Below are positions 1 through 64,000 of a DNA stretch of 64,000 nt, one piece after another. The stretch is from the NCBI RefSeq assembly GCF_000023125.1, contig NC_013037.1:2542001-2606000 (forward strand), in the 5' to 3' direction. The notes under the pieces are model-generated. The model was not told the DNA's origin, searched no databases, and worked only from the letters and a program-made list of their open reading frames with translations. The stretch comes from Dyadobacter fermentans DSM 18053. Lineage in GTDB: Bacteria; Bacteroidota; Bacteroidia; Cytophagales; Spirosomataceae. The position numbers and the translations under genes are program-made. The first letter of the stretch is position 1. Every line of letters begins with the position of its first letter.

Positions 1-899
1 ATAAACGCAAGCGAGAGCAGGCCGGTGTTCAGCAGCACCCGGCCCGTGCGATGCGTGTGGCGGATACCCCAAACCAGTCCGCCGATGAAGAGTATTGTGA
101 AGAATGCAATGCCGGTATTGTAAGGTAACCCAAGCGAATTCACAAAAAACAGCTCGAATTTTCCAGCCAGCTCCGGCAGGCCCGGAATAATGCCTGCATT
201 GATAATGCCCAAAATCAGCAATCCAAACGTAAACGCAGCACATGCACCGAAGAATCCCGGCTTGGGGTACCGTTTGAAATAATACACCAGCGACAGCGCC
301 GGAATGGTGACCAGGTTGAGCAAATGGACGCCGATGGAAAGCCCCACCAGGTAAGCCGTGAATATCAGCCACCGGTTGCCGGCGGCGGGATCTTCGATGC
401 CCTCCCATTTGAACACCGCCCAGATGACGATGGCCGTGAAAAAAGACGACAGCCCATAAACCTCCGCCTCCACCGCCGAAAACCAGAACGAATCGGACCA
501 GGCGTATGCCAGCGCGCCCACCGCAGCGGCCGCATTCACGAGCAGCACATCCGCGGTTTCACCGGCTTCGGGCCGCTTTTTGAGCAACTTCCACACGAGC
601 AGACTAATGGTTTTGAACAGGAAAAAAATTGTAAAAGCGCTGCTCAGCACCGATACCATATTGACCCAATAGGCCACGTTCATCACATTGCCCAAGGCCA
701 GCAGCGAAAACAAGCGGCCAATGAGCAGGAACAGCGGCGCGCCCGGCGGATGCGGTACCTGAAGTTTGAATGCGCAGGCGATAAATTCCCCGCAATCCCA
801 GAAGCTGGCCGTCCGCTCCATGGTAAGGACGTAGGTGGCCAGGCTGACGGCAAATACTGCCCAAGCCGCCAGATCGTTCCACTTTTTTAAGGATATCAT
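1..899 (-). CDS. DUF2723 family membrane glycosyltransferase (GT117-like), 3' end outside window
   Basis: The ATG complement is at 897-899, and the frame stays open to the window edge, so about 299 N-terminal residues are visible and the C-terminus is missing. The protein starts MISLKKWNDLAAWAVF and has the acidic signature TASFWDCGEFIACAF near residues 33-48, followed by HPPGAPLFLLIGR. These are typical of DUF2723 proteins, the bacterial relatives of TMEM260-type protein O-mannosyltransferases (GT117). Many hydrophobic helices follow, consistent with a multi-pass inner-membrane enzyme that moves a sugar from a lipid carrier to an extracytoplasmic protein. Family members are usually around 1000 residues, so most of the gene lies beyond the window. 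The acceptor is unknown. Neighbours give no functional link. Confidence 0.85.
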   Translation of the reverse strand, partial: MISLKKWNDLAAWAVFAVSLATYVLTMERTASFWDCGEFIACAFKLQVPHPPGAPLFLLIGRLFSLLALGNVMNVAYWVNMVSVLSSAFTIFFLFKTISLLVWKLLKKRPEAGETADVLLVNAAAAVGALAYAWSDSFWFSAVEAEVYGLSSFFTAIVIWAVFKWEGIEDPAAGNRWLIFTAYLVGLSIGVHLLNLVTIPALSLVYYFKRYPKPGFFGACAAFTFGLLILGIINAGIIPGLPELAGKFELFFVNSLGLPYNTGIAFFTILFIGGLVWGIRHTHRTGRVLLNTGLLSLAF

Positions 900-1362
900 G
901 TTTGAAGGTGTTTTGGATGATGACCCAAAACTATCCAACACAATAGCCCGGCAGCAAACCGGCGATCTTAAAAAAAGTTAACAAAAGCCCTTGACAATGA
1001 GGCTTTAACTTTCTTTAACACCACAACAGGCTTACCAGCACGACGATAGCGTACCGACCGATCAGAATAACAGGGAAATACAGTAAAATAGTGAAGTCCA
1101 CAGGGCAGCGCCTGCGGTTACAGTGATGATTACGCCCCCCAGAAACGGCAATTCAGCAGATTTTGAAAGTTTTACCGACCTTTCCATTCTCAATATTAAC
1201 TTTTAACGATAGAGGTGAAAGCTGCCTCATTGCAGATCCATTTTCTATCAGCAAAAGTAAATATTTGAAATGAAATATAAAGTAGCCGGAAATAAATTGT
1301 AGTTTACTGATATATCGACAGATACTAGTAGCAATTCGACAATAATCATAGTAGAATTTTCA
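900..1362. other. Non-coding gap with one weak hairpin
   Basis: No convincing gene is seen in this 463-base stretch between two minus-strand genes. It should hold the promoter of the DUF2723 gene and the 3' end of the kinase/regulator transcript. A small hairpin (AAAGCC at 984-989 pairing with GGCTTT at 1001-1006) is followed on the minus strand by a short T-rich stretch. It could be a weak terminator for the response regulator, but it is far (about 350 bases) from that stop codon. Confidence 0.4.
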
Positions 1363-2025
1363 TCAAAGCTCCGACCCGTTAGATCCCGTCTTCCTCCGCT
1401 TGTAAATTTCCACCTTTTTGAAGAGTTCGAGGATATTCGTCACTTCCAGTTTTTCGAAAATCCGGGCTTTATAGGTTGACACCGTGCTTTCCTTGATATT
1501 CAGATCGAGCGCAATGTCCTTGGTCCATTTGCCGGTGAGCAGCATGTCCATAATTTCCAGTTCGCGGTTGGAAAGGATTTCGAGGGGACTTTCCTTGCTT
1601 TCCCGTTCGAGCAGGGTGTTGTTTACAAGCTGATCCTGGATCACGTTGCTGATGTACGTACCGCCCGCCAGTACCGAAGTGATCGCCTTTTCAAGCTCTT
1701 CGTTGGAGGTATCCTTGGGCAGGTAGCCGTTAGCCCCCGCCTTTACGTAATGTATGGCGTACAATTCTTCGTCCTGCGACGAAAAAACGAGGATTTTCAC
1801 CTTGTTCTGAATGTCGCGGATCTTCCCGATCATATTAAATGCCTCGCCGCCCGGGATTTTGATATCCAGGATCACCAGGTCAAAAAAACGCGACTGCAGA
1901 TGTTTGAGGGTTTCGCTAAAAGTAGCCGCCTCGACGACCGTTACCGAGGGCAAAAAATCTTCAATCAGCAACCTGACGCCCATTCGCACAATGGAATGGT
2001 CCTCTACCAGCAAAACTGTTTTCAT
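1363..2025 (-). CDS. NarL/FixJ-type response regulator
   Basis: A 220-residue two-domain regulator. The N-terminal receiver (about residues 3-120) shows the acidic pair E8-D9, the phospho-acceptor D54 in LVILDIKIPGG, and a conserved lysine in GYLPKD. The C-terminal LuxR-type helix-turn-helix (about 150-210) contains SNRELEIMDMLLTGKWTKDI and IKESTVSTYKARIFEKL. It should bind DNA when phosphorylated, most simply by the kinase encoded immediately upstream on the same strand (83-base gap), with which it probably forms one transcript. Its targets are not indicated. The upstream and downstream genes are unrelated by sequence, so the regulon may be elsewhere. Confidence 0.92.
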   Translation of the reverse strand: MKTVLLVEDHSIVRMGVRLLIEDFLPSVTVVEAATFSETLKHLQSRFFDLVILDIKIPGGEAFNMIGKIRDIQNKVKILVFSSQDEELYAIHYVKAGANGYLPKDTSNEELEKAITSVLAGGTYISNVIQDQLVNNTLLERESKESPLEILSNRELEIMDMLLTGKWTKDIALDLNIKESTVSTYKARIFEKLEVTNILELFKKVEIYKRRKTGSNGSEL

Positions 2026-2108
2026 TCAAATTCCTTTTACTTCAAATCAGTTTTAAAAGTAGTTTAATATAAATGAATTCTAATGTAGAAAATCAACTAC
2101 GCCCGACT

Positions 2109-3422
2109 TTATTTCATGAAAATGATATGCACTGCCGTTCCGTTGGGTTCGTTCGGCCTCGCCTGCAAACGCGCACGTATGAGCGTGCTGATCTCCTTGA
2201 CTATCAGGAGGCCCATACCGAATTTTTGGGCGGCATTGCCGTTTCCGGGTAACTGTTTCGAGTCGCTGTTGATCCACTCGCTCACGGTGGCGTCCATGCC
2301 CGGGCCAGTGTCTTTCACGATCAGGTGCAGCTCATCGCGGAAGTCCTGGTAGGTGACGCTAATCGTGCCGCTGTTGGTCGCTTTGTTGGCATTGTCGATC
2401 AGGTTATGCAGGATAATGCTCACCAGCTGCGCGTTGTTCTTGATAATGACGCCCGGCGTGACTTCATTCACAAATCGGTTGGCATTCACCTCGGCGTCCT
2501 GGGTAAATATCGCAAACTTCTGCTCGACCATTTCATTCATGTCGAGATAGGTAAACTGGACGTCGGAGTTCTTATAGCGGAACTCTGTATATTCCAGCAG
2601 GTTTTTCATGAAGTGGTACAACCGGTAGCTCGACTGGCTGATGGCGCGCACCGTCGATAAGTCGGGATGATTGCGCGCCAGGCGGCCGGTGGTGGTCATC
2701 AGGAACCGCAACGGGCTTTTGATATCGTGTGAAATGCTGGCTATCAGGTGTTTCTGATGGGTGTATTCCGTTTCGAGCCTCTCCCGGGAATCTTCCAGGT
2801 ATTGCAAGCTCGACCGCAGCTCGACTGTTTTGGCATCCAGATCGTTAATCGTGTCATAGAACGAACTGAAAAAGAAGTAGTTAATAAGAACAATCAGCGT
2901 AAAATTCTGGAATAGCTGAATGGCGATCGTGATCCGTCCCGAGCCATGCGGGCCCCAGGAAATGTAGCCTGCCAGATGTTGCTGGGCCAGCACATAAGCA
3001 ATGAACGGCACCACCGCGAACGTCGAATAAATGACACCCCATCGGTTACCAAGCCCATAAAAGCCCGCCACGCTCACCACGACGAGGTACTGCAACGTGA
3101 CCAGATCGAACCCTTTTTGAAAAACGTAAAGATTGGTCCAGATGATGGCCATGAAAATCGCCATCGCGGCATGCACGGCCTTGCGCCATGGAAAGCCGTA
3201 GGAAACTGCAATGTAGTAGACAACGATGATGCCCAGTAATACCGCCGCCCTGATCGCCTGCACATGGTAATGCTCCATTTGATAAAAAATAAGCAGGAGC
3301 GATGTCGTCAGGATTTTCAGGTTAAGTGCGTAGGAAAGTACCTTAATGCGGGCCCGGTTGAGGATACTTGGTTCAGTCTCCAACTGTTTTCGCACAGGCC
3401 ATTCCAGAATCGATCGGATCAT
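2109..3422 (-). CDS. Membrane sensor histidine kinase
   Basis: A 437-residue kinase. Five or six hydrophobic segments in residues 35-190 form an integral membrane sensor without a recognisable PAS or periplasmic domain. A short coiled linker (about 190-225) leads to the HisKA dimerisation domain, with phospho-acceptor H232 in ASISHDIKSPLRF. The HATPase domain has an N box (ILHNLIDNANKAT), G1 (VKDTGPGMD) and G2 (FGMGLLIVKEI). The membrane-embedded sensor and the NarL partner resemble kinases that sense membrane or intracellular state, but the signal is unknown. It is the first gene of a probable two-gene unit with the regulator at 1363-2025. Confidence 0.92.
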   Translation of the reverse strand: MIRSILEWPVRKQLETEPSILNRARIKVLSYALNLKILTTSLLLIFYQMEHYHVQAIRAAVLLGIIVVYYIAVSYGFPWRKAVHAAMAIFMAIIWTNLYVFQKGFDLVTLQYLVVVSVAGFYGLGNRWGVIYSTFAVVPFIAYVLAQQHLAGYISWGPHGSGRITIAIQLFQNFTLIVLINYFFFSSFYDTINDLDAKTVELRSSLQYLEDSRERLETEYTHQKHLIASISHDIKSPLRFLMTTTGRLARNHPDLSTVRAISQSSYRLYHFMKNLLEYTEFRYKNSDVQFTYLDMNEMVEQKFAIFTQDAEVNANRFVNEVTPGVIIKNNAQLVSIILHNLIDNANKATNSGTISVTYQDFRDELHLIVKDTGPGMDATVSEWINSDSKQLPGNGNAAQKFGMGLLIVKEISTLIRARLQARPNEPNGTAVHIIFMK

Positions 3423-3855
3423 GTATTCACGTTTTCAAAATCGCTTTCCGCTGCGGGGTATGACGGTGCGAGAAGAGCCAAATCTACCTAAAAAACGCAA
3501 CAGATAATGTAGAGATATTGCCACAAACAAAACAATAGCGATCTACAATGGCATTTTGAGGCCGATGTTAAATTTGTAAATTCCTGCTAATGAATGGCTG
3601 CGGAACGGACGCGGGAACACTGGAATCGAACGTATGATGTACGTTAATAAACGTTGAGTATAATTGACACCTTCCGGTCCTGCCGCGAAGGTGTTTTGTT
3701 TTACCGGGGTAGTTAGATTGTGGAGGTGCCGGCAGAACAGCTGCATCGGGTCCGCAGATCACCGGCCCAGATGGATGCCGATGATGTTGCTGATAAGGAC
3801 CAAAAGTTATGAAGAGGAACGTGGTAAATAATGGTTGTGGAGGTGTGTGCGAGCT
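3423..3855. other. Non-coding gap, possible gene remnant
   Basis: No gene can be supported here. It contains the promoter region of the kinase gene. A short minus-strand open frame ends at 3543 with the residues YKFNIGLKMPL. That reads like the last strand of an outer-membrane beta-barrel, but only about 65 codons are open and no family can be assigned. It may be chance or a decayed gene end. Confidence 0.3.
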
Positions 3856-4062
3856 TTATTTCCCCGGCTTATCGGGAGCCTGCTTTTTGGATTTCTTCAC
3901 TTCGCCAGGTGTAAACTCCCCGTTGATCCACCTTACAAAATTTTTGGACTGAACCTGATAAACCTGTGCTGATAGGGGTTTCAAATCCGACTTTTCGATT
4001 TCAAGAAGATAATCAGCCAAAAGTCGGTTGATCTCTTCCAGATATTTGCTTTGCGTCTTCAT
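3856..4062 (-). CDS. Small hypothetical protein
   Basis: A 68-residue protein if translation starts at the ATG whose complement is 4060-4062 (MKTQSKYLEEINRLL). An in-frame ATG at 4140 would add 26 less convincing residues. The visible protein is helical and charged, with NFVRWINGEFTPGEVKKSKK near its end and a lysine-rich tail. I do not recognise the family. The helix followed by NFVRWI is loosely reminiscent of small DNA-associated or recombinase N-terminal segments, but nothing firm can be said. The gene stands alone between non-coding gaps. Confidence 0.5.
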   Translation of the reverse strand: MKTQSKYLEEINRLLADYLLEIEKSDLKPLSAQVYQVQSKNFVRWINGEFTPGEVKKSKKQAPDKPGK

Positions 4063-4667
4063 GAGAGGATTTTGTGTTTTTACAAATAAAGAACGATTAT
4101 GATGCTCGATCAAGTGCGTGATTTCTATATCACATTGCAAGTATAATCCATTGCCTCCGATCGGTTTTTGTTTTTGGGGTGAGGGTGCTCATTTTGAGGG
4201 TGTAACAAGCCCTTCATGGGGAGAGAAAAGAGTGCTATCAAAACCCTTCAGTGGTCACTAAATTTTTACTACAAAACCATGTACAATGGTCGCTACCGGC
4301 CTTTCCAGAAGTTATGAAGTTGTAAATATCAAAGATTCGCCGCGACGCTGTCGCATACAAAAATGAAGGCCGGGACCGACTCCGGACCCACTCTCTAGTA
4401 CTATTTCGACAACCGGCGTAACGTACAGCCCTATACTATCGAGGGGCGGAAAGTGATTGTCGTTACCGGCTTTTCCCGTTGCGTCCAGCACCGAACAAAA
4501 CTGTCCGCTTTCGGACAAAAATTGAAGCCGATTAACGCTCTCGTAGCGCGGAAACGGCGTTTTGCGCGATTGGCAAAGTATTTGGGCATATTTTAGGGCG
4601 TATATGCGGCAAAACCGGCCTCACGGTAACCGCAGGCCTGCTTACCTGACTCTATTCGAAATCGCCC
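4063..4667. other. Long non-coding region upstream of the FtsX-like permease
   Basis: About 600 bases without a supportable gene. It contains a perfect hexamer palindrome (4502-4517). About 55 bases further on is a stretch (4571-4588) with partial resemblance to a -24/-12 sigma-54 promoter: the -24 GG is good, but the -12 GC is displaced. This makes it a likely control region for the permease gene that begins at 4668. Codon-like bias is absent in all frames. Confidence 0.4.
4502..4517. promoter_or_regulatory. Inverted repeat, candidate operator or activator site
   Basis: TGTCCG-CTTT-CGGACA is a perfect 6-bp inverted repeat with a 4-base spacer, 150 bases upstream of the permease start. Its symmetry and position fit a dimeric regulator site. 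It could serve as an upstream activating sequence if the weak sigma-54-like element at 4571-4588 is real. The binding protein is unknown. Confidence 0.35.
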
Positions 4668-7052
4668 ATGATCAGAAACTATATCAAAATCTCGATCCGC
4701 ACGCTCACTAAAAACAAGGCGTACACCTTCATCAACATCACCGGGCTTGCCCTGGGAATGGCCGTGGCGATGCTCATCGGCCTGTGGATCCATGACGAAC
4801 TGTCGTTCGACCGCCATTTCAAAAACTTCGACCGCATTGCCCAGGTATGGCAGCACCAGACGTTCAATGGCCACATCGGCACGCAAACGTACGTGCCGTT
4901 TCCGATCGGCGACGAAATCCGGAAGAACTACGGGGCCGATTTCAAACACGTGATCATGGCTTCCTGGAATGCCAGGCACATCCTGGCCGCCGGAGACAAG
5001 AAATTCAACAAAAACGGCCCGTACATCGAGCCGGACGCGCCCGAAATGCTGAGCCTCCGGATGATCCACGGCACGCGGGCCGGATTGAAAGACCCCTACT
5101 CCATTATGCTGTCCGAATCCGTGGCGAAGGCCTTTTTCGGCGACACCGATCCAACCGGCAGCGTGATGAAGGTCGACAACAATATCAATGTGAAAGTAAC
5201 GGGCGTTTACGAAGATCTGCCCCACAACACATCGTTCCGCGAGATGTCCTTCATGATGCCCTGGCAGCTGATGGTCATCACCAACCCCTGGCTGAAAACC
5301 ATGGACGATCCCTGGCGGCCCAACTCCTACCAAACCTACGTGCAGCTGATCGACAATGCCGACATTGATCAGGCTACGGCACGCATCCGGGACATCAAAA
5401 AGCGCAACATCAATAAGGAGCAGCTCAAATACAAGCCCGATGTTTTCCTGAACCCGATGAGCGACTGGCATCTGTATTCCGAGTTCAAAGAAGGCTATCG
5501 CGTGGGCGGGCGCATCGAATTTGTGTGGCTATTCGGCATTATCGGTGCTTTTGTGCTCATGCTTGCTTGCATTAACTTCATGAATCTCAGTACCGCACGC
5601 TCCGAAAAGCGGGCGAAGGAAGTCGGCATCCGCAAAGCCGTGGGATCGGTGCGGAACCAGCTCATTATCCAGTTTTTTTCCGAATCGTTTATCGTCGTCG
5701 GCTTTGCATTCGCAGTGGCGATTATGCTGGTGACGCTCTTCCTGCCGATGTTTAATGAGGTAGCCGACAAAAAGATGACCATGCCCTGGACGGAACCGCA
5801 GTTTTGGGCCGCAGGCATCGGTTTCAGCATTATTACCGCCCTCATTGCGGGGAGCTATCCGGCATTGTATCTGTCGTCGTTCCAGCCGGTGAAGGTGCTG
5901 AAAGGTACATTCCGCGCCGGGCGGTTGGCTGCGGTCCCCCGAAAAGTGCTGGTGGTGGTCCAATTTGCCGTGTCGATCATCCTGATCATCGGCACAGCCG
6001 TGGTCTTCAGGCAAATCCAGTTTGCCAAAAACCGGCCCGTAGGTTACAGTCGCGACGGACTTGTGTCCATTTCAATGTCGACCGATCATATTCACAAGCA
6101 TTTTGAAGCGGTACGTCACGAATTGAAAAGCGCGGGCGCCATTGTCGAAATGGCCGAATCCGACAGTCCGATTACCGACACCTGGTCCTCGACGAGCGGC
6201 TTTGAATGGAAAGGCAAAGATCCTGAACAATCGGTCGACTTCCCGTTCGATGAAATATCTCACGAATATGGTAAAACGGTAGGCTGGCAGTTTGTTCAAG
6301 GCCGGGATTTCTCCCGCGAATTTGCGACGGACTCACTGGCGCTGGTGGTCAACGAAGCTGCGGTGAAGTTCATGGGACTACAAAGCCCTGTTAACGAAAC
6401 GCTTACGTGGTTCAAAAAACCTTACAAAATCATCGGCGTGATCAAGGATCTCGTCGTGAATTCACCCTACTCGCAGGCCCAGCCGCAGATGTTCTGTCTT
6501 TCGGCCAGCCAGGGAAATATGGTCAGCATCCGGCTAAACCCCGCCGCAGGCGCATCGGAGTCGATCGGGAAGATCAAAGCCGTTTTTGAGAAATACGATC
6601 CGGGGTCACCGTTCGAATATGATTTTGTGGATCAAATGTACGCCAGGAAGTTTTCCGACGAAGAGCGGATCGGGAAACTCACCACGTTTTTCTCCGTGCT
6701 CGCAATCCTGATCAGCTGTCTGGGCCTGTTTGGCGTGGCATCGTTCATTGCCGAGCAGCGCACAAAGGAAATAGGCGTTAGAAAAGTGCTGGGCGCGACC
6801 GTGCTGAATGTGTGGGGACTGCTTTCGCGCGATTTCGTGCTGCTGGTTTGCATTGCCTTCGTGATCGCCTCGCCGGGCGCGTGGTACTTCCTGGAAGGCT
6901 GGTTGCAGAAATACGAATACCGCACGACGATTTCCTGGTGGATTTTTGCACTTACCGGCATCGGTACATTAATGATCACGCTGCTCACGGTTAGTTTCCA
7001 GGCCATCAGGGCGGCGATGATGAACCCCGTCCGCAGCCTGCGCTCAGAGTAG
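4668..7052 (+). CDS. FtsX/MacB-type ABC transporter permease
   Basis: A 794-residue permease with the duplicated layout typical of Bacteroidota: first transmembrane helix (about 20-40), a MacB periplasmic core domain (about 45-245), three helices with FtsX signature (about 285-420, including NLSTARSEKRAKEVGIRKAV), a second helix at about 430-450, a second periplasmic domain (about 455-665), and a final three-helix FtsX block with AEQRTKEIGVRKVLGA. Such proteins are driven by a separate LolD-like ATPase and move lipids, peptides or drugs, or act mechanically on the envelope. No ATPase gene is adjacent. The ATG at 4668 gives the standard MIRNYIKISIRTL start. The gene converges with the next operon, leaving a 5-base gap. 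Confidence 0.9.
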   Translation: MIRNYIKISIRTLTKNKAYTFINITGLALGMAVAMLIGLWIHDELSFDRHFKNFDRIAQVWQHQTFNGHIGTQTYVPFPIGDEIRKNYGADFKHVIMASWNARHILAAGDKKFNKNGPYIEPDAPEMLSLRMIHGTRAGLKDPYSIMLSESVAKAFFGDTDPTGSVMKVDNNINVKVTGVYEDLPHNTSFREMSFMMPWQLMVITNPWLKTMDDPWRPNSYQTYVQLIDNADIDQATARIRDIKKRNINKEQLKYKPDVFLNPMSDWHLYSEFKEGYRVGGRIEFVWLFGIIGAFVLMLACINFMNLSTARSEKRAKEVGIRKAVGSVRNQLIIQFFSESFIVVGFAFAVAIMLVTLFLPMFNEVADKKMTMPWTEPQFWAAGIGFSIITALIAGSYPALYLSSFQPVKVLKGTFRAGRLAAVPRKVLVVVQFAVSIILIIGTAVVFRQIQFAKNRPVGYSRDGLVSISMSTDHIHKHFEAVRHELKSAGAIVEMAESDSPITDTWSSTSGFEWKGKDPEQSVDFPFDEISHEYGKTVGWQFVQGRDFSREFATDSLALVVNEAAVKFMGLQSPVNETLTWFKKPYKIIGVIKDLVVNSPYSQAQPQMFCLSASQGNMVSIRLNPAAGASESIGKIKAVFEKYDPGSPFEYDFVDQMYARKFSDEERIGKLTTFFSVLAILISCLGLFGVASFIAEQRTKEIGVRKVLGATVLNVWGLLSRDFVLLVCIAFVIASPGAWYFLEGWLQKYEYRTTISWWIFALTGIGTLMITLLTVSFQAIRAAMMNPVRSLRSE

Positions 7053-7057
7053 TCGCA

Positions 7058-8689
7058 TTAGATTTTCGGCTCGATCCAAACCAGCGCAAGCACCAATACC
7101 AACCACGCAAGCCAGCCCCAGCCAGGTAGTTTTGCTACCGAACGTTCATTAGTGGCTACTGTTTTACCATTTTTGGGTTGAATGGAGAGTGTAAATTGCT
7201 GCATGAGCGCAGCATTCCGCAGCGGCGAGTGGGACGCTACAAAAAGCTCAGTCCCCAGCGAATCGTGGAGACTGAGCCATCCGCTTTCCGTTGGCTGGAA
7301 TGTGGCCGCTGCCGAGCGGTTGTTCAATGCGGAAGTGGTTGTAAAAACCGTGTCGGCGCCAATGCGGACGAAGCGGGGCATGGGTTGAAAGTTGTTCAAA
7401 TGGATGTTAGCCGGTAGGTTTTTAAAAGCCGGAGCGTCCCATTCAAGCACGGATGCAGGCGCAGGGCGCACGTACGCCATAATTTCGCTCCAAATCTTCC
7501 CGTAGGCAATGCTATCGCCCGAAAGCTGCAAGGGAAACGTCTCGTTCAGCAGGCTGGCGGCGATCGTTCCCGTTGTTTTTTCAACAACCAAAGGGTAATG
7601 CGGCGCTTTCACCTGGAAACTTTGCGGGGTAAAACGGAAAGGCTGCGCCGTGAGAATGCCCGACACCGGTACCGCTTCTTCATTGGAAATTTTAGTAGCC
7701 TCAAAGCCTGTCCCCTGGGCCTGGTTAATCACCCTCAGTTCAGCCGGTGGGTCGCTCAATTGGACAAAAAGCACACTTTTACCGTCTTTAACGGCCTTGC
7801 GGACCACTGCATGGGCTGCATTAGAGGGTGTGGTGACGATCAGATCGGGACTGCCCGTATTATTGATTTTAAGCAAACTACGTATGTCCTTGGATAATCT
7901 GGCGTCATACAGCGCCGCATGGCCTTGCTTACCCAGCCAGGTGGCAAGGTTTCGCGTCTCGAAATCGGGGTTATCGACCAGGAAACGGACGGTGAGCGGC
8001 TTGTCCGGCTGCGTGAAAAAACGCACGGTGTCGATCGTCCGTCCATCCAGGTGCAGCGTAGTGGTCGTGCGCCCTTCACCGAATGCCGCGAACGAGAGCG
8101 TAAAACGGCTATTTCCCGGATTCAGCAGCACGCTGTCCAGAGTTTGCCCCGCATATTTAATTTGTAAAACCTGCTTCTCAGCTGATTGAATAGCGCCTGT
8201 AATGCGCTGCAAGCCACCTCTTTTTACCACGCCTTTCCAATGCAGGTCCGACGCCTCACCGGATTTGAAATATGGTAGCCATCGCACCGCCGCCATGCCG
8301 CGCGACTGCCGGATACCGGCAAAAATTCCCGGCGCAAAATCCTGCCCGGCGATCACCAGCGTGTCCAAATCCGCCTGTTCGATTTCATCAGCGGAAACCA
8401 CCCGTGCAGCCGGAAGGCTATCGCGCAACCGCCCTGACACTTCCTGGGGCACATTGCCGGCTATCAGCAGTCCGACGGCGGATTTACCCGCCACCGGCCA
8501 ATAGGGGTCCAGCACCCAGGCCACCACACTTGCCCATAGCAACGCATTCAACCCCAGCCGCACTCCCAACCGACCCGAGTGCCGATGCCGCGTGTACAGT
8601 ACCACGCATTGCACGGTCAGCAAGGCCAGCAGGGCCAGGGCAATCGCCAGGTTCAGAGGTACATTCCAGTTGAAATCAGTTTGGATCAT
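7058..8689 (-). CDS. Membrane-anchored protein closing the MoxR/DUF58/BatA cluster
   Basis: A 543-residue protein with two N-terminal transmembrane helices (about 14-35 and 44-62), a large extracytoplasmic region, and a C-terminal helix (GWGWLAWLVLVLALVWIEP). This is the architecture of BatA/BatB-neighbour proteins, in which membrane helices bracket a beta-rich or Rossmann-like domain. I cannot name a Pfam family with certainty. It begins 25 bases downstream of the DUF4175-like gene and is probably translated from the same mRNA as the MoxR, DUF58 and BatA-like genes. Its job is likely as a structural partner of that envelope complex. No catalytic motif was recognised. Confidence 0.75.
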   Translation of the reverse strand: MIQTDFNWNVPLNLAIALALLALLTVQCVVLYTRHRHSGRLGVRLGLNALLWASVVAWVLDPYWPVAGKSAVGLLIAGNVPQEVSGRLRDSLPAARVVSADEIEQADLDTLVIAGQDFAPGIFAGIRQSRGMAAVRWLPYFKSGEASDLHWKGVVKRGGLQRITGAIQSAEKQVLQIKYAGQTLDSVLLNPGNSRFTLSFAAFGEGRTTTTLHLDGRTIDTVRFFTQPDKPLTVRFLVDNPDFETRNLATWLGKQGHAALYDARLSKDIRSLLKINNTGSPDLIVTTPSNAAHAVVRKAVKDGKSVLFVQLSDPPAELRVINQAQGTGFEATKISNEEAVPVSGILTAQPFRFTPQSFQVKAPHYPLVVEKTTGTIAASLLNETFPLQLSGDSIAYGKIWSEIMAYVRPAPASVLEWDAPAFKNLPANIHLNNFQPMPRFVRIGADTVFTTTSALNNRSAAATFQPTESGWLSLHDSLGTELFVASHSPLRNAALMQQFTLSIQPKNGKTVATNERSVAKLPGWGWLAWLVLVLALVWIEPKI

Positions 8690-8714
8690 TCGGGTTTAGT
8701 TCGCTGTGAGTCCG

Positions 8715-10928
8715 TTACCGCAGTGCCTTCCGGAACGCCGCTTCGAGTTCCTTTTCCGCCTTCCATGACGGCCGGCTTTGCAGTATGGCGTTCGTTCGGT
8801 GATGGAGGTCGCGCTTTAAAATGTTTGTTTCGGTGACTGTTAATGTGCGGCCCGTTGCCAGCTTTTGCAATGCGGCTATCATCGGCCAGTTCTGCAAACC
8901 GCCGTTCAAAGGCCCGCTTTCGATAATCCGCTGTGCCAGCTCCGAGCTGAAAGCGGCCAGTTTTGTCCGTTCGCTTTTTGGCAAATAGCCCTTTTCAAGA
9001 TAACCCAGTAGCGTCGACGCCAGTCGCGCTGTTTGTTGGTCCTTAAACGCAATTTCATACTCCCATTTGGCAGCAAGGTCTTTTAGCTCGCCCGTGAGCC
9101 GCTTCTCCTTTTCCTTGATCGGCGGTGGGTCGTAGCCGCTTTTTTTCACGTAAGTCCGTGCCTTTTGCTGGGCTGTTTTGAGGTATTCCAACGCCTTGTG
9201 CTCAAACGGCAACGCCTTTTCGGGCGCATAAGTGCGCAAATGCAGCTCCGACTGCCACATTTGCTCCAAAGCCATTTTCAAAAGGCTTCGCGTAGATTGT
9301 TCGTAAAATGTATTCAACTCGCCATCGTCGTGCGAATGGGTGTATTGTTCCATCAATGCGGCCAGCGGGTCCTTTTCACCTGCGGGCGGTTCCGCGTGTC
9401 CGTGCGCGTGGTCGTGCTGATGCTCGTGTGCGGGTTCGTCCGCGTGAGAGCCGGCTCCCTCGCCGTGGCCGTCGGAATGGTGCGTGAAAGCGTCGATGAT
9501 ATCGCCGTTTTCAGCCCCCGCCGGGCTTTCCGCGCCTCCAATGCTGGTTTCAAATTCTTCGCCCAGGTACTGCCCGTAACGCAGCCGCAGCACCTTCTGA
9601 TCGAAGCCGATCTCATTGGAAGTTGCATTAAAATCGCGTGTACTGAGCTTTTTCCGCCTGGCTATCAGCTTTTCCGTATCGATAATGATCTGCCGCTGGC
9701 TGCGGAAATATTCCGGCATGATGTTCACAGCCATGGTCGCGAGCTCGGCTTCCTCTATTTTCGCAGTGTCCTTATAAACAATGAAATACGTATCCGATTT
9801 GGTAAAATTCGCTTCCGGCTGGCGATTATCGACCGCCGCCCAATAGTAATAAAGCTCATCGCCCGGCGCGAAGTTAAGCGCATTCAGGTCCATCGTTTTG
9901 TGAAGGTTAGCCTCTTTGAAATCGGCCGGGCTGAGCGGCATCTTCACCTCTCTGAACTTGACATTCTCGCCCGACCCGCGCGCCACCGTGGCAATGATAA
10001 ATGCCTGCTTTACGCGAAAATCATCCGATATTCTGGCAGAAACGCGGATGTTTTTAGGATCTTTTAAAAAATGATAATGGTATAGCTCCTTCGAAGCAGG
10101 CTCTATGCGCGGCGCGAGGTCCGGTAGCGCCTCCATTTTGTAAAACTCGGATTGGTACACGAGCGAATCCTTCCAATAGCCTTTAATCGAATACAGCCCC
10201 GAGCCGGTGATGCGATCCTGGTGCGTAAATACGCCGTTCGCTTCCCGCAAAGTCACTTCCTCTCCGCGGCTGCCGGCAATGCGGACCGTCAGGTTTTCAT
10301 GCCTGTCGAACCGCACCGACCATGCTATTTTCGAACCGGTAATGGCACTGATATTCAGGTCGCCCGACTCCCGAGCGGGCAACCCGGTGTAGCCCGGCGC
10401 CACCACGCTCACCCGCGCGGAGCTCAACTTTGGAGCCGAAACAATGTGCTTCTCCGGCTTGCCCAGCTGCAACACAGCCGCGTTATCCGCCTTGACCGGC
10501 CAGTTTCTCAGCTTCATCGATCCATAAGCGACGCCCATCGCCAGCAGCACAGCTCCCAGGTAAATCCAGGTGCCGCGGTACACTTCGCGAACGGGAAAAG
10601 CAACGCGACCGGCGGCAATGCGTTCGAGCTGCATTTGTTCCACCACATTCAGATCGGGCTTATCGAGCAGGTCCAAGCTGTATTCCAGACCCGGATTGTG
10701 CCTGTGAATCAATGAAATGGCTATATTTTTTTTATCACTAAAAGCTTTTGTAGCAAACACACCGATCATCCCGCCAACAATGCCGATGAACAATTCCAGC
10801 CAGGGGTGGCCCGCCAGAAACGCGCCGGCCACCAAATGGAACGCGACGCTCAGCAATAAGCTCTTGAACACAGCCACCCATTGAGCCTGCATCTTTACCG
10901 AATGGACCAATTTTCTCAGATCAGCCAT
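8715..10928 (-). CDS. DUF4175-like membrane protein with histidine-rich linker
   Basis: A 737-residue protein. Helices at about 18-62 and 120-138 anchor it. Beta-sandwich-like segments (about 165-385) and a long helical region (about 390-737) lie outside. This matches the large DUF4175-type protein that often follows BatA-like genes. Residues 483-512 hold an unusual run rich in His, Asp, Glu and Gly (for example HEHQHDHAHGHA), a likely metal-binding or flexible tether. The start codon overlaps the end of the upstream BatA-like gene by 8 bases, so translation is probably coupled. No enzyme motif is visible. A scaffold role in the cluster is inferred. Confidence 0.75.
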   Translation of the reverse strand: MADLRKLVHSVKMQAQWVAVFKSLLLSVAFHLVAGAFLAGHPWLELFIGIVGGMIGVFATKAFSDKKNIAISLIHRHNPGLEYSLDLLDKPDLNVVEQMQLERIAAGRVAFPVREVYRGTWIYLGAVLLAMGVAYGSMKLRNWPVKADNAAVLQLGKPEKHIVSAPKLSSARVSVVAPGYTGLPARESGDLNISAITGSKIAWSVRFDRHENLTVRIAGSRGEEVTLREANGVFTHQDRITGSGLYSIKGYWKDSLVYQSEFYKMEALPDLAPRIEPASKELYHYHFLKDPKNIRVSARISDDFRVKQAFIIATVARGSGENVKFREVKMPLSPADFKEANLHKTMDLNALNFAPGDELYYYWAAVDNRQPEANFTKSDTYFIVYKDTAKIEEAELATMAVNIMPEYFRSQRQIIIDTEKLIARRKKLSTRDFNATSNEIGFDQKVLRLRYGQYLGEEFETSIGGAESPAGAENGDIIDAFTHHSDGHGEGAGSHADEPAHEHQHDHAHGHAEPPAGEKDPLAALMEQYTHSHDDGELNTFYEQSTRSLLKMALEQMWQSELHLRTYAPEKALPFEHKALEYLKTAQQKARTYVKKSGYDPPPIKEKEKRLTGELKDLAAKWEYEIAFKDQQTARLASTLLGYLEKGYLPKSERTKLAAFSSELAQRIIESGPLNGGLQNWPMIAALQKLATGRTLTVTETNILKRDLHHRTNAILQSRPSWKAEKELEAAFRKALR

Positions 10929-12042
10929 TGTTTCCCACCGGTTTTAGTAGCGACAGCCAGCGTTCGGCCACTAACAGCAATACCCAGGCCAGCAACAACC
11001 ACGGCCTGAACAGGGCGCTTTGCTCCGTCACTGAGTCGCCCGATTTTTCAAACAATGCGTTCAACTGCTTCGTACTCAGCGGCACATTCGCCTTCTGCAG
11101 ATCCATTTCCTTTACGAATAGATCGCCGAGCCACTCTGGCAATCGTGCGGTTTCCACCAGCTGCGACTCGGCCATAAGCAACCTTTCGGGCAGCTGGATC
11201 ACCTGCGCCGGAGCGCCCCATTGATAAGCATTTCCCGAAACCACATAGGTTGTGCCACTCCGCGTGGCCTGCACGGGCTGGTCGGTAAAAATCCAGTCGT
11301 AGTGCTTTGTGAGGTTTTTCTGCGTTTCAATTTCAAACAAAAAACCATGAACCTTGGCCAATGCCGCCAATGCTGCGCTCATGGTTTGGCGCTGGCCGGC
11401 ATCACTGTAATCGAGCAGCATGTGAATGAGCGCTTTTTCAGCGGCATTGATTTCCTTCAAAACCAATGGTTTACGACTGGCTGTATCGGCAAATGCAAAT
11501 AACTGATAAGCACCGGGGACATACACTCGCGGAAAGTCGGAGGGCAAAGCGCTGTTGAAGTACAGTTTAAAGAACTTTGGAAATCCGTCTGCCAATGCAT
11601 TCATATTCCGCTGCAAATCAGCCGGATCACCGGCCTTCATCGGTACATTTTCCAATCGGCTGATCCGCTCGGGGGATGCGCCGAGCCAGTACATTTTTTC
11701 ACCCCCGGCAAGGGCGTTTTCCAGTTCAAATCGGTAGTTTTCGAGCACTGCCCGGTCCGCCTGAACCACGTGGATTACCTCTTTGAGCTCCGTGCCGCCA
11801 AACCAATCGGTAATGGGTTTGCTCAATATGAATGCCAACAGGGCAACCAATAAGCAGCGCAAAAGCATCAGCCAGACCTCGTTGAGCCGGAAGCCGCGGT
11901 GGCGGAGCGCCGTTTGCTCACCAAGCCAGCGCGTAGCGGCCCAGGCGATCGTCCGGCCTTTTTTCTGGTACCAGAAATGGATGGCAACCGGAATTGCAAT
12001 GGCCAGCAGGCCCCAGAGCATATATGGCTGTAACAATGTCAT
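10921..12042 (-). CDS. BatA N-terminal domain membrane protein
   Basis: A 373-residue protein starting MTLLQPYMLWGLLAIAIPVAIHFWYQKKG, the characteristic BatA N-terminal segment (one helix, then a basic stretch). A second helix lies at about 57-77 and a C-terminal helix at about 345-365. The part between is a degenerate von Willebrand/Rossmann-like region without a full MIDAS. BatA proteins work with MoxR AAA+ ATPases and DUF58 proteins at the cytoplasmic membrane, in envelope stress or aerotolerance functions. The start overlaps the DUF58 stop by 4 bases and the stop overlaps the DUF4175-like start, firm signs of an operon. Confidence 0.85.
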   Translation of the reverse strand: MTLLQPYMLWGLLAIAIPVAIHFWYQKKGRTIAWAATRWLGEQTALRHRGFRLNEVWLMLLRCLLVALLAFILSKPITDWFGGTELKEVIHVVQADRAVLENYRFELENALAGGEKMYWLGASPERISRLENVPMKAGDPADLQRNMNALADGFPKFFKLYFNSALPSDFPRVYVPGAYQLFAFADTASRKPLVLKEINAAEKALIHMLLDYSDAGQRQTMSAALAALAKVHGFLFEIETQKNLTKHYDWIFTDQPVQATRSGTTYVVSGNAYQWGAPAQVIQLPERLLMAESQLVETARLPEWLGDLFVKEMDLQKANVPLSTKQLNALFEKSGDSVTEQSALFRPWLLLAWVLLLVAERWLSLLKPVGNNG

Positions 12043-12935
12043 GCGCTCTTTTTCCGGGCTAAAAATGCTTTCAAAACCATTCCGATGGGATCGCTCAGCC
12101 GTGCGCGTATGAAGCGGACGTGCGGGATTTGCAATGCATTCCTCAATTCATCGAGGTAGGTCTGCATGGATGCGTGAAAACGTATCCCGGCCGATTCCGC
12201 GTCGAGCTCTATTTCGCGCCCGCTTTCGAGGTCTTTGAAACGGTAAAATCCTTTCAGATCAAAATCGGCCTCCTGGTCGCCCAGGATTTGAAAAACGACT
12301 ATTTCTCGGTGCGGACCGGCGAGCGAGCGCACCCAGGAAAGCCACTCGTCGCCTGCCTGAAAAAGGTCGCTCACCAAAATAAGCTGTTCCTTCCTTTTCG
12401 ACTGAAACTCGGCATGCCGCAGCCCGCCGGATTGCCACGAGCCTTGCGCGCTCGTTTTTTCAAGCCCTACCAGTATTTTCTGGAATGCCTGCTTGGCCGA
12501 CGAACCCGAACCCGTCCCGCAGATCGTCTCCACGTGACCGTCTCGCAGACCGTATAAGCTCATCTGATCATTCTGAATGTAGCCCAGGTAGGCCAGCGAC
12601 GCGAGCAGGATTTGCGCATATTGAAGTCGGCTCACGCCGTTTTCCGCATAATTCATGGAACCCGACAGGTCGATCACAAACCGGATCTGGCGATCGCTTT
12701 CCGTCGATGATTCCCGGACAAGGTGCTTGTTTGTCCGGGCAAACAGTTTCCAGTCGATCCGCTTGGGATCATCGCCGGGGGCGTAATGCCGGTATTGTTC
12801 AAATTCGATGCCGATACCGGAGCGTTTACTGGAATGAATGCCCAGCATCAGCTCCTCGCTCACCAGCTTGCCGGTGAGTTGCAGGTTTTTGAGCTTGATC
12901 AGGCTGGACGCCAGTAATCCGGTGGTTTTCTGCAT
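12039..12935 (-). CDS. DUF58 / von Willebrand A domain protein
   Basis: A 298-residue soluble protein. The DUF58 signature YRHYAPGDDPKRIDWKLFART lies at about residues 46-66 (first 20 shown are diagnostic), and a MIDAS-like DLSGSM at about 89-94 marks the von Willebrand A fold. DUF58 proteins are the usual partner of MoxR ATPases, thought to present substrates or sense metal-dependent assembly. The gene follows moxR with a 16-base gap and overlaps the BatA-like gene. No signal peptide is present, so it acts on the cytoplasmic side. Confidence 0.9.
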   Translation of the reverse strand: MQKTTGLLASSLIKLKNLQLTGKLVSEELMLGIHSSKRSGIGIEFEQYRHYAPGDDPKRIDWKLFARTNKHLVRESSTESDRQIRFVIDLSGSMNYAENGVSRLQYAQILLASLAYLGYIQNDQMSLYGLRDGHVETICGTGSGSSAKQAFQKILVGLEKTSAQGSWQSGGLRHAEFQSKRKEQLILVSDLFQAGDEWLSWVRSLAGPHREIVVFQILGDQEADFDLKGFYRFKDLESGREIELDAESAGIRFHASMQTYLDELRNALQIPHVRFIRARLSDPIGMVLKAFLARKKSA

Positions 12936-12951
12936 AATGTGATGTTCAAAG

Positions 12952-13929
<978 letters not shown>

Positions 13930-13933
13930 TTTT

Positions 13934-14046
13934 GAATGATTGAATGAGTGAATTAGTGAATAAGGGGAGGCAAGGGAGGATGGAAGAAAGGGAGGAAAGA
14001 AAGTGGGACACCCTTCCTCCATCGTCCCTTTCTTCCCTTTCCTCCT
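13934..14046. repeat. Short octamer array plus polypurine/polypyrimidine inverted repeat
   Basis: Four octamer units (GAATGATT, GAATGAGT and two degenerate copies) occupy 13934-13965, ending 5 bases upstream of the preferred moxR start. A purine-rich arm (about 13967-14009) and its pyrimidine-rich imperfect complement (about 14010-14046) follow and could fold as a long hairpin. The block fills the entire space between the DUF4159 stop codon and moxR. It lacks the 20-mer seen in the larger cassettes. Confidence 0.8.
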
Positions 14047-14664
14047 CTACCCCGTCAACGCATAAACCACAATATTCACCCCAAATCGCGTATTGTCAAC
14101 CGCTAGGAAGCGTTTGTTGCGGAAATCGTAGTCCCATTCGCAGCCGTAATCCTTGTTGCTGTACAGCACGCCGATCTTTCCGTTGATGATAATGGCTTTC
14201 AGGTAGTCGTGCACGAGGTCGTCGCCCCAGCCGTTCAGCTCGAAGGAGGTGGTCGGCGGGCCGTCGTCGAATTTGAAAAAACTGTGGTAGATAGGATGGT
14301 TGTTCGGGATTTTCTGCAAGGCTTTCGGGCCGAATGTCCGTGCCATTTCCTGCTCGAACGATTTGGCAAATAGTCCGTCAATGTCGTGGTTGCAGTCATC
14401 GACGAACACGAAGCCGCCATTCTGCACATACCGTTTGAAATGGTCGCGTTCCTGGGCCGAAAATTCTACCAGCTTGTGCCCGCTCAGGTAACAGAACGGA
14501 CTTTTAAAAATCTCATTACTACTCAATTGCACCACTTTTTCCTTCTCGTCGACCGGGATTGTGGTGTACTCGACCAGCGAATGCAGCAAATTGGACGGCA
14601 TTCGCTGGTCGGTATCCCAGTTACCGGAAGTGTATTGGATTCTGGTGAAGAAAAAAGGTTTCAA
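14047..14664 (-). CDS. DUF4159 domain protein
   Basis: A 205-residue protein matching the DUF4159 domain along its whole length: MKPFFFTRIQYTSGNWDTD at the start, VQNGGFVFVDDCNHDIDGLF in the middle and YGCEWDYDF near the end. The fold is a class-I glutamine-amidotransferase-like Rossmann domain. There is no signal peptide in this version, although related proteins are often exported. It starts 2 bases after the tldE copy at 14667-16004 and precedes moxR, so it bridges the protease half and the ATPase half of the cluster. Function in the family is unknown. Confidence 0.85.
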   Translation of the reverse strand: MKPFFFTRIQYTSGNWDTDQRMPSNLLHSLVEYTTIPVDEKEKVVQLSSNEIFKSPFCYLSGHKLVEFSAQERDHFKRYVQNGGFVFVDDCNHDIDGLFAKSFEQEMARTFGPKALQKIPNNHPIYHSFFKFDDGPPTTSFELNGWGDDLVHDYLKAIIINGKIGVLYSNKDYGCEWDYDFRNKRFLAVDNTRFGVNIVVYALTG

Positions 14665-14666
14665 TA

Positions 14667-16004
14667 CTAAACTGCGTCGGACAACGATGAGAACGTAAAT
14701 TCCCGGATTTTCATCGGCGGGATCAGGTAATTACTGTTGGTTTCGGTGCTCACCACGCGTTCGGGCTTGCCGAGCGTTTCGAGGTTGTTGAGCATGATGA
14801 CCGGGCTTTCATTAAAACGGAAGTTCTTGATCGGATGTTTGATCACCCCGTTTTCAATGTAAAAAGTACCGTCGCGCGTGAGGCCCGTGAGCAGGAGCGT
14901 TTGCGGGTCCACTTCACGAATATACCAAAGTTTGGTAACCAAGATGCCGCGCTGCGTGGATTTGATCAACTCTTCCATGCTCGCTGTGCCGCCGGCCATG
15001 ATGATGTTCGTCGGGAATGGCACCGGTTTGACATTGTTCTTTTGTGCCCAATAGCGCGAACAAACGAGGTTTTTGACCACCCCTTTCTCGATCCAGCTCA
15101 TCTTATTGGCAGCCTGCCCGTCACCAGCCCAGGGCGACGACGGCAATTCCGGGTGCGTAGGGTCGGAGTAAATGTTAACGCGCTCGTCGACGATCTTCTC
15201 GTTCAACTTGCTTTTGCCGCCTGCTTTGCTCAGGAACGAGCGGCCTTCGTCGGCGCTTCTCGCATCGAAATTGAAGAATATGTTTTCCAGCAGCACTGCG
15301 GCGGCCGTCGGTTCGAGGATTACCGTGTATTTACCGGGTTCCAATGCCTTCGCATCCACCGATCCTTTTGATTTCTGAATGGCGATTTTCGTAGCAGCGG
15401 CCGTATCCAGCTTGGTCACGTCGCTATACCCTTTCGCCACATAGCCGGAGCCCTTGCCGTCAGGCGTGCGCACAGTGAGCGAAAAATTCACGCTCGTGCT
15501 CGGATAATAGGCAAACAGCCCTTTCGAATTCATCATAGCCGAATAGCCCTTCTGGTTTTCGAGAAATCCGGCGGCGGTCATGTTCTGCGAACGGGTGAGG
15601 TCGAGGCTTTTGGCAACGGCGTCAGCGCGGTAAGCGGGGTTGACACCCGCAGTGGAATCGAAGAAACCGTTCGATTTCAGATAGGTCTGCGGTTCCAGCA
15701 AGCCGACGTACTCGGGATTTTCCGGCGCCAGCCGCGCCAACTCCTCGGCCCTTCTGACCACTTTTTCAATGGATTCGTCGCTGAATTCGTCGATCGTCGC
15801 GACGCCCACTTTTTTCCCGAATGCGGATTGAACCTGCAAATTCTGGTTGATCAGCGAGCCGCTCGTCGACACTTCGTTGCGGGCATAGCGCAGGTTCCCG
15901 CGCTCCTCGCCCAGTATATTCACCTCGCATTCATCTGCTTTGGAATAGCTCAGCACTTTCTGACAAAGCGCCTTTGCTTCTGCTTCTGTTAGTATGATGG
16001 CCAT
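14667..16004 (-). CDS. tldE: TldE/PmbA-type subunit, copy 2
   Basis: A 445-residue member of the PmbA/TldD family without the HExxxH zinc motif, as expected for the non-catalytic TldE subunit. Recognisable family blocks are RNEVSTSGSLINQNLQVQ, YTVILEPTAAAVLLENIFF and the C-terminal RDGTFYIENGVIKHPIKNFR. In other bacteria TldE pairs with TldD to form a heterodimer that degrades unfolded peptides or trims modified peptides such as microcin B17. No signal peptide is visible. The partner is presumably the tldD at 16415-18052, read just upstream. It is clearly paralogous to the gene at 18189-19508. Confidence 0.9.
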   Translation of the reverse strand: MAIILTEAEAKALCQKVLSYSKADECEVNILGEERGNLRYARNEVSTSGSLINQNLQVQSAFGKKVGVATIDEFSDESIEKVVRRAEELARLAPENPEYVGLLEPQTYLKSNGFFDSTAGVNPAYRADAVAKSLDLTRSQNMTAAGFLENQKGYSAMMNSKGLFAYYPSTSVNFSLTVRTPDGKGSGYVAKGYSDVTKLDTAAATKIAIQKSKGSVDAKALEPGKYTVILEPTAAAVLLENIFFNFDARSADEGRSFLSKAGGKSKLNEKIVDERVNIYSDPTHPELPSSPWAGDGQAANKMSWIEKGVVKNLVCSRYWAQKNNVKPVPFPTNIIMAGGTASMEELIKSTQRGILVTKLWYIREVDPQTLLLTGLTRDGTFYIENGVIKHPIKNFRFNESPVIMLNNLETLGKPERVVSTETNSNYLIPPMKIREFTFSSLSDAV

Positions 16005-16015
16005 TTTTTAATTTT

Positions 16016-16416
16016 GAATGATTGAATGATTGAATGAGTGAATGAGTGAATGAGTGAATGAGTGACCGGGTCGCCGGAGCGATGAGCCGCCGTGGAACGG
16101 GGAATGACCGAATCAGTGAATGAGTGAATTTTGAATGAGCAGCCGTGGAACGGGGAGTGAGTGAATAAAAGTCAAGTATCGTCAGGTGAGCTGAGGCGTT
16201 GACTTTTTAATCCTGACAATTTCATGACTACTCCTGACTCAATGACAATTTATTCAATCATTCAATCATTCGGTCATTCAGTCATTCACACATTCGCTCA
16301 TTCACTCATTCACTCATTCACTCATTCCCCGTTCCACGGCGGCTCATTCCCCGTTCCACGGCGGCTCATTCCCCGTTCCACGGCGGCTCATCGCTCCGGC
16401 GACCCGGTCACTCATT
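16016..16416. repeat. Composite repeat cassette with perfect 51-bp inverted repeat
   Basis: Six octamers (GAATGATT x2, GAATGAGT x4) run from 16016 to 16063, then a segment containing GAGCCGCCGTGGAACGGGGA. The central core is about 100 bases. Complementary octamers run from about 16253, followed by three tandem 22-bp copies of the complementary 20-mer unit (about 16324-16390). Positions 16057-16107 are an exact reverse complement of 16366-16416. The block fills the whole tldD-tldE gap: it starts 12 bases before the tldE start codon and ends inside the tldD stop codon. Confidence 0.9.
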
Positions 16417-18052
16417 ATATCTTCCTCGCCGTATTGATCACATTTACCCCATTGAACCGCGCCGTCGAACTGCCGTGCGAAACGGCGCTGGATTGCATGG
16501 GTTGGCCTTTGCCGTCGAAGAATGAACCGCCCAGGCGGTAGTCGCGCTCGTCGCATACCTGTACGCATGAGTTCCAGAATTCCTGGGTGTTGGACTGGTA
16601 GGCCACGTCTTTCAGCATGCCGGCGATTTTACCATCTTTGATTTCGTAGTACAGCTGGCCCCCGAACTGGAAGTTGTAGCGCTGCTGGTCGATCGAGAAG
16701 GAGCCGTCGCCGATGATGTAAATGCCCTTTTTGACATCCTTGATCATCTCTTCTACCGACAACGGCGTTTTGCCTGCCGCCAGCGATACATTCGGCATGC
16801 GCTGGAACTGGACGGAGCTCCAACTGTCGGCATAGCAACAGCCGTGCGATTCTTTGGCACCAATAATGTGCGCCTGGTCACGGATGGCCTGATAGTTGAC
16901 CAGCACGCCGTCCTTCACCAGGTCCCACTGTTTGGTATCCACCCCTTCATCGTCCCAGCCCACGGCCCCGAGCGAGCCTACTTGCTTTTTGTCGGCAATG
17001 AGGTTCACTTGCTTGCTGCCGTACTGGAAGTTTTTCGATTGCCATTTGTCAAGTGTAGCGAAGGATGTTCCGGCAAAATTGGCCTCATATCCCAGCACGC
17101 GGTCGAGTTCGAGCGGGTGACCTACGGATTCGTGGATCGTCAGCCACAAATGCGACGGATCGAGGACCAGGTCGTACTTGCCCGCTTCCACCGATTTCGC
17201 CGTCAGCTTTTCTTTCGCTTGCTTTGCGGCGGCCGTGGCGTCTTCGAGCATGTCGTAACCCATGTTGTAGCGGGTCGTGACGCCGGTAATCTTGTCTGCC
17301 GGGTTTGCTTGCAAATAATCATAGCCCATACCCATCGGCGCGCTGAGCGAGCGGCGCGTTTCGAACTTGCCGGTTTTGGGATCAATGGCGGTGACATTGA
17401 AAAGCGGCCAGATCCGGTGAATGTCCTGGTCGATGTAAGAGCCGTCCGTGGAAGCGAAATATTTTTGCTCATTCACCTGGAAAAGTATTGAATTCACGTA
17501 GTTGGCCCCATTTTTCATCGCTGCGTCGTTCACCGAAAGCAGCAGGTCCACCTTTTCCTTGATGGGAATTTCAAATGCATTCTTTTTAATGGGCGCCTTC
17601 CAGCTTACTTCGCCGAAACCCTTCTGAGGAGCGAGCTGCACAGGCTCCTTCACCAGCTTCGCATTGGCTTTGGCAATGGCAACGGCCTCTTCCGCTGCTT
17701 TTGCCAGCTGGGCTTCATTCTTGGCGTCGACTACCGCAGCAAAGCCCCAGCAGCCATTGGCGATCACCCGCACACCCACGCCGTAAGATTCGGTATTGAC
17801 AATATTTTCGACCTTATCCTCCCGCGTAGTCACATATTGATTGAGGTAGCGGCCGATGCGCACATCGGCATAGGAGGCGCCTTTGGACTTGGCCGTGTTG
17901 AGGGCGGCATCGGCGAGCCGTTTCTTAACGGCCACGTCGTCACCCGCGACCAGGAATGCCTCCGGTGCCACGGGACGGCCCGTTGCGAAGCCGGGCAACA
18001 TGAACGCTCCCGTTCCCAGCCCGGCCAGATGAATGAAATCTCGTCGTTTCAA
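16415..18052 (-). CDS. tldD: TldD metalloprotease with Tat leader, copy 2
   Basis: A 545-residue TldD. The zinc protease motif HESVGH is at residues 307-312 in LWLTIHESVGHPLELDR, followed by the conserved GYEANFAGTSF. The N-terminus MKRRDFIHLAGLGTGAFML has the twin arginines and hydrophobic stretch of a Tat signal, unlike the cytosolic E. coli enzyme, so it probably works outside the cytoplasm as a folded metalloenzyme. The cysteine pair in SHGCCYADSW is shared with the other copy. It is followed by a repeat cassette and its likely partner tldE. Overall similarity to the gene at 19839-21482 shows a tandem duplication. Confidence 0.93.
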   Translation of the reverse strand: MKRRDFIHLAGLGTGAFMLPGFATGRPVAPEAFLVAGDDVAVKKRLADAALNTAKSKGASYADVRIGRYLNQYVTTREDKVENIVNTESYGVGVRVIANGCWGFAAVVDAKNEAQLAKAAEEAVAIAKANAKLVKEPVQLAPQKGFGEVSWKAPIKKNAFEIPIKEKVDLLLSVNDAAMKNGANYVNSILFQVNEQKYFASTDGSYIDQDIHRIWPLFNVTAIDPKTGKFETRRSLSAPMGMGYDYLQANPADKITGVTTRYNMGYDMLEDATAAAKQAKEKLTAKSVEAGKYDLVLDPSHLWLTIHESVGHPLELDRVLGYEANFAGTSFATLDKWQSKNFQYGSKQVNLIADKKQVGSLGAVGWDDEGVDTKQWDLVKDGVLVNYQAIRDQAHIIGAKESHGCCYADSWSSVQFQRMPNVSLAAGKTPLSVEEMIKDVKKGIYIIGDGSFSIDQQRYNFQFGGQLYYEIKDGKIAGMLKDVAYQSNTQEFWNSCVQVCDERDYRLGGSFFDGKGQPMQSSAVSHGSSTARFNGVNVINTARKI

Positions 18053-18082
18053 AGTGTAGATATTTAGCTAATAGTGATATTG

Positions 18083-18143
18083 GGTGAGTTGAAAAAAGTG
18101 CAAATCATAAGTTAACGAATGACGGCACTGAGATCAACTCACC
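18083..18143. other. 10-bp inverted repeat between tldE copy 1 and tldD copy 2
   Basis: GGTGAGTTGA (18083-18092) and TCAACTCACC (18134-18143) are exact complements separated by 41 bases, lying in the 136-base gap upstream of tldD copy 2. It could be a regulatory site or an mRNA hairpin. It has no T-tract, so it is not an intrinsic terminator. Confidence 0.4.
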
Positions 18144-18188
18144 TGGTATGGGTGGCAGGAAATCGGTTTAAATGGATTACGGTTACCG

Positions 18189-19508
18189 CTACACTGCGTC
18201 CGAAAGGCTTGTAAACGTAAAATCGCGGATTTTGAGAGGTGGAATCAGGCTGCCGTTCGTGCGCACGGGTTTCCCGATCGCCTCCACGTTATTGAGCATG
18301 ATTACCGGGCTTTCATTGAACCGGAAATTTTTGACCGGGTATTTGATCTGGCCGTTCTCGATGTAAAAAGTGCCGTCGCGCGTGAGGCCGGTGTAGAGCA
18401 GCGTTTGCGGGTCTACGCTGCGGATATACCAGAAACGGGTGACGAGAATGCCCTTTTCCGTGCTTTTGATCAGGTCGGCCAGCGAGTCGTTGCCGCCCTG
18501 GAAGATGATCCCGCCCGGCGACGGAATGGCTTTCACGCCTTTTTTGTCAGCCCAAAAACGGGAGTAGTACATATTCTTGACGACGCCGTTTTCAAACCAG
18601 GTCACTTTTTCCTGCGGACGACCGTCGCCGCCCGCAAATGGCGAGCCGGGCACTTCGCTGTTGGCCGGATCGGAATAGATGGTGACGCGCTCGTCCAGCA
18701 GTTTTTCACCCAGGCGGGTACCGCCGCCCTTTTTGCCCAGAAAGCTCCGGCCTTCGTCGGCGCTGCGCGCGTCCATGCTGCGCATCATGTTCTGGATCAG
18801 GTCGTGACCGGCCGTAGGTTCGAGGATCACCGTGTATTTGCCCGGTTCCAATGCCTTTGCATTCACCGACGCCAACGCCTTTTGCATGGCTATTTCCGTC
18901 GCGACCTGCGTGTTGAGTTTGGAAACATCGTTATAATCCCGCGCCACATAGCCCGAACCGGTGCCATCGGCGGTTCTCACAGTTACCGAAAAGTCGACGG
19001 AAGTGAATTTATTGTACCCAAACAGGCCTTTGCTGTTACCCAGGGCCGAAAAACCACTGTTGTCTTCCATGTAACCGGCGGCAGTGAGGTTTTTCCGGAT
19101 GCAAGGGTCAATGCTTCCGAAAGCCGCCTTCGCGCGGTATTGCGGGTCAATGCCCGCGGTGCTGTCGGCAAATGCCTTTGTTTCTATATATTGCTGCGGG
19201 CCGAGCATAGGCATGTATTCGGGATTATCCGGCGCCAGCTTCGCAATTTCTTCCGCCCGCCGGACCGTCTTTTCCAACGACGCATCATCGAACTCATTGA
19301 TCGTCGCAGTCCCTGATTTTTTGCCAAAAACAGCCGTAACAGAAAGCGAAAGATCGGTCGTTTCACCACTGGTCGACACCGAGTTACGGGCATAACGAAT
19401 ATTACCCACGCGGTCGCCGGACAGCGAAACACTCACCTCATCCGCCTTCGAAAACGCCAGCACCTTATCTATGATTTTCTTAGCCTGTTCTTTTGAAAGT
19501 ATAGCCAT
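18189..19508 (-). CDS. tldE: TldE/PmbA-type subunit, copy 1
   Basis: A 439-residue protein, collinear with the tldE at 14667-16004 (shared blocks such as SYSDPANSEVPGSPF-like and TRDGTFYIENGQIKYPVKNF). It lacks HExxxH and lacks a signal peptide, starting MAILSKEQAKKIIDKVLAFS. Expected to form a heterodimer with the tldD at 19839-21482, whose Tat leader could carry both subunits. A repeat cassette lies 26 bases upstream of its start codon, in the same position as in the second pair. Role in this organism is unknown. Confidence 0.9.
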   Translation of the reverse strand: MAILSKEQAKKIIDKVLAFSKADEVSVSLSGDRVGNIRYARNSVSTSGETTDLSLSVTAVFGKKSGTATINEFDDASLEKTVRRAEEIAKLAPDNPEYMPMLGPQQYIETKAFADSTAGIDPQYRAKAAFGSIDPCIRKNLTAAGYMEDNSGFSALGNSKGLFGYNKFTSVDFSVTVRTADGTGSGYVARDYNDVSKLNTQVATEIAMQKALASVNAKALEPGKYTVILEPTAGHDLIQNMMRSMDARSADEGRSFLGKKGGGTRLGEKLLDERVTIYSDPANSEVPGSPFAGGDGRPQEKVTWFENGVVKNMYYSRFWADKKGVKAIPSPGGIIFQGGNDSLADLIKSTEKGILVTRFWYIRSVDPQTLLYTGLTRDGTFYIENGQIKYPVKNFRFNESPVIMLNNVEAIGKPVRTNGSLIPPLKIRDFTFTSLSDAV

Positions 19509-19534
19509 TTTTGCGTTAGTCTTTTTTTAATTTT

Positions 19535-19838
19535 GAATGATTGAATGATTGAATGATTGAATTATGAATGAGTGAATGAGCCGCCGTGGAACGGGGAGTG
19601 AGCGAATGATTGAATCGTCAGGAAGTCAGGAGATCAGGAAGTCAGGTATTGTTAGGTCAGGTGTTGATTTTTCATACTGACAATTCATAACTATCTCTGA
19701 ATCAATAGCAATTTATTCAATCATTCAATCATTCAGTCATTCAATCATTCCCCCGTTCCACGGCAGCTCATTCCCCGTTCCACGGCGGCTCATTCACTCA
19801 TTCACTCATTCACTCATTCCCCGTTCCACGGCGGCTCG
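19535..19838. repeat. Composite repeat cassette between tldD and tldE copy 1
   Basis: Left arm: GAATGATT units from 19535, then GAGCCGCCGTGGAACGGGGA around 19577-19600. Right arm: complementary octamers from about 19714, with three copies of the complementary 20-mer interleaved with CACTCATT octamers up to 19838, directly abutting the tldD stop codon. The centre (about 19620-19713) is recognisably related to the centre of the cassette at 16016-16416 (shared GTCAGGTATTG-like, TGACAATT and CAATTTATTCAATCATTC segments), so the two are diverged copies. Confidence 0.9.
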
Positions 19839-21482
19839 TTAAATCCTCCTCCCCGTATTAATAACATTCACCCCGTTAAACCTCGTTGTTGAACTTCCGT
19901 GGGATACTGCGCTGATTTGTGCGGGTTGTCCCTTGCCGTCGAAGAATGAGCCGAAGGTACGGTAATCGTCTTTGTCGCACAGCTGCACGCACGAGTTCCA
20001 GAATTCCTGGGTGTTGGATTGGTAGGCCACGTCGTCGAGCATGCCGGTGAGCTCGCCGTTTTTGATTTCGTAGAAGACCTGCCCGCCAAACTGGAAATTA
20101 TATCGTTGCTGATCAATCGAATAAGAGCCGCGGCCGATGATGTAAATGCCTTTTTCGACGCCTTTGATCATGTCCGTCACGCTGCGTTTCTCGGTGCCCG
20201 GTTTGAGGCTGATGTTGGGCATGCGCTGGAATTGTACTGAACTCCAGTCGTCGGCATAGCAGCATCCGTGCGACTCTTTCTCGCCCAGGATTTGCACCTG
20301 ATCGCGAATGGCCTGGTAGTTGACGAGAATGCCGTCCTTGATAATGTCCCATTCCTTGCACGGCACGCCCTCGTCGTCATAACCGACCGCGCCTAACGTG
20401 TTTGGCTGGGTTTTGTCGGCAACTATGTTGACGAGCTTGCTGCCGTAATTGAAGTTGCGGGTTTTCCATTTGTCTAGCGTTGCGAAGCTGGTTCCGGCAT
20501 AGTTCGCTTCGTAGCCCAGCACGCGATCAAGTTCCGTGGGGTGACCTACCGACTCGTGGATGGTAAGTCCGAGGTGATTGGGGTCGAGAACAAGGTCATA
20601 TTTGCCCGGCTCTACGGATTTGGCCGTCACTTTCTCCTTCGCCTGCTTGGCCGCCACGATCGCGTCTTCGACCATATCGTACGAATTCCGATAGCCGACT
20701 AATCCGTTCGGGCCTGCGATTTTTTCGGTAGCCAGGCCGTCGAGGTATTCGTAGCCCATGCCCATCGGCGAGCTGATCGCGTCGCGCGTTTTGAATTTGC
20801 CTGAGGCTTTGTCGGTCACCGTGACGGTAAACGTCGGCCATATGCGATGGATATCCTGGTCGATAAATGAGCCATCGGTAGAAGCAAAATACTTTTGTTC
20901 GTTGATAAAGAACAGGTTGGAGGTCACAAAATTGGCACCATTGTCCATTGCGGCGCCGTTCACCTTCATCAGCAGATCGATCTTCTCCCGCACGGGTATT
21001 TCGAATGCATTTTTGCTAAGGGGCGTTTTCCACGTTTTATCGCCGACACCCTGCTGAGCGGCAAGTACCACCGGCTCCTTCTGGAACTTCGAATTGGCCT
21101 TGGCAATCGCCACGGCGGTTGCGGCGCAGCGGGCAATGCCTTCGGGCGAGACGTCGCTCGTAGCAGAGAAGCCCCAGGTCCCATTGGCGATCACGCGAAT
21201 GCCGATGCCGTAGGACTCACCGTTGACAATGTTTTGAACCTGTTTTTCGCGCGTGAAAAGGTATTGCTGCAAATACCGTCCAATACGGACGTCTGTGTAC
21301 GTAGCCCCTTTGTCGCGCGCGCCGTTCAGTGCAGTTTCGGCGAGCTTTTTCTTTACTGAAACGTCGAGCCAGGGTTCCAGGAGCCGCTCTTCCTGCACAG
21401 GATACCCTAAAACGGGCACCTCGGCAAGCATCATTGCTCCCAGGCCGAAGCCCGACATTTGCATAAAATCTCTTCTTTTCAT
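19839..21482 (-). CDS. tldD: TldD metalloprotease with Tat leader, copy 1
   Basis: A 547-residue TldD with HESVGH at residues 309-314 and the following GYEANYAGTSF block. The N-terminus MKRRDFMQMSGFGLGAMML is a Tat-like leader, with a probable cleavage near residue 28. It is the first gene of the ten-gene minus-strand cluster that runs to 7058. The twin copy at 16415-18052 is similar throughout, including the SHGCCYADDW cysteine pair and the C-terminal SHGSSTTRFNGVNVINTGR. Family knowledge: TldD hydrolyses peptides threaded into the heterodimer cavity. The exported location is my inference from the leader. Confidence 0.93.
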   Translation of the reverse strand: MKRRDFMQMSGFGLGAMMLAEVPVLGYPVQEERLLEPWLDVSVKKKLAETALNGARDKGATYTDVRIGRYLQQYLFTREKQVQNIVNGESYGIGIRVIANGTWGFSATSDVSPEGIARCAATAVAIAKANSKFQKEPVVLAAQQGVGDKTWKTPLSKNAFEIPVREKIDLLMKVNGAAMDNGANFVTSNLFFINEQKYFASTDGSFIDQDIHRIWPTFTVTVTDKASGKFKTRDAISSPMGMGYEYLDGLATEKIAGPNGLVGYRNSYDMVEDAIVAAKQAKEKVTAKSVEPGKYDLVLDPNHLGLTIHESVGHPTELDRVLGYEANYAGTSFATLDKWKTRNFNYGSKLVNIVADKTQPNTLGAVGYDDEGVPCKEWDIIKDGILVNYQAIRDQVQILGEKESHGCCYADDWSSVQFQRMPNISLKPGTEKRSVTDMIKGVEKGIYIIGRGSYSIDQQRYNFQFGGQVFYEIKNGELTGMLDDVAYQSNTQEFWNSCVQLCDKDDYRTFGSFFDGKGQPAQISAVSHGSSTTRFNGVNVINTGRRI

Positions 21483-21607
21483 GGATTAAGGTTTAGCCTT
21501 GCGGCGCCGGATGAAGTTTTGACAGCATATTCAAACTCCAATGTAGTCAATATATTCGCAGCAAATATTGGTGTGGCAATTTTTTTAAAACCGGCATTTA
21601 CCCCAAA

Positions 21608-21643
21608 GAAAAAAGCGCCGGAAGCTCTGTGGCTCCCGGCGCT
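21608..21643 (-). terminator. Intrinsic terminator after the receiver gene
   Basis: On the minus strand a 12-bp G+C-rich stem (21632-21643 with 21614-21625, one wobble) with a 6-base loop is followed by six T residues. It lies 23 bases downstream of the stop codon of the receiver-domain gene and upstream of the first tldD, which separates the two transcription units. Confidence 0.85.
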
Positions 21644-21665
21644 TTGCGGGTGTGATAATCAGTAC

Positions 21666-22019
21666 CTAGTACAGACGCGAAACCATCAGCGTCCGAAGCT
21701 GCTGCTCGTCCCAGGGCTTGTTCACATAGCTATGGAAATATCCTTTGCCGGCTGCCCAGCGAAACTCTTCGGTATATGCATTGCCGGTAAGCAGCACGCG
21801 CATACTGGAAGGATATTGGTTCGAAGCGTGTTTGAGGAATTCCAGCCCTGTCATTTCGGGCATCTGATGATCGGCGAAAATGACGTCGATTTTATGCTCG
21901 TCGAGGATCTTCAAACCTTCTTCGGTTGACTTGGCCAGGTAAATCTTGGCATCCCTGCGGAAGGTCGCTTTGAAGGAATTCAGATTATTAATTTCATGGT
22001 CAACATAAAGGATGCTCAT
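21666..22019 (-). CDS. Stand-alone receiver-domain protein
   Basis: A 117-residue single CheY-like domain: D7-H8 at the acidic pocket, phospho-acceptor D50 in VIFADHQMPEMTGLEF, T78 in VLLTGNA and K100 in YVNKPW. The last motif (NKPW) is common in receivers that work in c-di-GMP or phosphorelay proteins. There is no output domain, so it probably acts by protein interaction or as a phosphate relay. A TAAATTTG -7-like box lies at 22052-22059 on the minus strand. The gene has its own terminator. It is near the tld cluster but separately transcribed. Confidence 0.9.
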   Translation of the reverse strand: MSILYVDHEINNLNSFKATFRRDAKIYLAKSTEEGLKILDEHKIDVIFADHQMPEMTGLEFLKHASNQYPSSMRVLLTGNAYTEEFRWAAGKGYFHSYVNKPWDEQQLRTLMVSRLY

Positions 22020-22256
22020 AGTTATTAGATCGATCGGGGGTTACTACAAAGCAAATTTATGAATTAACTCATTACCCGGCACACAATCCCGGAAAGCGTA
22101 AAACACAGAAACGCCCCCTACTAATTCCAAAAGGTACTACAAATTAGTTCCTATGTAGCTAAAACCAACTCACTGTCAGTATTTTAATGACAAAAATTTT
22201 ATTTAACGGTTAAATAAAATTCAATTAAAATATTAAAAAATAATTAGAGCAGGCCT

Positions 22257-23069
22257 CTAATTATTGCGGTATCGCTGCTGCAAAAGGTTCTTCATGTGCA
22301 CATTCACATCCCACTGGCTCACCAGCGGCATCTGCGTGTACGGCATGGATGGCATGTAGGGTGCAGGGCCGAACTCGGTGGTGATGGTGAGTGTCGTTCC
22401 CCTTTGCTCGTGCGCAGCTACCACGCGATCCCACCAGCCCAGATGTGCATCAAGTACGTCGGCCCATTCGGGCGCGCGCGGGTCGTTCACCTGCGGGCCT
22501 TCGGGATGGCCCACGCGGCTGTGGATGTGATCGGTGCGGGAGATGGCGAGCGCTACTTCGTCGGGCAGGTCGGCCAGGAGTGACTCGTGAACGCTGCACC
22601 AATGTGAAATGTCGAGCGCGATGCGGAGCTTGGGGTTGGTTTGCAGGTAATGCTTAGTGACATGCGCCGCAAAAAGGCTTTTGCCCCGGTGCGTTTCATG
22701 AATAATGGGAATGCCCGATTCGGCGGACAATGCCGCCGCCAGCGCGAAAAGCCGCTGATTTTGAGCATTATCGAAATAGTCCTTCCCCGTTTGGCAATTG
22801 ATAAGTACCGGCCTGGCGTCGATCAGGTTGCGAAGGTATTTTTCGTAATTGGCGGCATGCTCGTCAATGTCTTTCTCCAACGACTGCCAGTATTGCCCGA
22901 TCAGTTGAAGGCCATGTGCTGCCAGTGTATCAAGAATCGCCTGCTTTTCCGGCGCTTCGAAGGGCAGCGCCATCTCTACGCCGTCGTAGCCCGCCGCTTT
23001 TACATTTGCACAAAAAGTATCGAAAGGCAGCGTATTGCCCCATTCGGGAGCAAAAAATTGAATATTCAT
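22257..23069 (-). CDS. Sugar phosphate isomerase/epimerase (xylose-isomerase-like TIM barrel)
   Basis: A 270-residue AP-endonuclease-2/xylose-isomerase-like TIM barrel. The four metal ligands are visible in order: Glu in PIIHETHRGK, Asp in IALDISHW, His in TDHIHSRVG and Glu in ITTEFGPAPY. Substrate cannot be told from sequence. Related enzymes act on keto-sugars, inositols or hydroxypyruvate. It follows the MFS sugar porter with an 11-base gap and the PhyH-like dioxygenase, so the three form a small operon for importing and converting an unknown polyol or sugar. Confidence 0.85.
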   Translation of the reverse strand: MNIQFFAPEWGNTLPFDTFCANVKAAGYDGVEMALPFEAPEKQAILDTLAAHGLQLIGQYWQSLEKDIDEHAANYEKYLRNLIDARPVLINCQTGKDYFDNAQNQRLFALAAALSAESGIPIIHETHRGKSLFAAHVTKHYLQTNPKLRIALDISHWCSVHESLLADLPDEVALAISRTDHIHSRVGHPEGPQVNDPRAPEWADVLDAHLGWWDRVVAAHEQRGTTLTITTEFGPAPYMPSMPYTQMPLVSQWDVNVHMKNLLQQRYRNN

Positions 23070-23080
23070 TCAGTTAACGG

Positions 23081-24454
23081 TCAGCTTTTTTCCAATAGTT
23101 TCTCAATTTCTTCCAATGACCGGCCCCTTGTTTCGGGCACTTTGTTCCGGATGAAGAGGAAGTAACCCAGACAAACGCCTGCGTGGATCAAAAAGGTGAC
23201 CGGCACGCCGAAATACTGGTTCATGACAGGGAACAGGGACGTCGTGAAAAAATTGGCGATCCAGAGTGCCAGCGTCGCAACGGCCATCGCATTTCCGCGG
23301 ATACGGTTCGGGAAAATCTCCGACAGCGTCACCCAGGTGACCGGCCCGAGCGTAGCCGAATAAAAGCCGATGAATGCCAGCACGAAGACCAACACCCAAA
23401 TGCCCGATAACTGCATGTAAAACGCAGCCGCCAATGCAATGGCGTCGGCAAACAGCAGGAAAGACCCATATTGAAGCAGCTTCTTCCGCCCTACCTTGTC
23501 GATCGTGAAAATGGCAACGAAAGTGGAGACAAAATTGGTGATCCCGATGATGATCGACTGCATAAATGCCGAGTCCTGCGCCATTCCCGCCTTTTTGAAA
23601 AGCTCCGGCGCATAGGAGAAGATGGAATTCTGGCCGACTATCTGCGAAAACACGGCGATCATGACCCCGATAAACACAATATGCCGGACTTCCTTTTTAA
23701 ATAGCTCCGACACGCCCGTGTCGGACTTATCGGCGAAGCTTTGCTCGATCTGCTCCTGCTCCGCCAGCGAGTAGTCCAGGCCGCCAATGCGTTCCAGTAC
23801 GATCTGCGCTTCGAATTCACGCCCCGACCGCACGAGCCAGCGCGGGCTTTCAGAGGCGGTGAACAGGCTGAAATAGAACAGCAATGCAGGGATCGACTGG
23901 GACGAAAACATCCAACGCCAGTTGTCTTCGACATTCAGCAACAGGTAGTTGGAAAGATAGGCCAGCAAGATACCGACGACAATCGATAGCTGGTAAAACG
24001 AAACGGTGGTGCCGCGCATAGATGCGGGCGAAATTTCGGCGAGGTAGATCGGACAAACCAATGCGGCCGCTCCCACGGCAACGCCGCTGAGCATGCGAAA
24101 CGCGATAAACATATTAAAACTCATGGCCCAACCGGTGCCGCCACCCGTCATCGCGAATAGTACCGCACAGATCATCAGTAGCTTTTTACGGCCCAGCCGA
24201 TCGCAAAGCCAGCCACCCATGACTGCGCCCACCGCAGCACCGAGGTTGATACACCCAACGGCCAGACCCGTTTCGAGTTCGCTCAACCCGAAATGCGCCT
24301 GAAAAAATGCAACTGTCCCGGAAATGATCACCAGGTCGAAACCAAACAGTATCCCGCCCAGCGCGGCAATGGCGCAGAGCAGGTAAACGTACTTTTTGTT
24401 GATCGGGACGGGAGGGTACTCCAATGCCGGAAGCGGAACGCCTGCTTGCGCCAT
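23081..24454 (-). CDS. MFS sugar porter (XylE/GalP type)
   Basis: A 457-residue 12-helix transporter of the sugar porter family. Diagnostic motifs are GRKKLLMI after helix 2, ESPRWLV before the central loop, GQNSIFSYAPELF in helix 7, VGRKKLL after helix 8, and PETRGRSLEEIE at the C-terminus. It should move a monosaccharide across the inner membrane with a proton. It sits between a PhyH-like dioxygenase and a sugar isomerase, and opposite an AraC regulator that probably responds to the same substrate. Confidence 0.92.
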   Translation of the reverse strand: MAQAGVPLPALEYPPVPINKKYVYLLCAIAALGGILFGFDLVIISGTVAFFQAHFGLSELETGLAVGCINLGAAVGAVMGGWLCDRLGRKKLLMICAVLFAMTGGGTGWAMSFNMFIAFRMLSGVAVGAAALVCPIYLAEISPASMRGTTVSFYQLSIVVGILLAYLSNYLLLNVEDNWRWMFSSQSIPALLFYFSLFTASESPRWLVRSGREFEAQIVLERIGGLDYSLAEQEQIEQSFADKSDTGVSELFKKEVRHIVFIGVMIAVFSQIVGQNSIFSYAPELFKKAGMAQDSAFMQSIIIGITNFVSTFVAIFTIDKVGRKKLLQYGSFLLFADAIALAAAFYMQLSGIWVLVFVLAFIGFYSATLGPVTWVTLSEIFPNRIRGNAMAVATLALWIANFFTTSLFPVMNQYFGVPVTFLIHAGVCLGYFLFIRNKVPETRGRSLEEIEKLLEKS

Positions 24455-24464
24455 AGTGTGTGTG

Positions 24465-25316
24465 TTATTTCAATGATACATCAGCTTCCTTGCTCAGAAA
24501 ATCGGCCTCGGATTCGGCTAGCCCGCCTGCTTCGCGGGTAAGTAACGCGTCGTCCGGCACGATGTCTATCGGCGTGATACTGGCTGAACCCGACGACGAT
24601 TCGTTGTAGCCGATATTGGTCGAACGGTTGTAGCACGAAATCAAAGACCAACGCGGCCGGTCGGACAAATTGGCCTCGGAGCGGTGCAGGATATTGCTAT
24701 GAAAAAACAGCGCGTCACCGGCATTCAGCTCCACGAAAACATGCTCCATCGCACGCAAAGCGAGATCGACATGATGCTGCGAGGCGCCCACCTGCTCTCC
24801 CGAAAAACCATGCTCCACACGACCGATTTTGTGCGAACCTCGGATCACTTGCAGACAGCCGTTTTCCACGTTCGCGTCCGTAATTGCGACCATCACCGAC
24901 ATCATCTGCCCGGGATACAGGAATTCATTTTTATACCAGTAGCCATAATCCTGGTGCCATTCCCACGCGCCGCCTACCCGCGGCTCTTTCTGCATGAGTT
25001 TGGAATGATAGTGGCAAACAGAATGCGAAACATCGCCGGCTTGCCGTTCGAGCAGCTGGTCTACGGCCCGTACGAGTGTTTTGCCGCGGGTAAGCAGGCC
25101 GTACACATCGTCACCGGGTTTGTACCACAGGGAAAGTTTGCTCCGCTTGCCGGTACTGTCGTTGACATTAATCGCGTGCTTGCTGATGGCCGCGTCGTCG
25201 ATGGCAATGCGGTAAAGCCGCGAAACTTCCTCTGCATCGTAAAAGCCGCGGACGATCAGATAACCGTCGGTATTGTACTGTTCAATTTGTGCGTGCGTCA
25301 ATAATTGCTTAGCCAT
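24465..25316 (-). CDS. Phytanoyl-CoA dioxygenase family Fe(II)/2-oxoglutarate enzyme
   Basis: A 283-residue PhyH-family protein. The iron-binding HxD is in EWHQDYGYWYKNEF, and the distal histidine in FFHSNILHRSEANLSDRPR, with the Arg a few residues later to hold 2-oxoglutarate. No signal peptide. Such enzymes hydroxylate small molecules. In Bacteroidota they often occur in sugar or sulfonated-compound loci, so this one may prepare the substrate for the adjacent isomerase. It is the first gene of the operon and diverges from the AraC gene across a 137-base promoter region. Confidence 0.88.
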   Translation of the reverse strand: MAKQLLTHAQIEQYNTDGYLIVRGFYDAEEVSRLYRIAIDDAAISKHAINVNDSTGKRSKLSLWYKPGDDVYGLLTRGKTLVRAVDQLLERQAGDVSHSVCHYHSKLMQKEPRVGGAWEWHQDYGYWYKNEFLYPGQMMSVMVAITDANVENGCLQVIRGSHKIGRVEHGFSGEQVGASQHHVDLALRAMEHVFVELNAGDALFFHSNILHRSEANLSDRPRWSLISCYNRSTNIGYNESSSGSASITPIDIVPDDALLTREAGGLAESEADFLSKEADVSLK

Positions 25317-25389
25317 AATAGCGGAATTAGAAATGGTACTTTAACATTCCAAAATTCAGCTATTCCAAGAAATAAACGAATGAACGATT

Positions 25390-25419
25390 TTGTCTAAAAC
25401 ATGGATTATTTTACCTTTA
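25390..25419 (+). promoter_or_regulatory. Bacteroidota-type promoter for the AraC gene
   Basis: TTG at 25390-25392, a 19-base spacer and TACCTTTA at 25412-25419 match the TTG-N19-TAnnTTTG consensus in seven of eight -7 positions. It would start transcription around 25426, some 28 bases before the AraC start codon. Confidence 0.6.
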
Positions 25420-25453
25420 ACACGCTATCATTCCAATCAAAAAAACACACATT

Positions 25454-26350
25454 ATGCGCAAAAGCAGAGGCTTCGACGGCGAGCTGATCATCGAAATACC
25501 CAAAGTAGCGACTTCCCACTGCGAGCAATTGCCGCTGATCAGCCATTTGTTCATTTCAAGAATGGGTTATTATCCCAAAGCATTGCACCATTATTACCAG
25601 CGCCCTAACGGCATTTCGCAGGCTATCCTGCTGTATTGTACTGATGGACAGGGCTGGATCGAACTGGGCGGAAACCAGCTGCACGTACGCGCGGGCGAGG
25701 TCATTCTGCTGCCTACTGAGCTGCCCCATGCCTATGGCGCCGACACCCAAAACCCGTGGAGCATTTACTGGATGCACATCGCCGGCGACCATTCCGATGC
25801 GGCCGTGGCGGCGGTAATGGACCGCGACGGCGAACCCGCCCGAGCCGTTCACGTAGGGTTTTCCGACGAGCGAAATGCGCTTTTCACGCACATTGCCAGC
25901 ACATTACTGAAAGGTTACAGCGCGTCTAACCTGCTGCAAGCTAACCTTGCATTGCCGCATTACCTGTCGTCGTTCATCGCCCCGGAGCATTTCGGTGCGC
26001 AAAAGCCCTCCGCAGGCGCCGGCAGCCCTACCGAGAAAGCGATTTTATACATGCAGGAAAATCTTTCCAATTCCCTTTCGCTGGATAATATTGCCCGTTC
26101 GGTAAATTTATCGGTCTCATTTTTTTCCCGGAGATTCAAGAAAGATACCGGCTACGCGCCCATCGAATACTTCAACTATCTTCGAATCCAGAAGGCCTGC
26201 CAGCTGCTGCATTTCAGCACATGGCGGATCAATGAAGTGGCTTCCGCCATCGGTATTGACGATCCATTTTACTTTTCGAGGCTTTTCAAGCAGCAAATGG
26301 GCCTGTCGCCGGCGCATTACCGAAAAAACAAGGACATACCGCGACAGTGA
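25454..26350 (+). CDS. AraC-family transcriptional regulator
   Basis: A 298-residue activator. The N-terminal cupin (about 30-150) would bind the inducer, with GWIELGGNQLHVRAGEVILL as its clearest strand. The C-terminal double helix-turn-helix (about 200-295) contains LDNIARSVNLSVSFFSRRFK and INEVASAIGIDDPFYFSRLF. It is divergently placed against the PhyH-MFS-isomerase operon and probably activates it in response to the imported sugar. It converges with the GH9 gene, which ends 22 bases away. Confidence 0.92.
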   Translation: MRKSRGFDGELIIEIPKVATSHCEQLPLISHLFISRMGYYPKALHHYYQRPNGISQAILLYCTDGQGWIELGGNQLHVRAGEVILLPTELPHAYGADTQNPWSIYWMHIAGDHSDAAVAAVMDRDGEPARAVHVGFSDERNALFTHIASTLLKGYSASNLLQANLALPHYLSSFIAPEHFGAQKPSAGAGSPTEKAILYMQENLSNSLSLDNIARSVNLSVSFFSRRFKKDTGYAPIEYFNYLRIQKACQLLHFSTWRINEVASAIGIDDPFYFSRLFKQQMGLSPAHYRKNKDIPRQ

Positions 26351-26372
26351 GCCGCGGCTGTCCGTTAGCTCA

Positions 26373-28784
26373 TCAGTTTTTAAAAATCCTTTGTGTAAAA
26401 AGCTTGTCGCTCCCCTGCTCCACACTGAGCAGGTAGATCCCTTTGGTAATGTCTGGAATAGCCACACGACCGCTCCCATTCATTTCCCGCCGCATCACTT
26501 CCACGCCGGCCATATTGATAATTTTCACCGTGGTACGACCGGTTTGCGGAGGCATTTGAAGATCGAGGTAATCGGTCAGTGGATTGGGCGCGATGCGAAA
26601 GGCGACGTCGCCGTTGCGGTACAGCGCGATGATTTTGGAATACTCAAACTGCCCATCCACGTCGATTTGTTTTAAACGATAATAGGAAGTGATACCCGGC
26701 GCTTCGGTATCCGTGAAAGTGTAATGATGTGCATGCTGGGAAGTGAGATTCCCTTTCACCTCCCCGATCAGGCGGAAATCGGTGCCGTCGGTCGAGCGCT
26801 CGATTTCGAAACGTTCATTATCGACTTCGGAAGCGGTTTTCCAGAAAAGCTGCGCCTGGCCGTTGCTGAGTTCTTTTAAATAGAAATCGGCCAGTTCAAC
26901 CGGCAGCGGGTCTTCGATAGGCAATGTCGAATGCGCCAGCAGGCGGATGTAGGCGGCCTGGTAGTAAATCGCCGGCTCGGTGATTTCCCAGCTGTTGGTC
27001 GGCCAGCCGGTGTTGAAATCGAGGTAGCTTTTCTGGCGCGGTTGCCCGAACGGCGGCGACTGGCTACTGATCGTATAGTCGGCATTGGGCCCGCCGACGA
27101 CGTATCCCGGCGCCGGGCCGTTCGGCGACGTGAGCGCATTGTCGTAAATGGTGCCGTCGTTGAACCACGCGTGGTAAATCTCGTTCGCGCAGCGCTCGCC
27201 GCCCACGCCGTACATGTTGGACAAATAAACGAGCCCCTGCGGGTTCACACCATGAAAATAATGGACTTGCTCGGTGGCCTTCCGGCGCAGGCTGGCCGCA
27301 TTGCCCAGTCCGGCTTTGAGCATCGTGCGGTTCACATTGGCATAGTCGGCCTTGGGCATATTGCTGCCCCAGTGATACGACCAGTCGGGCATGAATGCGC
27401 GGTACAGATCGGCCGTCGTCCAGCCGAAGAAATCGTTCCAGTTGCCGTTCACCGCCGTACCGGCCGAGTTCCGAATGGCCGCGGCGACCGTGGGGTTGGC
27501 GCCGGGGAGCTGGGCGTAGCGCAGCAATGCATCCTGCAATTCGGTGGCATCCACGCCCCAATATCCCGAGCTCATGACGTCGGTTCCGGCATAATGATCG
27601 ACTACAAACTGATTGTAAACCGCATTGCCCGTCCGCTCAAAAAGGTAAATCGCGGCGATCACCATCATGTTTCGCTGCGGCCCCACGGCCACATCCGCAT
27701 CGCCGGACACGATGCTGCCGTCGTCGCAGTTGGTTTGTAATGTATTGGCATTGAAAAACGGCTGCACGTAATTAAAGCAGCTCACCGCTTTGGCTTCCAG
27801 CGCTCCCGCGTACGATGCGAGCGCGGGAATACCCGCGTACACGAGCGCCGCGTGCGAGAAAACCGAGGCAATCGTGGCCGATGCCGAAGTGCAGGTAGGG
27901 CCATAGTAACGCCCTTCCACATTCGCGCTGGGCGGTGAAGAGATGTTTTCGCTGTAATTCCGGCTGCCCATTTTGTTGTGCGTGCTGCCGTCGGCATTAG
28001 TCATTTTGAAAAGCCAGTCGAGCTCCCATTTCACCTCGTCGAGCAAGTCGGGAATGCCGTTGCTGCTTTCGGGAATGTTGAAATTATCTGTAAAAACCGA
28101 AGGGTTTTCCTCGTAGGCATAGAGCAGGTCGTGCAGCGGGCTGTGCGTAAACGCCACATACTTATTATAATCTCCCGCATCGAACCAGCCGCCGGTGAGG
28201 TTCTTTTCCAGCGTGGCATTGCTTTGGTCGTACACGTAGCGGCACTGCTGGTCCTGCAATGCATTCATGAAATTGTTGCCGTCCGTCCATTTGCTTTGGG
28301 CATAAGGGGCCACTTTCGGTAGGTTGCAGCGGTTGTAATAAAACATTTTAACGGCCGCCAGCATCACATTGCCGTAGGGATTGGACGTCACTTCAAAAAC
28401 GGCCGAGCGCTGGTTGTTCGCCGGATCAAATACATAATAGCTTCCCACGGCGTTCAGCGCCGAGAAATCGAACCACCAACCCTGGTCGCCGGATGTGGCC
28501 TGTGTGTTACCATTATTCCAAACGGTAACCGGGCCGGTGAACACCACCGCATTGGTGACGCTGTTCCGCACTTCCATTGTCGCAGGCGGCGTGTAGCTCA
28601 ATGCTGCATTGTAACCCACAACCGGATTGCTGAGCACAGCCACCTTTTCGGCGGCGGGCGCATATCCGAACTGATCGACGTGAATGAACTGGCTAACCTG
28701 CGCAACTCCCTGCACCGATAGCATCAATCCCAGCAAAAGCATCAGAATGCCCTTCCCTGGCAAATGGAGGTAATGTTTCCTCAT
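26373..28784 (-). CDS. T9SS-secreted GH9 cellulase
   Basis: An 803-residue secreted endoglucanase-type enzyme: signal peptide (1-28), an Ig-like CelD_N domain (about 32-135), and a GH9 (alpha/alpha)6 barrel (about 145-615). The barrel has the catalytic-base motif DAGDYNKY at 202-209 and the catalytic Glu in SWEITEPAIYYQ near 600. A fibronectin-like linker and a C-terminal type IX sorting domain (about 725-803, APNPLTDYLDL to FTQRIFKN) follow. It should cleave beta-1,4-glucan at the cell surface or outside. It is isolated from the window's SusC/D genes. The gene diverges from hmgA. Confidence 0.92.
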   Translation of the reverse strand: MRKHYLHLPGKGILMLLLGLMLSVQGVAQVSQFIHVDQFGYAPAAEKVAVLSNPVVGYNAALSYTPPATMEVRNSVTNAVVFTGPVTVWNNGNTQATSGDQGWWFDFSALNAVGSYYVFDPANNQRSAVFEVTSNPYGNVMLAAVKMFYYNRCNLPKVAPYAQSKWTDGNNFMNALQDQQCRYVYDQSNATLEKNLTGGWFDAGDYNKYVAFTHSPLHDLLYAYEENPSVFTDNFNIPESSNGIPDLLDEVKWELDWLFKMTNADGSTHNKMGSRNYSENISSPPSANVEGRYYGPTCTSASATIASVFSHAALVYAGIPALASYAGALEAKAVSCFNYVQPFFNANTLQTNCDDGSIVSGDADVAVGPQRNMMVIAAIYLFERTGNAVYNQFVVDHYAGTDVMSSGYWGVDATELQDALLRYAQLPGANPTVAAAIRNSAGTAVNGNWNDFFGWTTADLYRAFMPDWSYHWGSNMPKADYANVNRTMLKAGLGNAASLRRKATEQVHYFHGVNPQGLVYLSNMYGVGGERCANEIYHAWFNDGTIYDNALTSPNGPAPGYVVGGPNADYTISSQSPPFGQPRQKSYLDFNTGWPTNSWEITEPAIYYQAAYIRLLAHSTLPIEDPLPVELADFYLKELSNGQAQLFWKTASEVDNERFEIERSTDGTDFRLIGEVKGNLTSQHAHHYTFTDTEAPGITSYYRLKQIDVDGQFEYSKIIALYRNGDVAFRIAPNPLTDYLDLQMPPQTGRTTVKIINMAGVEVMRREMNGSGRVAIPDITKGIYLLSVEQGSDKLFTQRIFKN

Positions 28785-29076
28785 GGCTAAAATGGTTTGA
28801 ATTGATTGGAAAATGCTGTGTTCAGATCAACAACAGAGGCGGCAAATGCCTTTTTCAGCTAGGATGGGAGATGTACTCAGTCCTGGGGACACATGTAGAA
28901 TTGAAATACATCCAAAGTTATTCCTAAATATTTAGAGAACAAATAAGATTCGCATGTAGAACTTATTAAATGGAGCTATTTTTTTCTCTAAAATAATACA
29001 AATATTTATTGAAATATTGAATTGCTTTTCTTATAATTGCATAGACAACTATTGGCAAACTTACATTGCGAAGCAC
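28785..29076. other. Divergent promoter region, GH9 versus hmgA
   Basis: An AT-rich 292-base stretch separating the divergently read GH9 and homogentisate dioxygenase genes. No repeat, hairpin or gene was recognised. An in-frame ATG at 29017 could extend hmgA by 20 residues, but the extension is cysteine-rich and unlike the family. Confidence 0.5.
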
Positions 29077-30234
29077 ATGCCGATCTATCAAAAACTAGGA
29101 ACCATCCCGCCCAAGCGCCACACGCAGTTCCGAAAACCGGACGGCGGGCTTTACTATGAAGAACTCTTTGGAACGATCGGTTTCGAAGGCATGTCTTCCC
29201 TCCTCTATCACACCTGGCGGCCCACGCAGGTGAAATCGCTTGGCGAGCCCATTGACATTTCCCCGCGCGTGGCTGTGACCAACAATATGATGATGCGAAA
29301 GCTGATCGGCTTCGACATGAAACCGGCGGCGGATTATCTCGACAGCCGAACGCCGTTACTCATGAACCGCGATCTTATTCTCGGCCTGGCCGCCCCCAGC
29401 GGTGCTCCGATGGATTATTTTTACAAAAATGCCGACGCCGACGAGCTCCTGTTCGTACACCGCGGCTCGGGCAGGCTGCGCACGCCGTTCGGGCAGGTGC
29501 CATTCACATATGGAGATTATGTACTGATTCCCAGGGGTACAATTTACCAGATCGACTTCGATGGGCCTGATAACCGCCTGCTTTACCTCGAATCACATTC
29601 GCCCATTTACACGCCCAAACGCTACCGCAACCATTTCGGTCAGCTCACCGAGCATTCGCCGTATTGCGAGCGTGATTATGTGCTGCCCCGAGACCTCGAA
29701 ACACACGACGAGCACGGGGATTTTGTCGTTAAAATCAAGAAACAGAGCCATTTTCACCCGGTCACCTACGAAACGCACCCGTTTGATGTCATCGGCTGGG
29801 ACGGATACAATTATCCGTGGGCGTTTTCGATCCATAATTTCGAACCGATTACCGGCCGCATTCACCAGCCGCCGCCCGTGCACCAGACGTTCCAGACCGA
29901 CGCATTTGTAGTATGCTCGTTTTGCCCGCGGCTTTACGATTACCACCCGCTGGCCATTCCTGCACCCTACAACCACAGCAATATCGACTCCGACGAGGTC
30001 CTGTACTACGTCGACGGCGACTTCATGAGCCGCAACGACATCGCGCAGGGGCACATTACGCTCCACCCGGGCGGCATCCCGCACGGTCCGCACCCAGGCG
30101 CCTACGAACGGAGCATCGGCAAAAAAGAGACCCAAGAACTCGCCGTCATGGTCGACACTTTCCGCCCACTCATGCTCACCGAACAGGCAATGGCGATTGA
30201 CGACGGGCGGTACTTTATGAGTTGGGGGGAATGA
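29077..30234 (+). CDS. hmgA: Homogentisate 1,2-dioxygenase
   Basis: A 385-residue member of the HmgA family, shorter than the proteobacterial enzymes but typical for Bacteroidota. Start chosen at ATG 29077 (MPIYQKLGTIPPKRHTQFR). The C-terminal cupin carries the iron site, with histidines and a glutamate in DEVLYYVDGDF and HPGGIPHGPHPGAYE. It opens the homogentisate ring to maleylacetoacetate, the third step of tyrosine breakdown after HppD. The stop codon TGA is itself part of a repeat unit that starts the cassette at 30229. It leads a four-gene operon that lacks a recognisable maleylacetoacetate isomerase. Confidence 0.93.
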   Translation: MPIYQKLGTIPPKRHTQFRKPDGGLYYEELFGTIGFEGMSSLLYHTWRPTQVKSLGEPIDISPRVAVTNNMMMRKLIGFDMKPAADYLDSRTPLLMNRDLILGLAAPSGAPMDYFYKNADADELLFVHRGSGRLRTPFGQVPFTYGDYVLIPRGTIYQIDFDGPDNRLLYLESHSPIYTPKRYRNHFGQLTEHSPYCERDYVLPRDLETHDEHGDFVVKIKKQSHFHPVTYETHPFDVIGWDGYNYPWAFSIHNFEPITGRIHQPPPVHQTFQTDAFVVCSFCPRLYDYHPLAIPAPYNHSNIDSDEVLYYVDGDFMSRNDIAQGHITLHPGGIPHGPHPGAYERSIGKKETQELAVMVDTFRPLMLTEQAMAIDDGRYFMSWGE

Positions 30235-30458
30235 GTGAACTTTGAATGAGTGAACTTTGAATGAGTGAATGAGTGAATCTTAAATTTTGAATGATTGAAT
30301 GATTGAATGATTGAATAATTTTTTGTTTGATCTGGTCATGAAATTTTTATTCAATCATTCACTCATTCACTCATTCACACATTCAATCATTCAATCATTC
30401 CTCGTTCCACGGCGGATCATTCACCCATTCACTCATTCACTCATTCACCCATTCACCC
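30229..30458. repeat. Composite octamer repeat cassette between hmgA and hppD
   Basis: The left arm of GAATGAGT and GAATGATT octamers runs 30229-30316, starting inside the hmgA stop codon. A 35-base AT-rich centre follows, then complementary octamers (ATTCAATC, ATTCACTC, ATTCACCC) from about 30350 to 30458. A degenerate 20-mer (TCGTTCCACGGCGGATCATT at about 30402-30421) is present. The last unit runs directly into the hppD ATG. The arms are complementary and could form a long hairpin between the two cistrons. Confidence 0.9.
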
Positions 30459-31583
30459 ATGCTCCCCCAAACCGCCCCCGCCCCCCGCCACACGACCGAC
30501 TTCCTGCCTATTAACGGGACGGATTATGTGGAACTTTATGTCGGGAATGCGCTGCAATCGGCGCATTATTTCCGGAATGCATTCGGGTTTCAGCCGCTGG
30601 CGATGGCCGGGCTTGAAACCGGGCTCACCGACCGCGAATCGTACGTGGTGGTGCAGGACAAGATCCGGCTCGTTTTCACCTCTCCGCTGCACGGCGGCAC
30701 GGCCATTGGCGCGCATATCGACCGCCATGGCGATGGTGTAAAGGCCATTGCATTGTGGGTGGACGATGCCGAAAGTGCGTTTCGCGAGACCGTCAGCCGC
30801 GGGGCCGAGCCCTTTTTTGAACCGGTTACCGAGCAGGACGCACACGGCCGGACGGTGCGGGCCGGAATATGCACTTATGGTGACACGGTGCATGTTTTTG
30901 TGGAGCGGACGCATTATGATGGCGTTTTCCTTCCCGGATTTGTCGCCTGGCAGCCGGAGCACTCGCCCGGGCCGGTCGGGTTGCGGTATATCGATCACAT
31001 GGTAGGGAATGTGGGCTGGAACGAAATGAACCGCTGGGTGAAGTTTTACGAGGAAGTGATGGGTTTTAAAATGATGGTTTCTTTCGATGACAAGGACATT
31101 TCGACGGAATATTCGGCGCTCATGAGCAAAGTGATGAGCAATGGCAACGGGCGGATCAAGTTTCCGATCAACGAACCGGCGGAGGGTAAGAAGAAATCGC
31201 AGGTGGAAGAATACCTCGATTTTTACGGCGGCCCGGGCGTGCAGCATATTGCCGTGGCTACCGACCACATTGTCGACACCGTGCGTGCGCTGCGCGACCG
31301 CGGCGTGGAGTTTCTGCGCGTCCCTGCGGCCTATTACGACGACCTCCTCAGCCGCGTCGGGCATATCGATGAAGACATGGAAAGCCTCCGCGAACTCGGC
31401 ATTCTGGTCGACCGCGACGACGAGGGTTACCTCTTGCAGATATTTACCCGGCCGGTCATGCCCCGCCCTACTTTGTTTTTTGAGATCATTCAAAGAAAAG
31501 GTGCGCAATCGTTTGGGAAAGGGAATTTCAAAGCATTGTTCGAGGCGATCGAGCGCGAGCAGATGGCGCGCGGCACACTTTAA
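30459..31583 (+). CDS. hppD: 4-hydroxyphenylpyruvate dioxygenase
   Basis: A 374-residue non-heme iron dioxygenase of the vicinal oxygen chelate fold. Three iron ligands are visible: His in YIDHMVGNVGWNEM, His in GPGVQHIAVATDHI and Glu in LFFEIIQRKG. It converts 4-hydroxyphenylpyruvate to homogentisate, feeding HmgA. The start ATG comes straight after repeat octamers, so no ordinary ribosome-binding site is present upstream. The proline-rich first residues (LPQTAPAPRH) are probably derived from repeat-adjacent sequence. It is 12 bases upstream of phhA. Confidence 0.93.
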   Translation: MLPQTAPAPRHTTDFLPINGTDYVELYVGNALQSAHYFRNAFGFQPLAMAGLETGLTDRESYVVVQDKIRLVFTSPLHGGTAIGAHIDRHGDGVKAIALWVDDAESAFRETVSRGAEPFFEPVTEQDAHGRTVRAGICTYGDTVHVFVERTHYDGVFLPGFVAWQPEHSPGPVGLRYIDHMVGNVGWNEMNRWVKFYEEVMGFKMMVSFDDKDISTEYSALMSKVMSNGNGRIKFPINEPAEGKKKSQVEEYLDFYGGPGVQHIAVATDHIVDTVRALRDRGVEFLRVPAAYYDDLLSRVGHIDEDMESLRELGILVDRDDEGYLLQIFTRPVMPRPTLFFEIIQRKGAQSFGKGNFKALFEAIEREQMARGTL

Positions 31584-31595
31584 CGCAAACCCACC

Positions 31596-32330
31596 ATGAA
31601 CCAGGATTATGAACGCTACACCGACGCCGACCACCGGATGTGGCAGCAACTCTTCGAACGGCAAATGCAGCAGCTGCCGCGCATTGCCAGCCAGGCTTAC
31701 CTGGACGGTATTGCGAAAGTAGGCTTTGTACCCGACCATATCCCGCATTTTGAACGCGAAACCAATCCTGCGCTTCGTGCATTGACCGGCTGGGAAGTGT
31801 ACGTGGTGCCGGGACTGATCCCTCACCGCGAATTTTACACGCATTTGTACAACTGCCAGTTCCCCGCATCGAGCTGGCTTCGCAAACCCGAACAGATCGA
31901 CTACCTGGAAGAGCCCGACATGTTCCACGACACCTTCGGACACGTGCCGCTGCTGAGTAACGAGGCATTCTGTGCCTTCATGGCGCATTTAAGCGAAGTG
32001 GCATTGAAGCATATCGACCAGGAGGAAATCCTGCAACGCATTTCGCGGCTCTATTGGTACACCGTCGAATTCGGGCTGATCCGTGAAAAAGGTGCACTGA
32101 AAATCTACGGCGGAGGCATTATTTCTTCTTCTGGTGAAAGCCGGTATTGCCTGTGCGACGATGTTCCCAAGATCGACTTCGACCTCGCATTGGTGCTCGA
32201 CACGCCCTACCATATCGATCGCTTCCAGGACCATTATTTCGTGATCAGCTCCTACGAGCAGCTTTACGAGTCGGTTACCGGCATTGAACCGCTGCTGGAA
32301 GCGCATCTTTCCACCGGTATTAACCATTAA
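31596..32330 (+). CDS. phhA: Phenylalanine 4-monooxygenase
   Basis: A 244-residue aromatic amino acid hydroxylase, the catalytic domain only, as in bacterial PhhA. The iron ligands are in FHDTFGHVPLLSN (two His) and the following Glu in LYWYTVEFGLI. It uses a reduced pterin to convert phenylalanine to tyrosine. An aminotransferase for tyrosine and a pterin dehydratase are not present in the window. It lies between hppD and fahA with gaps of 12 and 5 bases, a tight operon. Confidence 0.93.
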   Translation: MNQDYERYTDADHRMWQQLFERQMQQLPRIASQAYLDGIAKVGFVPDHIPHFERETNPALRALTGWEVYVVPGLIPHREFYTHLYNCQFPASSWLRKPEQIDYLEEPDMFHDTFGHVPLLSNEAFCAFMAHLSEVALKHIDQEEILQRISRLYWYTVEFGLIREKGALKIYGGGIISSSGESRYCLCDDVPKIDFDLALVLDTPYHIDRFQDHYFVISSYEQLYESVTGIEPLLEAHLSTGINH

Positions 32331-32335
32331 ATGAT

Positions 32336-33577
32336 ATGCAGAACTCCTGGCTGCCGGTTGCCCCGGATTCCGATTTTTCGATTCATAACCTGCCTTTCGG
32401 GATATTCAGCGATGAGCGCCCGGCGCGGGCGGGTGTGGCGATCGGCGAATGGGTGATTGACCTGTCGGCAGCCTACGCGCTGAATATGTTCCCGCAATAT
32501 CCCGAAGCCGGGAGTGCATTCCGAAAGCCGGTGCTGAACGACCTCATCGCATTAGGCCGGAATTTTTCCGAATATGTGCGCCATACGATCCAATTCGCCC
32601 TTTCCGACCCGGATTCCGTGCTCAACCAGTACGCCGCAAACCTGCTGATCGCTCAGAAAGGCATTCAAATGCACATGCCGCTGAAAGTCGGGAACTACAC
32701 CGATTTTTATTCGAGTGAAGAACATGCCTTGAGCGTCGGTCAGATTTTCCGGCCTGATAACCCGCTATTTCCCAACTGGCGGCACATGCCTGTCGCTTAC
32801 CACGGGCGCGCGTCGTCGATCGTCGTTTCGGGCACACCGGTGCGCCGGCCGGCGGGACAAATTATCCAGGAAAATGGCATACCTGCATTCGCACCGACGA
32901 ATGCGCTGGATTTCGAGCTGGAACTGGCATTTGTGATCGGCAAAGATTCGGTTATCGGGCAGCCCCTAGCGGTTGCTGATGCTGAAACGTACATTTTTGG
33001 CGCCATGCTTTTTAACGACTGGTCGGCACGAGACATCCAAAGGTGGGAGTACCAGCCATTGGGGCCATTCACGAGCAAAAACTTCGCGTCCGGGGTTTCT
33101 CCGTGGATTGTGACCCTGGATGCCCTCGCGCCGTTCCGCACGCCCGCTCCCCCGCAGGAGCCCGCGCCACTCCCCTACCTTGCCTGCGAACCGCGCGAGA
33201 ATTTTGACTTGTCGCTGTCCGTGGGCATCAGGTGCGGCAATGGCGCAGAGCATACCGTATGCCGGACAAACGCCCGGCACCTTTACTGGACGGCCGCACA
33301 GCAAATTGCCCACCACACGGTAACCGGCTGCAACCTGCAAACCGGCGATCTCATCGCCACAGGGACAATCAGCGGCTGGGAACGTGGCGAGAAAGGTTGC
33401 CTGCTCGAAGCCACCCTGAACGGCACTGAAGCCGTGCAGCTCGGCGAAAACGTCACAAGGCGCTTCCTCGAAGACGGCGACGAGGTGATTATGCGAGGAT
33501 TTGGCCAAAACGGCCATGTGCGGGTTGGGTTCGGGGAACTGAAAGGCAGGGTGTTGGCAAGCCAAATGGGACGCTAA
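32336..33577 (+). CDS. fahA: Fumarylacetoacetase
   Basis: A 413-residue enzyme with the two-domain FAH layout: an N-terminal SH3-like domain (about 1-115) and the catalytic C-terminal domain. Diagnostic blocks are MPVAYHGRASSIVVSGTPV, FNDWSARDIQRWEYQPLGPF and SGVSPWIVTLDAL. It splits fumarylacetoacetate to fumarate and acetoacetate, ending the pathway encoded by the three genes upstream. The TetR gene follows after 39 bases and has its own promoter. Confidence 0.93.
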   Translation: MQNSWLPVAPDSDFSIHNLPFGIFSDERPARAGVAIGEWVIDLSAAYALNMFPQYPEAGSAFRKPVLNDLIALGRNFSEYVRHTIQFALSDPDSVLNQYAANLLIAQKGIQMHMPLKVGNYTDFYSSEEHALSVGQIFRPDNPLFPNWRHMPVAYHGRASSIVVSGTPVRRPAGQIIQENGIPAFAPTNALDFELELAFVIGKDSVIGQPLAVADAETYIFGAMLFNDWSARDIQRWEYQPLGPFTSKNFASGVSPWIVTLDALAPFRTPAPPQEPAPLPYLACEPRENFDLSLSVGIRCGNGAEHTVCRTNARHLYWTAAQQIAHHTVTGCNLQTGDLIATGTISGWERGEKGCLLEATLNGTEAVQLGENVTRRFLEDGDEVIMRGFGQNGHVRVGFGELKGRVLASQMGR

Positions 33578-33581
33578 TGAC

Positions 33582-33612
33582 TTGCATTCATAAATACCAA
33601 TTGGTATATTTG
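33582..33612 (+). promoter_or_regulatory. TTG-N20-TATATTTG promoter of the TetR gene
   Basis: TTG at 33582-33584 and TATATTTG at 33605-33612 (spacer 20) closely match the Bacteroidota housekeeping consensus. The -7 element ends 4 bases before the TetR ATG at 33617, so the predicted transcript would have little or no 5' leader. Confidence 0.6.
33594..33607. promoter_or_regulatory. TetR-family operator palindrome
   Basis: ATACCAATTGGTAT is a perfect 14-bp palindrome overlapping the -7 element of the promoter just described. The ACC...GGT half-sites are usual for TetR dimers. Its place in the promoter points to autorepression of the gene at 33617. Confidence 0.7.
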
Positions 33613-33616
33613 TTCT

Positions 33617-34219
33617 ATGAACATTGGAACATCAAAAGCAGAGCGCACCCGAAATTTTATTATTGAAAAAACCGCAGAGATTTTCAACCGGAAGGGCTAT
33701 GCGGGCACGTCCATGTCGGACATTACCGAGGCGACGGGGCTTACTAAAGGCAGCATTTACGGAAATTTCGAGAATAAGGAAGAAGTAGCGCTGGCAGTAT
33801 TCGAATACAACCGTTCGCTGGTTTTCAACACCGTGCAGGCTCAGCTTGAAAAAGCGGAGACATATTTTGACAAAATGATGGTCTACGGCAGCGTTTACAA
33901 GGACGTCATCGCCAGCGTGGGCAACCGCGGCGGATGCCCGATCCTCAACACGGCCGTGGAGGCCGACGATACCAATGTCCCTTTGCAGCTTAGCGCCGCC
34001 AAAGCGCTTTTCAGCTGGAAAAAGAACCTGGTCGACATCATCCAGCGAGGGATCGCGGCAGGTGAGTTTCGTGACGGGACCGATGCCGAGGGAATGGCCG
34101 TGTCCATCATTGCCCTCATCGAAGGCGGAGTAATGATTTCGAAGGTCACGAACGATTATGCCAATATGGACCGCGTGCTGGCCACCGTGCAGCAACTTGT
34201 GAAAGGCATCCGCGCGTAA
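33617..34219 (+). CDS. TetR-family transcriptional regulator
   Basis: A 200-residue repressor. The N-terminal helix-turn-helix is MSDITEATGLTKGSIYGNFENKEE (about 33-56, written here from the first 20 residues as the diagnostic part). The C-terminal half is the helical ligand and dimerisation domain, ending with TVQQLVKGIRA. The palindrome 10 bases upstream is likely its own binding site. It is downstream of the tyrosine operon but has a separate promoter, so a role in tyrosine catabolism is possible but not shown. Ligand unknown. Confidence 0.88.
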   Translation: MNIGTSKAERTRNFIIEKTAEIFNRKGYAGTSMSDITEATGLTKGSIYGNFENKEEVALAVFEYNRSLVFNTVQAQLEKAETYFDKMMVYGSVYKDVIASVGNRGGCPILNTAVEADDTNVPLQLSAAKALFSWKKNLVDIIQRGIAAGEFRDGTDAEGMAVSIIALIEGGVMISKVTNDYANMDRVLATVQQLVKGIRA

Positions 34220-34402
34220 ATATCGCGCTCCTTTTCCGCCGAAAGTTCGTCTGCTCCGCGCCGCTGGTCAGCCGTGCACACCGATGGTAATTTAGTGACT
34301 AAAAATATAACATTGCCGGGATCGCAACGTAAGTGCTTTTTTCTAAATTTGGAAGCATTGCCATGCAATAACCAATCTTCCAAGCAAAAACCATTTAACA
34401 CA

Positions 34403-34774
34403 ATGAAAGTAAAGTACTTACTGACCATGATTCTGGCGCTTACCATCTTCGCGGTAGCCGCAAAAGACCTCAAAACCGCCAACGACCTGATCGGAACGTG
34501 GAAATACACCGTTTCCAATGTACCGCCCGAGTACGAAACCGGCGTCATGACGTTCGAGGAGAAAGACAACAAAACCACCGGCTACCTGGGCCAGCAGGAA
34601 CGCATGGAAATGAAGGAACTGACGGTAGACCAGGGCAAAGTCACCTTCAAACTCGATTTCCAGGGCGGCATCCTCACGGTAACCATGACGCAGGATGGCG
34701 ACAAACTTTCGGGCACCATTGTGTCACAGGATGGCGAATTCCCGATTACGGCGGTGAAAGAACCTGCCAAATAA
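34403..34774 (+). CDS. Small exported protein of unknown function
   Basis: A 123-residue protein with a signal peptide (MKVKYLLTMILALTIFAVAA) and a mature part that looks like a small beta-barrel. It contains LIGTWKYTVSNVPPEYETGV and repeating strand-like segments ending in FPITAVKEPAK. Lipocalin-like proteins have this LxGTWK start, so a periplasmic binding or structural role is plausible. I chose ATG 34403 because the open frame before it lacks a leader. A shared terminator separates it from the convergent lipoprotein gene. Confidence 0.75.
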   Translation: MKVKYLLTMILALTIFAVAAKDLKTANDLIGTWKYTVSNVPPEYETGVMTFEEKDNKTTGYLGQQERMEMKELTVDQGKVTFKLDFQGGILTVTMTQDGDKLSGTIVSQDGEFPITAVKEPAK

Positions 34775-34791
34775 GGCATTCAGTTACAAGC

Positions 34792-34828
34792 AAAAAGCCG
34801 GAGCAGAATAGCTGTCTCCGGCTTTTTT
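34792..34828. terminator. Bidirectional intrinsic terminator
   Basis: A 9-10 bp stem (AAAGCCGGAG at 34794-34803 with CTCCGGCTTT at 34816-34825) with A-run before and T-run after lies between two convergent genes. It can serve both the small exported protein and the lipoprotein. Confidence 0.9.
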
Positions 34829-34834
34829 GGGTCC

Positions 34835-35305
34835 TTATTTTACCCTTACGTACTTTTCGATATTCAATCGTTCCACACCGGCTGCCTCCACCTTCTCCAC
34901 GCCCCGCTGCACAAGCGTATCGTTTTGAATGGAAATGGTGAAATGAAATTCGTTCCCCTCCCAGTCGCGCGCCGTGCAGTATTCCAGTTTCTCGGTGTAG
35001 GCGCTGTCTTGCAGCGTATAGGCCCCTCCGCCTGCGGAAAAGCTTGCCGTGGAATCTTTCCCTTTGCTGAGATCGTGCTGCAAAAAGGCGAAATGGCTGT
35101 CGTTGATGATTTTAATGAACGAAACATTTTTCGTGTAGTCGGTCACAGTGGTGTCGCCCTTCTCGATTAATGTGCCGCTGAGGAGTTTCCAGGTGCCTTC
35201 GAGCTCGCTGGGCTTGTTTTCATGGCCTTGCTGCCCGGCTTCCGGATTGCCGCAGGATGTAAAAATGAATGCGGCCAAAAGCCATGCAGGGAAATGTGTT
35301 TTCAT
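34835..35305 (-). CDS. Small lipoprotein, lipocalin/DUF4488-like
   Basis: A 156-residue lipoprotein. The lipobox is FIFTSC with Cys at about residue 18. The mature part starts ELEGTWKLLSGTLIEKGDTT and contains FHFTISIQNDTLVQRGVEKV and a final IEKYVRVK. These beta-strand patterns match lipocalin-like DUF4488-type proteins anchored in the outer membrane or periplasmic face. Ligand unknown. Converges with the other LxGTWK protein at 34403-34774, so two similarly shaped small proteins face each other. Confidence 0.75.
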   Translation of the reverse strand: MKTHFPAWLLAAFIFTSCGNPEAGQQGHENKPSELEGTWKLLSGTLIEKGDTTVTDYTKNVSFIKIINDSHFAFLQHDLSKGKDSTASFSAGGGAYTLQDSAYTEKLEYCTARDWEGNEFHFTISIQNDTLVQRGVEKVEAAGVERLNIEKYVRVK

Positions 35306-35414
35306 AAATGTCGGTTGTTGTCAGGGGTTTCAATGGATAATCCAAACGGTTCGATCATATTGGACCAAAGGTACAAAAATCAATGTACCCTGCTGGTTGG
35401 CATTACGCGGTATC

Positions 35415-36476
35415 CTACAATGCCGCTTCCGCCAACCTTGTACCTTCCACGCGGGCGCGGATTTTCTCGAATGCGATCTCGCGTGCGGTTGAAACATCGT
35501 CCGCAAAGGGCGAAAAGCCGCAGTCGTCGGTCGAGCCGAGCTGGTTGAGCGGAATGTATTCGGCTGCTTGCAGCAGCAGGTCGCGGATTTCCTCCGGCGT
35601 CTCGATCCGGGGGGCGAGCACGTCGGTGACGCCCAGGAACACGCGCTGCCCGGGCCGGATATGCGCTTTTATGGATTCCAAAACGGATACCTTGTCTTTC
35701 TCCCCGGCATATTCCAGGTAAAAATTCCCCGCATTCAGCTGAAAAAATAATGGCAGGAGCTCGGTATAGGGCACGTCCGCGCTGTGGGTGGAATCGTGGT
35801 CGCCGCCGGGACAGGTATGAATGCCGATCCGGCCCCTTTCCGCGGCGGTGAACCGGCCGAGCAGCTGATTATTGAGCGCGATAAATTGTTGCAGAAGCCC
35901 CCTCCCCGGGTCAAGTTTCAGCGCCAGCCGCGCTTCCGTGAAGTCGATCTGGACATTGTAGGCGTGCTCATGAAGGCATCTGCGGATATCCGACTCCGCC
36001 TGATCGAGCAGATCGGCGGTGAACTGGGCTTGCGGATAGCCGTCGATTCCGGCAGCCGGGTACAGCAGGCTCATGGCCGATGCCGAGATTACCGCCTGTT
36101 TCACGGGCAATGCCGTGTGCCTGCGCGCTTCCCGCAGGTAGTCCACAGCGAAATTGCGGTAGCGGAACGGTCCGGATGTAAGCACCGGAAGTTGCCTCGT
36201 GTGCCCGTCCTCAAACGGGATCACCACCCCACCGGCGCCGAGGTTTAATGCACCATGAATGGGATACGTCGCGAAACTCGGCTTGGTTTGTTCGCCGTCC
36301 GAAATAACCGGCGAGCCGGTCCGTTCGAGGGAAATGATCGTTTCGCGGGTGGCTTGGGAATACAGCCTTGCGAGGTCCGCGGACGAAATTTCGTCTTTGG
36401 TATATGCCCGCATCGCTTGCAGCAGATAAGCCGGCCGCGGAATGCTGCCGATCGGTTCGGTAGGGATTGTTGTCAT
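35415..36476 (-). CDS. MetE C-terminal-like methyltransferase (cobalamin-independent methionine synthase core)
   Basis: A 353-residue protein corresponding only to the catalytic C-terminal barrel of MetE. It starts IPTEPIGSIPRPAYL as core-MetE proteins do. The zinc ligands are His and Cys in GIHTCPGGDHD, a Glu in FYLEYAGE and a Cys in STDDCGFSPF. Family members either transfer a methyl group from a folate to homocysteine or act on other methyl donors. The N-terminal folate-binding half of full MetE is absent. The neighbours give no link to methionine, so the substrate is unknown. Confidence 0.85.
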   Translation of the reverse strand: MTTIPTEPIGSIPRPAYLLQAMRAYTKDEISSADLARLYSQATRETIISLERTGSPVISDGEQTKPSFATYPIHGALNLGAGGVVIPFEDGHTRQLPVLTSGPFRYRNFAVDYLREARRHTALPVKQAVISASAMSLLYPAAGIDGYPQAQFTADLLDQAESDIRRCLHEHAYNVQIDFTEARLALKLDPGRGLLQQFIALNNQLLGRFTAAERGRIGIHTCPGGDHDSTHSADVPYTELLPLFFQLNAGNFYLEYAGEKDKVSVLESIKAHIRPGQRVFLGVTDVLAPRIETPEEIRDLLLQAAEYIPLNQLGSTDDCGFSPFADDVSTAREIAFEKIRARVEGTRLAEAAL

Positions 36477-36620
36477 GTGTTAGGGAATGAGTCAGATTAA
36501 CGCGGAGATCTTGCTTAAAACTACAAGAATAGGATTTCATTCCGTGTAGCAATTATTCATTTTATTTAAATAAATCAATTAAAAATACAAAATAACATCT
36601 CCACTTTGGCCCGGAGACAT

Positions 36621-36654
36621 AAAACCCGCCCTGAATCAATCCAGAGCGGGTTTT
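36621..36654. terminator. Intrinsic-terminator-like hairpin between divergent genes
   Basis: AAAACCCGC (36621-36629) and GCGGGTTTT (36646-36654) form a G+C-rich stem that can be extended by three more pairs, with T-runs on both sides. It sits between the start of the MetE-like gene and the start of the gene at 36682, where no transcript should end. It could act as an attenuator or be left from a lost gene. Confidence 0.6.
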
Positions 36655-36681
36655 GTTACTGATTAATTAAAAACTGAAATA

Positions 36682-37035
36682 ATGATCCTACCTGAACCAA
36701 CTGCCAACATACGCGTCATTGCCGGCGCTAATTCACTGGATATCATACTCAAAAATACCCATTACCCCGATGACCTGCTGGCTTCCGACGCGCCGGTCGC
36801 CTGCCGCATTGAATGGACCGCGGAGGGTCCGTTCCTCGTGTTCGGATTCCGGCTTCCGTCGTACGATTTCAGCGAACCGCTCGATAATCGGGGGCAGGGC
36901 TGCCCGGGCTGGCTTCATCAGCCGCAAATAACAGTTCGCCTGCTGCTCGCCGACAATGTCATCGCCGACCGCGTGACAGAACGGATATTCGTCCTGTCAC
37001 AGCACGATAGCGATCGGATCAGGGGAAATCAATAG
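36682..37035 (+). CDS. Unknown 117-residue protein
   Basis: A 117-residue protein without a signal peptide or transmembrane helix. It starts MILPEPTANIRVIAGANSL, has mixed strands (FLVFGFRLPSYDFSEPL) and ends in DRIRGNQ. I do not recognise a family. The stop overlaps the SusD stop by 7 bases on the opposite strand, so the two genes converge. The preceding hairpin and the lack of partners leave its role open. Codon use looks ordinary for the window. Confidence 0.55.
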   Translation: MILPEPTANIRVIAGANSLDIILKNTHYPDDLLASDAPVACRIEWTAEGPFLVFGFRLPSYDFSEPLDNRGQGCPGWLHQPQITVRLLLADNVIADRVTERIFVLSQHDSDRIRGNQ

Positions 37036-38549
37036 CCCGGGTTCTGAGGGGCCAGGCTGGGGTTTACCTGCAACTCCACGCGCGGAATCGGCATCAGGTA
37101 ATCCCGGTTGGCATCGAAATTCTCGTGCGGTTCCAGCGAATTGGGACCTTTGAAAACCTTTTCGCCCAGGTTCCGCCGTTTGATATCGAACCAGCGTTTG
37201 TATTCGAATGCGAGTTCAAGGCGGCGTTCGTCGAGGATCAGGTCGATCATCGCGTCTTTGGCGAGGCCTGCTTTCACGTCTTCCGGGAACGTCGTCGGTC
37301 TGCCGGCCCAGTTTCTGGCCCTCGCCCGCACCTGGTTGATATACCCCAGCGCCTCCGCATTCGGGCCGTTCACTTCCACGGAAGCCTCGGCAGCGATCAG
37401 GAGGATTTCGGCATAGCGCATTGCAGCGTAATTATGGTCGGAATAGCGGCCTTCGGAATTGGAATTACCTGCAAAACGGGCGTATTTGGCGATATGCGGG
37501 CGTTTTGTGTTCGGGAACTCGGTGTAGGGAACCAGCTTGCCGCCGATCAGCAGCGAGTCCTCAAAACTCACTTCTTTGCGGTAATCGCGATTGTCCCAGG
37601 TGCTGTACACTTTGAGCGAAGGCACGATCACGCTCCATCCGCTGCGCGGCGCATCGCCTCCGCGAACGCCCGTCATGGGTGCCATAATATCGTCGTTGGC
37701 ACCGCCTTCACCCGATTTCAGGCCCAGAAAGTCGATAGCGAAGATGTGTTCCTTCATATTCGGCACTTGCGGCGCCCTGAAAAGCGTCTGAAAATCCGCT
37801 TCCAGCCCGTAGCCGAATTTGTCTTTGTTATCAATCACCCATTTGGCTTCGGCATAGGCCTTTTGATACTGGCCCATCGTGAGGTACACCGAGGCGAGGT
37901 AGGACGCGGCCGTTCCCTTGCTGGCGCGGCTCCGGACCTCCGCCGACTGCTTGTCGGGCAGCCATTGCTTGGCAAATTCCAGGTCGGCAATGATGCTGGC
38001 GTACACGGTGGCCGCCGGCGTTTTGGAAATGGATTTGACGGATTCGGGATTGCTGATAAAATAGTCGATGTACGGAATGTCGCCGAACACCTGCACGAGG
38101 TTGAAATAGGCGAACCCACGGATGAAACGCGCCTCGGCAATGAGCGGGTTGCCGGTCGCCTCGGGCAGGCCCAGTTGCTGCGCACCAAAAATGGCCGCAT
38201 TCGTAGCGCTCACAACCTGGTACCAAACCGGCCAGAACTGGTTGACCATGTTGTTGTTATCGTCCATATTGAAATCGTTCACCTGCTGGCGCTCGGCGGG
38301 CGTTCCACGGTCGCCGATGTCCTCCATATCGCTTCGCAGCATCAATGCGGATACGAACTGGCGGCCATAGAGCCGTTCGGTGGCGATCCATCCATATGCA
38401 CCCATAATGGCCGTTTCCACGTCTCTCGATGTCCTGAACAGCGCTTCCGGTGCGAGTAGCCCCACCGGCTTTTCATCCAGGTCGGCGCAGCCCAGCAGCG
38501 TGGAAAGCGCCACCGTAAGGAATATTGGTTTATTAAATAAATGCTTCAT
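37029..38549 (-). CDS. SusD/RagB-family outer-membrane lipoprotein
   Basis: A SusD-like protein of about 506 residues. The lipobox is in LSTLLGCADLDEKP. The helical TPR-like repeats of the family follow, with blocks such as NPLIAEARFIRGFAYFNLVQ and RYAEILLIAAEASVEVNGP and the C-terminal LDERRLELAFEYKRWFDIKR. It binds glycan at the cell surface and hands it to SusC. It follows susC with a 19-base gap. The nearest hydrolase is the GH43-like lipoprotein at 44016, so the substrate may be an arabinan or xylan. Confidence 0.93.
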   Translation of the reverse strand: MKHLFNKPIFLTVALSTLLGCADLDEKPVGLLAPEALFRTSRDVETAIMGAYGWIATERLYGRQFVSALMLRSDMEDIGDRGTPAERQQVNDFNMDDNNNMVNQFWPVWYQVVSATNAAIFGAQQLGLPEATGNPLIAEARFIRGFAYFNLVQVFGDIPYIDYFISNPESVKSISKTPAATVYASIIADLEFAKQWLPDKQSAEVRSRASKGTAASYLASVYLTMGQYQKAYAEAKWVIDNKDKFGYGLEADFQTLFRAPQVPNMKEHIFAIDFLGLKSGEGGANDDIMAPMTGVRGGDAPRSGWSVIVPSLKVYSTWDNRDYRKEVSFEDSLLIGGKLVPYTEFPNTKRPHIAKYARFAGNSNSEGRYSDHNYAAMRYAEILLIAAEASVEVNGPNAEALGYINQVRARARNWAGRPTTFPEDVKAGLAKDAMIDLILDERRLELAFEYKRWFDIKRRNLGEKVFKGPNSLEPHENFDANRDYLMPIPRVELQVNPSLAPQNPGY

Positions 38550-38568
38550 TATCATGTCCGTTTAATGC

Positions 38569-41500
38569 TTAAAAACCGAGGTTCAATCCGATGGTGTACG
38601 ACTTTGCGTTGGGGTAGCTTCCGTAATCGAGACCGAGGTTACGGTTGCTGTCGGTGTTGTTCTCCGATGTGTAGTTCACCTCCGGGTCGTAGCCTTTGTA
38701 GTCGGTGAAAGTCAGGATGTTCTGGGCACTGGCGTAAATGCGCAGCTTGCTGATCCTGAGTTTTTCCAGTACCGGTTTCGGAAGATTGTAACCCACGGCA
38801 AGGTTTTTCATCCGGATAAAGCTTCCATCCATCACCCAGCGCGTGGAAACGCGGCGCGTGCGGCCTGTGGCGGCTTTGGGCACGTTGGTGTTGGTATTGG
38901 TGGGCGTCCAGCGGTTCAGCGCCTCGGTGGTAGCATTGTTGATCCCCGAAAGCAGGTTCAGTTCCATGAGCGTGTAGCTCAGCACGTCGTTCCCTTTCGA
39001 AGCCTGGAAGAATATGTTCAGGTCAAAGCCTTTCCAGCTGAAATCGTTGTTCATGCCCCAGGTAAATTTCGGGTGCGGATTGCCGATGATCGTGCGGTCG
39101 TCGCTGTTGAGCATGCCGTCGGGTTCGCCGGTGAGCTGTCCGTTGGCATCTTTCTTCCCATTGATATCCCTGAATTTTTCGCCTCCGGCCACTACTTCAA
39201 AACCGCCGCCGGGGACGAAACTATCGCCCTGCTGGTACACGCCGTCATAAATCCAGCCATAAAAGCTTCCCACAGAATGTCCTTCGCGCAGCACCTGGGT
39301 TTGTCCCATACCCACCATGTGCCCCGGCGCGGAGCCGTACAGGATGTCCGTACCTGCGGGCAGTTTCAGGATTTTGTTGCGGTTCAGTGAGAAATTGATG
39401 TCAGTATTCCATTTGAATGCGCCTACCAGGTTTCGGGTGTTCAATGTAAATTCAAAACCTTTGTTTTCCACTTCCCCGATATTCTGTAATTGGTTGGTAT
39501 AACCCGAATACTGAGGCAATTGCACGCTGAACAGCAGGTCTTTGGTTACGCGGCGGTAGTAGTCGGCCACGAGGTTGATGCGGTTATTGAAAAGGCTCAC
39601 ATCCGCACCCACATCGAACTGGTGGGTTGTTTCCCAGGTAAGGTCGTCGTTGGCGACGGTGGTCGGGCGCACGGCGTTCACGGGCGTTCCGTTTATGATC
39701 GCATACACGTTCGAGAAGCGGGCCATGGTTTGGTAAGGCTCAATGGCTTGGTTACCCGTTAAACCATAGCTGACGCGCCATTTCCACTGGCTGATCGCCG
39801 ACAGGTTTTGCATGAACGGCTCGCTCGACATTTTCCAGGCAAATGCGCCGGAAGGGAACGTGGCCCATTTGTGGTTTTTGCTGAAATTCGATGAACCGTC
39901 CTGGCGGATGTTGGCCGTGAAAAGGTATTTGTCGGCCAGGGAATACGTCAGACGTGCATAATAGGAAGCCAAAACCCATTCGGTCAGACCCGAAGTAGGA
40001 CTTTGCCAAACGGACGACCCGCCCAGGTTCCAGAACGAAACCGCATCGGTAATGAACGATTGCCCCGAGCCGCCCCAGTTTTCGCTGGACGATTTCTGGT
40101 ACGAATAGCCCGCCATCGCCGAGAAATCGTGTAATGCACCTATCTTTTTATTGTAGGTCAGGTAATTTTCATTCAACAGCAATGTGCTCTTATTGCCATC
40201 CACGGTGGCCGCTCCGCCCACATTACGGCCGTCGTTCAGCGTGGTGGGCGTGAATGCGCCCCTGCGGCTGCTGTTGGTGGTGGCACCGAGCGTAATCCTG
40301 AATTTCAGGTCTTTCAGAATGCTGTATTCGGCATAAAGGTTACCCTGGATACGGTCGGCCAGTGTTTCGTTCTGAAGCTGGGTGGCGATGGCGTACGGGT
40401 TATCGATCGGGTCACTCAGGCGAGCCACCGTAAAGCGGCCGTTAGCGTCGCGGATCGGCTGGTCGGGCTCGAATTTCAATGCGGCCGACATCACTCCGGG
40501 CGTGAGCCCGCCGGAGCCTTCCTGCGTACGTGACTGCTCGCGCGACACGCGCTGTGCGAAAAGGTTAAGGCCCAGTTTGAGGCGCTTCGTAGCATTGATA
40601 TCGATATTGCTCGTAATCGAATAACGCTTGTATCCCGAGTTCAGGATCACGCCCTTTTGGTCGTAATAGGCGCCAGAAACGTAGTATTTCACCGCCTCGC
40701 TGCCGCCTGCTACCGACAGCTGGTGGTTTTGAATGCCCCCGCGGCGGAAAACTTCTTCCTGCCAGTCGGTATCCGCGCCTTGCGACACGATGTTCGGTCT
40801 GATTTCCTGAACATAATCGAGGAACTGCGAGGCATTCAGCAGATCGAGCCGGTTGATCTCCTTCTGACTGGAAAACGAGGTATTAAAATCGATTCTTGGC
40901 TTGCCCGATGTCCCTTTTTTCGTGGTTACCATGATCACGCCGTTGGCGCCGCGTGAACCGTAAATGGCTGTGGCCGAAGCATCTTTAAGAATTTCAATGG
41001 ACTCGATATCCTCCGGCGGCGGCAATGTACCGCCCACGAAGCCATCGACCACGTATATCGGGTCGCTGCTTGCATTGATGGATGTTCCCCCGCGGATACG
41101 AACCTTGAATGACGAACCGGGCTCGCCATTGTTGGCCTGGATCTGCACGCCGGCGGCGCGGCCCTGCAATGCCTGCACGGTGCCTAACGCCGGATAGGCG
41201 GTTAGTTCCTGCGATTTAACGGAGGCCACCGAGCCGGTCACGTCGCTTTTCTTGACAGTTCCGTAACCTACCACGAGCACTTCTTCGAGCGATTTCTGGT
41301 CCGTTTTGAGTGAAATATTAATCTCCGTTCTGGCGCCCACCTGCACTTCCTGCGGCTCATAACCTACGAAGCTGTAAATCAGCACGGTATTGGCATTTTC
41401 AACAGCTAGCGAGTAGTTACCACCGGCGTCCGTGGACGTGCCCGTTTGTGTACCCTTTACAAGAATATTCACGCCCGGCAAAGGCTCCTTACTTTCTGAA

Positions 41501-42006
41501 TCGGTCACACGACCTTTGATAGTAATCTCGTTTGCTACCTGCAAACCCGCTTTCATGGAAGCCTCCGGTTCTCCCGAGGTCCATTTCGGCGTTTCCGACG
41601 GGCGGATCACGATGTTTTTTCCCGAAACCTCATAGGTAAGCCCCAGCGGCACGAGAAACTCTTCCAGAATCTTCGAAAGCTCCTGGTTTGACTGCTGGAT
41701 GGTCACTTTCCGGCCCGACTGGATCATTTTGGAACTGAAAATAAACCGCACGCCGGCCTGCTTCTCGATCTGATGCAGGACTTTCTTTACTTCCAGGTCC
41801 TGCGCTTGCAGGCTGATACGCTTGTTGAGCAGTTCCTGCGCACGCACGTCAGCCGCGAACGCATTCCCGACCAGCCAAACCGACATTACCAATTGCGCGA
41901 CGCTTATCCGCATAAGAACTAACCATTTACGATGGAACTGTACCGGTATTTTCATACATTTGAACGGTTTTGTTAATTGAAACTTGGCAAAATCTTTCCT
42001 CCTCAT
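38569..42006 (-). CDS. SusC/RagA-family TonB-dependent receptor with STN domain
   Basis: A 1145-residue outer-membrane receptor. After the leader there is an STN domain (about 65-135, LEVKKVLHQIEKQAGVRFIF), a carboxypeptidase-regulatory beta-sandwich (about 155-240, GRVTDSESKEPLPGVNILVK), the TonB plug (VLVVGYGTVKKSDVTGSVAS and LKDASATAIYGSRGANGVI), and the 22-strand barrel ending in SYTIGLNLGF. The STN domain makes it a signal-transducing receptor that acts through the FecR protein encoded just upstream. The start may instead be Met18 (MKIPVQFHRKW), which gives a cleaner signal peptide. Confidence 0.94.
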   Translation of the reverse strand: MRRKDFAKFQLTKPFKCMKIPVQFHRKWLVLMRISVAQLVMSVWLVGNAFAADVRAQELLNKRISLQAQDLEVKKVLHQIEKQAGVRFIFSSKMIQSGRKVTIQQSNQELSKILEEFLVPLGLTYEVSGKNIVIRPSETPKWTSGEPEASMKAGLQVANEITIKGRVTDSESKEPLPGVNILVKGTQTGTSTDAGGNYSLAVENANTVLIYSFVGYEPQEVQVGARTEINISLKTDQKSLEEVLVVGYGTVKKSDVTGSVASVKSQELTAYPALGTVQALQGRAAGVQIQANNGEPGSSFKVRIRGGTSINASSDPIYVVDGFVGGTLPPPEDIESIEILKDASATAIYGSRGANGVIMVTTKKGTSGKPRIDFNTSFSSQKEINRLDLLNASQFLDYVQEIRPNIVSQGADTDWQEEVFRRGGIQNHQLSVAGGSEAVKYYVSGAYYDQKGVILNSGYKRYSITSNIDINATKRLKLGLNLFAQRVSREQSRTQEGSGGLTPGVMSAALKFEPDQPIRDANGRFTVARLSDPIDNPYAIATQLQNETLADRIQGNLYAEYSILKDLKFRITLGATTNSSRRGAFTPTTLNDGRNVGGAATVDGNKSTLLLNENYLTYNKKIGALHDFSAMAGYSYQKSSSENWGGSGQSFITDAVSFWNLGGSSVWQSPTSGLTEWVLASYYARLTYSLADKYLFTANIRQDGSSNFSKNHKWATFPSGAFAWKMSSEPFMQNLSAISQWKWRVSYGLTGNQAIEPYQTMARFSNVYAIINGTPVNAVRPTTVANDDLTWETTHQFDVGADVSLFNNRINLVADYYRRVTKDLLFSVQLPQYSGYTNQLQNIGEVENKGFEFTLNTRNLVGAFKWNTDINFSLNRNKILKLPAGTDILYGSAPGHMVGMGQTQVLREGHSVGSFYGWIYDGVYQQGDSFVPGGGFEVVAGGEKFRDINGKKDANGQLTGEPDGMLNSDDRTIIGNPHPKFTWGMNNDFSWKGFDLNIFFQASKGNDVLSYTLMELNLLSGINNATTEALNRWTPTNTNTNVPKAATGRTRRVSTRWVMDGSFIRMKNLAVGYNLPKPVLEKLRISKLRIYASAQNILTFTDYKGYDPEVNYTSENNTDSNRNLGLDYGSYPNAKSYTIGLNLGF

Positions 42007-42052
42007 CCCATTTGCATGAGATGTGACGGTCTGCTAACCTTTGAGGATATCG

Positions 42053-42081
42053 AGCCGGCCATGTTGGCGCATGGGCCGGCT
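42053..42081. other. Hairpin in the fecR-susC gap
   Basis: AGCCGGCC-ATG (42053-42063) pairs with CAT-GGGCCGGCT (42070-42081) with one bulged base. On the minus (transcribed) strand it lies between the fecR stop and the susC start and has no T-run after it. It may protect or adjust the susC part of the mRNA rather than terminate it. Confidence 0.6.
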
Positions 42082-42087
42082 TTTTGT

Positions 42088-43215
42088 TTATAAATTCTTA
42101 CAACCTTTGCCTTCCACCACAATGCGGCCGTCGATGCTTTTGTAGCTCGCTCCCACGGCCTTGCACACCAGGTCGAGCTGTTCGTAAAGTGACATTTCGG
42201 TGAGTGTGGCCGTGATCGGGCATTCGTCCATCAGGTTTTTATCGTAAATAATGTCGATGCCATACGCGCTTTGCAATGCCGCGAACACATCGGAAACGGC
42301 CGTTTCGTCAAATTCGAAATGCGGCGCCACGTTGCCTTCCATCACTACTTCGGGCAGCGGCACGATGCCCTTCGTGATTTTCACGGATTTTCGCACGAAA
42401 ACCACCTGTTGGTTAGGCTCGATCACAACGCCCGTGAGTTCTCGGGAGGCCTGCTTCTCGATCGCTTCCGGCTCTTCTCGAGAAAATACGGCCACTTTCC
42501 CCGTTTTCACGGCAACGGAAACCTCCTGCTCATTGGCAAATGAGCGAACGGTGAAGCTGGTACCCAATACTTTGGTTACCAACTCATTGGCATACACGAA
42601 AAACGGTTTGGAAGGATCTTTGGCTATATCAAAAAACGCTTTCCCGGAAAGGAAAACTTCGCGCTTAACCTCCTTGAAATGAATGGGGTAACCGACTTTA
42701 CTACCCGGATCGAGGATGATGCGGCTGCCGTCTTCGAGGGTGATCGTCAGCGGCCGGGAAGTGGTGTTGGTCGTTTCGCGCATTTCCATTCCGGCCGCGG
42801 CCACCAGTTGCTCGTAATCAATCGCATGGGACTGATTTCGCATCCAGAACAGCCAGCCGGTTCCGGCGAGCAGCACCAGCATGGCGGCAATGCGCACCAT
42901 ACGGCCCGCATACCAAGGCGTTGGCTTCTCCGCCTGGCCGAGTTGCCGCGTTTCCAGCCTTTCCACGATCCGTTCCACCGCCTTTCGCTTCTCAGGATTT
43001 GGTAATGAAGCATTTGCAGGCCGGATCGACAGCACCAGTTGCCGGGCACGCTCCACCATTTCACGTTTTTCGGGATGTGCGGCGAGCCAGGTTTGCCAGG
43101 TTTCCTCATCCTCGCGCGTGGGGTTGAGCACCCAGTTGCGGAACGGTTTATCCCAAACAAACTCCCCCAAACTGAAATCGCGGTAACGGTCCATGGTCAA
43201 AATATTGCTTTTCAA
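42088..43215 (-). CDS. FecR-family anti-sigma factor
   Basis: A 375-residue single-pass protein: a cytoplasmic N-terminal part (1-105) that would hold the sigma factor, a transmembrane helix (RIAAMLVLLAGTGWLFWM, about 107-125), the periplasmic FecR domain (about 150-260, with IILDPGSKVGYPIHF and VKTGKVAVFSREEPEA) and a C-terminal DUF4974/STN-like domain (about 300-375). It relays occupancy of the STN-containing SusC to the sigma factor encoded 74 bases upstream. The starting ATG at 43215 is well placed. Confidence 0.92.
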   Translation of the reverse strand: MKSNILTMDRYRDFSLGEFVWDKPFRNWVLNPTREDEETWQTWLAAHPEKREMVERARQLVLSIRPANASLPNPEKRKAVERIVERLETRQLGQAEKPTPWYAGRMVRIAAMLVLLAGTGWLFWMRNQSHAIDYEQLVAAAGMEMRETTNTTSRPLTITLEDGSRIILDPGSKVGYPIHFKEVKREVFLSGKAFFDIAKDPSKPFFVYANELVTKVLGTSFTVRSFANEQEVSVAVKTGKVAVFSREEPEAIEKQASRELTGVVIEPNQQVVFVRKSVKITKGIVPLPEVVMEGNVAPHFEFDETAVSDVFAALQSAYGIDIIYDKNLMDECPITATLTEMSLYEQLDLVCKAVGASYKSIDGRIVVEGKGCKNL

Positions 43216-43289
43216 ACACCATTAGACCGTCCCAGCAGCGGGATACTGTATTTTTCTGATTTTTTTTGAAATTTTTTAAATGAGGCGTT

Positions 43290-43925
43290 TCAACTGTGGA
43301 AAGTCACTGCCAGGAACAGCGATACGATGGCTTTCCAATGTGACTTGATAAACTTGAAAGCCTCTTGCAGCAGGTTGGAAACAGATTGCGGCTGAATGTC
43401 CATCACCATCGCGATCTCCTCGCGTTCCATATCATTGTAAAAACGCAGAAAAACGGCTTCTTTTTGCCGTTTGGGAAGTCCATTCAGCATTTCGGTCATC
43501 CGTGAGGCAAGCAGCCGGTCGTTTTCGGACTCGATGAGCTGGTACTCGGCATTGAATTCCAGGTCGAAAACCATGTCGGATTCATTGTAATAGTCCATGC
43601 AATCCATGCGCAGGCGCGAAGCGAGGCGATGCAGGCGGCGGCGGAGCGAGGCAAGCAGGTAAGGTTTCGGCGGGATGTCGGGATTGAGTACATTGCGTTT
43701 TTCCCAAATGCCCAGAAAAATGTCCTGAATGCAATCCTTGATGAGCTCGCGGTCGGAATTGAACTTGGTCCCGTAGTGAAAAAGGAGGTCGTAGGTGCGG
43801 TTGATGAGTTGTTCATAAGCGGTTACATCCCCCGTAAGCATTGCCCGCCACAGCCGCTGCTCTTCTTCTAAGAACAGGTCCTGGTGGAGTTCCGGACGGG
43901 GTTCCGAACGCGCAAATGCCTTCAT
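43290..43925 (-). CDS. ECF-type RNA polymerase sigma factor (FecI-like)
   Basis: A 211-residue sigma factor. Region 2 lies at about 40-110 (LFHYGTKFNSDRELIKDCIQ, then DIFLGIWEKRN), and region 4 at about 145-200 (LPKRQKEAVFLRFYNDMERE and MDIQPQSVSNLLQEAFKF). Such factors are released by the neighbouring FecR protein and drive expression of the linked susC/susD genes. It is the first of the four-gene unit. The hydrophobic tail (AIVSLFLAVTF) is slightly longer than usual. Confidence 0.92.
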   Translation of the reverse strand: MKAFARSEPRPELHQDLFLEEEQRLWRAMLTGDVTAYEQLINRTYDLLFHYGTKFNSDRELIKDCIQDIFLGIWEKRNVLNPDIPPKPYLLASLRRRLHRLASRLRMDCMDYYNESDMVFDLEFNAEYQLIESENDRLLASRMTEMLNGLPKRQKEAVFLRFYNDMEREEIAMVMDIQPQSVSNLLQEAFKFIKSHWKAIVSLFLAVTFHS

Positions 43926-44015
43926 GAAAACGGATGAATTTTAGCCGGGTTATGAAAACAAAAGCAATCGCGCCCGGTTTCTTACTTCAATCCATCACAT
44001 TTAATCTTCAATATG

Positions 44016-44930
44016 TCATAGTGCCGTTTTAGATTTGAGCGCTTTCAGCGTTTTAGCGTCAATCGGGATAATTGTACCATGCTTATGGTCTTTGGGCACG
44101 CCGACTTCCCCGGAAATATTAGTAAAGGTCTTGAAGTCAGACGTTTTGACTGCTCCGTAGGTCTTGTCGCGGTACTGATCAAAATAGATCAGCCAATCAT
44201 TTTTAACCTTTATCACAGTGGGCCCTTCCGTTAGAAAACCGGTGAATGGTTCTGAGACCTGCTGGTAAGGCCCCAGCACATTGTCGGCAAACGCGACTTT
44301 GATGTTCCGCTGCGGGCGGGTATTGTCTTTCAAAACGAGCACATAATCGTCTTTTTTCCGCTTCGCGATCACGCAGTCTATCACGCTGAAACCGGGATCG
44401 AGGAACAATGCGGCTTTGGAAAAAGTCTGAAAATCCCTGGTGGTGACATAATACATCCGGTGATTGTTACGCTCATCCTCCTCGCCTTTCGGAAACTTAA
44501 AAGGGATAGTTGAGGCCCAGATAATCACAAAACGATCATTTTCATCATCATAAAACAGTTCCGGCGCCCACACATTCACAACGTCCGGCTCATGTTCCAT
44601 CACCGGCAAAAACCGCTGCTCCGACCAATGCATCATGTCCTTCGAACTGGCATACCCAAAGCCCTTATCACCTTTCCAATTCGTTGTCCAAACCAAATGA
44701 AACGTACCATCTTTCCCACGCGCAATCGACGGGTCCCGTATTAGCTTCCCGCCCACTTCGGGTTGGAGATACCCACCGCCCAGGTCCGTCCAGTGGTAGC
44801 CGTCATGGCTGTATGCGAGGTGCAGGCCATCGGTAGCGGGTTCACGGAAGGAAGTGAAGAGGTAGGATTGCTTTTGGCAGGAAAAAGAGAGTGTGGATAC
44901 GAGTAGTAGGATTAAGCGGATAGTGTTCAT
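44016..44930 (-). CDS. GH43-like five-bladed propeller lipoprotein
   Basis: A 304-residue secreted lipoprotein (lipobox SFSC near residue 18) made of the repeats of a five-bladed beta-propeller, such as LHLAYSHDGYHWTDLGGGYL, RDPSIARGKDGTFHLVWTTN and APELFYDDENDRFVIIWAST. The Asp in RDPS and Glu in APELFY occupy the usual GH43 catalytic positions. The likely role is exo-hydrolysis of arabinose or xylose side chains on the cell surface. It is close upstream of the sigma/FecR/SusCD system and probably works on the same glycan. Confidence 0.82.
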   Translation of the reverse strand: MNTIRLILLLVSTLSFSCQKQSYLFTSFREPATDGLHLAYSHDGYHWTDLGGGYLQPEVGGKLIRDPSIARGKDGTFHLVWTTNWKGDKGFGYASSKDMMHWSEQRFLPVMEHEPDVVNVWAPELFYDDENDRFVIIWASTIPFKFPKGEEDERNNHRMYYVTTRDFQTFSKAALFLDPGFSVIDCVIAKRKKDDYVLVLKDNTRPQRNIKVAFADNVLGPYQQVSEPFTGFLTEGPTVIKVKNDWLIYFDQYRDKTYGAVKTSDFKTFTNISGEVGVPKDHKHGTIIPIDAKTLKALKSKTAL

Positions 44931-45235
44931 TTTTGACTAATTAATTTTAATGCGAATACAGTTATTTAAGTCGCTTAACAAAATTTGCGCAACCCTGTTA
45001 AATCAATAAGCAGCGAACCGAAGCCGAAATGAGTCTACTTAGGAAGTAATTACATTTCAAAGGACCTAATCTTCTTTTGGAGCCGAACGGAAAAATTTTT
45101 CCCTTTAAAGGCTGATGAAATTAGATTAAGTTGCAATTAGTTACAACGTGATCCAGTTTGGTTGCAGAAAATTCCATGTACATGATTTCCATATCAATAG
45201 GTTTTATCTAGTCTGAAATTTAACAACGAACAACC
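44931..45235. other. Divergent intergenic region
   Basis: A 305-base AT-rich gap between the GH43-like gene (minus) and the T9SS cargo gene (plus). It must contain both promoters. I saw no clear consensus promoter, repeat, terminator or gene. Confidence 0.5.
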
Positions 45236-46324
45236 ATGAAGAAAAAACTACTTTTATCCTGTATTCTGCTCATTTCCGCCCTCGTCAGCCACGCACAAAA
45301 CATCCAAGGCGCACTTCGCAGCGGCGACACACCAGGAAAGCTCATATTTCTGATTAAAAACAATGGCACATCCACTGTTACGGGAAATCTCACTGAGATA
45401 AAGTACACACTCAGTTTAGGAGGCCAAACCTTATTCAGGAGAAAATTTCTGCCTACTTATCCAGATCCGAAAGACGTCATAAAGGATTATTCATACTGGA
45501 ATTTCGGTCCAAAAAATAGACAATCCTGGACCGGGAGTTTGCCGATCTCCCTAGCGCCCGGAGCCACGCTGGATCTTGTCGAATTTCAGGTTTATGATGC
45601 AATGACCGGTATCGGCGGTAACACTTCCATCGGTATGATTGCAGGAGTGATCGAGGCATATCACGAGTGGTCCATTAAAATAGGTGGTTTAGAAGCAGCA
45701 GATCAGGTTAACAGGTTTTTTAGCCCGGGGGCTGGCATAAGTGTGTCTAATGATGCAACACGAAGCTCGTTATTTATTCCATTATATGTTCTGCCACTTC
45801 CTGTGGTGCTGAAATCTTTCTCCGCTTCGAAAGAATTGAATCAAACAATTTTGAACTGGGCCACCACCGAAGAATCCAACAGCCGGCATTTCGAAATCCA
45901 ACGAAGCTCGAATGCAAAACTTTGGTCAACCATTGCCACTGTGAACTCGGAAGGCGAAAGCAAAGTCCTGAAAAACTACATATTTGCCGATCCTAACCCA
46001 ATTTCCGGAATAAACTATTACCGGTTAAAGATGGTGGACAATGACGATACATTCGCTTACAGTAAAATTGAGTCTGTCGAATTCCCTGAAATTTCACAAG
46101 CCTGGCCTAATCCTACCTCGGGCGTGGTTCACCTCTCGCCAACCATTGGACGCAAAATTAAATCAGCGCAACTTTGGGACATGTCCGGAAAGCTGGTAAA
46201 AAGTCTCGAACCATCTGTGAATAATACCGTTCATGTCGGTACTGCTGTCGAGGGACTGTACCTGATAAAAGTGATACAAGACGACAATAGCCAGATAACA
46301 TCTAAGATTGTAGTCAATAAATAA
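45236..46324 (+). CDS. T9SS cargo protein of unknown function
   Basis: A 362-residue secreted protein: signal peptide (MKKKLLLSCILLISALVSHA), an N-terminal beta-sandwich domain without recognised family (about 22-185), a fibronectin-like segment (LPVVLKSFSASKELNQTILN and following, about 188-280), and a type IX sorting domain (about 285-362, WPNPTSGVVHLSP to SKIVVNK). It should be exported across the outer membrane and attached to the surface. Base composition is lower in G+C than in the neighbours, which hints at a different origin. No operon partner is evident. Confidence 0.75.
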   Translation: MKKKLLLSCILLISALVSHAQNIQGALRSGDTPGKLIFLIKNNGTSTVTGNLTEIKYTLSLGGQTLFRRKFLPTYPDPKDVIKDYSYWNFGPKNRQSWTGSLPISLAPGATLDLVEFQVYDAMTGIGGNTSIGMIAGVIEAYHEWSIKIGGLEAADQVNRFFSPGAGISVSNDATRSSLFIPLYVLPLPVVLKSFSASKELNQTILNWATTEESNSRHFEIQRSSNAKLWSTIATVNSEGESKVLKNYIFADPNPISGINYYRLKMVDNDDTFAYSKIESVEFPEISQAWPNPTSGVVHLSPTIGRKIKSAQLWDMSGKLVKSLEPSVNNTVHVGTAVEGLYLIKVIQDDNSQITSKIVVNK

Positions 46325-46416
46325 ATCTGGCACTACCTGCTTATTCACTCCCGCGCGGAAAATCCGTAGGTTACGGTAAAATTCAGCCGGGGGTGATCAA
46401 GCTTCATCGACGAAGC

Positions 46417-47490
46417 CTACTCCCCCTTCCCATTAGACTTATCAATAATCACCGCCAGCAAAATCACCAGCCCCTTCACCACCTGCTGCCAGAACGGCGA
46501 TACATTCAATAGCACCAAGCCATTATTCAAAACCCCAATGATCAGCGCGCCGAGGACGGTGCCGAGGATGCTGCCGCGGCCGCCTGAGAGCGAGGTGCCG
46601 CCGATGACCACCGCCGCAATGGAGTCGAGCTCGTAGCTGATGCCGGCGTTGGGCTGGGCGGAATCGAGGCGCGAGGTGACCATAATGCCGCCCACCGCGG
46701 CGAGCGCTCCGGCGATGGTGTAGACGACGATTTTGACCCTATTGACATTGATCCCCGACAATCGCGAGGCGCTTTCGTTGCCCCCGATGGCGTAAATGTA
46801 GCGTCCAATGCGCGTCTTGTCCGTGAGGAAAACCGCCAGCGCTACTACCACAATGGAGATCCAAACCGGCACCGGGATGCCCAGAAACCAGCCCGTGCCG
46901 ATAAACAAGAACGTGTCCCCCAGCCCGCTGATCGGGAAACCGCCCGTCCAGAGCATGGTCAGGCCCCTGGCCACGGTGAGCATGGCGAGCGTCGCCACAA
47001 ACGGCGGCACTTTGAACTTCGTAATGGCCCAGCCATTGAATGCCCCCAGCGCCGAGCCGGAAAGGATGCCAGCAAGAATGGCCCCAAGCACGGTGAAGCC
47101 GATAAACAGGTTTTGGCCCGGCAGTTCAATACCGTTTTTGAGCAAGCCCGCCGTAATGGCGCCGCATAAGGCAAGCACCGAGCCGACAGATAAGTCGATC
47201 CCCGCCGTTAGCACAATCAAAGTCATACCTACCGAAATGCAGATATTGACCGAAATCTGGCGCATAACGTTCCATAAGTTAGAGAATGTCAGGAACTTAT
47301 CCGACATGATACTCAACGCCAGACAAAGCAGAAAGAGCGCGATGAGCGACTGAAACTTGGCAAGAGGTAGACCACGCTCTAACCTCGGCGGTCGGCTATC
47401 GGCTGTCGGCGATTTTTGCGAAGCACCGGTACGCTCGTCACTGGTTATTTCATGCATGTTTTGTGACATAGGAATATTACGTGTGCACAT
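46417..47490 (-). CDS. Ribose-type ABC transporter permease
   Basis: A 357-residue RbsC-like permease with eight to ten helices and the family motif GIDLSVGSVLALCGAITAGL. The loop AIGGNESASRLSGINVNRVK couples to the ATPase. The first 40 residues (to about RPPRLERG) are polar and low in complexity, and contain the sequence CGGCTGTCGGC. This looks like intergenic repeat that became coding, so a later Met such as MSQNMHEI may be closer to the true start. Last gene of the importer operon, 49 bases after rbsA. Confidence 0.9.
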   Translation of the reverse strand: MCTRNIPMSQNMHEITSDERTGASQKSPTADSRPPRLERGLPLAKFQSLIALFLLCLALSIMSDKFLTFSNLWNVMRQISVNICISVGMTLIVLTAGIDLSVGSVLALCGAITAGLLKNGIELPGQNLFIGFTVLGAILAGILSGSALGAFNGWAITKFKVPPFVATLAMLTVARGLTMLWTGGFPISGLGDTFLFIGTGWFLGIPVPVWISIVVVALAVFLTDKTRIGRYIYAIGGNESASRLSGINVNRVKIVVYTIAGALAAVGGIMVTSRLDSAQPNAGISYELDSIAAVVIGGTSLSGGRGSILGTVLGALIIGVLNNGLVLLNVSPFWQQVVKGLVILLAVIIDKSNGKGE

Positions 47491-47539
47491 TTATAACAAT
47501 TCAAAAAAGCCAACTGCCTACTACCGAAGCACAATTATC

Positions 47540-49075
47540 TTACGGCCGACTGCCGATGGCCGAAGTCCCAATTCCTATCGCCGCTTTCAGTATTTCGTCT
47601 TCCGAGGCTTCGCTCGCCAGGAATTCGCCGGTGAGCCGGCCTTCGGACATCACCAGAATGCGATCCGAAATGGCCAGGATTTCGGGCAATTCCGACGAAA
47701 CCACCAATATGCCCAGACCTTCCTGGGCAAGCCGGATGATGAGTTTGTAAATCTCCGTTTTGGCGTTGATGTCGATCCCGCGCGTCGGTTCGTCGAGCAG
47801 GAGCACCTTCGGCTTGGTGGCAAGCCATTTGGCGAGCACGATCTTCTGCTGGTTGCCTCCGCTGAGGTTTTTGGCTTTTTGCTCTTTCGAAGGCGTTTTA
47901 ATCCGTAACTCGCTGATATAGTGATCAGCAAGCGCACGCTCCTTCGAATCATTGAGCGTGCCGAGGCTTTCCATTTCCTCTAAAGTGGTGAGGCTGATGT
48001 TGTTTTTCACGCCCAGACCGAGCACCAATCCATCCTTTTTCCGGTCCTCGGGCACGAGCGCGAGCCCGGCTGCGATGGCGCGTGCGGGCGAATCGCAGCA
48101 TATCGATTGGCCGTCAATGCGCACTTCGCCGCTTGAATGTGCGGGATGCAAGCCGAAGATGGATTCCAAAAGTTCAGTGCGTCCTGCGCCCATCAGGCCA
48201 AAAAGCCCTACGATTTCACCTTTACCAATATGGAAAGAAATATTGCTCAGCACATTACCCGTTTTTACCCGGCTTTTCAGGCTCAGGTTTTGCACTTCCA
48301 GTAAGGCGTCGCAGGCACCGCGGTCGGTGGTTTTACGCATGACTTCAATTTTCCTGCCGACCATCTTACTGATCAAAAGGTCCTGCGTCATCCCGGCCAT
48401 TTCGCCGGATTCGACGCTTTTGCCGTCGCGGAGCACCACGTAGTTGTCGGCAATGCGGAAGAGCTCGTCGAGTTTGTGTGACACATATACGATGGCCTTG
48501 TTCTGCGCTTTCAGGTCGGCAATGATGTCGAAAAGCACCTCTACCTCACTGCCGGTAATGGCCGATGTGGGCTCATCCATGATGATCAGTTCGGCGTCGG
48601 TGAGCAGTGCTTTGGCGATTTCGACGATCTGTTGCTGGCCTACTTTGAGTTTAAAAACCTGCGAATCGGGGTTTACTTTCAGTTTCAGCCGGTCGAGCAG
48701 TTCCTGCGTGCGCTTACGCATGCGGCTTTTGTCCATCGTGCCGTATTGCGTCACCAGCTCGCGGCCGAGGAAAATGTTTTCCGTGATGGTCAGGTAGGGA
48801 ATTAAATTGAGTTCCTGGTGGATGATCACCACGCCTTGCTGCTGGGCATCTTTCGGGCCGGTGAACTTTGCCGGCTCGCCTTTGTAATGCATTTCGCCCT
48901 CAAAATCGGGATAAACGCCCGACAGGATTTTCATCAAAGTCGATTTCCCCGCCCCGTTTTCGCCGATCAATGCAGTAACCTTCCCCGCTTCGATCGACAA
49001 TGAAACGTTGTCCAACGCGATCACGCCCGGAAACCGCTTCGTGATTTGCTTCACTTCCAACAATGTAGCTGTCAT
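47540..49075 (-). CDS. Ribose-type ABC transporter ATP-binding protein
   Basis: A 511-residue RbsA-like protein with two nucleotide-binding domains. Domain 1 has GENGAGKSTLMK, IIMDEPTSAI and signature LKVGQQQIVEIAK. Domain 2 has the degenerate Walker A GLMGAGRTELLE, signature LSGGNQQKIVLAK and VLLLDEPTRGID. This is the monosaccharide class. It overlaps the DUF2291 stop by 4 bases. The C-terminal tail GTSAIGSRP contains a short CGG repeat like that at the start of rbsC. Confidence 0.93.
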   Translation of the reverse strand: MTATLLEVKQITKRFPGVIALDNVSLSIEAGKVTALIGENGAGKSTLMKILSGVYPDFEGEMHYKGEPAKFTGPKDAQQQGVVIIHQELNLIPYLTITENIFLGRELVTQYGTMDKSRMRKRTQELLDRLKLKVNPDSQVFKLKVGQQQIVEIAKALLTDAELIIMDEPTSAITGSEVEVLFDIIADLKAQNKAIVYVSHKLDELFRIADNYVVLRDGKSVESGEMAGMTQDLLISKMVGRKIEVMRKTTDRGACDALLEVQNLSLKSRVKTGNVLSNISFHIGKGEIVGLFGLMGAGRTELLESIFGLHPAHSSGEVRIDGQSICCDSPARAIAAGLALVPEDRKKDGLVLGLGVKNNISLTTLEEMESLGTLNDSKERALADHYISELRIKTPSKEQKAKNLSGGNQQKIVLAKWLATKPKVLLLDEPTRGIDINAKTEIYKLIIRLAQEGLGILVVSSELPEILAISDRILVMSEGRLTGEFLASEASEDEILKAAIGIGTSAIGSRP

Positions 49076-49704
49076 GGCTTTTCGATTTGGAGATGGATCG
49101 GGATAATTTCGATATCGTTTACCTGCAAATGTGCGCGGTTGAGCTCTATCGCCCCGTGAAAGGCAATGCGGTCGCCTTTTTTAACTTTGGATTTAAATGG
49201 CGGCACCACTTTTTCGCGGATCAGCTTGTTGATTTCGGCAGACACATTATTGAAATCCATCGAGTTCGTAAATGCATTAATGTCGATCGCACCCGAGGCA
49301 TCGCGGACGGCATTACCGAAAATGTATTCCGTCGCAATGCGCACATTTCCAGCATTTTCGCTGGCGCCAGCCAGTTTTACGGATACTTCATTTTCACTTA
49401 CATCCGCTACCACACCTTCCCCTTTTACGAGAAAATAGCGGATGTTGCCAATGCCCAGCGCGTGCGAATGTTGTTCAAATGCCTTGTCTTTTTCAGTTTT
49501 AAGCTGGCTAGTCAATGCACTCAGTTCGACAGCCTTCGACAAGCCCGGCGTCAGTTTTTTATCCCAAAAATCCAGGGCATAACCAGCCGCATTAAAGGTC
49601 GCGGCGCCAGCCTTCACCTCATCCAGCTTCTTGATATACACCGAATTATAAGCCAGCAATGCAACTACGGCCAGGTAAAGCAAGTATCGGATCGGTTTGG
49701 GCAT
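49072..49704 (-). CDS. DUF2291 family membrane-anchored protein
   Basis: A 210-residue protein with one N-terminal helix (IRYLLYLAVVALLAYNSVYI) and a soluble beta-rich part. DUF2291 proteins are encoded with sugar ABC importers, and this one is exactly between the binding protein and the ATPase (gap of 2 bases and overlap of 4). It probably sits in the periplasm and helps the importer, although the mechanism is not known. No enzyme motif was seen. Confidence 0.85.
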   Translation of the reverse strand: MPKPIRYLLYLAVVALLAYNSVYIKKLDEVKAGAATFNAAGYALDFWDKKLTPGLSKAVELSALTSQLKTEKDKAFEQHSHALGIGNIRYFLVKGEGVVADVSENEVSVKLAGASENAGNVRIATEYIFGNAVRDASGAIDINAFTNSMDFNNVSAEINKLIREKVVPPFKSKVKKGDRIAFHGAIELNRAHLQVNDIEIIPIHLQIEKP

Positions 49705-49706
49705 AG

Positions 49707-50657
49707 CTATTCTTTTTCGCCGTAAGCGGCATAATTTTCGACATTGTCCTTGCGCACCAGCTCCACGGCCACCGGCATTTTACCAGGGAAATCGCGTTTG
49801 CCTTTGAAATACTCGTCGGCAAATGTGGCGGCGGTTTGCGCCATTACTTCCGGGAACTGCATTCCGGTTGCCAGTATCTTGCCGTCGTTGATGGACTTAA
49901 CCACATCCTCCGCCCCATCGAAGCCGAAAACCTTCACGCGATCGGCCTTTCCGGCGGCTACCAAGGCCTGGTAAGCACCCATGGCCATCGCATCGTTGCC
50001 GCAGAACACGCCGTCGATATCCGGGTGCGCTTGCAGCAGCGACTCCATCACTTCCATGGCCTTATTACGGTCAAAATCAGCACTTTGCTGGGCGACCATT
50101 TTCAACCCCGGGTAAAAATCCACCACGCTGTGAAAGCCCTTCGAGCGGTTCCAGGTATTGTTATCGCCCACCATCCCGAGGATTTCGACGTATTTTCCTT
50201 TCTTATTCAACGTCTCCACGAAGTACTTGCCAATCGCCACGCAGCCGGAATAGCTGTCCGACAGAATCTGAGACGTGGCCACGCCATTGGCATTCACCTC
50301 CCGGTCCATGCAAAACACCGGCACGCCCGCGGAAACCGCATTTTTCACATTCACGATGGAGCCATCGGCGTCCGTCGGATTGAACAGAATGGCATCGTAA
50401 CCCGAGGCTATCGCATTGTCGAAATGGTCGGTTTCCTGGGCAGTATTATTTTGGGAATCAAAAATTTTGGATTCGTAGCCCAGCTGTTTCGCTTTCGCCT
50501 CGGCTTTTTGGGCAAGGAAAACGAACCACGGGTTGTTCAATGTCGAAATCACGATCGCAATCTTCTTCGGCTCGTCCTTGGATTCTTTTGTTTTACAACC
50601 TAAAAATCCAAACCCGAAAAGGATGCAAAAAAACGCTATGCGAATGCTGGTATTCAT
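49707..50657 (-). CDS. Ribose-type sugar-binding lipoprotein of the ABC importer
   Basis: A 316-residue RbsB-like periplasmic binding protein anchored by a lipobox ([14 protein letters not shown]). The type I fold begins [20 protein letters not shown] and includes the hinge-region block [20 protein letters not shown]. Family members bind ribose or other pentoses, apiose, xylitol or autoinducer-2. A sugar ABC importer is unusual in Bacteroidota, which generally use SusC/D and secondary carriers. Its ligand is probably the substrate of the isomerase and transketolase genes upstream. Confidence 0.92.
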
Positions 50658-50697
50658 GCTGTAACAGGTTTAGGAAGCTGCGTTCACGAGCGACTGG

Positions 50698-52131
50698 CTA
50701 AGGATACACAGTCACAATCACGCGCTGGTAACGTGTGAGCGAAGGCACGCCATTGTCGGTCACCGCGAGCACGATGTGGATCGTCTCCGGTTTCTCCACC
50801 TTTGGAGCCACAAAAGACGTTTGTGCCGCTTTTATATCCTTTATTCCAATGGATTCTTTGATGTTATAGCTGCCCGGCTCGGGGTAGTAGATCCATTCGT
50901 AAGCCAATGTATTACCGTCGGGATCGGATGAGCCATCGGCACTAAGCTGCACGGTTTCACCCACTTTGGCATTGATGCGCGTGCCGCCTTTCACGACCAC
51001 TTTCGGCGGGTGATTGGCTTCTTTATAAGGTTTGATCGTCCAGTCCATGCGCGCTGCGAAATCGTGCTGGAATGCTTCGCGCCAGCGCCACAATGTGGCT
51101 TTGTTGCTGGTGTGGTAGGCGCCGTCCACGCCCTTTACCTCGTCCATGGCGTCGGTGTAAATCGGGCGGGTTTCGGGTTCGTAGAAGTATTTAAGTGTGC
51201 GCGGCGTGTAAAGTTCATACCGTCCGCCCCAGCCGCCGTATTCCGGGTGCTCGGGGTCGTTGAGGCCATTATTCACCAATCCCAGAAACGACGGCGTGTC
51301 GCCTTCCATGAGGAATTTGGTAAATGGATATTCCTTGCCCATCGGGCCGTGGCTGCGGACGTGCTCGTCGAGCCAGGGATTGTCTACGATTTCAAAATTG
51401 GCACCCGAAAAGCGGCCATGAAACTTGTCTCCGCTGATGCCCGACCAGGTGGCGTAATGGTAAGCGCCCGCCGCATGGTAACCCGGACTGCCCACATAAA
51501 AAACGTCAGGGAAGTTTTTACGAATCCACGGGCCTGTATCGTCCTGGTCCGAAATGGTGTACATCCTGATTTTGGAAACGAATTTCTTCACATCTTCGGG
51601 CGAGCGGGTCATTTTCACTTTCCAAAGAGCCTGTGCGAGGCAGTTAGCGCCTCCCCAGACGGGAATCCATACCGGCCGGTCGTCCTTTTTATCCACCACC
51701 TTAATAATCCACTCCGATCCTTCCGAATCTTTGCCCTTGCCCACTGCATTAAGGCCGAAGTCCGGGTAGGCGCTTTTGGTGATACCGATCAGGTAATCTG
51801 CTTCGGGATAGCCTTTTTCGTGCAAAAGCAGGTTTGGCCGCACTTTCCGGTAGGCTTCGATCAGCTCCTTGATCTTCTCCGGTGCGACGCGCTTTTGCTG
51901 GTGAATGGAAGTCGTAGCCACAAGGCCTTCGACATCCCACTGGTTGGAATAGGTCAAAAACCGGATCATCGACTGGGTGTCGTCCGGTTCGTTTTCAATG
52001 TCTGTAAGTACCAGCACGCGGTGCTTCTGCGCTTCCTGCACCTGCGCTGCACCCGGTATAGTCACGCCGAGCACGCCCACGCCGGCCAGAAGCCATGCAG
52101 CACCGCAGTACATTTGTCTAATCAGTTTCAT
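50698..52131 (-). CDS. DUF1593 nucleoside-hydrolase-like exported protein
   Basis: A 477-residue exported protein: signal peptide (to about residue 30), a DUF1593 domain (about 36-330) with the nucleoside-hydrolase-type calcium loop [20 protein letters not shown], and a C-terminal Ig-like domain (about 385-477, [20 protein letters not shown]). The domain is named for the cellulose-binding protein Sde0182 of Saccharophagus. The Asp cluster suggests a glycosidase acting on N- or O-ribosyl-type linkages. It probably releases the sugar that the adjacent importer takes up. Confidence 0.88.
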
Positions 52132-52218
52132 AAATTTTGACCAAATAACCCTATTTGAAAAAGACCTGATGGTATAACGACTAATTAACTGCTCGGTGAC
52201 ACTTACACGAGCAGCAGC

Positions 52219-53181
52219 CTACCTGCCCAACGCAAGCGCCGTGGCAGCGATGCCTTCCTCCGAAATGCCGTAATGATTGAAAATCTCCGATTGGGAGCCG
52301 GTAACCGTGTATTCGTCGGGGATACCGATGATCTTGAAGCGGTTACAGAAGTTGTTTTGTATTAAAAACGAAGCACAAGCCTCGCCGAGCCCGCCGAAAA
52401 TGCTGTGCTCTTCCACGGTAATAATAGGCTGACCGGTAGCCGCAATTTTTCGCAAAAGATCGTAATCCAGTGGCTTAATCGTGTGCATGCTCACCACCGT
52501 AGCCGACAAATCATGCTCGCGTTCGAGGCGCTCGGCGGCCAGCAGCGCGGGTGCCACGGTTTCGCCGGTGCCGATGATGGTGATGTCGTTCCCCTGCCGC
52601 ACAATGCGGCCCTTGCCGAATTCAAATGTCTTTTCATCCTCCGAAAGCAGCGGCATCGTTTTTTTGCCGAAACGAATGTACACCGGCATGTCCGTCTCCA
52701 CAGCCGCCACAATGGCCTGCTCGGTTTCGAAATTATCCGCCGGGGCCACGACCATCAGGTTATTAATGGTGCGTAAAACCGCGAAATCGTGCAGGCTGTG
52801 GTGCGTGGAGCCCAATGCGCCATAGCTCACGCCCGCGCTGATGCCGATCAGCTTAACCGGATTGTCGGAATAAGCGACATCGTTTTTGATCTGCTCCAAA
52901 GCCCGGGCCGTGAGGAAACAGGCCGGCGAAACGGCAAAAACCTTCTTGCCTGCCGAAGCCAGGCCCGCCGCTACCCCCACGAGGTTTTGTTCGGCAATGC
53001 CTACTTCGATGATCTGCTCAGGAAATTGCTGCCCGAACGGCACCAGCTTGCCCGAGCCGCGCGAGTCGCTCGTTACCACAATAATGTCCCGGTCGGTTTT
53101 GGCGAGTTGCTGCAATGTGCCCGAAAAGACTTCCAGGTTGGCGCGCTGGCTCACAGCAATGTTCTCGATGGTCGCATCCAC
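52219..53181 (-). CDS. Transketolase, C-terminal subunit
   Basis: A 320-residue protein equal to the pyrimidine-binding and C-terminal domains of transketolase, with the catalytic Glu in EVGIAEQNLVGVAAGLASAG. Only together with the product of 53225-54055 does it make one complete enzyme. Split transketolases of this size are often specialised for non-standard sugars (for example apulose-4-phosphate or sulfoquinovose-derived fructose). It is 43 bases after the N-terminal subunit gene. Confidence 0.93.
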   Translation of the reverse strand: MDATIENIAVSQRANLEVFSGTLQQLAKTDRDIIVVTSDSRGSGKLVPFGQQFPEQIIEVGIAEQNLVGVAAGLASAGKKVFAVSPACFLTARALEQIKNDVAYSDNPVKLIGISAGVSYGALGSTHHSLHDFAVLRTINNLMVVAPADNFETEQAIVAAVETDMPVYIRFGKKTMPLLSEDEKTFEFGKGRIVRQGNDITIIGTGETVAPALLAAERLEREHDLSATVVSMHTIKPLDYDLLRKIAATGQPIITVEEHSIFGGLGEACASFLIQNNFCNRFKIIGIPDEYTVTGSQSEIFNHYGISEEGIAATALALGR

Positions 53182-53224
53182 TATTTTTTCGATTTTAATT
53201 CAATGTCAGGTTTCCGGAAATGGC

Positions 53225-54055
53225 TCAGGCCAGCAGCTCGTCCAATTCCTGTATGGCATCGGCATATTGCTGCTTATCGGGTACGCCGTGGTGCCATTTC
53301 AATTGATTTTCCATGTAACTCACGCCCTTACCCTTCACAGTGTGCGCGATGATGAGGCTTGGCTTGTCTTTTTCAAACGGTAATGCATCGAAAGCAGCCA
53401 TTAGCTCTTTGATATTGTGCCCATCCACATGCCGCACAGCCCAGCCGAATGCCTCGAATTTATCGTCTACCGGATCGGTATTCAGCACCGCGCTGGTAGA
53501 GCCGGTGATTTGCAAGGTGTTTTTATCCAAAATCGCGCACAGGTTGTCCAGCTTGTAATGCGAGGCCGACAAAGCGGCTTCCCAGTTGGAGCCTTCGGGC
53601 AATTCGCCGTCGCCGAGGACGGTAAACACGCGGTAATCGCGCTTATCGAGCTTGCCGGCAATGGCCGTGCCCACGCTCAGCGAAAGCCCGTGGCCCAATG
53701 CGCCGGTGTTCTGCTCCACCCCGTGCACCTTGCGGGTCGGGTGGCCGATGTAATGCGATTGGTACTGACACAAAGTTTCCAGATCAGGTTCCGGGAAAAA
53801 GCCGCGCGACGCAAGCACTACATATAATGCTTCCACCGTATGGCCCTTGCTCTGGATGTACCGGTCGCGGTCGGGCGAGTCGAAATGGTCGGCGTCCACA
53901 TGCATCGTGTAATTGTAGAGCACATTCAAAATATCGATACACGACAGGCTGCCGCCGGTGTGGCCCGCTTTGGCTTGGTAGATATATTTGAGTATTTTCT
54001 TGCGGTACTCCACCGATTTCTGCGCCAGTTCCTTTTCCGACATGACTTTTAGCAT
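53225..54055 (-). CDS. Transketolase, N-terminal (thiamine diphosphate) subunit
   Basis: A 276-residue protein equal to the diphosphate-binding domain of transketolase. The thiamine diphosphate motif starts GDGELPEGSNWEAALSASHY and ends with the Asn in ILDKNTLQ. His residues at AKAGHTGGSLS and SKGHTVEALY are the substrate-binding ones. Works with the protein from 52219-53181. The isomerase gene is 48 bases upstream, so isomerised sugar is probably passed directly to this enzyme. No sugar kinase gene is found next to it. Confidence 0.93.
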   Translation of the reverse strand: MLKVMSEKELAQKSVEYRKKILKYIYQAKAGHTGGSLSCIDILNVLYNYTMHVDADHFDSPDRDRYIQSKGHTVEALYVVLASRGFFPEPDLETLCQYQSHYIGHPTRKVHGVEQNTGALGHGLSLSVGTAIAGKLDKRDYRVFTVLGDGELPEGSNWEAALSASHYKLDNLCAILDKNTLQITGSTSAVLNTDPVDDKFEAFGWAVRHVDGHNIKELMAAFDALPFEKDKPSLIIAHTVKGKGVSYMENQLKWHHGVPDKQQYADAIQELDELLA

Positions 54056-54103
54056 TAGTCCGGCCTCGCGACCGGTGTCCGTAATTTTTCCGATAGTTCA
54101 GGG

Positions 54104-55564
54104 TTAGTTCTGCGAAACCAGTTCGCGGTCGGGCAAACGTGTGGCGTAAGGTTGCTGTGCGGGTTCGTCAAAAACCTGCACTTCCCAGCCCATGTAATTG
54201 CCCAACGCTTCTTTCAAAATACCCGCCGTTTTCGACGCATTCATCACCACATGGTGTTCGAAACCGTTGCGGCAGATGTAATTCATCAGGTTTTGCAGGT
54301 TCGGGATCTCAGCCACGGCACGGTTACCGAAGGTTTTCAGCGTATCGTCCGTGAGCCGGCCTTCGCCAATGTACGCCTTCATCACGCCGCGCGGGTCGTC
54401 CGTGCTGATGCGCCCATATGTGAGCGGCATCGCAGGTGTGCGACCGGCCAGTGCACCCCAGGTATTCTCCTCTCCCACCGACGTGCCGAGGATCGGCGCC
54501 GTCGCAATTTCGATATCCGGCAAAAACGATTTCGCCCAGTTACCGCAGTGGAAAAGCACGCATTTGTTATCGTCGTTGGCGTAATTGTTGTTCCAATCCA
54601 CCAGCGCGCTCGGCGAGCCCGAAGCCAGTTGCAGCGCATACATACTTAATGTACCCGTCACATCCACCTCGCAGCCGCTCGGCATCATGTTCTCGCTCAT
54701 AATGCTCATGCTCGTGCACACATTACAGCCATAATTCTGCTGCACCGACGTCCAGCATTGTATTGCCGTGGCATCCAATGCATTAGCTTCAATAAAGTCT
54801 CCCAAAACCACATCCAGCTTCGCCATTTGGATCAATGCTTCGTCCGGCGTGCGCCCGCGGGAGGCGTAGGAAGTGATTTTATCTAATCTTTCTTTTACTT
54901 TCGAATCCTGCGCAGTCAGCTTATTAGCATTACCCAAAATCTCCGACAAATCCACCGTCACGACCGAAATGCCATTCCGCTGCAATATTTTCTCGCTATA
55001 ACGAACGGTATTGAACCCGCCCGGACGAGCGCCAATCGCGCCAATGCGGACATTTCGAAGCCCTTTGGTCACGCGGCAAACCGCCACGAAATCGTTCAGG
55101 TCCTTAATGAATGAAGGATCGGTCGGATGCACGACGTGCTTCGTCGTGAGCGTGTATTTGATGCCAAACTGATACAGGTTATTGCAGGCTGAAATCTTGC
55201 CGCACCACGAATCGCGGCGGCGGGCTACATCCAGCTTGTCCAGATCGTCGGGATAACCTTGCACCAAAACAGGCACATTCAGATCGGCCAGTTTCAATGT
55301 CTCGGCAATGCCGCGTTCATCCCCGAAATTGGGCAGCACCACGAGCACGCCCATGATCTCATCCCGGTGCGCCCGGAACAATGCGGCGCATTTCTGCGCA
55401 TCCTGGAACGTCTCGACACCCCCGAGCTTGGTAGCCTCGGTATCGAGCATAATCTCATTGATATTCAATTTTTTAAGCAAATCAACGATCTCCACCCGCG
55501 CCTCGGCCACCAGCCGGTCCGGAAAGAAATCCCTGTTACCAATAATGACTCCGATACTTTTCAT
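54104..55564 (-). CDS. FucI/AraA-family sugar isomerase
   Basis: A 486-residue protein of the L-fucose/L-arabinose isomerase fold. It starts KSIGVIIGNRDFFPDRLVAE. The metal-site region shows acidic residues in LGDFIEANALDATAIQCWTS and in MSENMMPSGCEVDVTGTLSM, and a His in CVLFHCGNW. These enzymes interconvert aldoses and ketoses with Mn(II). The substrate is not clear: fucose, arabinose, apiose and sulfoquinovose derivatives are all used in the superfamily. It leads the catabolic part of the operon after the DeoR gene, with an octamer array in its leader. Confidence 0.88.
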   Translation of the reverse strand: MKSIGVIIGNRDFFPDRLVAEARVEIVDLLKKLNINEIMLDTEATKLGGVETFQDAQKCAALFRAHRDEIMGVLVVLPNFGDERGIAETLKLADLNVPVLVQGYPDDLDKLDVARRRDSWCGKISACNNLYQFGIKYTLTTKHVVHPTDPSFIKDLNDFVAVCRVTKGLRNVRIGAIGARPGGFNTVRYSEKILQRNGISVVTVDLSEILGNANKLTAQDSKVKERLDKITSYASRGRTPDEALIQMAKLDVVLGDFIEANALDATAIQCWTSVQQNYGCNVCTSMSIMSENMMPSGCEVDVTGTLSMYALQLASGSPSALVDWNNNYANDDNKCVLFHCGNWAKSFLPDIEIATAPILGTSVGEENTWGALAGRTPAMPLTYGRISTDDPRGVMKAYIGEGRLTDDTLKTFGNRAVAEIPNLQNLMNYICRNGFEHHVVMNASKTAGILKEALGNYMGWEVQVFDEPAQQPYATRLPDRELVSQN

Positions 55565-55619
55565 GTTCGTTGTTTATGGGCGATAGGCTGTAAGCTATAA
55601 GCTATAAGCCCTATGCTTT

Positions 55620-55695
55620 ATTCAATCATTCAATCATTCAATCATTCCCCATTCCACGGCGGCTCATTCACTCATTCACTCATTCACTCATTCAA
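55620..55695. repeat. Octamer array upstream of the isomerase gene
   Basis: Octamers ATTCAATC (three), a variant 20-mer unit (CCATTCCACGGCGGCTCATT), and ATTCACTC octamers fill the gap between the DeoR stop codon (55699) and the isomerase leader. Only one arm is present here, without its complement. A short separate heptamer run (AAGCTAT twice) lies at 55592-55609. Confidence 0.88.
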
Positions 55696-55698
55696 AAT

Positions 55699-56466
55699 TC
55701 ACTCCGCAATAATCAACTCAATCTCATTATCATGAAAAAGCTGCTGATGCTTTTCCTCGATGCCGGCGTCGGTGATGATGTAATCGATCAGCGACAGCGC
55801 CCCGAGGCTTGCGAATGCGCTTTTGCCTACTTTCGTTGAATCAGCCACGAGGTAAGTCGTGTCCGCGGCGTCAATCATGGCCTTTTTCACTACCAAATCC
55901 GCGATACTCGGATAAGTAAGCCCCGCTTTCAGCGATAAACCCGCCGTGGCGAGAAAGAGCTTCTGCACATTCAGACCTTTGAAAAAGTCGGCGGCCTTCT
56001 GGCCTGTCAGCGACAAGGTAGGCGGCTTAAACTCGCCCCCGGTCATGATTACTTCGATGCCCGTTTCGGCGCCGAGGATCAATGCGATGTTGAGCGCATT
56101 GGTGATTACCGTCAGGTGCTTGTTGCTGCCGCGCAGCTTCTTCGCAATTTCCGTCGTGGTCGATCCCGAATCGAGGATGATCGTGTCGCCATTGGAAATA
56201 AATTCCAGGCATTTGGCGGCGATCAACTCCTTTTTATCGAGGTTCTCCTGGTTGGCGAGCGAAAAGTTGCGTACCTGGTCTTCCACATTCTTTAAAAACG
56301 CCCCGCCGTGCTCCTTGATCACCAAACCATCTTTTTCGAGTTTGTCCAGGTCCTGCCGGATGGTCACCTCGGTCACTTTAAAGAGCTTGGCCAGGTCGAT
56401 CACCTTCGCCGAGCCGTCTTCTTTTAATAGTTCAAGTATTTTTTCTCGTCTCTGATTTGCCAGCAT
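55699..56466 (-). CDS. DeoR/GlpR-family transcriptional repressor
   Basis: A 255-residue regulator: N-terminal winged helix (MLANQRREKILELLKEDGSA and VTEVTIRQDLDKLEKDGLVI) and a C-terminal sugar-phosphate sensor domain (about 80-235, with DTIILDSGSTTTEIAKKL and ADSTKVGKSAF). DeoR proteins repress sugar catabolic genes and release DNA when bound to a phosphorylated sugar. It precedes and probably controls the isomerase-transketolase-importer operon. A TAAATTTG -7-like box lies at 56581-56588. The divergent gene at 56706 may share regulation. Confidence 0.92.
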   Translation of the reverse strand: MLANQRREKILELLKEDGSAKVIDLAKLFKVTEVTIRQDLDKLEKDGLVIKEHGGAFLKNVEDQVRNFSLANQENLDKKELIAAKCLEFISNGDTIILDSGSTTTEIAKKLRGSNKHLTVITNALNIALILGAETGIEVIMTGGEFKPPTLSLTGQKAADFFKGLNVQKLFLATAGLSLKAGLTYPSIADLVVKKAMIDAADTTYLVADSTKVGKSAFASLGALSLIDYIITDAGIEEKHQQLFHDNEIELIIAE

Positions 56467-56705
56467 CGTATTAACTTTTGTTTTTTACCTAAAAATAGGC
56501 GGAAAAGAAACAATTCGTCACATACCGACAAAAAATAAACGCATTCACAACTCAAATAGAATACCTAAACTTATCAAAAGCAAATTTACGTAAATAAAAG
56601 AAAATAAAAAGAGAAATTTGAAAATAATAGTGAGTTATTGTGCTATTATTTCTTTGTTTAACTACAATCGAAAAATTTATGCTTGATTTTGCTATATCCG
56701 CTGAC

Positions 56706-57482
56706 ATGTATCGAAGCATCATAAAGTCGCTGACAGCCGCCGCCCTCACATTGTGCATCAGCACATTCGCCTCGGCCCAATCGGAAAAAGAAGAAAAATT
56801 ACCCTCGCCAAAAGTCACCGAAGACTGGTCCGTAAAACCGCCGCTCGTCACGCCCGGCGACACCTACGCCCAGGCACCATCGGACGCCATCGTCCTGTAT
56901 AGCGGCACCCCGGACATCACCAAATGGGAACATCCTGACGCCTCGCCTGTGAAATGGAAACCCGAAGGCGATGCACTTACCATCGTGCCCAAAGCCACCG
57001 ACATCCGCACCAAACAAAAGTTCGGCAACATCCAGCTCCACCTCGAATGGCGCACGCCCGACCCATCCGAGGACAAGGACTTCAACCGCGGCAACAGCGG
57101 CGTCCTCATCATGGGCCTCTACGAATTGCAGATCTACGAATCCTGGAACTACAACACGCGCATCTATTACAACGGCCAGGCCGGGAGCGTGTACAAACAA
57201 CACGCCCCGCTAGTCAACGCCGCCCGGAAACCCCAAACCTGGCAGACCTACGACGTTATCTTCGAAGCACCTGTGTTCCGCGCCGACAAGTCAGTAGAAA
57301 AACCCGCCTACATGACCGTTTTCCATAATAATGTATTGATTTTAAACCATGTAGAATTGAAGGGACCGATGGTGTATCAGGGGTATCCGAAGTACAAATT
57401 CCATGATGCTAAACTGCCATTGCAGTTGCAGGAGCATGGCAGTAGGGTGAGTTTTAGGAATATTTGGGTGAGGGAGTTATGA
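56706..57482 (+). CDS. DUF1080 (3-keto-disaccharide hydrolase-like) exported protein
   Basis: A 258-residue exported protein starting at ATG 56706 (MYRSIIKSLTAAALTLCIST) with a cleavable leader ending near ASAQ. The DUF1080 domain is a concanavalin-like beta-jelly roll with the pattern FGNIQLHLEWRTPDPSEDKD, GNSGVLIMGLYELQIYESWN and LPLQLQEHGSRVSFRNIWVR. Recent family knowledge assigns 3-keto-glycoside hydrolase activity to some members. It is divergent from the DeoR gene and may add a further step in glycan breakdown. The hydrolase role is inference. Confidence 0.85.
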   Translation: MYRSIIKSLTAAALTLCISTFASAQSEKEEKLPSPKVTEDWSVKPPLVTPGDTYAQAPSDAIVLYSGTPDITKWEHPDASPVKWKPEGDALTIVPKATDIRTKQKFGNIQLHLEWRTPDPSEDKDFNRGNSGVLIMGLYELQIYESWNYNTRIYYNGQAGSVYKQHAPLVNAARKPQTWQTYDVIFEAPVFRADKSVEKPAYMTVFHNNVLILNHVELKGPMVYQGYPKYKFHDAKLPLQLQEHGSRVSFRNIWVREL

Positions 57483-57584
57483 CGCTGAGGCCGTTTGCTC
57501 ATTAAGACCCTACATTTGCACATGAAATTCGCTCCGGACACCACTTGTTTTCAAAATTGAAGCGTAACTTCAATAGTCAAATTC

Positions 57585-57878
57585 GTGGTCATAATTTCTC
57601 GCAAAGCGATCAGAATGTTTTGTTCAAATAATCGGGAGTTCGCACATCCATTGGATAGATGGTATGACCAGGCTTTAAAGGCAAATTGGGCCAGTTTTTC
57701 GGATGTTAAGCAAACCTGCAACTCTGTTGACTCTATCGGGAATGCGCTTTTTGTTTTTAACATCGGCGGCAACAAATGCAGGCTTATCGCGCGAATTCTA
57801 TTCAAGAAACGGACGCTTTATATCCGCTTCATTGGTACACATAAAGAATACGATAAAGTAAATTTGTCTAAACTTTAA
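57585..57878 (+). CDS. higB: HigB-family toxin (mRNA interferase)
   Basis: A 97-residue protein of the HigB_toxin family: MVIISRKAIRMFCSNNREF at the start, LDRWYDQALKANWASFSDVK in the middle and LYIRFIGTHKEYDKVNLSKL at the end. It cleaves mRNA at the ribosome, and is neutralised by the antitoxin whose gene begins 10 bases later. Toxin-first order is the rule for HigBA. Lower G+C than neighbours, and the repeat patch just downstream, suggest that the pair was acquired. Confidence 0.9.
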   Translation: MVIISRKAIRMFCSNNREFAHPLDRWYDQALKANWASFSDVKQTCNSVDSIGNALFVFNIGGNKCRLIARILFKKRTLYIRFIGTHKEYDKVNLSKL

Positions 57879-57887
57879 GATAGTGAT

Positions 57888-58253
57888 ATGGAAGCCATAA
57901 AATCAGAAAAAGAGTACGAAGACGCGCTTGAAGAGGTAAACACTTTAATGAAAAAAGGCGACGATCTTATTTCAGACGAAGAAGCGGACCGGGTGGAGGA
58001 ACTCGCTTTGGCAATCCAAGCATATGAAGACGTTCACTACCCCTTCCCAATGCCCAAATCAATCCCGGAATTGGTGGAGAGCAAACGTTTTGAACTTAAT
58101 CTTTCAATAGCCGGTCTTGCGGAATTGCTAGGACTAGGCAAGACAAAGCTCTCCAAGATCCTGCGCGGTCAACGCGATCCGGACATACCGTTCCTCAAAG
58201 CAGTCTACCACAAACTAGGCATCGATCCCGGCGTTTTGCTGGACAATGCATAG
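57888..58253 (+). CDS. higA: HigA-type antitoxin with HTH domain
   Basis: A 121-residue protein. The N-terminal half is acidic and helical (EKEYEDALEEVNTLMKKGDD). The C-terminal half is an XRE/Cro helix-turn-helix (LSIAGLAELLGLGKTKLSKI, followed by LRGQRDPDIPFLKAV). It binds the HigB protein and probably its own promoter. Slightly longer than the smallest HigA proteins because of the N-terminal helix. The stop codon is followed within 30 bases by a tandem repeat. Confidence 0.9.
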   Translation: MEAIKSEKEYEDALEEVNTLMKKGDDLISDEEADRVEELALAIQAYEDVHYPFPMPKSIPELVESKRFELNLSIAGLAELLGLGKTKLSKILRGQRDPDIPFLKAVYHKLGIDPGVLLDNA

Positions 58254-58279
58254 CATCGCGAAAGCGGCAAAACTATCAT

Positions 58280-58447
58280 AGCAAAGCCCAGCCGCAGAGC
58301 GGCAAGCGTACCACAGCAAAGCCCAGACGCAGAGCGGCAAGCGTACAGCAGCAAAACCCAGCCCGCAGAGCGGCAAGCGTACAGTAGCAAAGCCCAGCCG
58401 CAGAGCGGCAAGCGTACAGCAGCAAAGCCCAGCCCGCAGAGCGGCAA
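58280..58447. repeat. Five tandem 35-36 bp repeats with internal palindromes
   Basis: Units start at 58280, 58315, 58350, 58386 and 58421, the last one truncated. Each begins AGCAAAGCCCAG and contains GCCGCAGAGCGGC or a one-base variant, a small perfect hairpin. The units are directly adjacent with no spacers, so this is not a CRISPR. The block lies 27 bases after the higA stop. Confidence 0.9.
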
Positions 58448-58482
58448 CCTGTTTATAGAAACCAAATGTCAACACAAACGTC

Positions 58483-58534
58483 AAGGCTCCGTAGGTGCCG
58501 CCTTTGCTTGAACAGGCGGCACCTACGGAGCCTT
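58483..58534. repeat. Perfect 21-bp inverted repeat (strong hairpin)
   Basis: Positions 58483-58503 are the exact reverse complement of 58514-58534, with a 10-base loop. The inner arm contains CCGTAGGTGCCGCCT. No T-run follows. It could be a REP-type element or serve as an mRNA stabiliser at the end of the GH127 transcript or the higBA transcript. Confidence 0.85.
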
Positions 58535-58569
58535 AACGTTTAGCATCTTCATCAATGCTACAAACAGGA

Positions 58570-58584
58570 CGCCCCGCAGGGGCG
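58570..58584. repeat. Short palindrome CGCCCC-GCA-GGGGCG
   Basis: A 6-bp G+C-rich inverted repeat with a 3-base loop, 6 bases after the GH127 stop codon on the minus strand. It resembles the other palindromic repeats in this patch. Confidence 0.7.
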
Positions 58585-58589
58585 CAGCA

Positions 58590-60611
58590 TCACCGCACCA
58601 GCGGCAGCCATACCGACATATCCCCATGCCCCCTGTTCCCCCAGGCATAATACGGCACGAGCCGTACGGGGATGGTTTTGGGCACGTCGACGGACACTTC
58701 GCGGTACAATTTCTTGCTCCAATCCGAATTATCCACCAGCACCGCATCACCTTGGAGGCTCATGACCGGGCTGTTTTCGATCGTCAGTAATGCAGGCTTG
58801 AAATTATTCCTCGCGCCAATGGCGACGTCGAAAATGGTTTTGCCTTTCGGTAAATCAACGGACTCTACGCAGTACACAACCGGACCGCGCTTCACGGCTA
58901 CCTGATTGCGGGTTTCTTCTACCAATGGGTTGGATTCGATCAGTTTGACGGGCATTTCGAGCATCAGTTCAATCTTATCGCCTGATTTCCAGGTCCGGCG
59001 AAGTTCGGCGTAAGAGCCGGACGCCAGTTTTGCGGTTTCTTTTTTACCATTAATCACCATAGAAGCATTGCTGCACCAGCCCGGAATGCGGAAGAATAGC
59101 GATAATGCGTCTTTCGGCGCCTGGTCGAGTGTGATGGAAATTTTGCCATTCCACGGATAATCAGTGACTTGCGTCAATTGCAGCTGACCACCTTTTACCG
59201 CTGTTTGAAACTTATTCCCCCCATACAAATTGAAGAAAACCCCCGCATCGGAAAGGCTGTAAGCATACTGGCTCACCTCCGCGACGGTGCGCACGGTGTT
59301 GGGCGGGCAGCAGTTGGATTTCGAAATGTAGGCCTGCCGGTCCTTTTCCCAGCGCTGCTTGAATGGCAATGCATCCGAATAGGCTAATGGATTGGTATAC
59401 AAGAATTTATCACCTTTGAGGCTAATTCCCGAAAGTACGCTGTTGTACAATGCAAGCTCCACAATATCAGCATATTTGGCCTCGCCGGTGATTTGCAGCA
59501 TGCGCCAGTTCCAGAGTACGTTGCCGATGTTGGCGCAGGTTTCGTTGTGGGCCGTGAAGTTAGGGAGCTGGTAATCGCGTCCATAAGCCTGGTGGATTTT
59601 CTGCACTTCGTCCGGCTTGTACGACGTTCCGTCGGGCGAGGTGCCGTCATATAATGCCCCGCAGCCGCCTGTGACGTACATTTTGTGCTGCGTCACGTCA
59701 TCCCACATGGTATGCAGCTGCGCAAGGAGTGCTTCGTCGCCGGTTTCGGCGTACACGTCCGCAACGCCCGCGTACAGGTAGTTGGCGCGCACGGCGTGGC
59801 CCATAACCTTGGTTTGTTTGAGGAACGGTATGCGATCTTGGTTGTCGTCCGTGCCCTCGGTGGCGCCTTTGATGGCGATGAGGTGCTTCACGAGCGTGAG
59901 GTATTTTTCGTCGTGCGTGGTACGGTAAAGCTCCGAAAGGCCCATATAATGAGCCGGGCAAATGGCATTGCGGCTCTGCTCGGGCGTGGCGGCACCGTAG
60001 AAAGTAATGAGAAAATCGGCGGCCTTTTTGGCGACGTCGAGCAGGGAAGTTTTGCCCGTGGCGCGGTAATGCACGCAGGCGGCGGTCATCAGGTGACCGA
60101 AGTTGTAGGCTTCGAAACTAAGCCGGTCCGCGAACATTTTGCCTTCGCCGTTTTGCTTTTGCTCGATAATGGCCTTGGTATAAATGTACCCGTCCTTGCG
60201 CTGCGCTTTGGCGATCACAGCGATGGTTTTGTCCATCAGCTCGTCCAGTTTCGGGTCTTTGGTGGCGGCGTACAGGCTTGCCACCGCCTCAAATGTCTTG
60301 TAAAAATCACCATCATGAAACGACGGCCCCTTGAACTTGCCCGGCTCCAAACCGGCCGCGATCTCGAAATTCCGGAACGAATGGCTCACATCCGGGTCGG
60401 TGTAGGTTTTCCAGAGCTGCGGCACCATCGTTTCGCGGCATACTTTGAAACGGTCGGCCCAGAAGCCCTGCGTCCATTCCACGGCGTTCATGTCCGTGCC
60501 GTGGAGTTTGGCAAATTTGCTTTGGGAAGTGTTGACGAGCGCTTTTTCCTGGGCAAAAGCATGGAGCGAAAGGCCCAGCGAGAGCGCTATAATCGTTTTA
60601 GTGGTTTTCAT
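58590..60611 (-). CDS. GH127 beta-L-arabinofuranosidase-like protein
   Basis: A 673-residue exported protein starting at ATG 60611 (MKTTKTIIALSLGLSLHAFA, leader to about 21). It is an (alpha/alpha)6-barrel of the GH127/DUF1680 family. The zinc and nucleophile residues of the characterised enzyme HypBA1 are conserved: E357 and C359 in AHNETCANIG, and C434-C435 in SKSNCCPPNT. Family activities include beta-L-arabinofuranosidase and a hydrolase of rhamnogalacturonan-II sugars. It is last in a three-gene minus-strand cluster, 42 bases after the propeller gene. Confidence 0.9.
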   Translation of the reverse strand: MKTTKTIIALSLGLSLHAFAQEKALVNTSQSKFAKLHGTDMNAVEWTQGFWADRFKVCRETMVPQLWKTYTDPDVSHSFRNFEIAAGLEPGKFKGPSFHDGDFYKTFEAVASLYAATKDPKLDELMDKTIAVIAKAQRKDGYIYTKAIIEQKQNGEGKMFADRLSFEAYNFGHLMTAACVHYRATGKTSLLDVAKKAADFLITFYGAATPEQSRNAICPAHYMGLSELYRTTHDEKYLTLVKHLIAIKGATEGTDDNQDRIPFLKQTKVMGHAVRANYLYAGVADVYAETGDEALLAQLHTMWDDVTQHKMYVTGGCGALYDGTSPDGTSYKPDEVQKIHQAYGRDYQLPNFTAHNETCANIGNVLWNWRMLQITGEAKYADIVELALYNSVLSGISLKGDKFLYTNPLAYSDALPFKQRWEKDRQAYISKSNCCPPNTVRTVAEVSQYAYSLSDAGVFFNLYGGNKFQTAVKGGQLQLTQVTDYPWNGKISITLDQAPKDALSLFFRIPGWCSNASMVINGKKETAKLASGSYAELRRTWKSGDKIELMLEMPVKLIESNPLVEETRNQVAVKRGPVVYCVESVDLPKGKTIFDVAIGARNNFKPALLTIENSPVMSLQGDAVLVDNSDWSKKLYREVSVDVPKTIPVRLVPYYAWGNRGHGDMSVWLPLVR

Positions 60612-60653
60612 ATTGTTCAAAAATCGGCCATGCGTATTTAGCAAAAACCTGCA

Positions 60654-62486
60654 TTAGAATGACTTGGTAATCAGATAATCTATCTCAAAAACAGCCTCCG
60701 GGTCCTTTTTGCCGGCATTGGGCAGGTCGTACATCTGGTCGGTAGGCGTGTCGGCATCGGGGAAGCGGCGCGTGTCGCCGGTGCGGAATGCAATGCGGCT
60801 CACCGATTCCAGGGGGGCGAAAAGCACGCCATTACCGACCTGCTTGCCGTTCACTACAACGCTGTAAAGCCGCGTTTCGGTGTTGGCTTTGACCTGAATG
60901 TCATATCGTTGCCCCTTTTGATATTCCAGCAAAGTTTTGTTGCGATAACCCGCTTTCAGCCTGAAAACGCCCGTCGAATCGAAAGACAAACGAATGCCCG
61001 GCGTTCCCCTGGCGTCCAGAAACTCGATGTCGAGCAGGCCGGTGTTATTCTGGCCGGGTGTTACCGAAAATTCTGCGATGAGCTTTGGGGTAGCAGGAAT
61101 CACGCGTTCGACTCTTGTATAGTCAAAATGATCGGCATCTTTCAGTATCAATGCTTTGCCATTTTTAGTCTTGCCAATGGCAGCCGGCGCTTGCAGCGGA
61201 CTGTAAATATTCCATTCGACAAGCTCTTTCCCGTCAGTTAGTTGCGCAAAACGATCGGCGGCATGCTTTTCGGCTTTATCCCGCACCGGCACGGGGATTT
61301 TGGATACCCAAATGTCCTCTTTGTTCATACTGTAAGTTACCCAAAGGCCTCCGTCGGGCGGTGTACCGTCGCCCTCCGTGATCCCCCGGACGTATTGCGG
61401 ACCGTACGATTTGTAGTTGCCGCCATAGCGCATGGACGTGATTTCGCCATTCACAAGCAGGAGGTTTTTGTAGTTCAAACCGTCATCACTCACCGAAATC
61501 GCCAATGGCCAGCGAAATTCCGACGGGTTATAAACCGTCGCATACTTTCCGTCCGACGTCTTTTGCCCCCAGATTTTGGCATTGCTGTTCACAAACCCCG
61601 GCGCCCGTTTGGGGTTGTAAAGCCAGGTTTTGCCCTCGTTTCTGCTTATGCTCGTCAAGGCATTTTTCCAAAGGCCCACCACGCGCCCGTCCGGTAAATG
61701 GTAGTAACTGAATGCTTTATATTCTCCTTTTAAACTTACCAACGGGTCATTGCGATCCGCCTCTTCTACCCATTGCTGCGTAACTAACTTATTGGCTAAC
61801 AGTTCGTCGCAGGCTTCTACGAAACCTTTGTCTTTGCTTTCGGTATACATTGGATAATCGGACGGCGCTTTCCAGGAAGCATTATGTCGAATAAAATAGA
61901 TCGGGCCGTACCTGCCGTCTTTCCTGATCTCCCGCACCACTCTGCCGATGCCATTTCCGTCATTCGGATCGTCTTTCGCGTCGAGTACCATGCCGAAATA
62001 AGCCAGCGTGAGCAATCGGTTGCTTTTGGAAACATAAAAGCCCATTCGCTGGTGCATGACCGCGTACAGGTCCTTCGCTACACCGGGATGACCATCCTTT
62101 TTGGTGCCGTCGGGAATTTTGTAAGGCGGAAAAATCGCGACCGGTTTGGTCCAGGTTTGCCCGTCTTTCGATGTTTGCAGCAACGTCTGCCCCGGCGGAA
62201 TGTGCTCTCCAACGGGATTCGCGAGGTAGTTCAGGTAAAATGTGCCATTCCAATACGCCAGCATCGGCGCGTGGTTGTAGGTCCAGGTAATGGCCGAATC
62301 CTTGCTGGCGTCGGTACGGTTGGCGCGCAATGTCTGGTACGAATGCACGCCGATGGCCGGGCTCAGTTGCCCGTGATGGTAGTCGACATTCACGAGCGTT
62401 TTGCCCGTGTAGCGGATCGTGTCCTGCGCATTTGCCGCGCCCACAGCCAGGCACAAGGCCAGCATTCCGGTTAATTCTTTTTGCAT
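60654..62486 (-). CDS. Sialidase-like propeller protein with C-terminal lectin-like domain
   Basis: A 610-residue exported protein starting at ATG 62486 (MQKELTGMLALCLAVGAANA). An N-terminal six-bladed propeller (about 25-415) has sialidase-type strands such as TLLQTSKDGQTWTKPVAIFP and ALTSISRNEGKTWLYNPKRA. A jelly-roll domain (about 440-605) contains LLDIEFLDARGTPGIRLSFD. The precise activity is unknown: sialidase, rhamnosidase or polysaccharide lyase relatives all have this fold. It lies 4 bases after the DUF4038 gene and is probably translated with it. Confidence 0.8.
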   Translation of the reverse strand: MQKELTGMLALCLAVGAANAQDTIRYTGKTLVNVDYHHGQLSPAIGVHSYQTLRANRTDASKDSAITWTYNHAPMLAYWNGTFYLNYLANPVGEHIPPGQTLLQTSKDGQTWTKPVAIFPPYKIPDGTKKDGHPGVAKDLYAVMHQRMGFYVSKSNRLLTLAYFGMVLDAKDDPNDGNGIGRVVREIRKDGRYGPIYFIRHNASWKAPSDYPMYTESKDKGFVEACDELLANKLVTQQWVEEADRNDPLVSLKGEYKAFSYYHLPDGRVVGLWKNALTSISRNEGKTWLYNPKRAPGFVNSNAKIWGQKTSDGKYATVYNPSEFRWPLAISVSDDGLNYKNLLLVNGEITSMRYGGNYKSYGPQYVRGITEGDGTPPDGGLWVTYSMNKEDIWVSKIPVPVRDKAEKHAADRFAQLTDGKELVEWNIYSPLQAPAAIGKTKNGKALILKDADHFDYTRVERVIPATPKLIAEFSVTPGQNNTGLLDIEFLDARGTPGIRLSFDSTGVFRLKAGYRNKTLLEYQKGQRYDIQVKANTETRLYSVVVNGKQVGNGVLFAPLESVSRIAFRTGDTRRFPDADTPTDQMYDLPNAGKKDPEAVFEIDYLITKSF

Positions 62487-62490
62487 AGCG

Positions 62491-63948
62491 TTATTTTTCC
62501 AACACCAAAACCCAATCATTCCCGTTTCTAACCTCCCCGGGCGGGTTAAATGTGCGGATTCCTTTGTTTTGAATTTTTCCTAAAATCTTCGTTTCGCCGG
62601 TTCGCGGATCAAACCAGCTCGCATTCAGCACTTTCCCTTGAATTTTACCCATATTGATCCTCATCTCACGCCCCGTCCAGGTGTAAATGAATGCATAATC
62701 CTTGCCGCGGGTAGCAATGAGCCGGTCGTACCGCTCACCATTTTCGGCGATCAGCGATTGGTCGGGCACGCGTTCGAAATAGGGTTTCGAGCGCATTAAG
62801 TTCTTTAAATGGGCCATCTGCCCTGCGCCGGGATCGTTAATCGCCTCTTCCCAGGAGGGCAGTTTGGCTGATCCTGCGGCTGGGACCGCATTTTGGTTGC
62901 TTGCACTTGCCTGCACGTTCGACTGTGCGCCGCTGGTGCTTTCCGGTCGTCGCGAGTGCCGCATTTGCATGACCGCATTGTTGCCATAAGTAAACCCGCA
63001 GGCACCGGCAAAAACCGACCAGTAGGCATACCGCCGCACATCTGCCGCCGTCCAAACCGGCAGCGTTTTGTCGTGCAGGCCGTGCCAGATGTTTTCATAC
63101 GAAGGCTCGCCGTCGAGCACCGGCTTCACGGGCTCGCGCGCATAGTCGGCCTCCACGTAGCGCCAGTTGTCCTCGCCGTAACGAAGGTCTTTGGCCTCAT
63201 TATCCTGCGCATAAGTGCGGTGACCGGATTGGAACATATTGAAATCCAGCCAGTCGCGGTCATGAAACCATTTGGAAGACTGCATTCGGCCGAACGGGTG
63301 AAAAGTGATGAGATGGTTCGGATCTTCGGCGCGCAATGTGCTGCCGATGGCCTCCCATACCTCCGGGACGACATCTCCCTGGATGTCTCCACCATTGAGC
63401 CACACGATATTCGGGCGGTTGCGGTACCGCCGCGCGAGGAATTGCGCATCGGCCTTAGCCTGCGCCGCGCTCGTTTTCCCGTTCTTCACCGCATTGCCCC
63501 AAATAGGCACCATCCCGATTTTAATGCCCTTTTCCGCGGCTAGATCGACGATGTAATCGACATGGTCCCAATAATCGTATTCCGCCGCATTGTCGAAAGC
63601 CGCGCCCTCGGTCACTTTCGGCGAGCCCAGATCGCGGTTCGTCAATGCGGAATCGCCATACACATTTACCGAGCGCAATGCCTGCACTACCATCACCTGC
63701 ACCACATTAAAACCCTTTTGCTGCCGGTCGGCCAGGTACCGGGCGGCATCCTCGCGCGTGAGCCGTGTAAAAAGCAGCCAGCCGGTATCCGCCAGCCAGA
63801 AGAACGGCTTGCCGTTTTGATCCGTAAAAAACCGCCGGTTTTCCGATACTTTCAAGGTTTGCGATTGGCTATAAACAGGCTTTGTGCCGGCAATGAAGCC
63901 GGCACAAAGGAGCATGATCAATTTCAGGTTCATGCGTTTACTAACCAT
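62491..63948 (-). CDS. DUF4038/GH140-like apiosidase-family glycoside hydrolase
   Basis: A 485-residue exported protein with a TIM barrel of the DUF4038 (apiosidase-like) family (about 35-375): FFWLADTGWLLFTRLTREDA, then GGDIQG with the likely acid/base region, and VKPVLDGEPSYENIWHGLHD with a catalytic Glu. A C-terminal beta domain (about 390-485) has IATRGKDYAFIYTWTGREMR. Characterised GH140 members remove apiose-linked side chains of rhamnogalacturonan II. The start could be 63933 (MNLKLIM), which gives a shorter leader. It leads the cluster that also has the propeller and GH127 genes. Confidence 0.85.
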   Translation of the reverse strand: MVSKRMNLKLIMLLCAGFIAGTKPVYSQSQTLKVSENRRFFTDQNGKPFFWLADTGWLLFTRLTREDAARYLADRQQKGFNVVQVMVVQALRSVNVYGDSALTNRDLGSPKVTEGAAFDNAAEYDYWDHVDYIVDLAAEKGIKIGMVPIWGNAVKNGKTSAAQAKADAQFLARRYRNRPNIVWLNGGDIQGDVVPEVWEAIGSTLRAEDPNHLITFHPFGRMQSSKWFHDRDWLDFNMFQSGHRTYAQDNEAKDLRYGEDNWRYVEADYAREPVKPVLDGEPSYENIWHGLHDKTLPVWTAADVRRYAYWSVFAGACGFTYGNNAVMQMRHSRRPESTSGAQSNVQASASNQNAVPAAGSAKLPSWEEAINDPGAGQMAHLKNLMRSKPYFERVPDQSLIAENGERYDRLIATRGKDYAFIYTWTGREMRINMGKIQGKVLNASWFDPRTGETKILGKIQNKGIRTFNPPGEVRNGNDWVLVLEK

Positions 63949-64000
63949 AAGTAATGCTTTCGATTGTACGTAAACACTTTGTAAACTATTAATATCCAGC

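Follow-up and report, generated by a model that had tools for sequence, protein, structure and literature searches.

A perfect inverted repeat between tldD-like and tldE-like genes of Dyadobacter fermentans and the intergenic fold-back arrays to which it belongs

Analysis of a 64-kb stretch of the Dyadobacter fermentans DSM 18053 genome (NC_013037.1, positions 2,542,001 to 2,606,000; hereafter the window) led to a gap of 410 nt, mostly repeat, between a tldD-like gene (16415-18052, minus strand) and a tldE/PmbA-like gene (14667-16004, minus strand). Coordinates of the focal cassette, of its sister cassettes and of genes are positions in the window unless marked as genome. All four tld-like proteins of the window contain the PmbA/TldD Pfam domains. 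The NCBIfam TldD and PmbA models match both proteins flanking the cassette far below their cut-offs, and for this reason the genes are named here only as tldD-like and tldE(PmbA)-like. The gap bears a perfect inverted repeat (16057-16107 and 16366-16416) with arms of 51 nt that are 100% complementary and lie 258 nt apart, while among 100 dinucleotide-shuffled versions of 16016-16416 the longest such repeat reached 11 at most (mean 8.4). A preliminary description of this locus had reported the 51-bp repeat and a repeat region beginning 12 bases from a start codon and ending inside a stop codon. It is borne out in all three respects, the first octamer lying 12 bases from the downstream start codon and the outer arm ending inside the upstream stop codon. 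It had also taken the whole gap for a cassette of octamers and 20-mers. The octamer arrays were recovered by TRF (16015-16065 and 16252-16327), but the presumed 20-mer is a 22-nt tandem unit (16321-16391, 3.2 copies), and the gap, although mostly repeat, contains about 88 nt in its middle (16166-16253) that form a separate module, neither octamer nor 22-mer. Both arms combine octamers (GAATGANT) with modules a and b, each of 22 nt, arranged alike, and between the arms lie further octamers, further copies of module a and the 88-nt core. The features of the cassette are the following:

16002..16004, minus strand: start codon of the downstream tldE/PmbA-like gene (14667-16004), CAT on the plus strand
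16016..16065, minus strand: outer octamer array, GAATGANT on the plus strand and ANTCATTC in the mRNA (TRF)
16057..16107, no strand: arm 1 of the perfect inverted repeat, 51 nt (self-complementarity)
16062..16083, plus strand: module b, 22 nt, GTGACCGGGTCGCCGGAGCGAT (sequence; dispersal search)
16084..16105, plus strand: module a, 22 nt, GAGCCGCCGTGGAACGGGGAAT (sequence; its 13-nt core was counted genome-wide)
16137..16158, plus strand: variant copy of module a (sequence)
16166..16253, no strand: core of about 88 nt, a GTCATnnn/GTCAGG-type module (comparison with relatives; genome search)
16252..16327, plus strand: inner (right) octamer array, ATTCANTC (TRF)
16321..16391, minus strand: module a (22 nt) three times in tandem, in the orientation opposite to 16084-16105 (TRF)
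16366..16416, no strand: arm 2 of the perfect inverted repeat, 51 nt (self-complementarity)
16390..16411, minus strand: inverted copy of module b (sequence)
16415..16417, minus strand: stop codon of the upstream tldD-like gene (16415-18052), TTA on the plus strand, its last two bases within the inverted repeat

An ORF at 16224-16541 is the translation of the pyrimidine strand of the array (HSFGHSVIHTFAHSLIHSF...) and is probably spurious if annotated as a gene. ORFs of the 'HSFTHSLIHSF' type in such genomes are probably readings of repeats, which calls for caution in gene calling. Palindromes and tandem arrays are prone to assembly error, and the focal palindrome might be attributed to it, with no result obtained here pointing that way. 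However, according to its genome report, D. fermentans NS114 was finished by Sanger sequencing with 8-kb and fosmid libraries (PMC3035232), and similar cassettes are present in many other assemblies; an assembly artefact is thus extremely improbable.

The repeat is not confined to this place, as a genome-wide search of the kind proposed in the preliminary description revealed. The octamer doublet TTCAMTCATTCAMTC occurs 238 times in the D. fermentans genome (123 forward and 115 reverse) against 0 for the reversed control, the 13-nt core of module a occurs 30 times and the 20-nt pattern of module b gives 19 matches with up to two mismatches. Among Spirosomataceae, the octamer doublet was found in 90 of 150 genomes and 24 of 36 genera, the reversed control giving a single match in five genomes; phylum-wide it was present in 32 of 395 genomes, many of them with one match. 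The highest counts outside the family belong to G560 (34/38) and G346 (32/16), while octamer doublets are absent from the other sampled congeners of these two genomes (G330; G252 and G564), a contrast that suggests horizontal spread or independent amplification. A 23-nt pattern, consisting of module a and the octamer edge, matched 40 stretches, all of them in Dyadobacter, a count in which records very near the window may be missing. The focal core has one further match in its own genome (E-value = 0.01, 85%, query 1-68), and a 75% relative of it lies in the neighbouring tld gap of the window. No earlier description of the octamer family in Dyadobacter and its relatives stood among the top-ranked results of searches in the open-licence PMC literature, although one may still be in print. 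Members in the window and the distant relative of the core are located as follows:

19533..19838, no strand: sister cassette of the second tld pair, with octamers, module a and a related core
30229..30458, no strand: family member between the hmgA-like and the 4-hydroxyphenylpyruvate dioxygenase genes
55620..55694, plus strand: single-arm family member adjoining a gene edge
13933..13961, minus strand: short single octamer arm, followed by a purine-rich stretch and a complementary pyrimidine stretch (sequence)
genome 380291-380357: relative of the core (85%) inside another octamer cassette (genome search)

The 4-hydroxyphenylpyruvate dioxygenase scored above its NCBIfam cut-off and the hmgA-like gene below. 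Other repeats were also encountered. The window carries a tandem array of a 35-nt unit at 58280-58447 (4.7 copies, 91% matches), after which a 28-nt inverted repeat with one mismatch is located at 58476-58541. Another octamer fold-back family (CGGCTNTCGGC) is established at comparable intergenic places, with the pyrimidine arm first at L076 17443-17566 and L069 9791-9874, and is also present in the second tld gap of G180 and G168.

Position and polarity were studied in an own-genome sample of 40 stretches of 20 kb (26 chosen for bearing repeats and 14 evenly spaced) together with the window. For polarity, this sample was pooled with named loci, tld loci and loci of other genera, deduplicated, and clusters of two or more hits were considered; most of these loci were picked for carrying repeats, the window, the tld loci and the 14 stretches at even spacing being the exceptions. 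Among the 94 two-strand clusters, 93 read GAATGA-core-TCATTC ('-+'), none reads '+-' and one is a double '-+-' (L014), while 51 clusters have hits on one strand only. The polarity of single arms in D. fermentans towards the nearest gene edge agrees in 13 of 15 cases, with one tie and one exception. The gene calls behind these figures come from a simple purpose-made caller, which overlooked a probable gene (ORF 8469-9038) to the left of the array in L056; this would explain the lone exception. All 41 own-genome clusters fall outside called genes, and those with two arms, 26 in number, begin at a median of 11 and 16 nt from their flanking genes. Own-genome clusters occupy 31 co-directional, 7 convergent and 2 divergent gaps, the divergent ones being under-represented compared with all gaps of at least 60 nt (Fisher p = 0.004). 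We take the focal cassette as a single member of a class of intergenic fold-back elements distributed over Spirosomataceae, dispersed, of fixed inward polarity and placed, in our sample, in non-coding and mostly non-divergent gaps.

A TldE match was obtained in 44 of 48 Dyadobacter genomes and the tldD-tldE junction could be read in all 44, the gap measuring 6-15 nt in 24 of them and 67-410 nt in the other 20. The filled gaps, assigned to classes by reading the sequences with the aid of pattern matching, comprise 14 of the octamer type, five of an unrelated purine-rich type (GGAGGAAAGG) and one of a decamer type with degenerate octamer ends. The 12 genomes nearest to the window have six octamer, five purine-rich and one decamer-type gap, and these types are interleaved on a tree in which some nodes are weakly supported. 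By contrast, the gap that follows and separates the two tld operons is 136-137 nt long in all 12. Reading of the second tld gap in 41 genomes gave octamer, purine, decamer, CGGCT-octamer and other fold-backs, and also plain sequence. G076 and G032 share about 97% identity in tldD-tldE coding DNA, yet the purine arrays of their second tld gap are not alike, and its outer edge carries a decamer-type repeat in G032 but none in G076, which we read as fast turnover. The hmgA-hppD junction, between the hmgA-like and the 4-hydroxyphenylpyruvate dioxygenase genes, was found in 18 of 48 Dyadobacter genomes and was classified by eye: six two-arm octamer cassettes, one single octamer arm, four decamer fold-backs, one REP array with one octamer arm, and six gaps of 40-76 nt lacking a recognised repeat. 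It behaves like the tldD-tldE junction, with repeat families exchanged. At these orthologous junctions gain, loss and replacement are rapid, and one apparent inversion of a core was observed.

This inversion is found in G167, where the focal core is established at the orthologous place on the minus strand (81% over 83 nt). In G177 it has the same direction as in the window (76% over 84 nt), and partial copies in plus orientation are present in G169 and G151. The G167 arrangement could alternatively have resulted from an independent insertion. A comparison of 204 loci placed the junction of modules b and a nowhere but in the two focal arms. The preliminary description had argued that so long a perfect hairpin is rarely stable unless it has a role or gene conversion keeps it. 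Conversion between the arms is plausible, given this private b/a junction and the core inverted in one relative; the need for a role is not supported, the cassette being one among dozens and the gap being near-empty in the 24 genomes mentioned above. A candidate explanation of palindrome stability through loss of the palindrome-cutting nuclease was discarded, as the genome has an SbcD match over the cut-off. The test for arm copying gave a clear outcome only in G149, a member of another genus, in which arms match their own partner better than those of other cassettes (25.7 vs. 22.4, subfamily-stratified, 0 of 10000) and units private to a locus are mirrored between the arms. In D. fermentans, by contrast, 626 of 5000 permutations equal or exceed the observed arm-to-arm match within loci, and in the tld set 4857 of 5000 do, so that neither stands out from background. 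Private 10-nt words common to both arms amounted to 7 vs. 1.9 expected in D. fermentans, from two cassettes, and to 0 vs. 1.9 expected in the tld set. Because the G149 test is clear and those in D. fermentans and the tld set fail, arm copying likely occurs in places, without being demonstrated as general in Dyadobacter. Template switching at inverted repeats has arm homogenisation and spacer inversion as its stated products (PMC8604942; see also PMC8794818), and possible signs of both are seen at the focal locus, although these reports deal, in what they describe, with yeast coding genes and RNA genes and not with arrays at bacterial operon junctions (PMC8604942, PMC8794818).

At the RNA level, the focal cassette is predicted to fold with -215.5 kcal/mol (z = -15.9), in a stem that would begin directly after the tldD stop codon and leave 54 nt of the ACUCAUUC-type array unpaired ahead of the tldE start. 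The near relatives fold at -0.28 kcal/mol per nt or lower in 9 of 12 cases, compared with a median of -0.226 kcal/mol per nt in 197 co-directional gaps without octamers. Weak folders at the tldD-tldE junction are G150, G156, G178 and G151, whose values (-0.13 to -0.24 kcal/mol per nt) are at about the level of ordinary gaps. Several further ideas were rejected or gained no support. The unpaired outer gap is not smaller in folded cassettes (median 40 nt in 24) than in the 197 co-directional gaps (36 nt), which lends no support to a hairpin that would hold the stop and start codons near each other. No intrinsic terminator with a GC-rich stem and a U tract was found (0.4 expected), the stem being followed by the ACUCAUUC array instead, and Rfam covariance models gave 0 matches up to an E-value of 1 in 15900-16500. 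Nor was a general rule supported by which every hairpin would begin with its purine arm, since eight non-octamer inverted repeats of at least 24 nt were purine-first in three cases, pyrimidine-first in four and even in one.

Known repeat families offer partial parallels. Like REP/BIME elements, the cassettes are multi-copy extragenic palindromes close to gene ends, in mosaic arrays, with species-specific turnover and hairpins in mRNA, as far as REP/BIME and RAYT are portrayed in PMC2817692 and PMC12306157; REPs, however, are given as 20-40 nt long (PMC3733652) in contrast to the long octamer-array arms of Dyadobacter. A Y1_Tnp search of the genome gave one match, in a 3.3-kb locus with a REP array of 213-nt spacing and no octamers. 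This locus (L111, genome 5819611-5819952 and flank) has a Y1/RAYT-like transposase gene beside about five repeats that contain AATGCC-N-GGCATGTAAC palindromes. Membership in a RAYT-mobilised REP family was rejected, as the sole Y1 match is flanked by another REP array rather than by octamers; unlike in REP/RAYT systems, other arrays of the AATGCC-N-GGCATGTAAC type found beside that gene form cores between octamer arms. All three wide octamer pairs that we read (L054, L056 and L059) enclose RAYT-type REP arrays, so palindrome families nest, and ORFs between the arms of L054 and L056 reach at most 112 aa. These arrays, at L054 8940-9700, L056 9038-9595 and L059 9452-9965, are enclosed by octamer arms together with 22-nt modules. 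Five of seven REP clusters have octamers within 400 nt in the own-genome sample, which was itself chosen for octamers. The centres of palindromes may be preferred sites of REP insertion. BrickBuilt, described as a minisatellite within a MITE in Porphyromonas gingivalis, is likewise intergenic, multi-copy and from Bacteroidota, with tandem units and inverted-repeat ends (PMC4596501). It is reported there as a direct array of 23-nt units with small inverted-repeat ends, with 19 copies in a single strain and a presence in further strains of the species (PMC4596501), whereas the Dyadobacter arrays are mutually inverted, are built of 8- and 22-nt units and belong to an octamer family spread over 24 of 36 sampled genera. 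The TAACTGA repeats of Beggiatoaceae, Cyanobacteria and some Bacteroidetes share short intergenic tandem units by gene edges, stops in all frames of one strand, a patchy distribution and arrays overlapping stop codons (PMC4679880). That account describes heptamers that are almost always in direct orientation and in most cases placed right before start codons (PMC4679880), whereas the octamer cassettes are inverted pairs that reach from a stop to the next gene edge.

The reading that we lean towards, with moderate confidence, is that the cassette is a REP/MITE-like intergenic fold-back array that grows by slippage and template switching and is tolerated at gene junctions. A classical MITE, a non-autonomous element bounded by terminal inverted repeats rich in octamers and moved by a transposase acting in trans, would agree with the fixed inward polarity of these terminal inverted repeats (93 '-+', 0 '+-' and 1 '-+-'), with the related core that octamer arms enclose at 380 kb, unlinked to the focal locus, and with presence or absence differing between species. 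A signal of target-site duplication is nevertheless missing, the mean shared flank word being 3.9 vs. 4.0 under shuffled pairing in 26 cassettes of the own genome and 4.1 vs. 4.3 in 22 cassettes of G149, in a test of limited sensitivity because the cassette ends are ill-defined. Moreover, the search, which covered the Y1 family, led to one transposase beside a different REP array, array lengths vary widely, and the filled hmgA-hppD gaps, read by eye, lack the unique sequence of the short G178 gap, which is why simple insertion fails there. Taken together we regard a classical MITE as unlikely. An invertible switch for phase variation, with a promoter-bearing core flipped by recombination between the arms, would account for the long identical arms and for the orientation of the core in G167; yet the inversion was seen once, between species, and one promoter-like site was found where 0.7 were expected (by a sigma-70 consensus, possibly ill-suited to promoters of Bacteroidota), making this explanation very unlikely.

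A selected intercistronic RNA element, in which the hairpin is kept irrespective of its sequence and sets the ratio of the upstream to the downstream protein, is a further alternative. It could act by protecting mRNA 3' ends, by partial termination or by bringing stop and start codons together. In its favour, all 12 near relatives carry repeats of one or another unrelated family at the tldD-tldE junction, nine of them fold more strongly per nt than the control median, the predicted focal stem starts at the stop codon, and repeat families are swapped at the hmgA-hppD junction as well. On the other hand, 24 of 44 relatives manage with a tldD-tldE gap of just 6-15 nt, in three of the 12 (G178, G151 and G156) the fold per nt is no stronger than that of ordinary gaps, and 6 of 18 hmgA-hppD junctions have no recognised repeat. 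The outer gap of similar size to that of ordinary co-directional gaps (40 vs. 36 nt) and the absence of a terminator-like site at the focal cassette also speak against it, and the same cassettes occupy convergent gaps. We therefore consider such an element unlikely, although the retention of some repeat at the tldD-tldE junction in all 12 near relatives could reflect selection and is a counterpoint to mere tolerance. A related proposal, offered tentatively, is that the fold-back itself and not its sequence is conserved at operon junctions: unrelated octamer, purine-rich, decamer and REP families would interchange and nest concentrically with layout and position kept, either since palindromes attract and convert palindromes or through selection for any hairpin.

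Returning to the tolerated fold-back array, the following course can be outlined. The space from a stop codon to the next gene edge is taken up by a palindrome whose arms consist of short tandem units. Its arrays would lengthen and shorten via replication slippage, and fold-back template switching by the DNA polymerase would copy one arm onto the other and flip the core. New copies would be seeded by a separate process, possibly with a transposase in trans. Selection would purge copies from genes and promoters, and they would therefore persist where a hairpin in the mRNA is least harmful. The predicted tldD-tldE transcript would have a very stable hairpin just after the tldD stop and then an unpaired ACUCAUUC leader before tldE. 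Its effect would likely be modest and REP-like, with upstream mRNA ends protected and translation of tldE less coupled to that of tldD.

The focal structure is real and striking, but not unique. Most interesting to us is that unrelated repeat families, mostly fold-backs, are exchanged at one and the same operon junction: at the tldD-tldE gap, relatives carry almost nothing, an octamer repeat or an unrelated repeat of similar fold-back layout. The 44 genomes thus present a natural series at one orthologous junction (near-empty, small, large, replaced and inverted), in which one can read directly how intergenic hairpins of bacteria arise, copy their arms and disappear, and the system allows a test of whether cells select for hairpins between cistrons or simply tolerate them.
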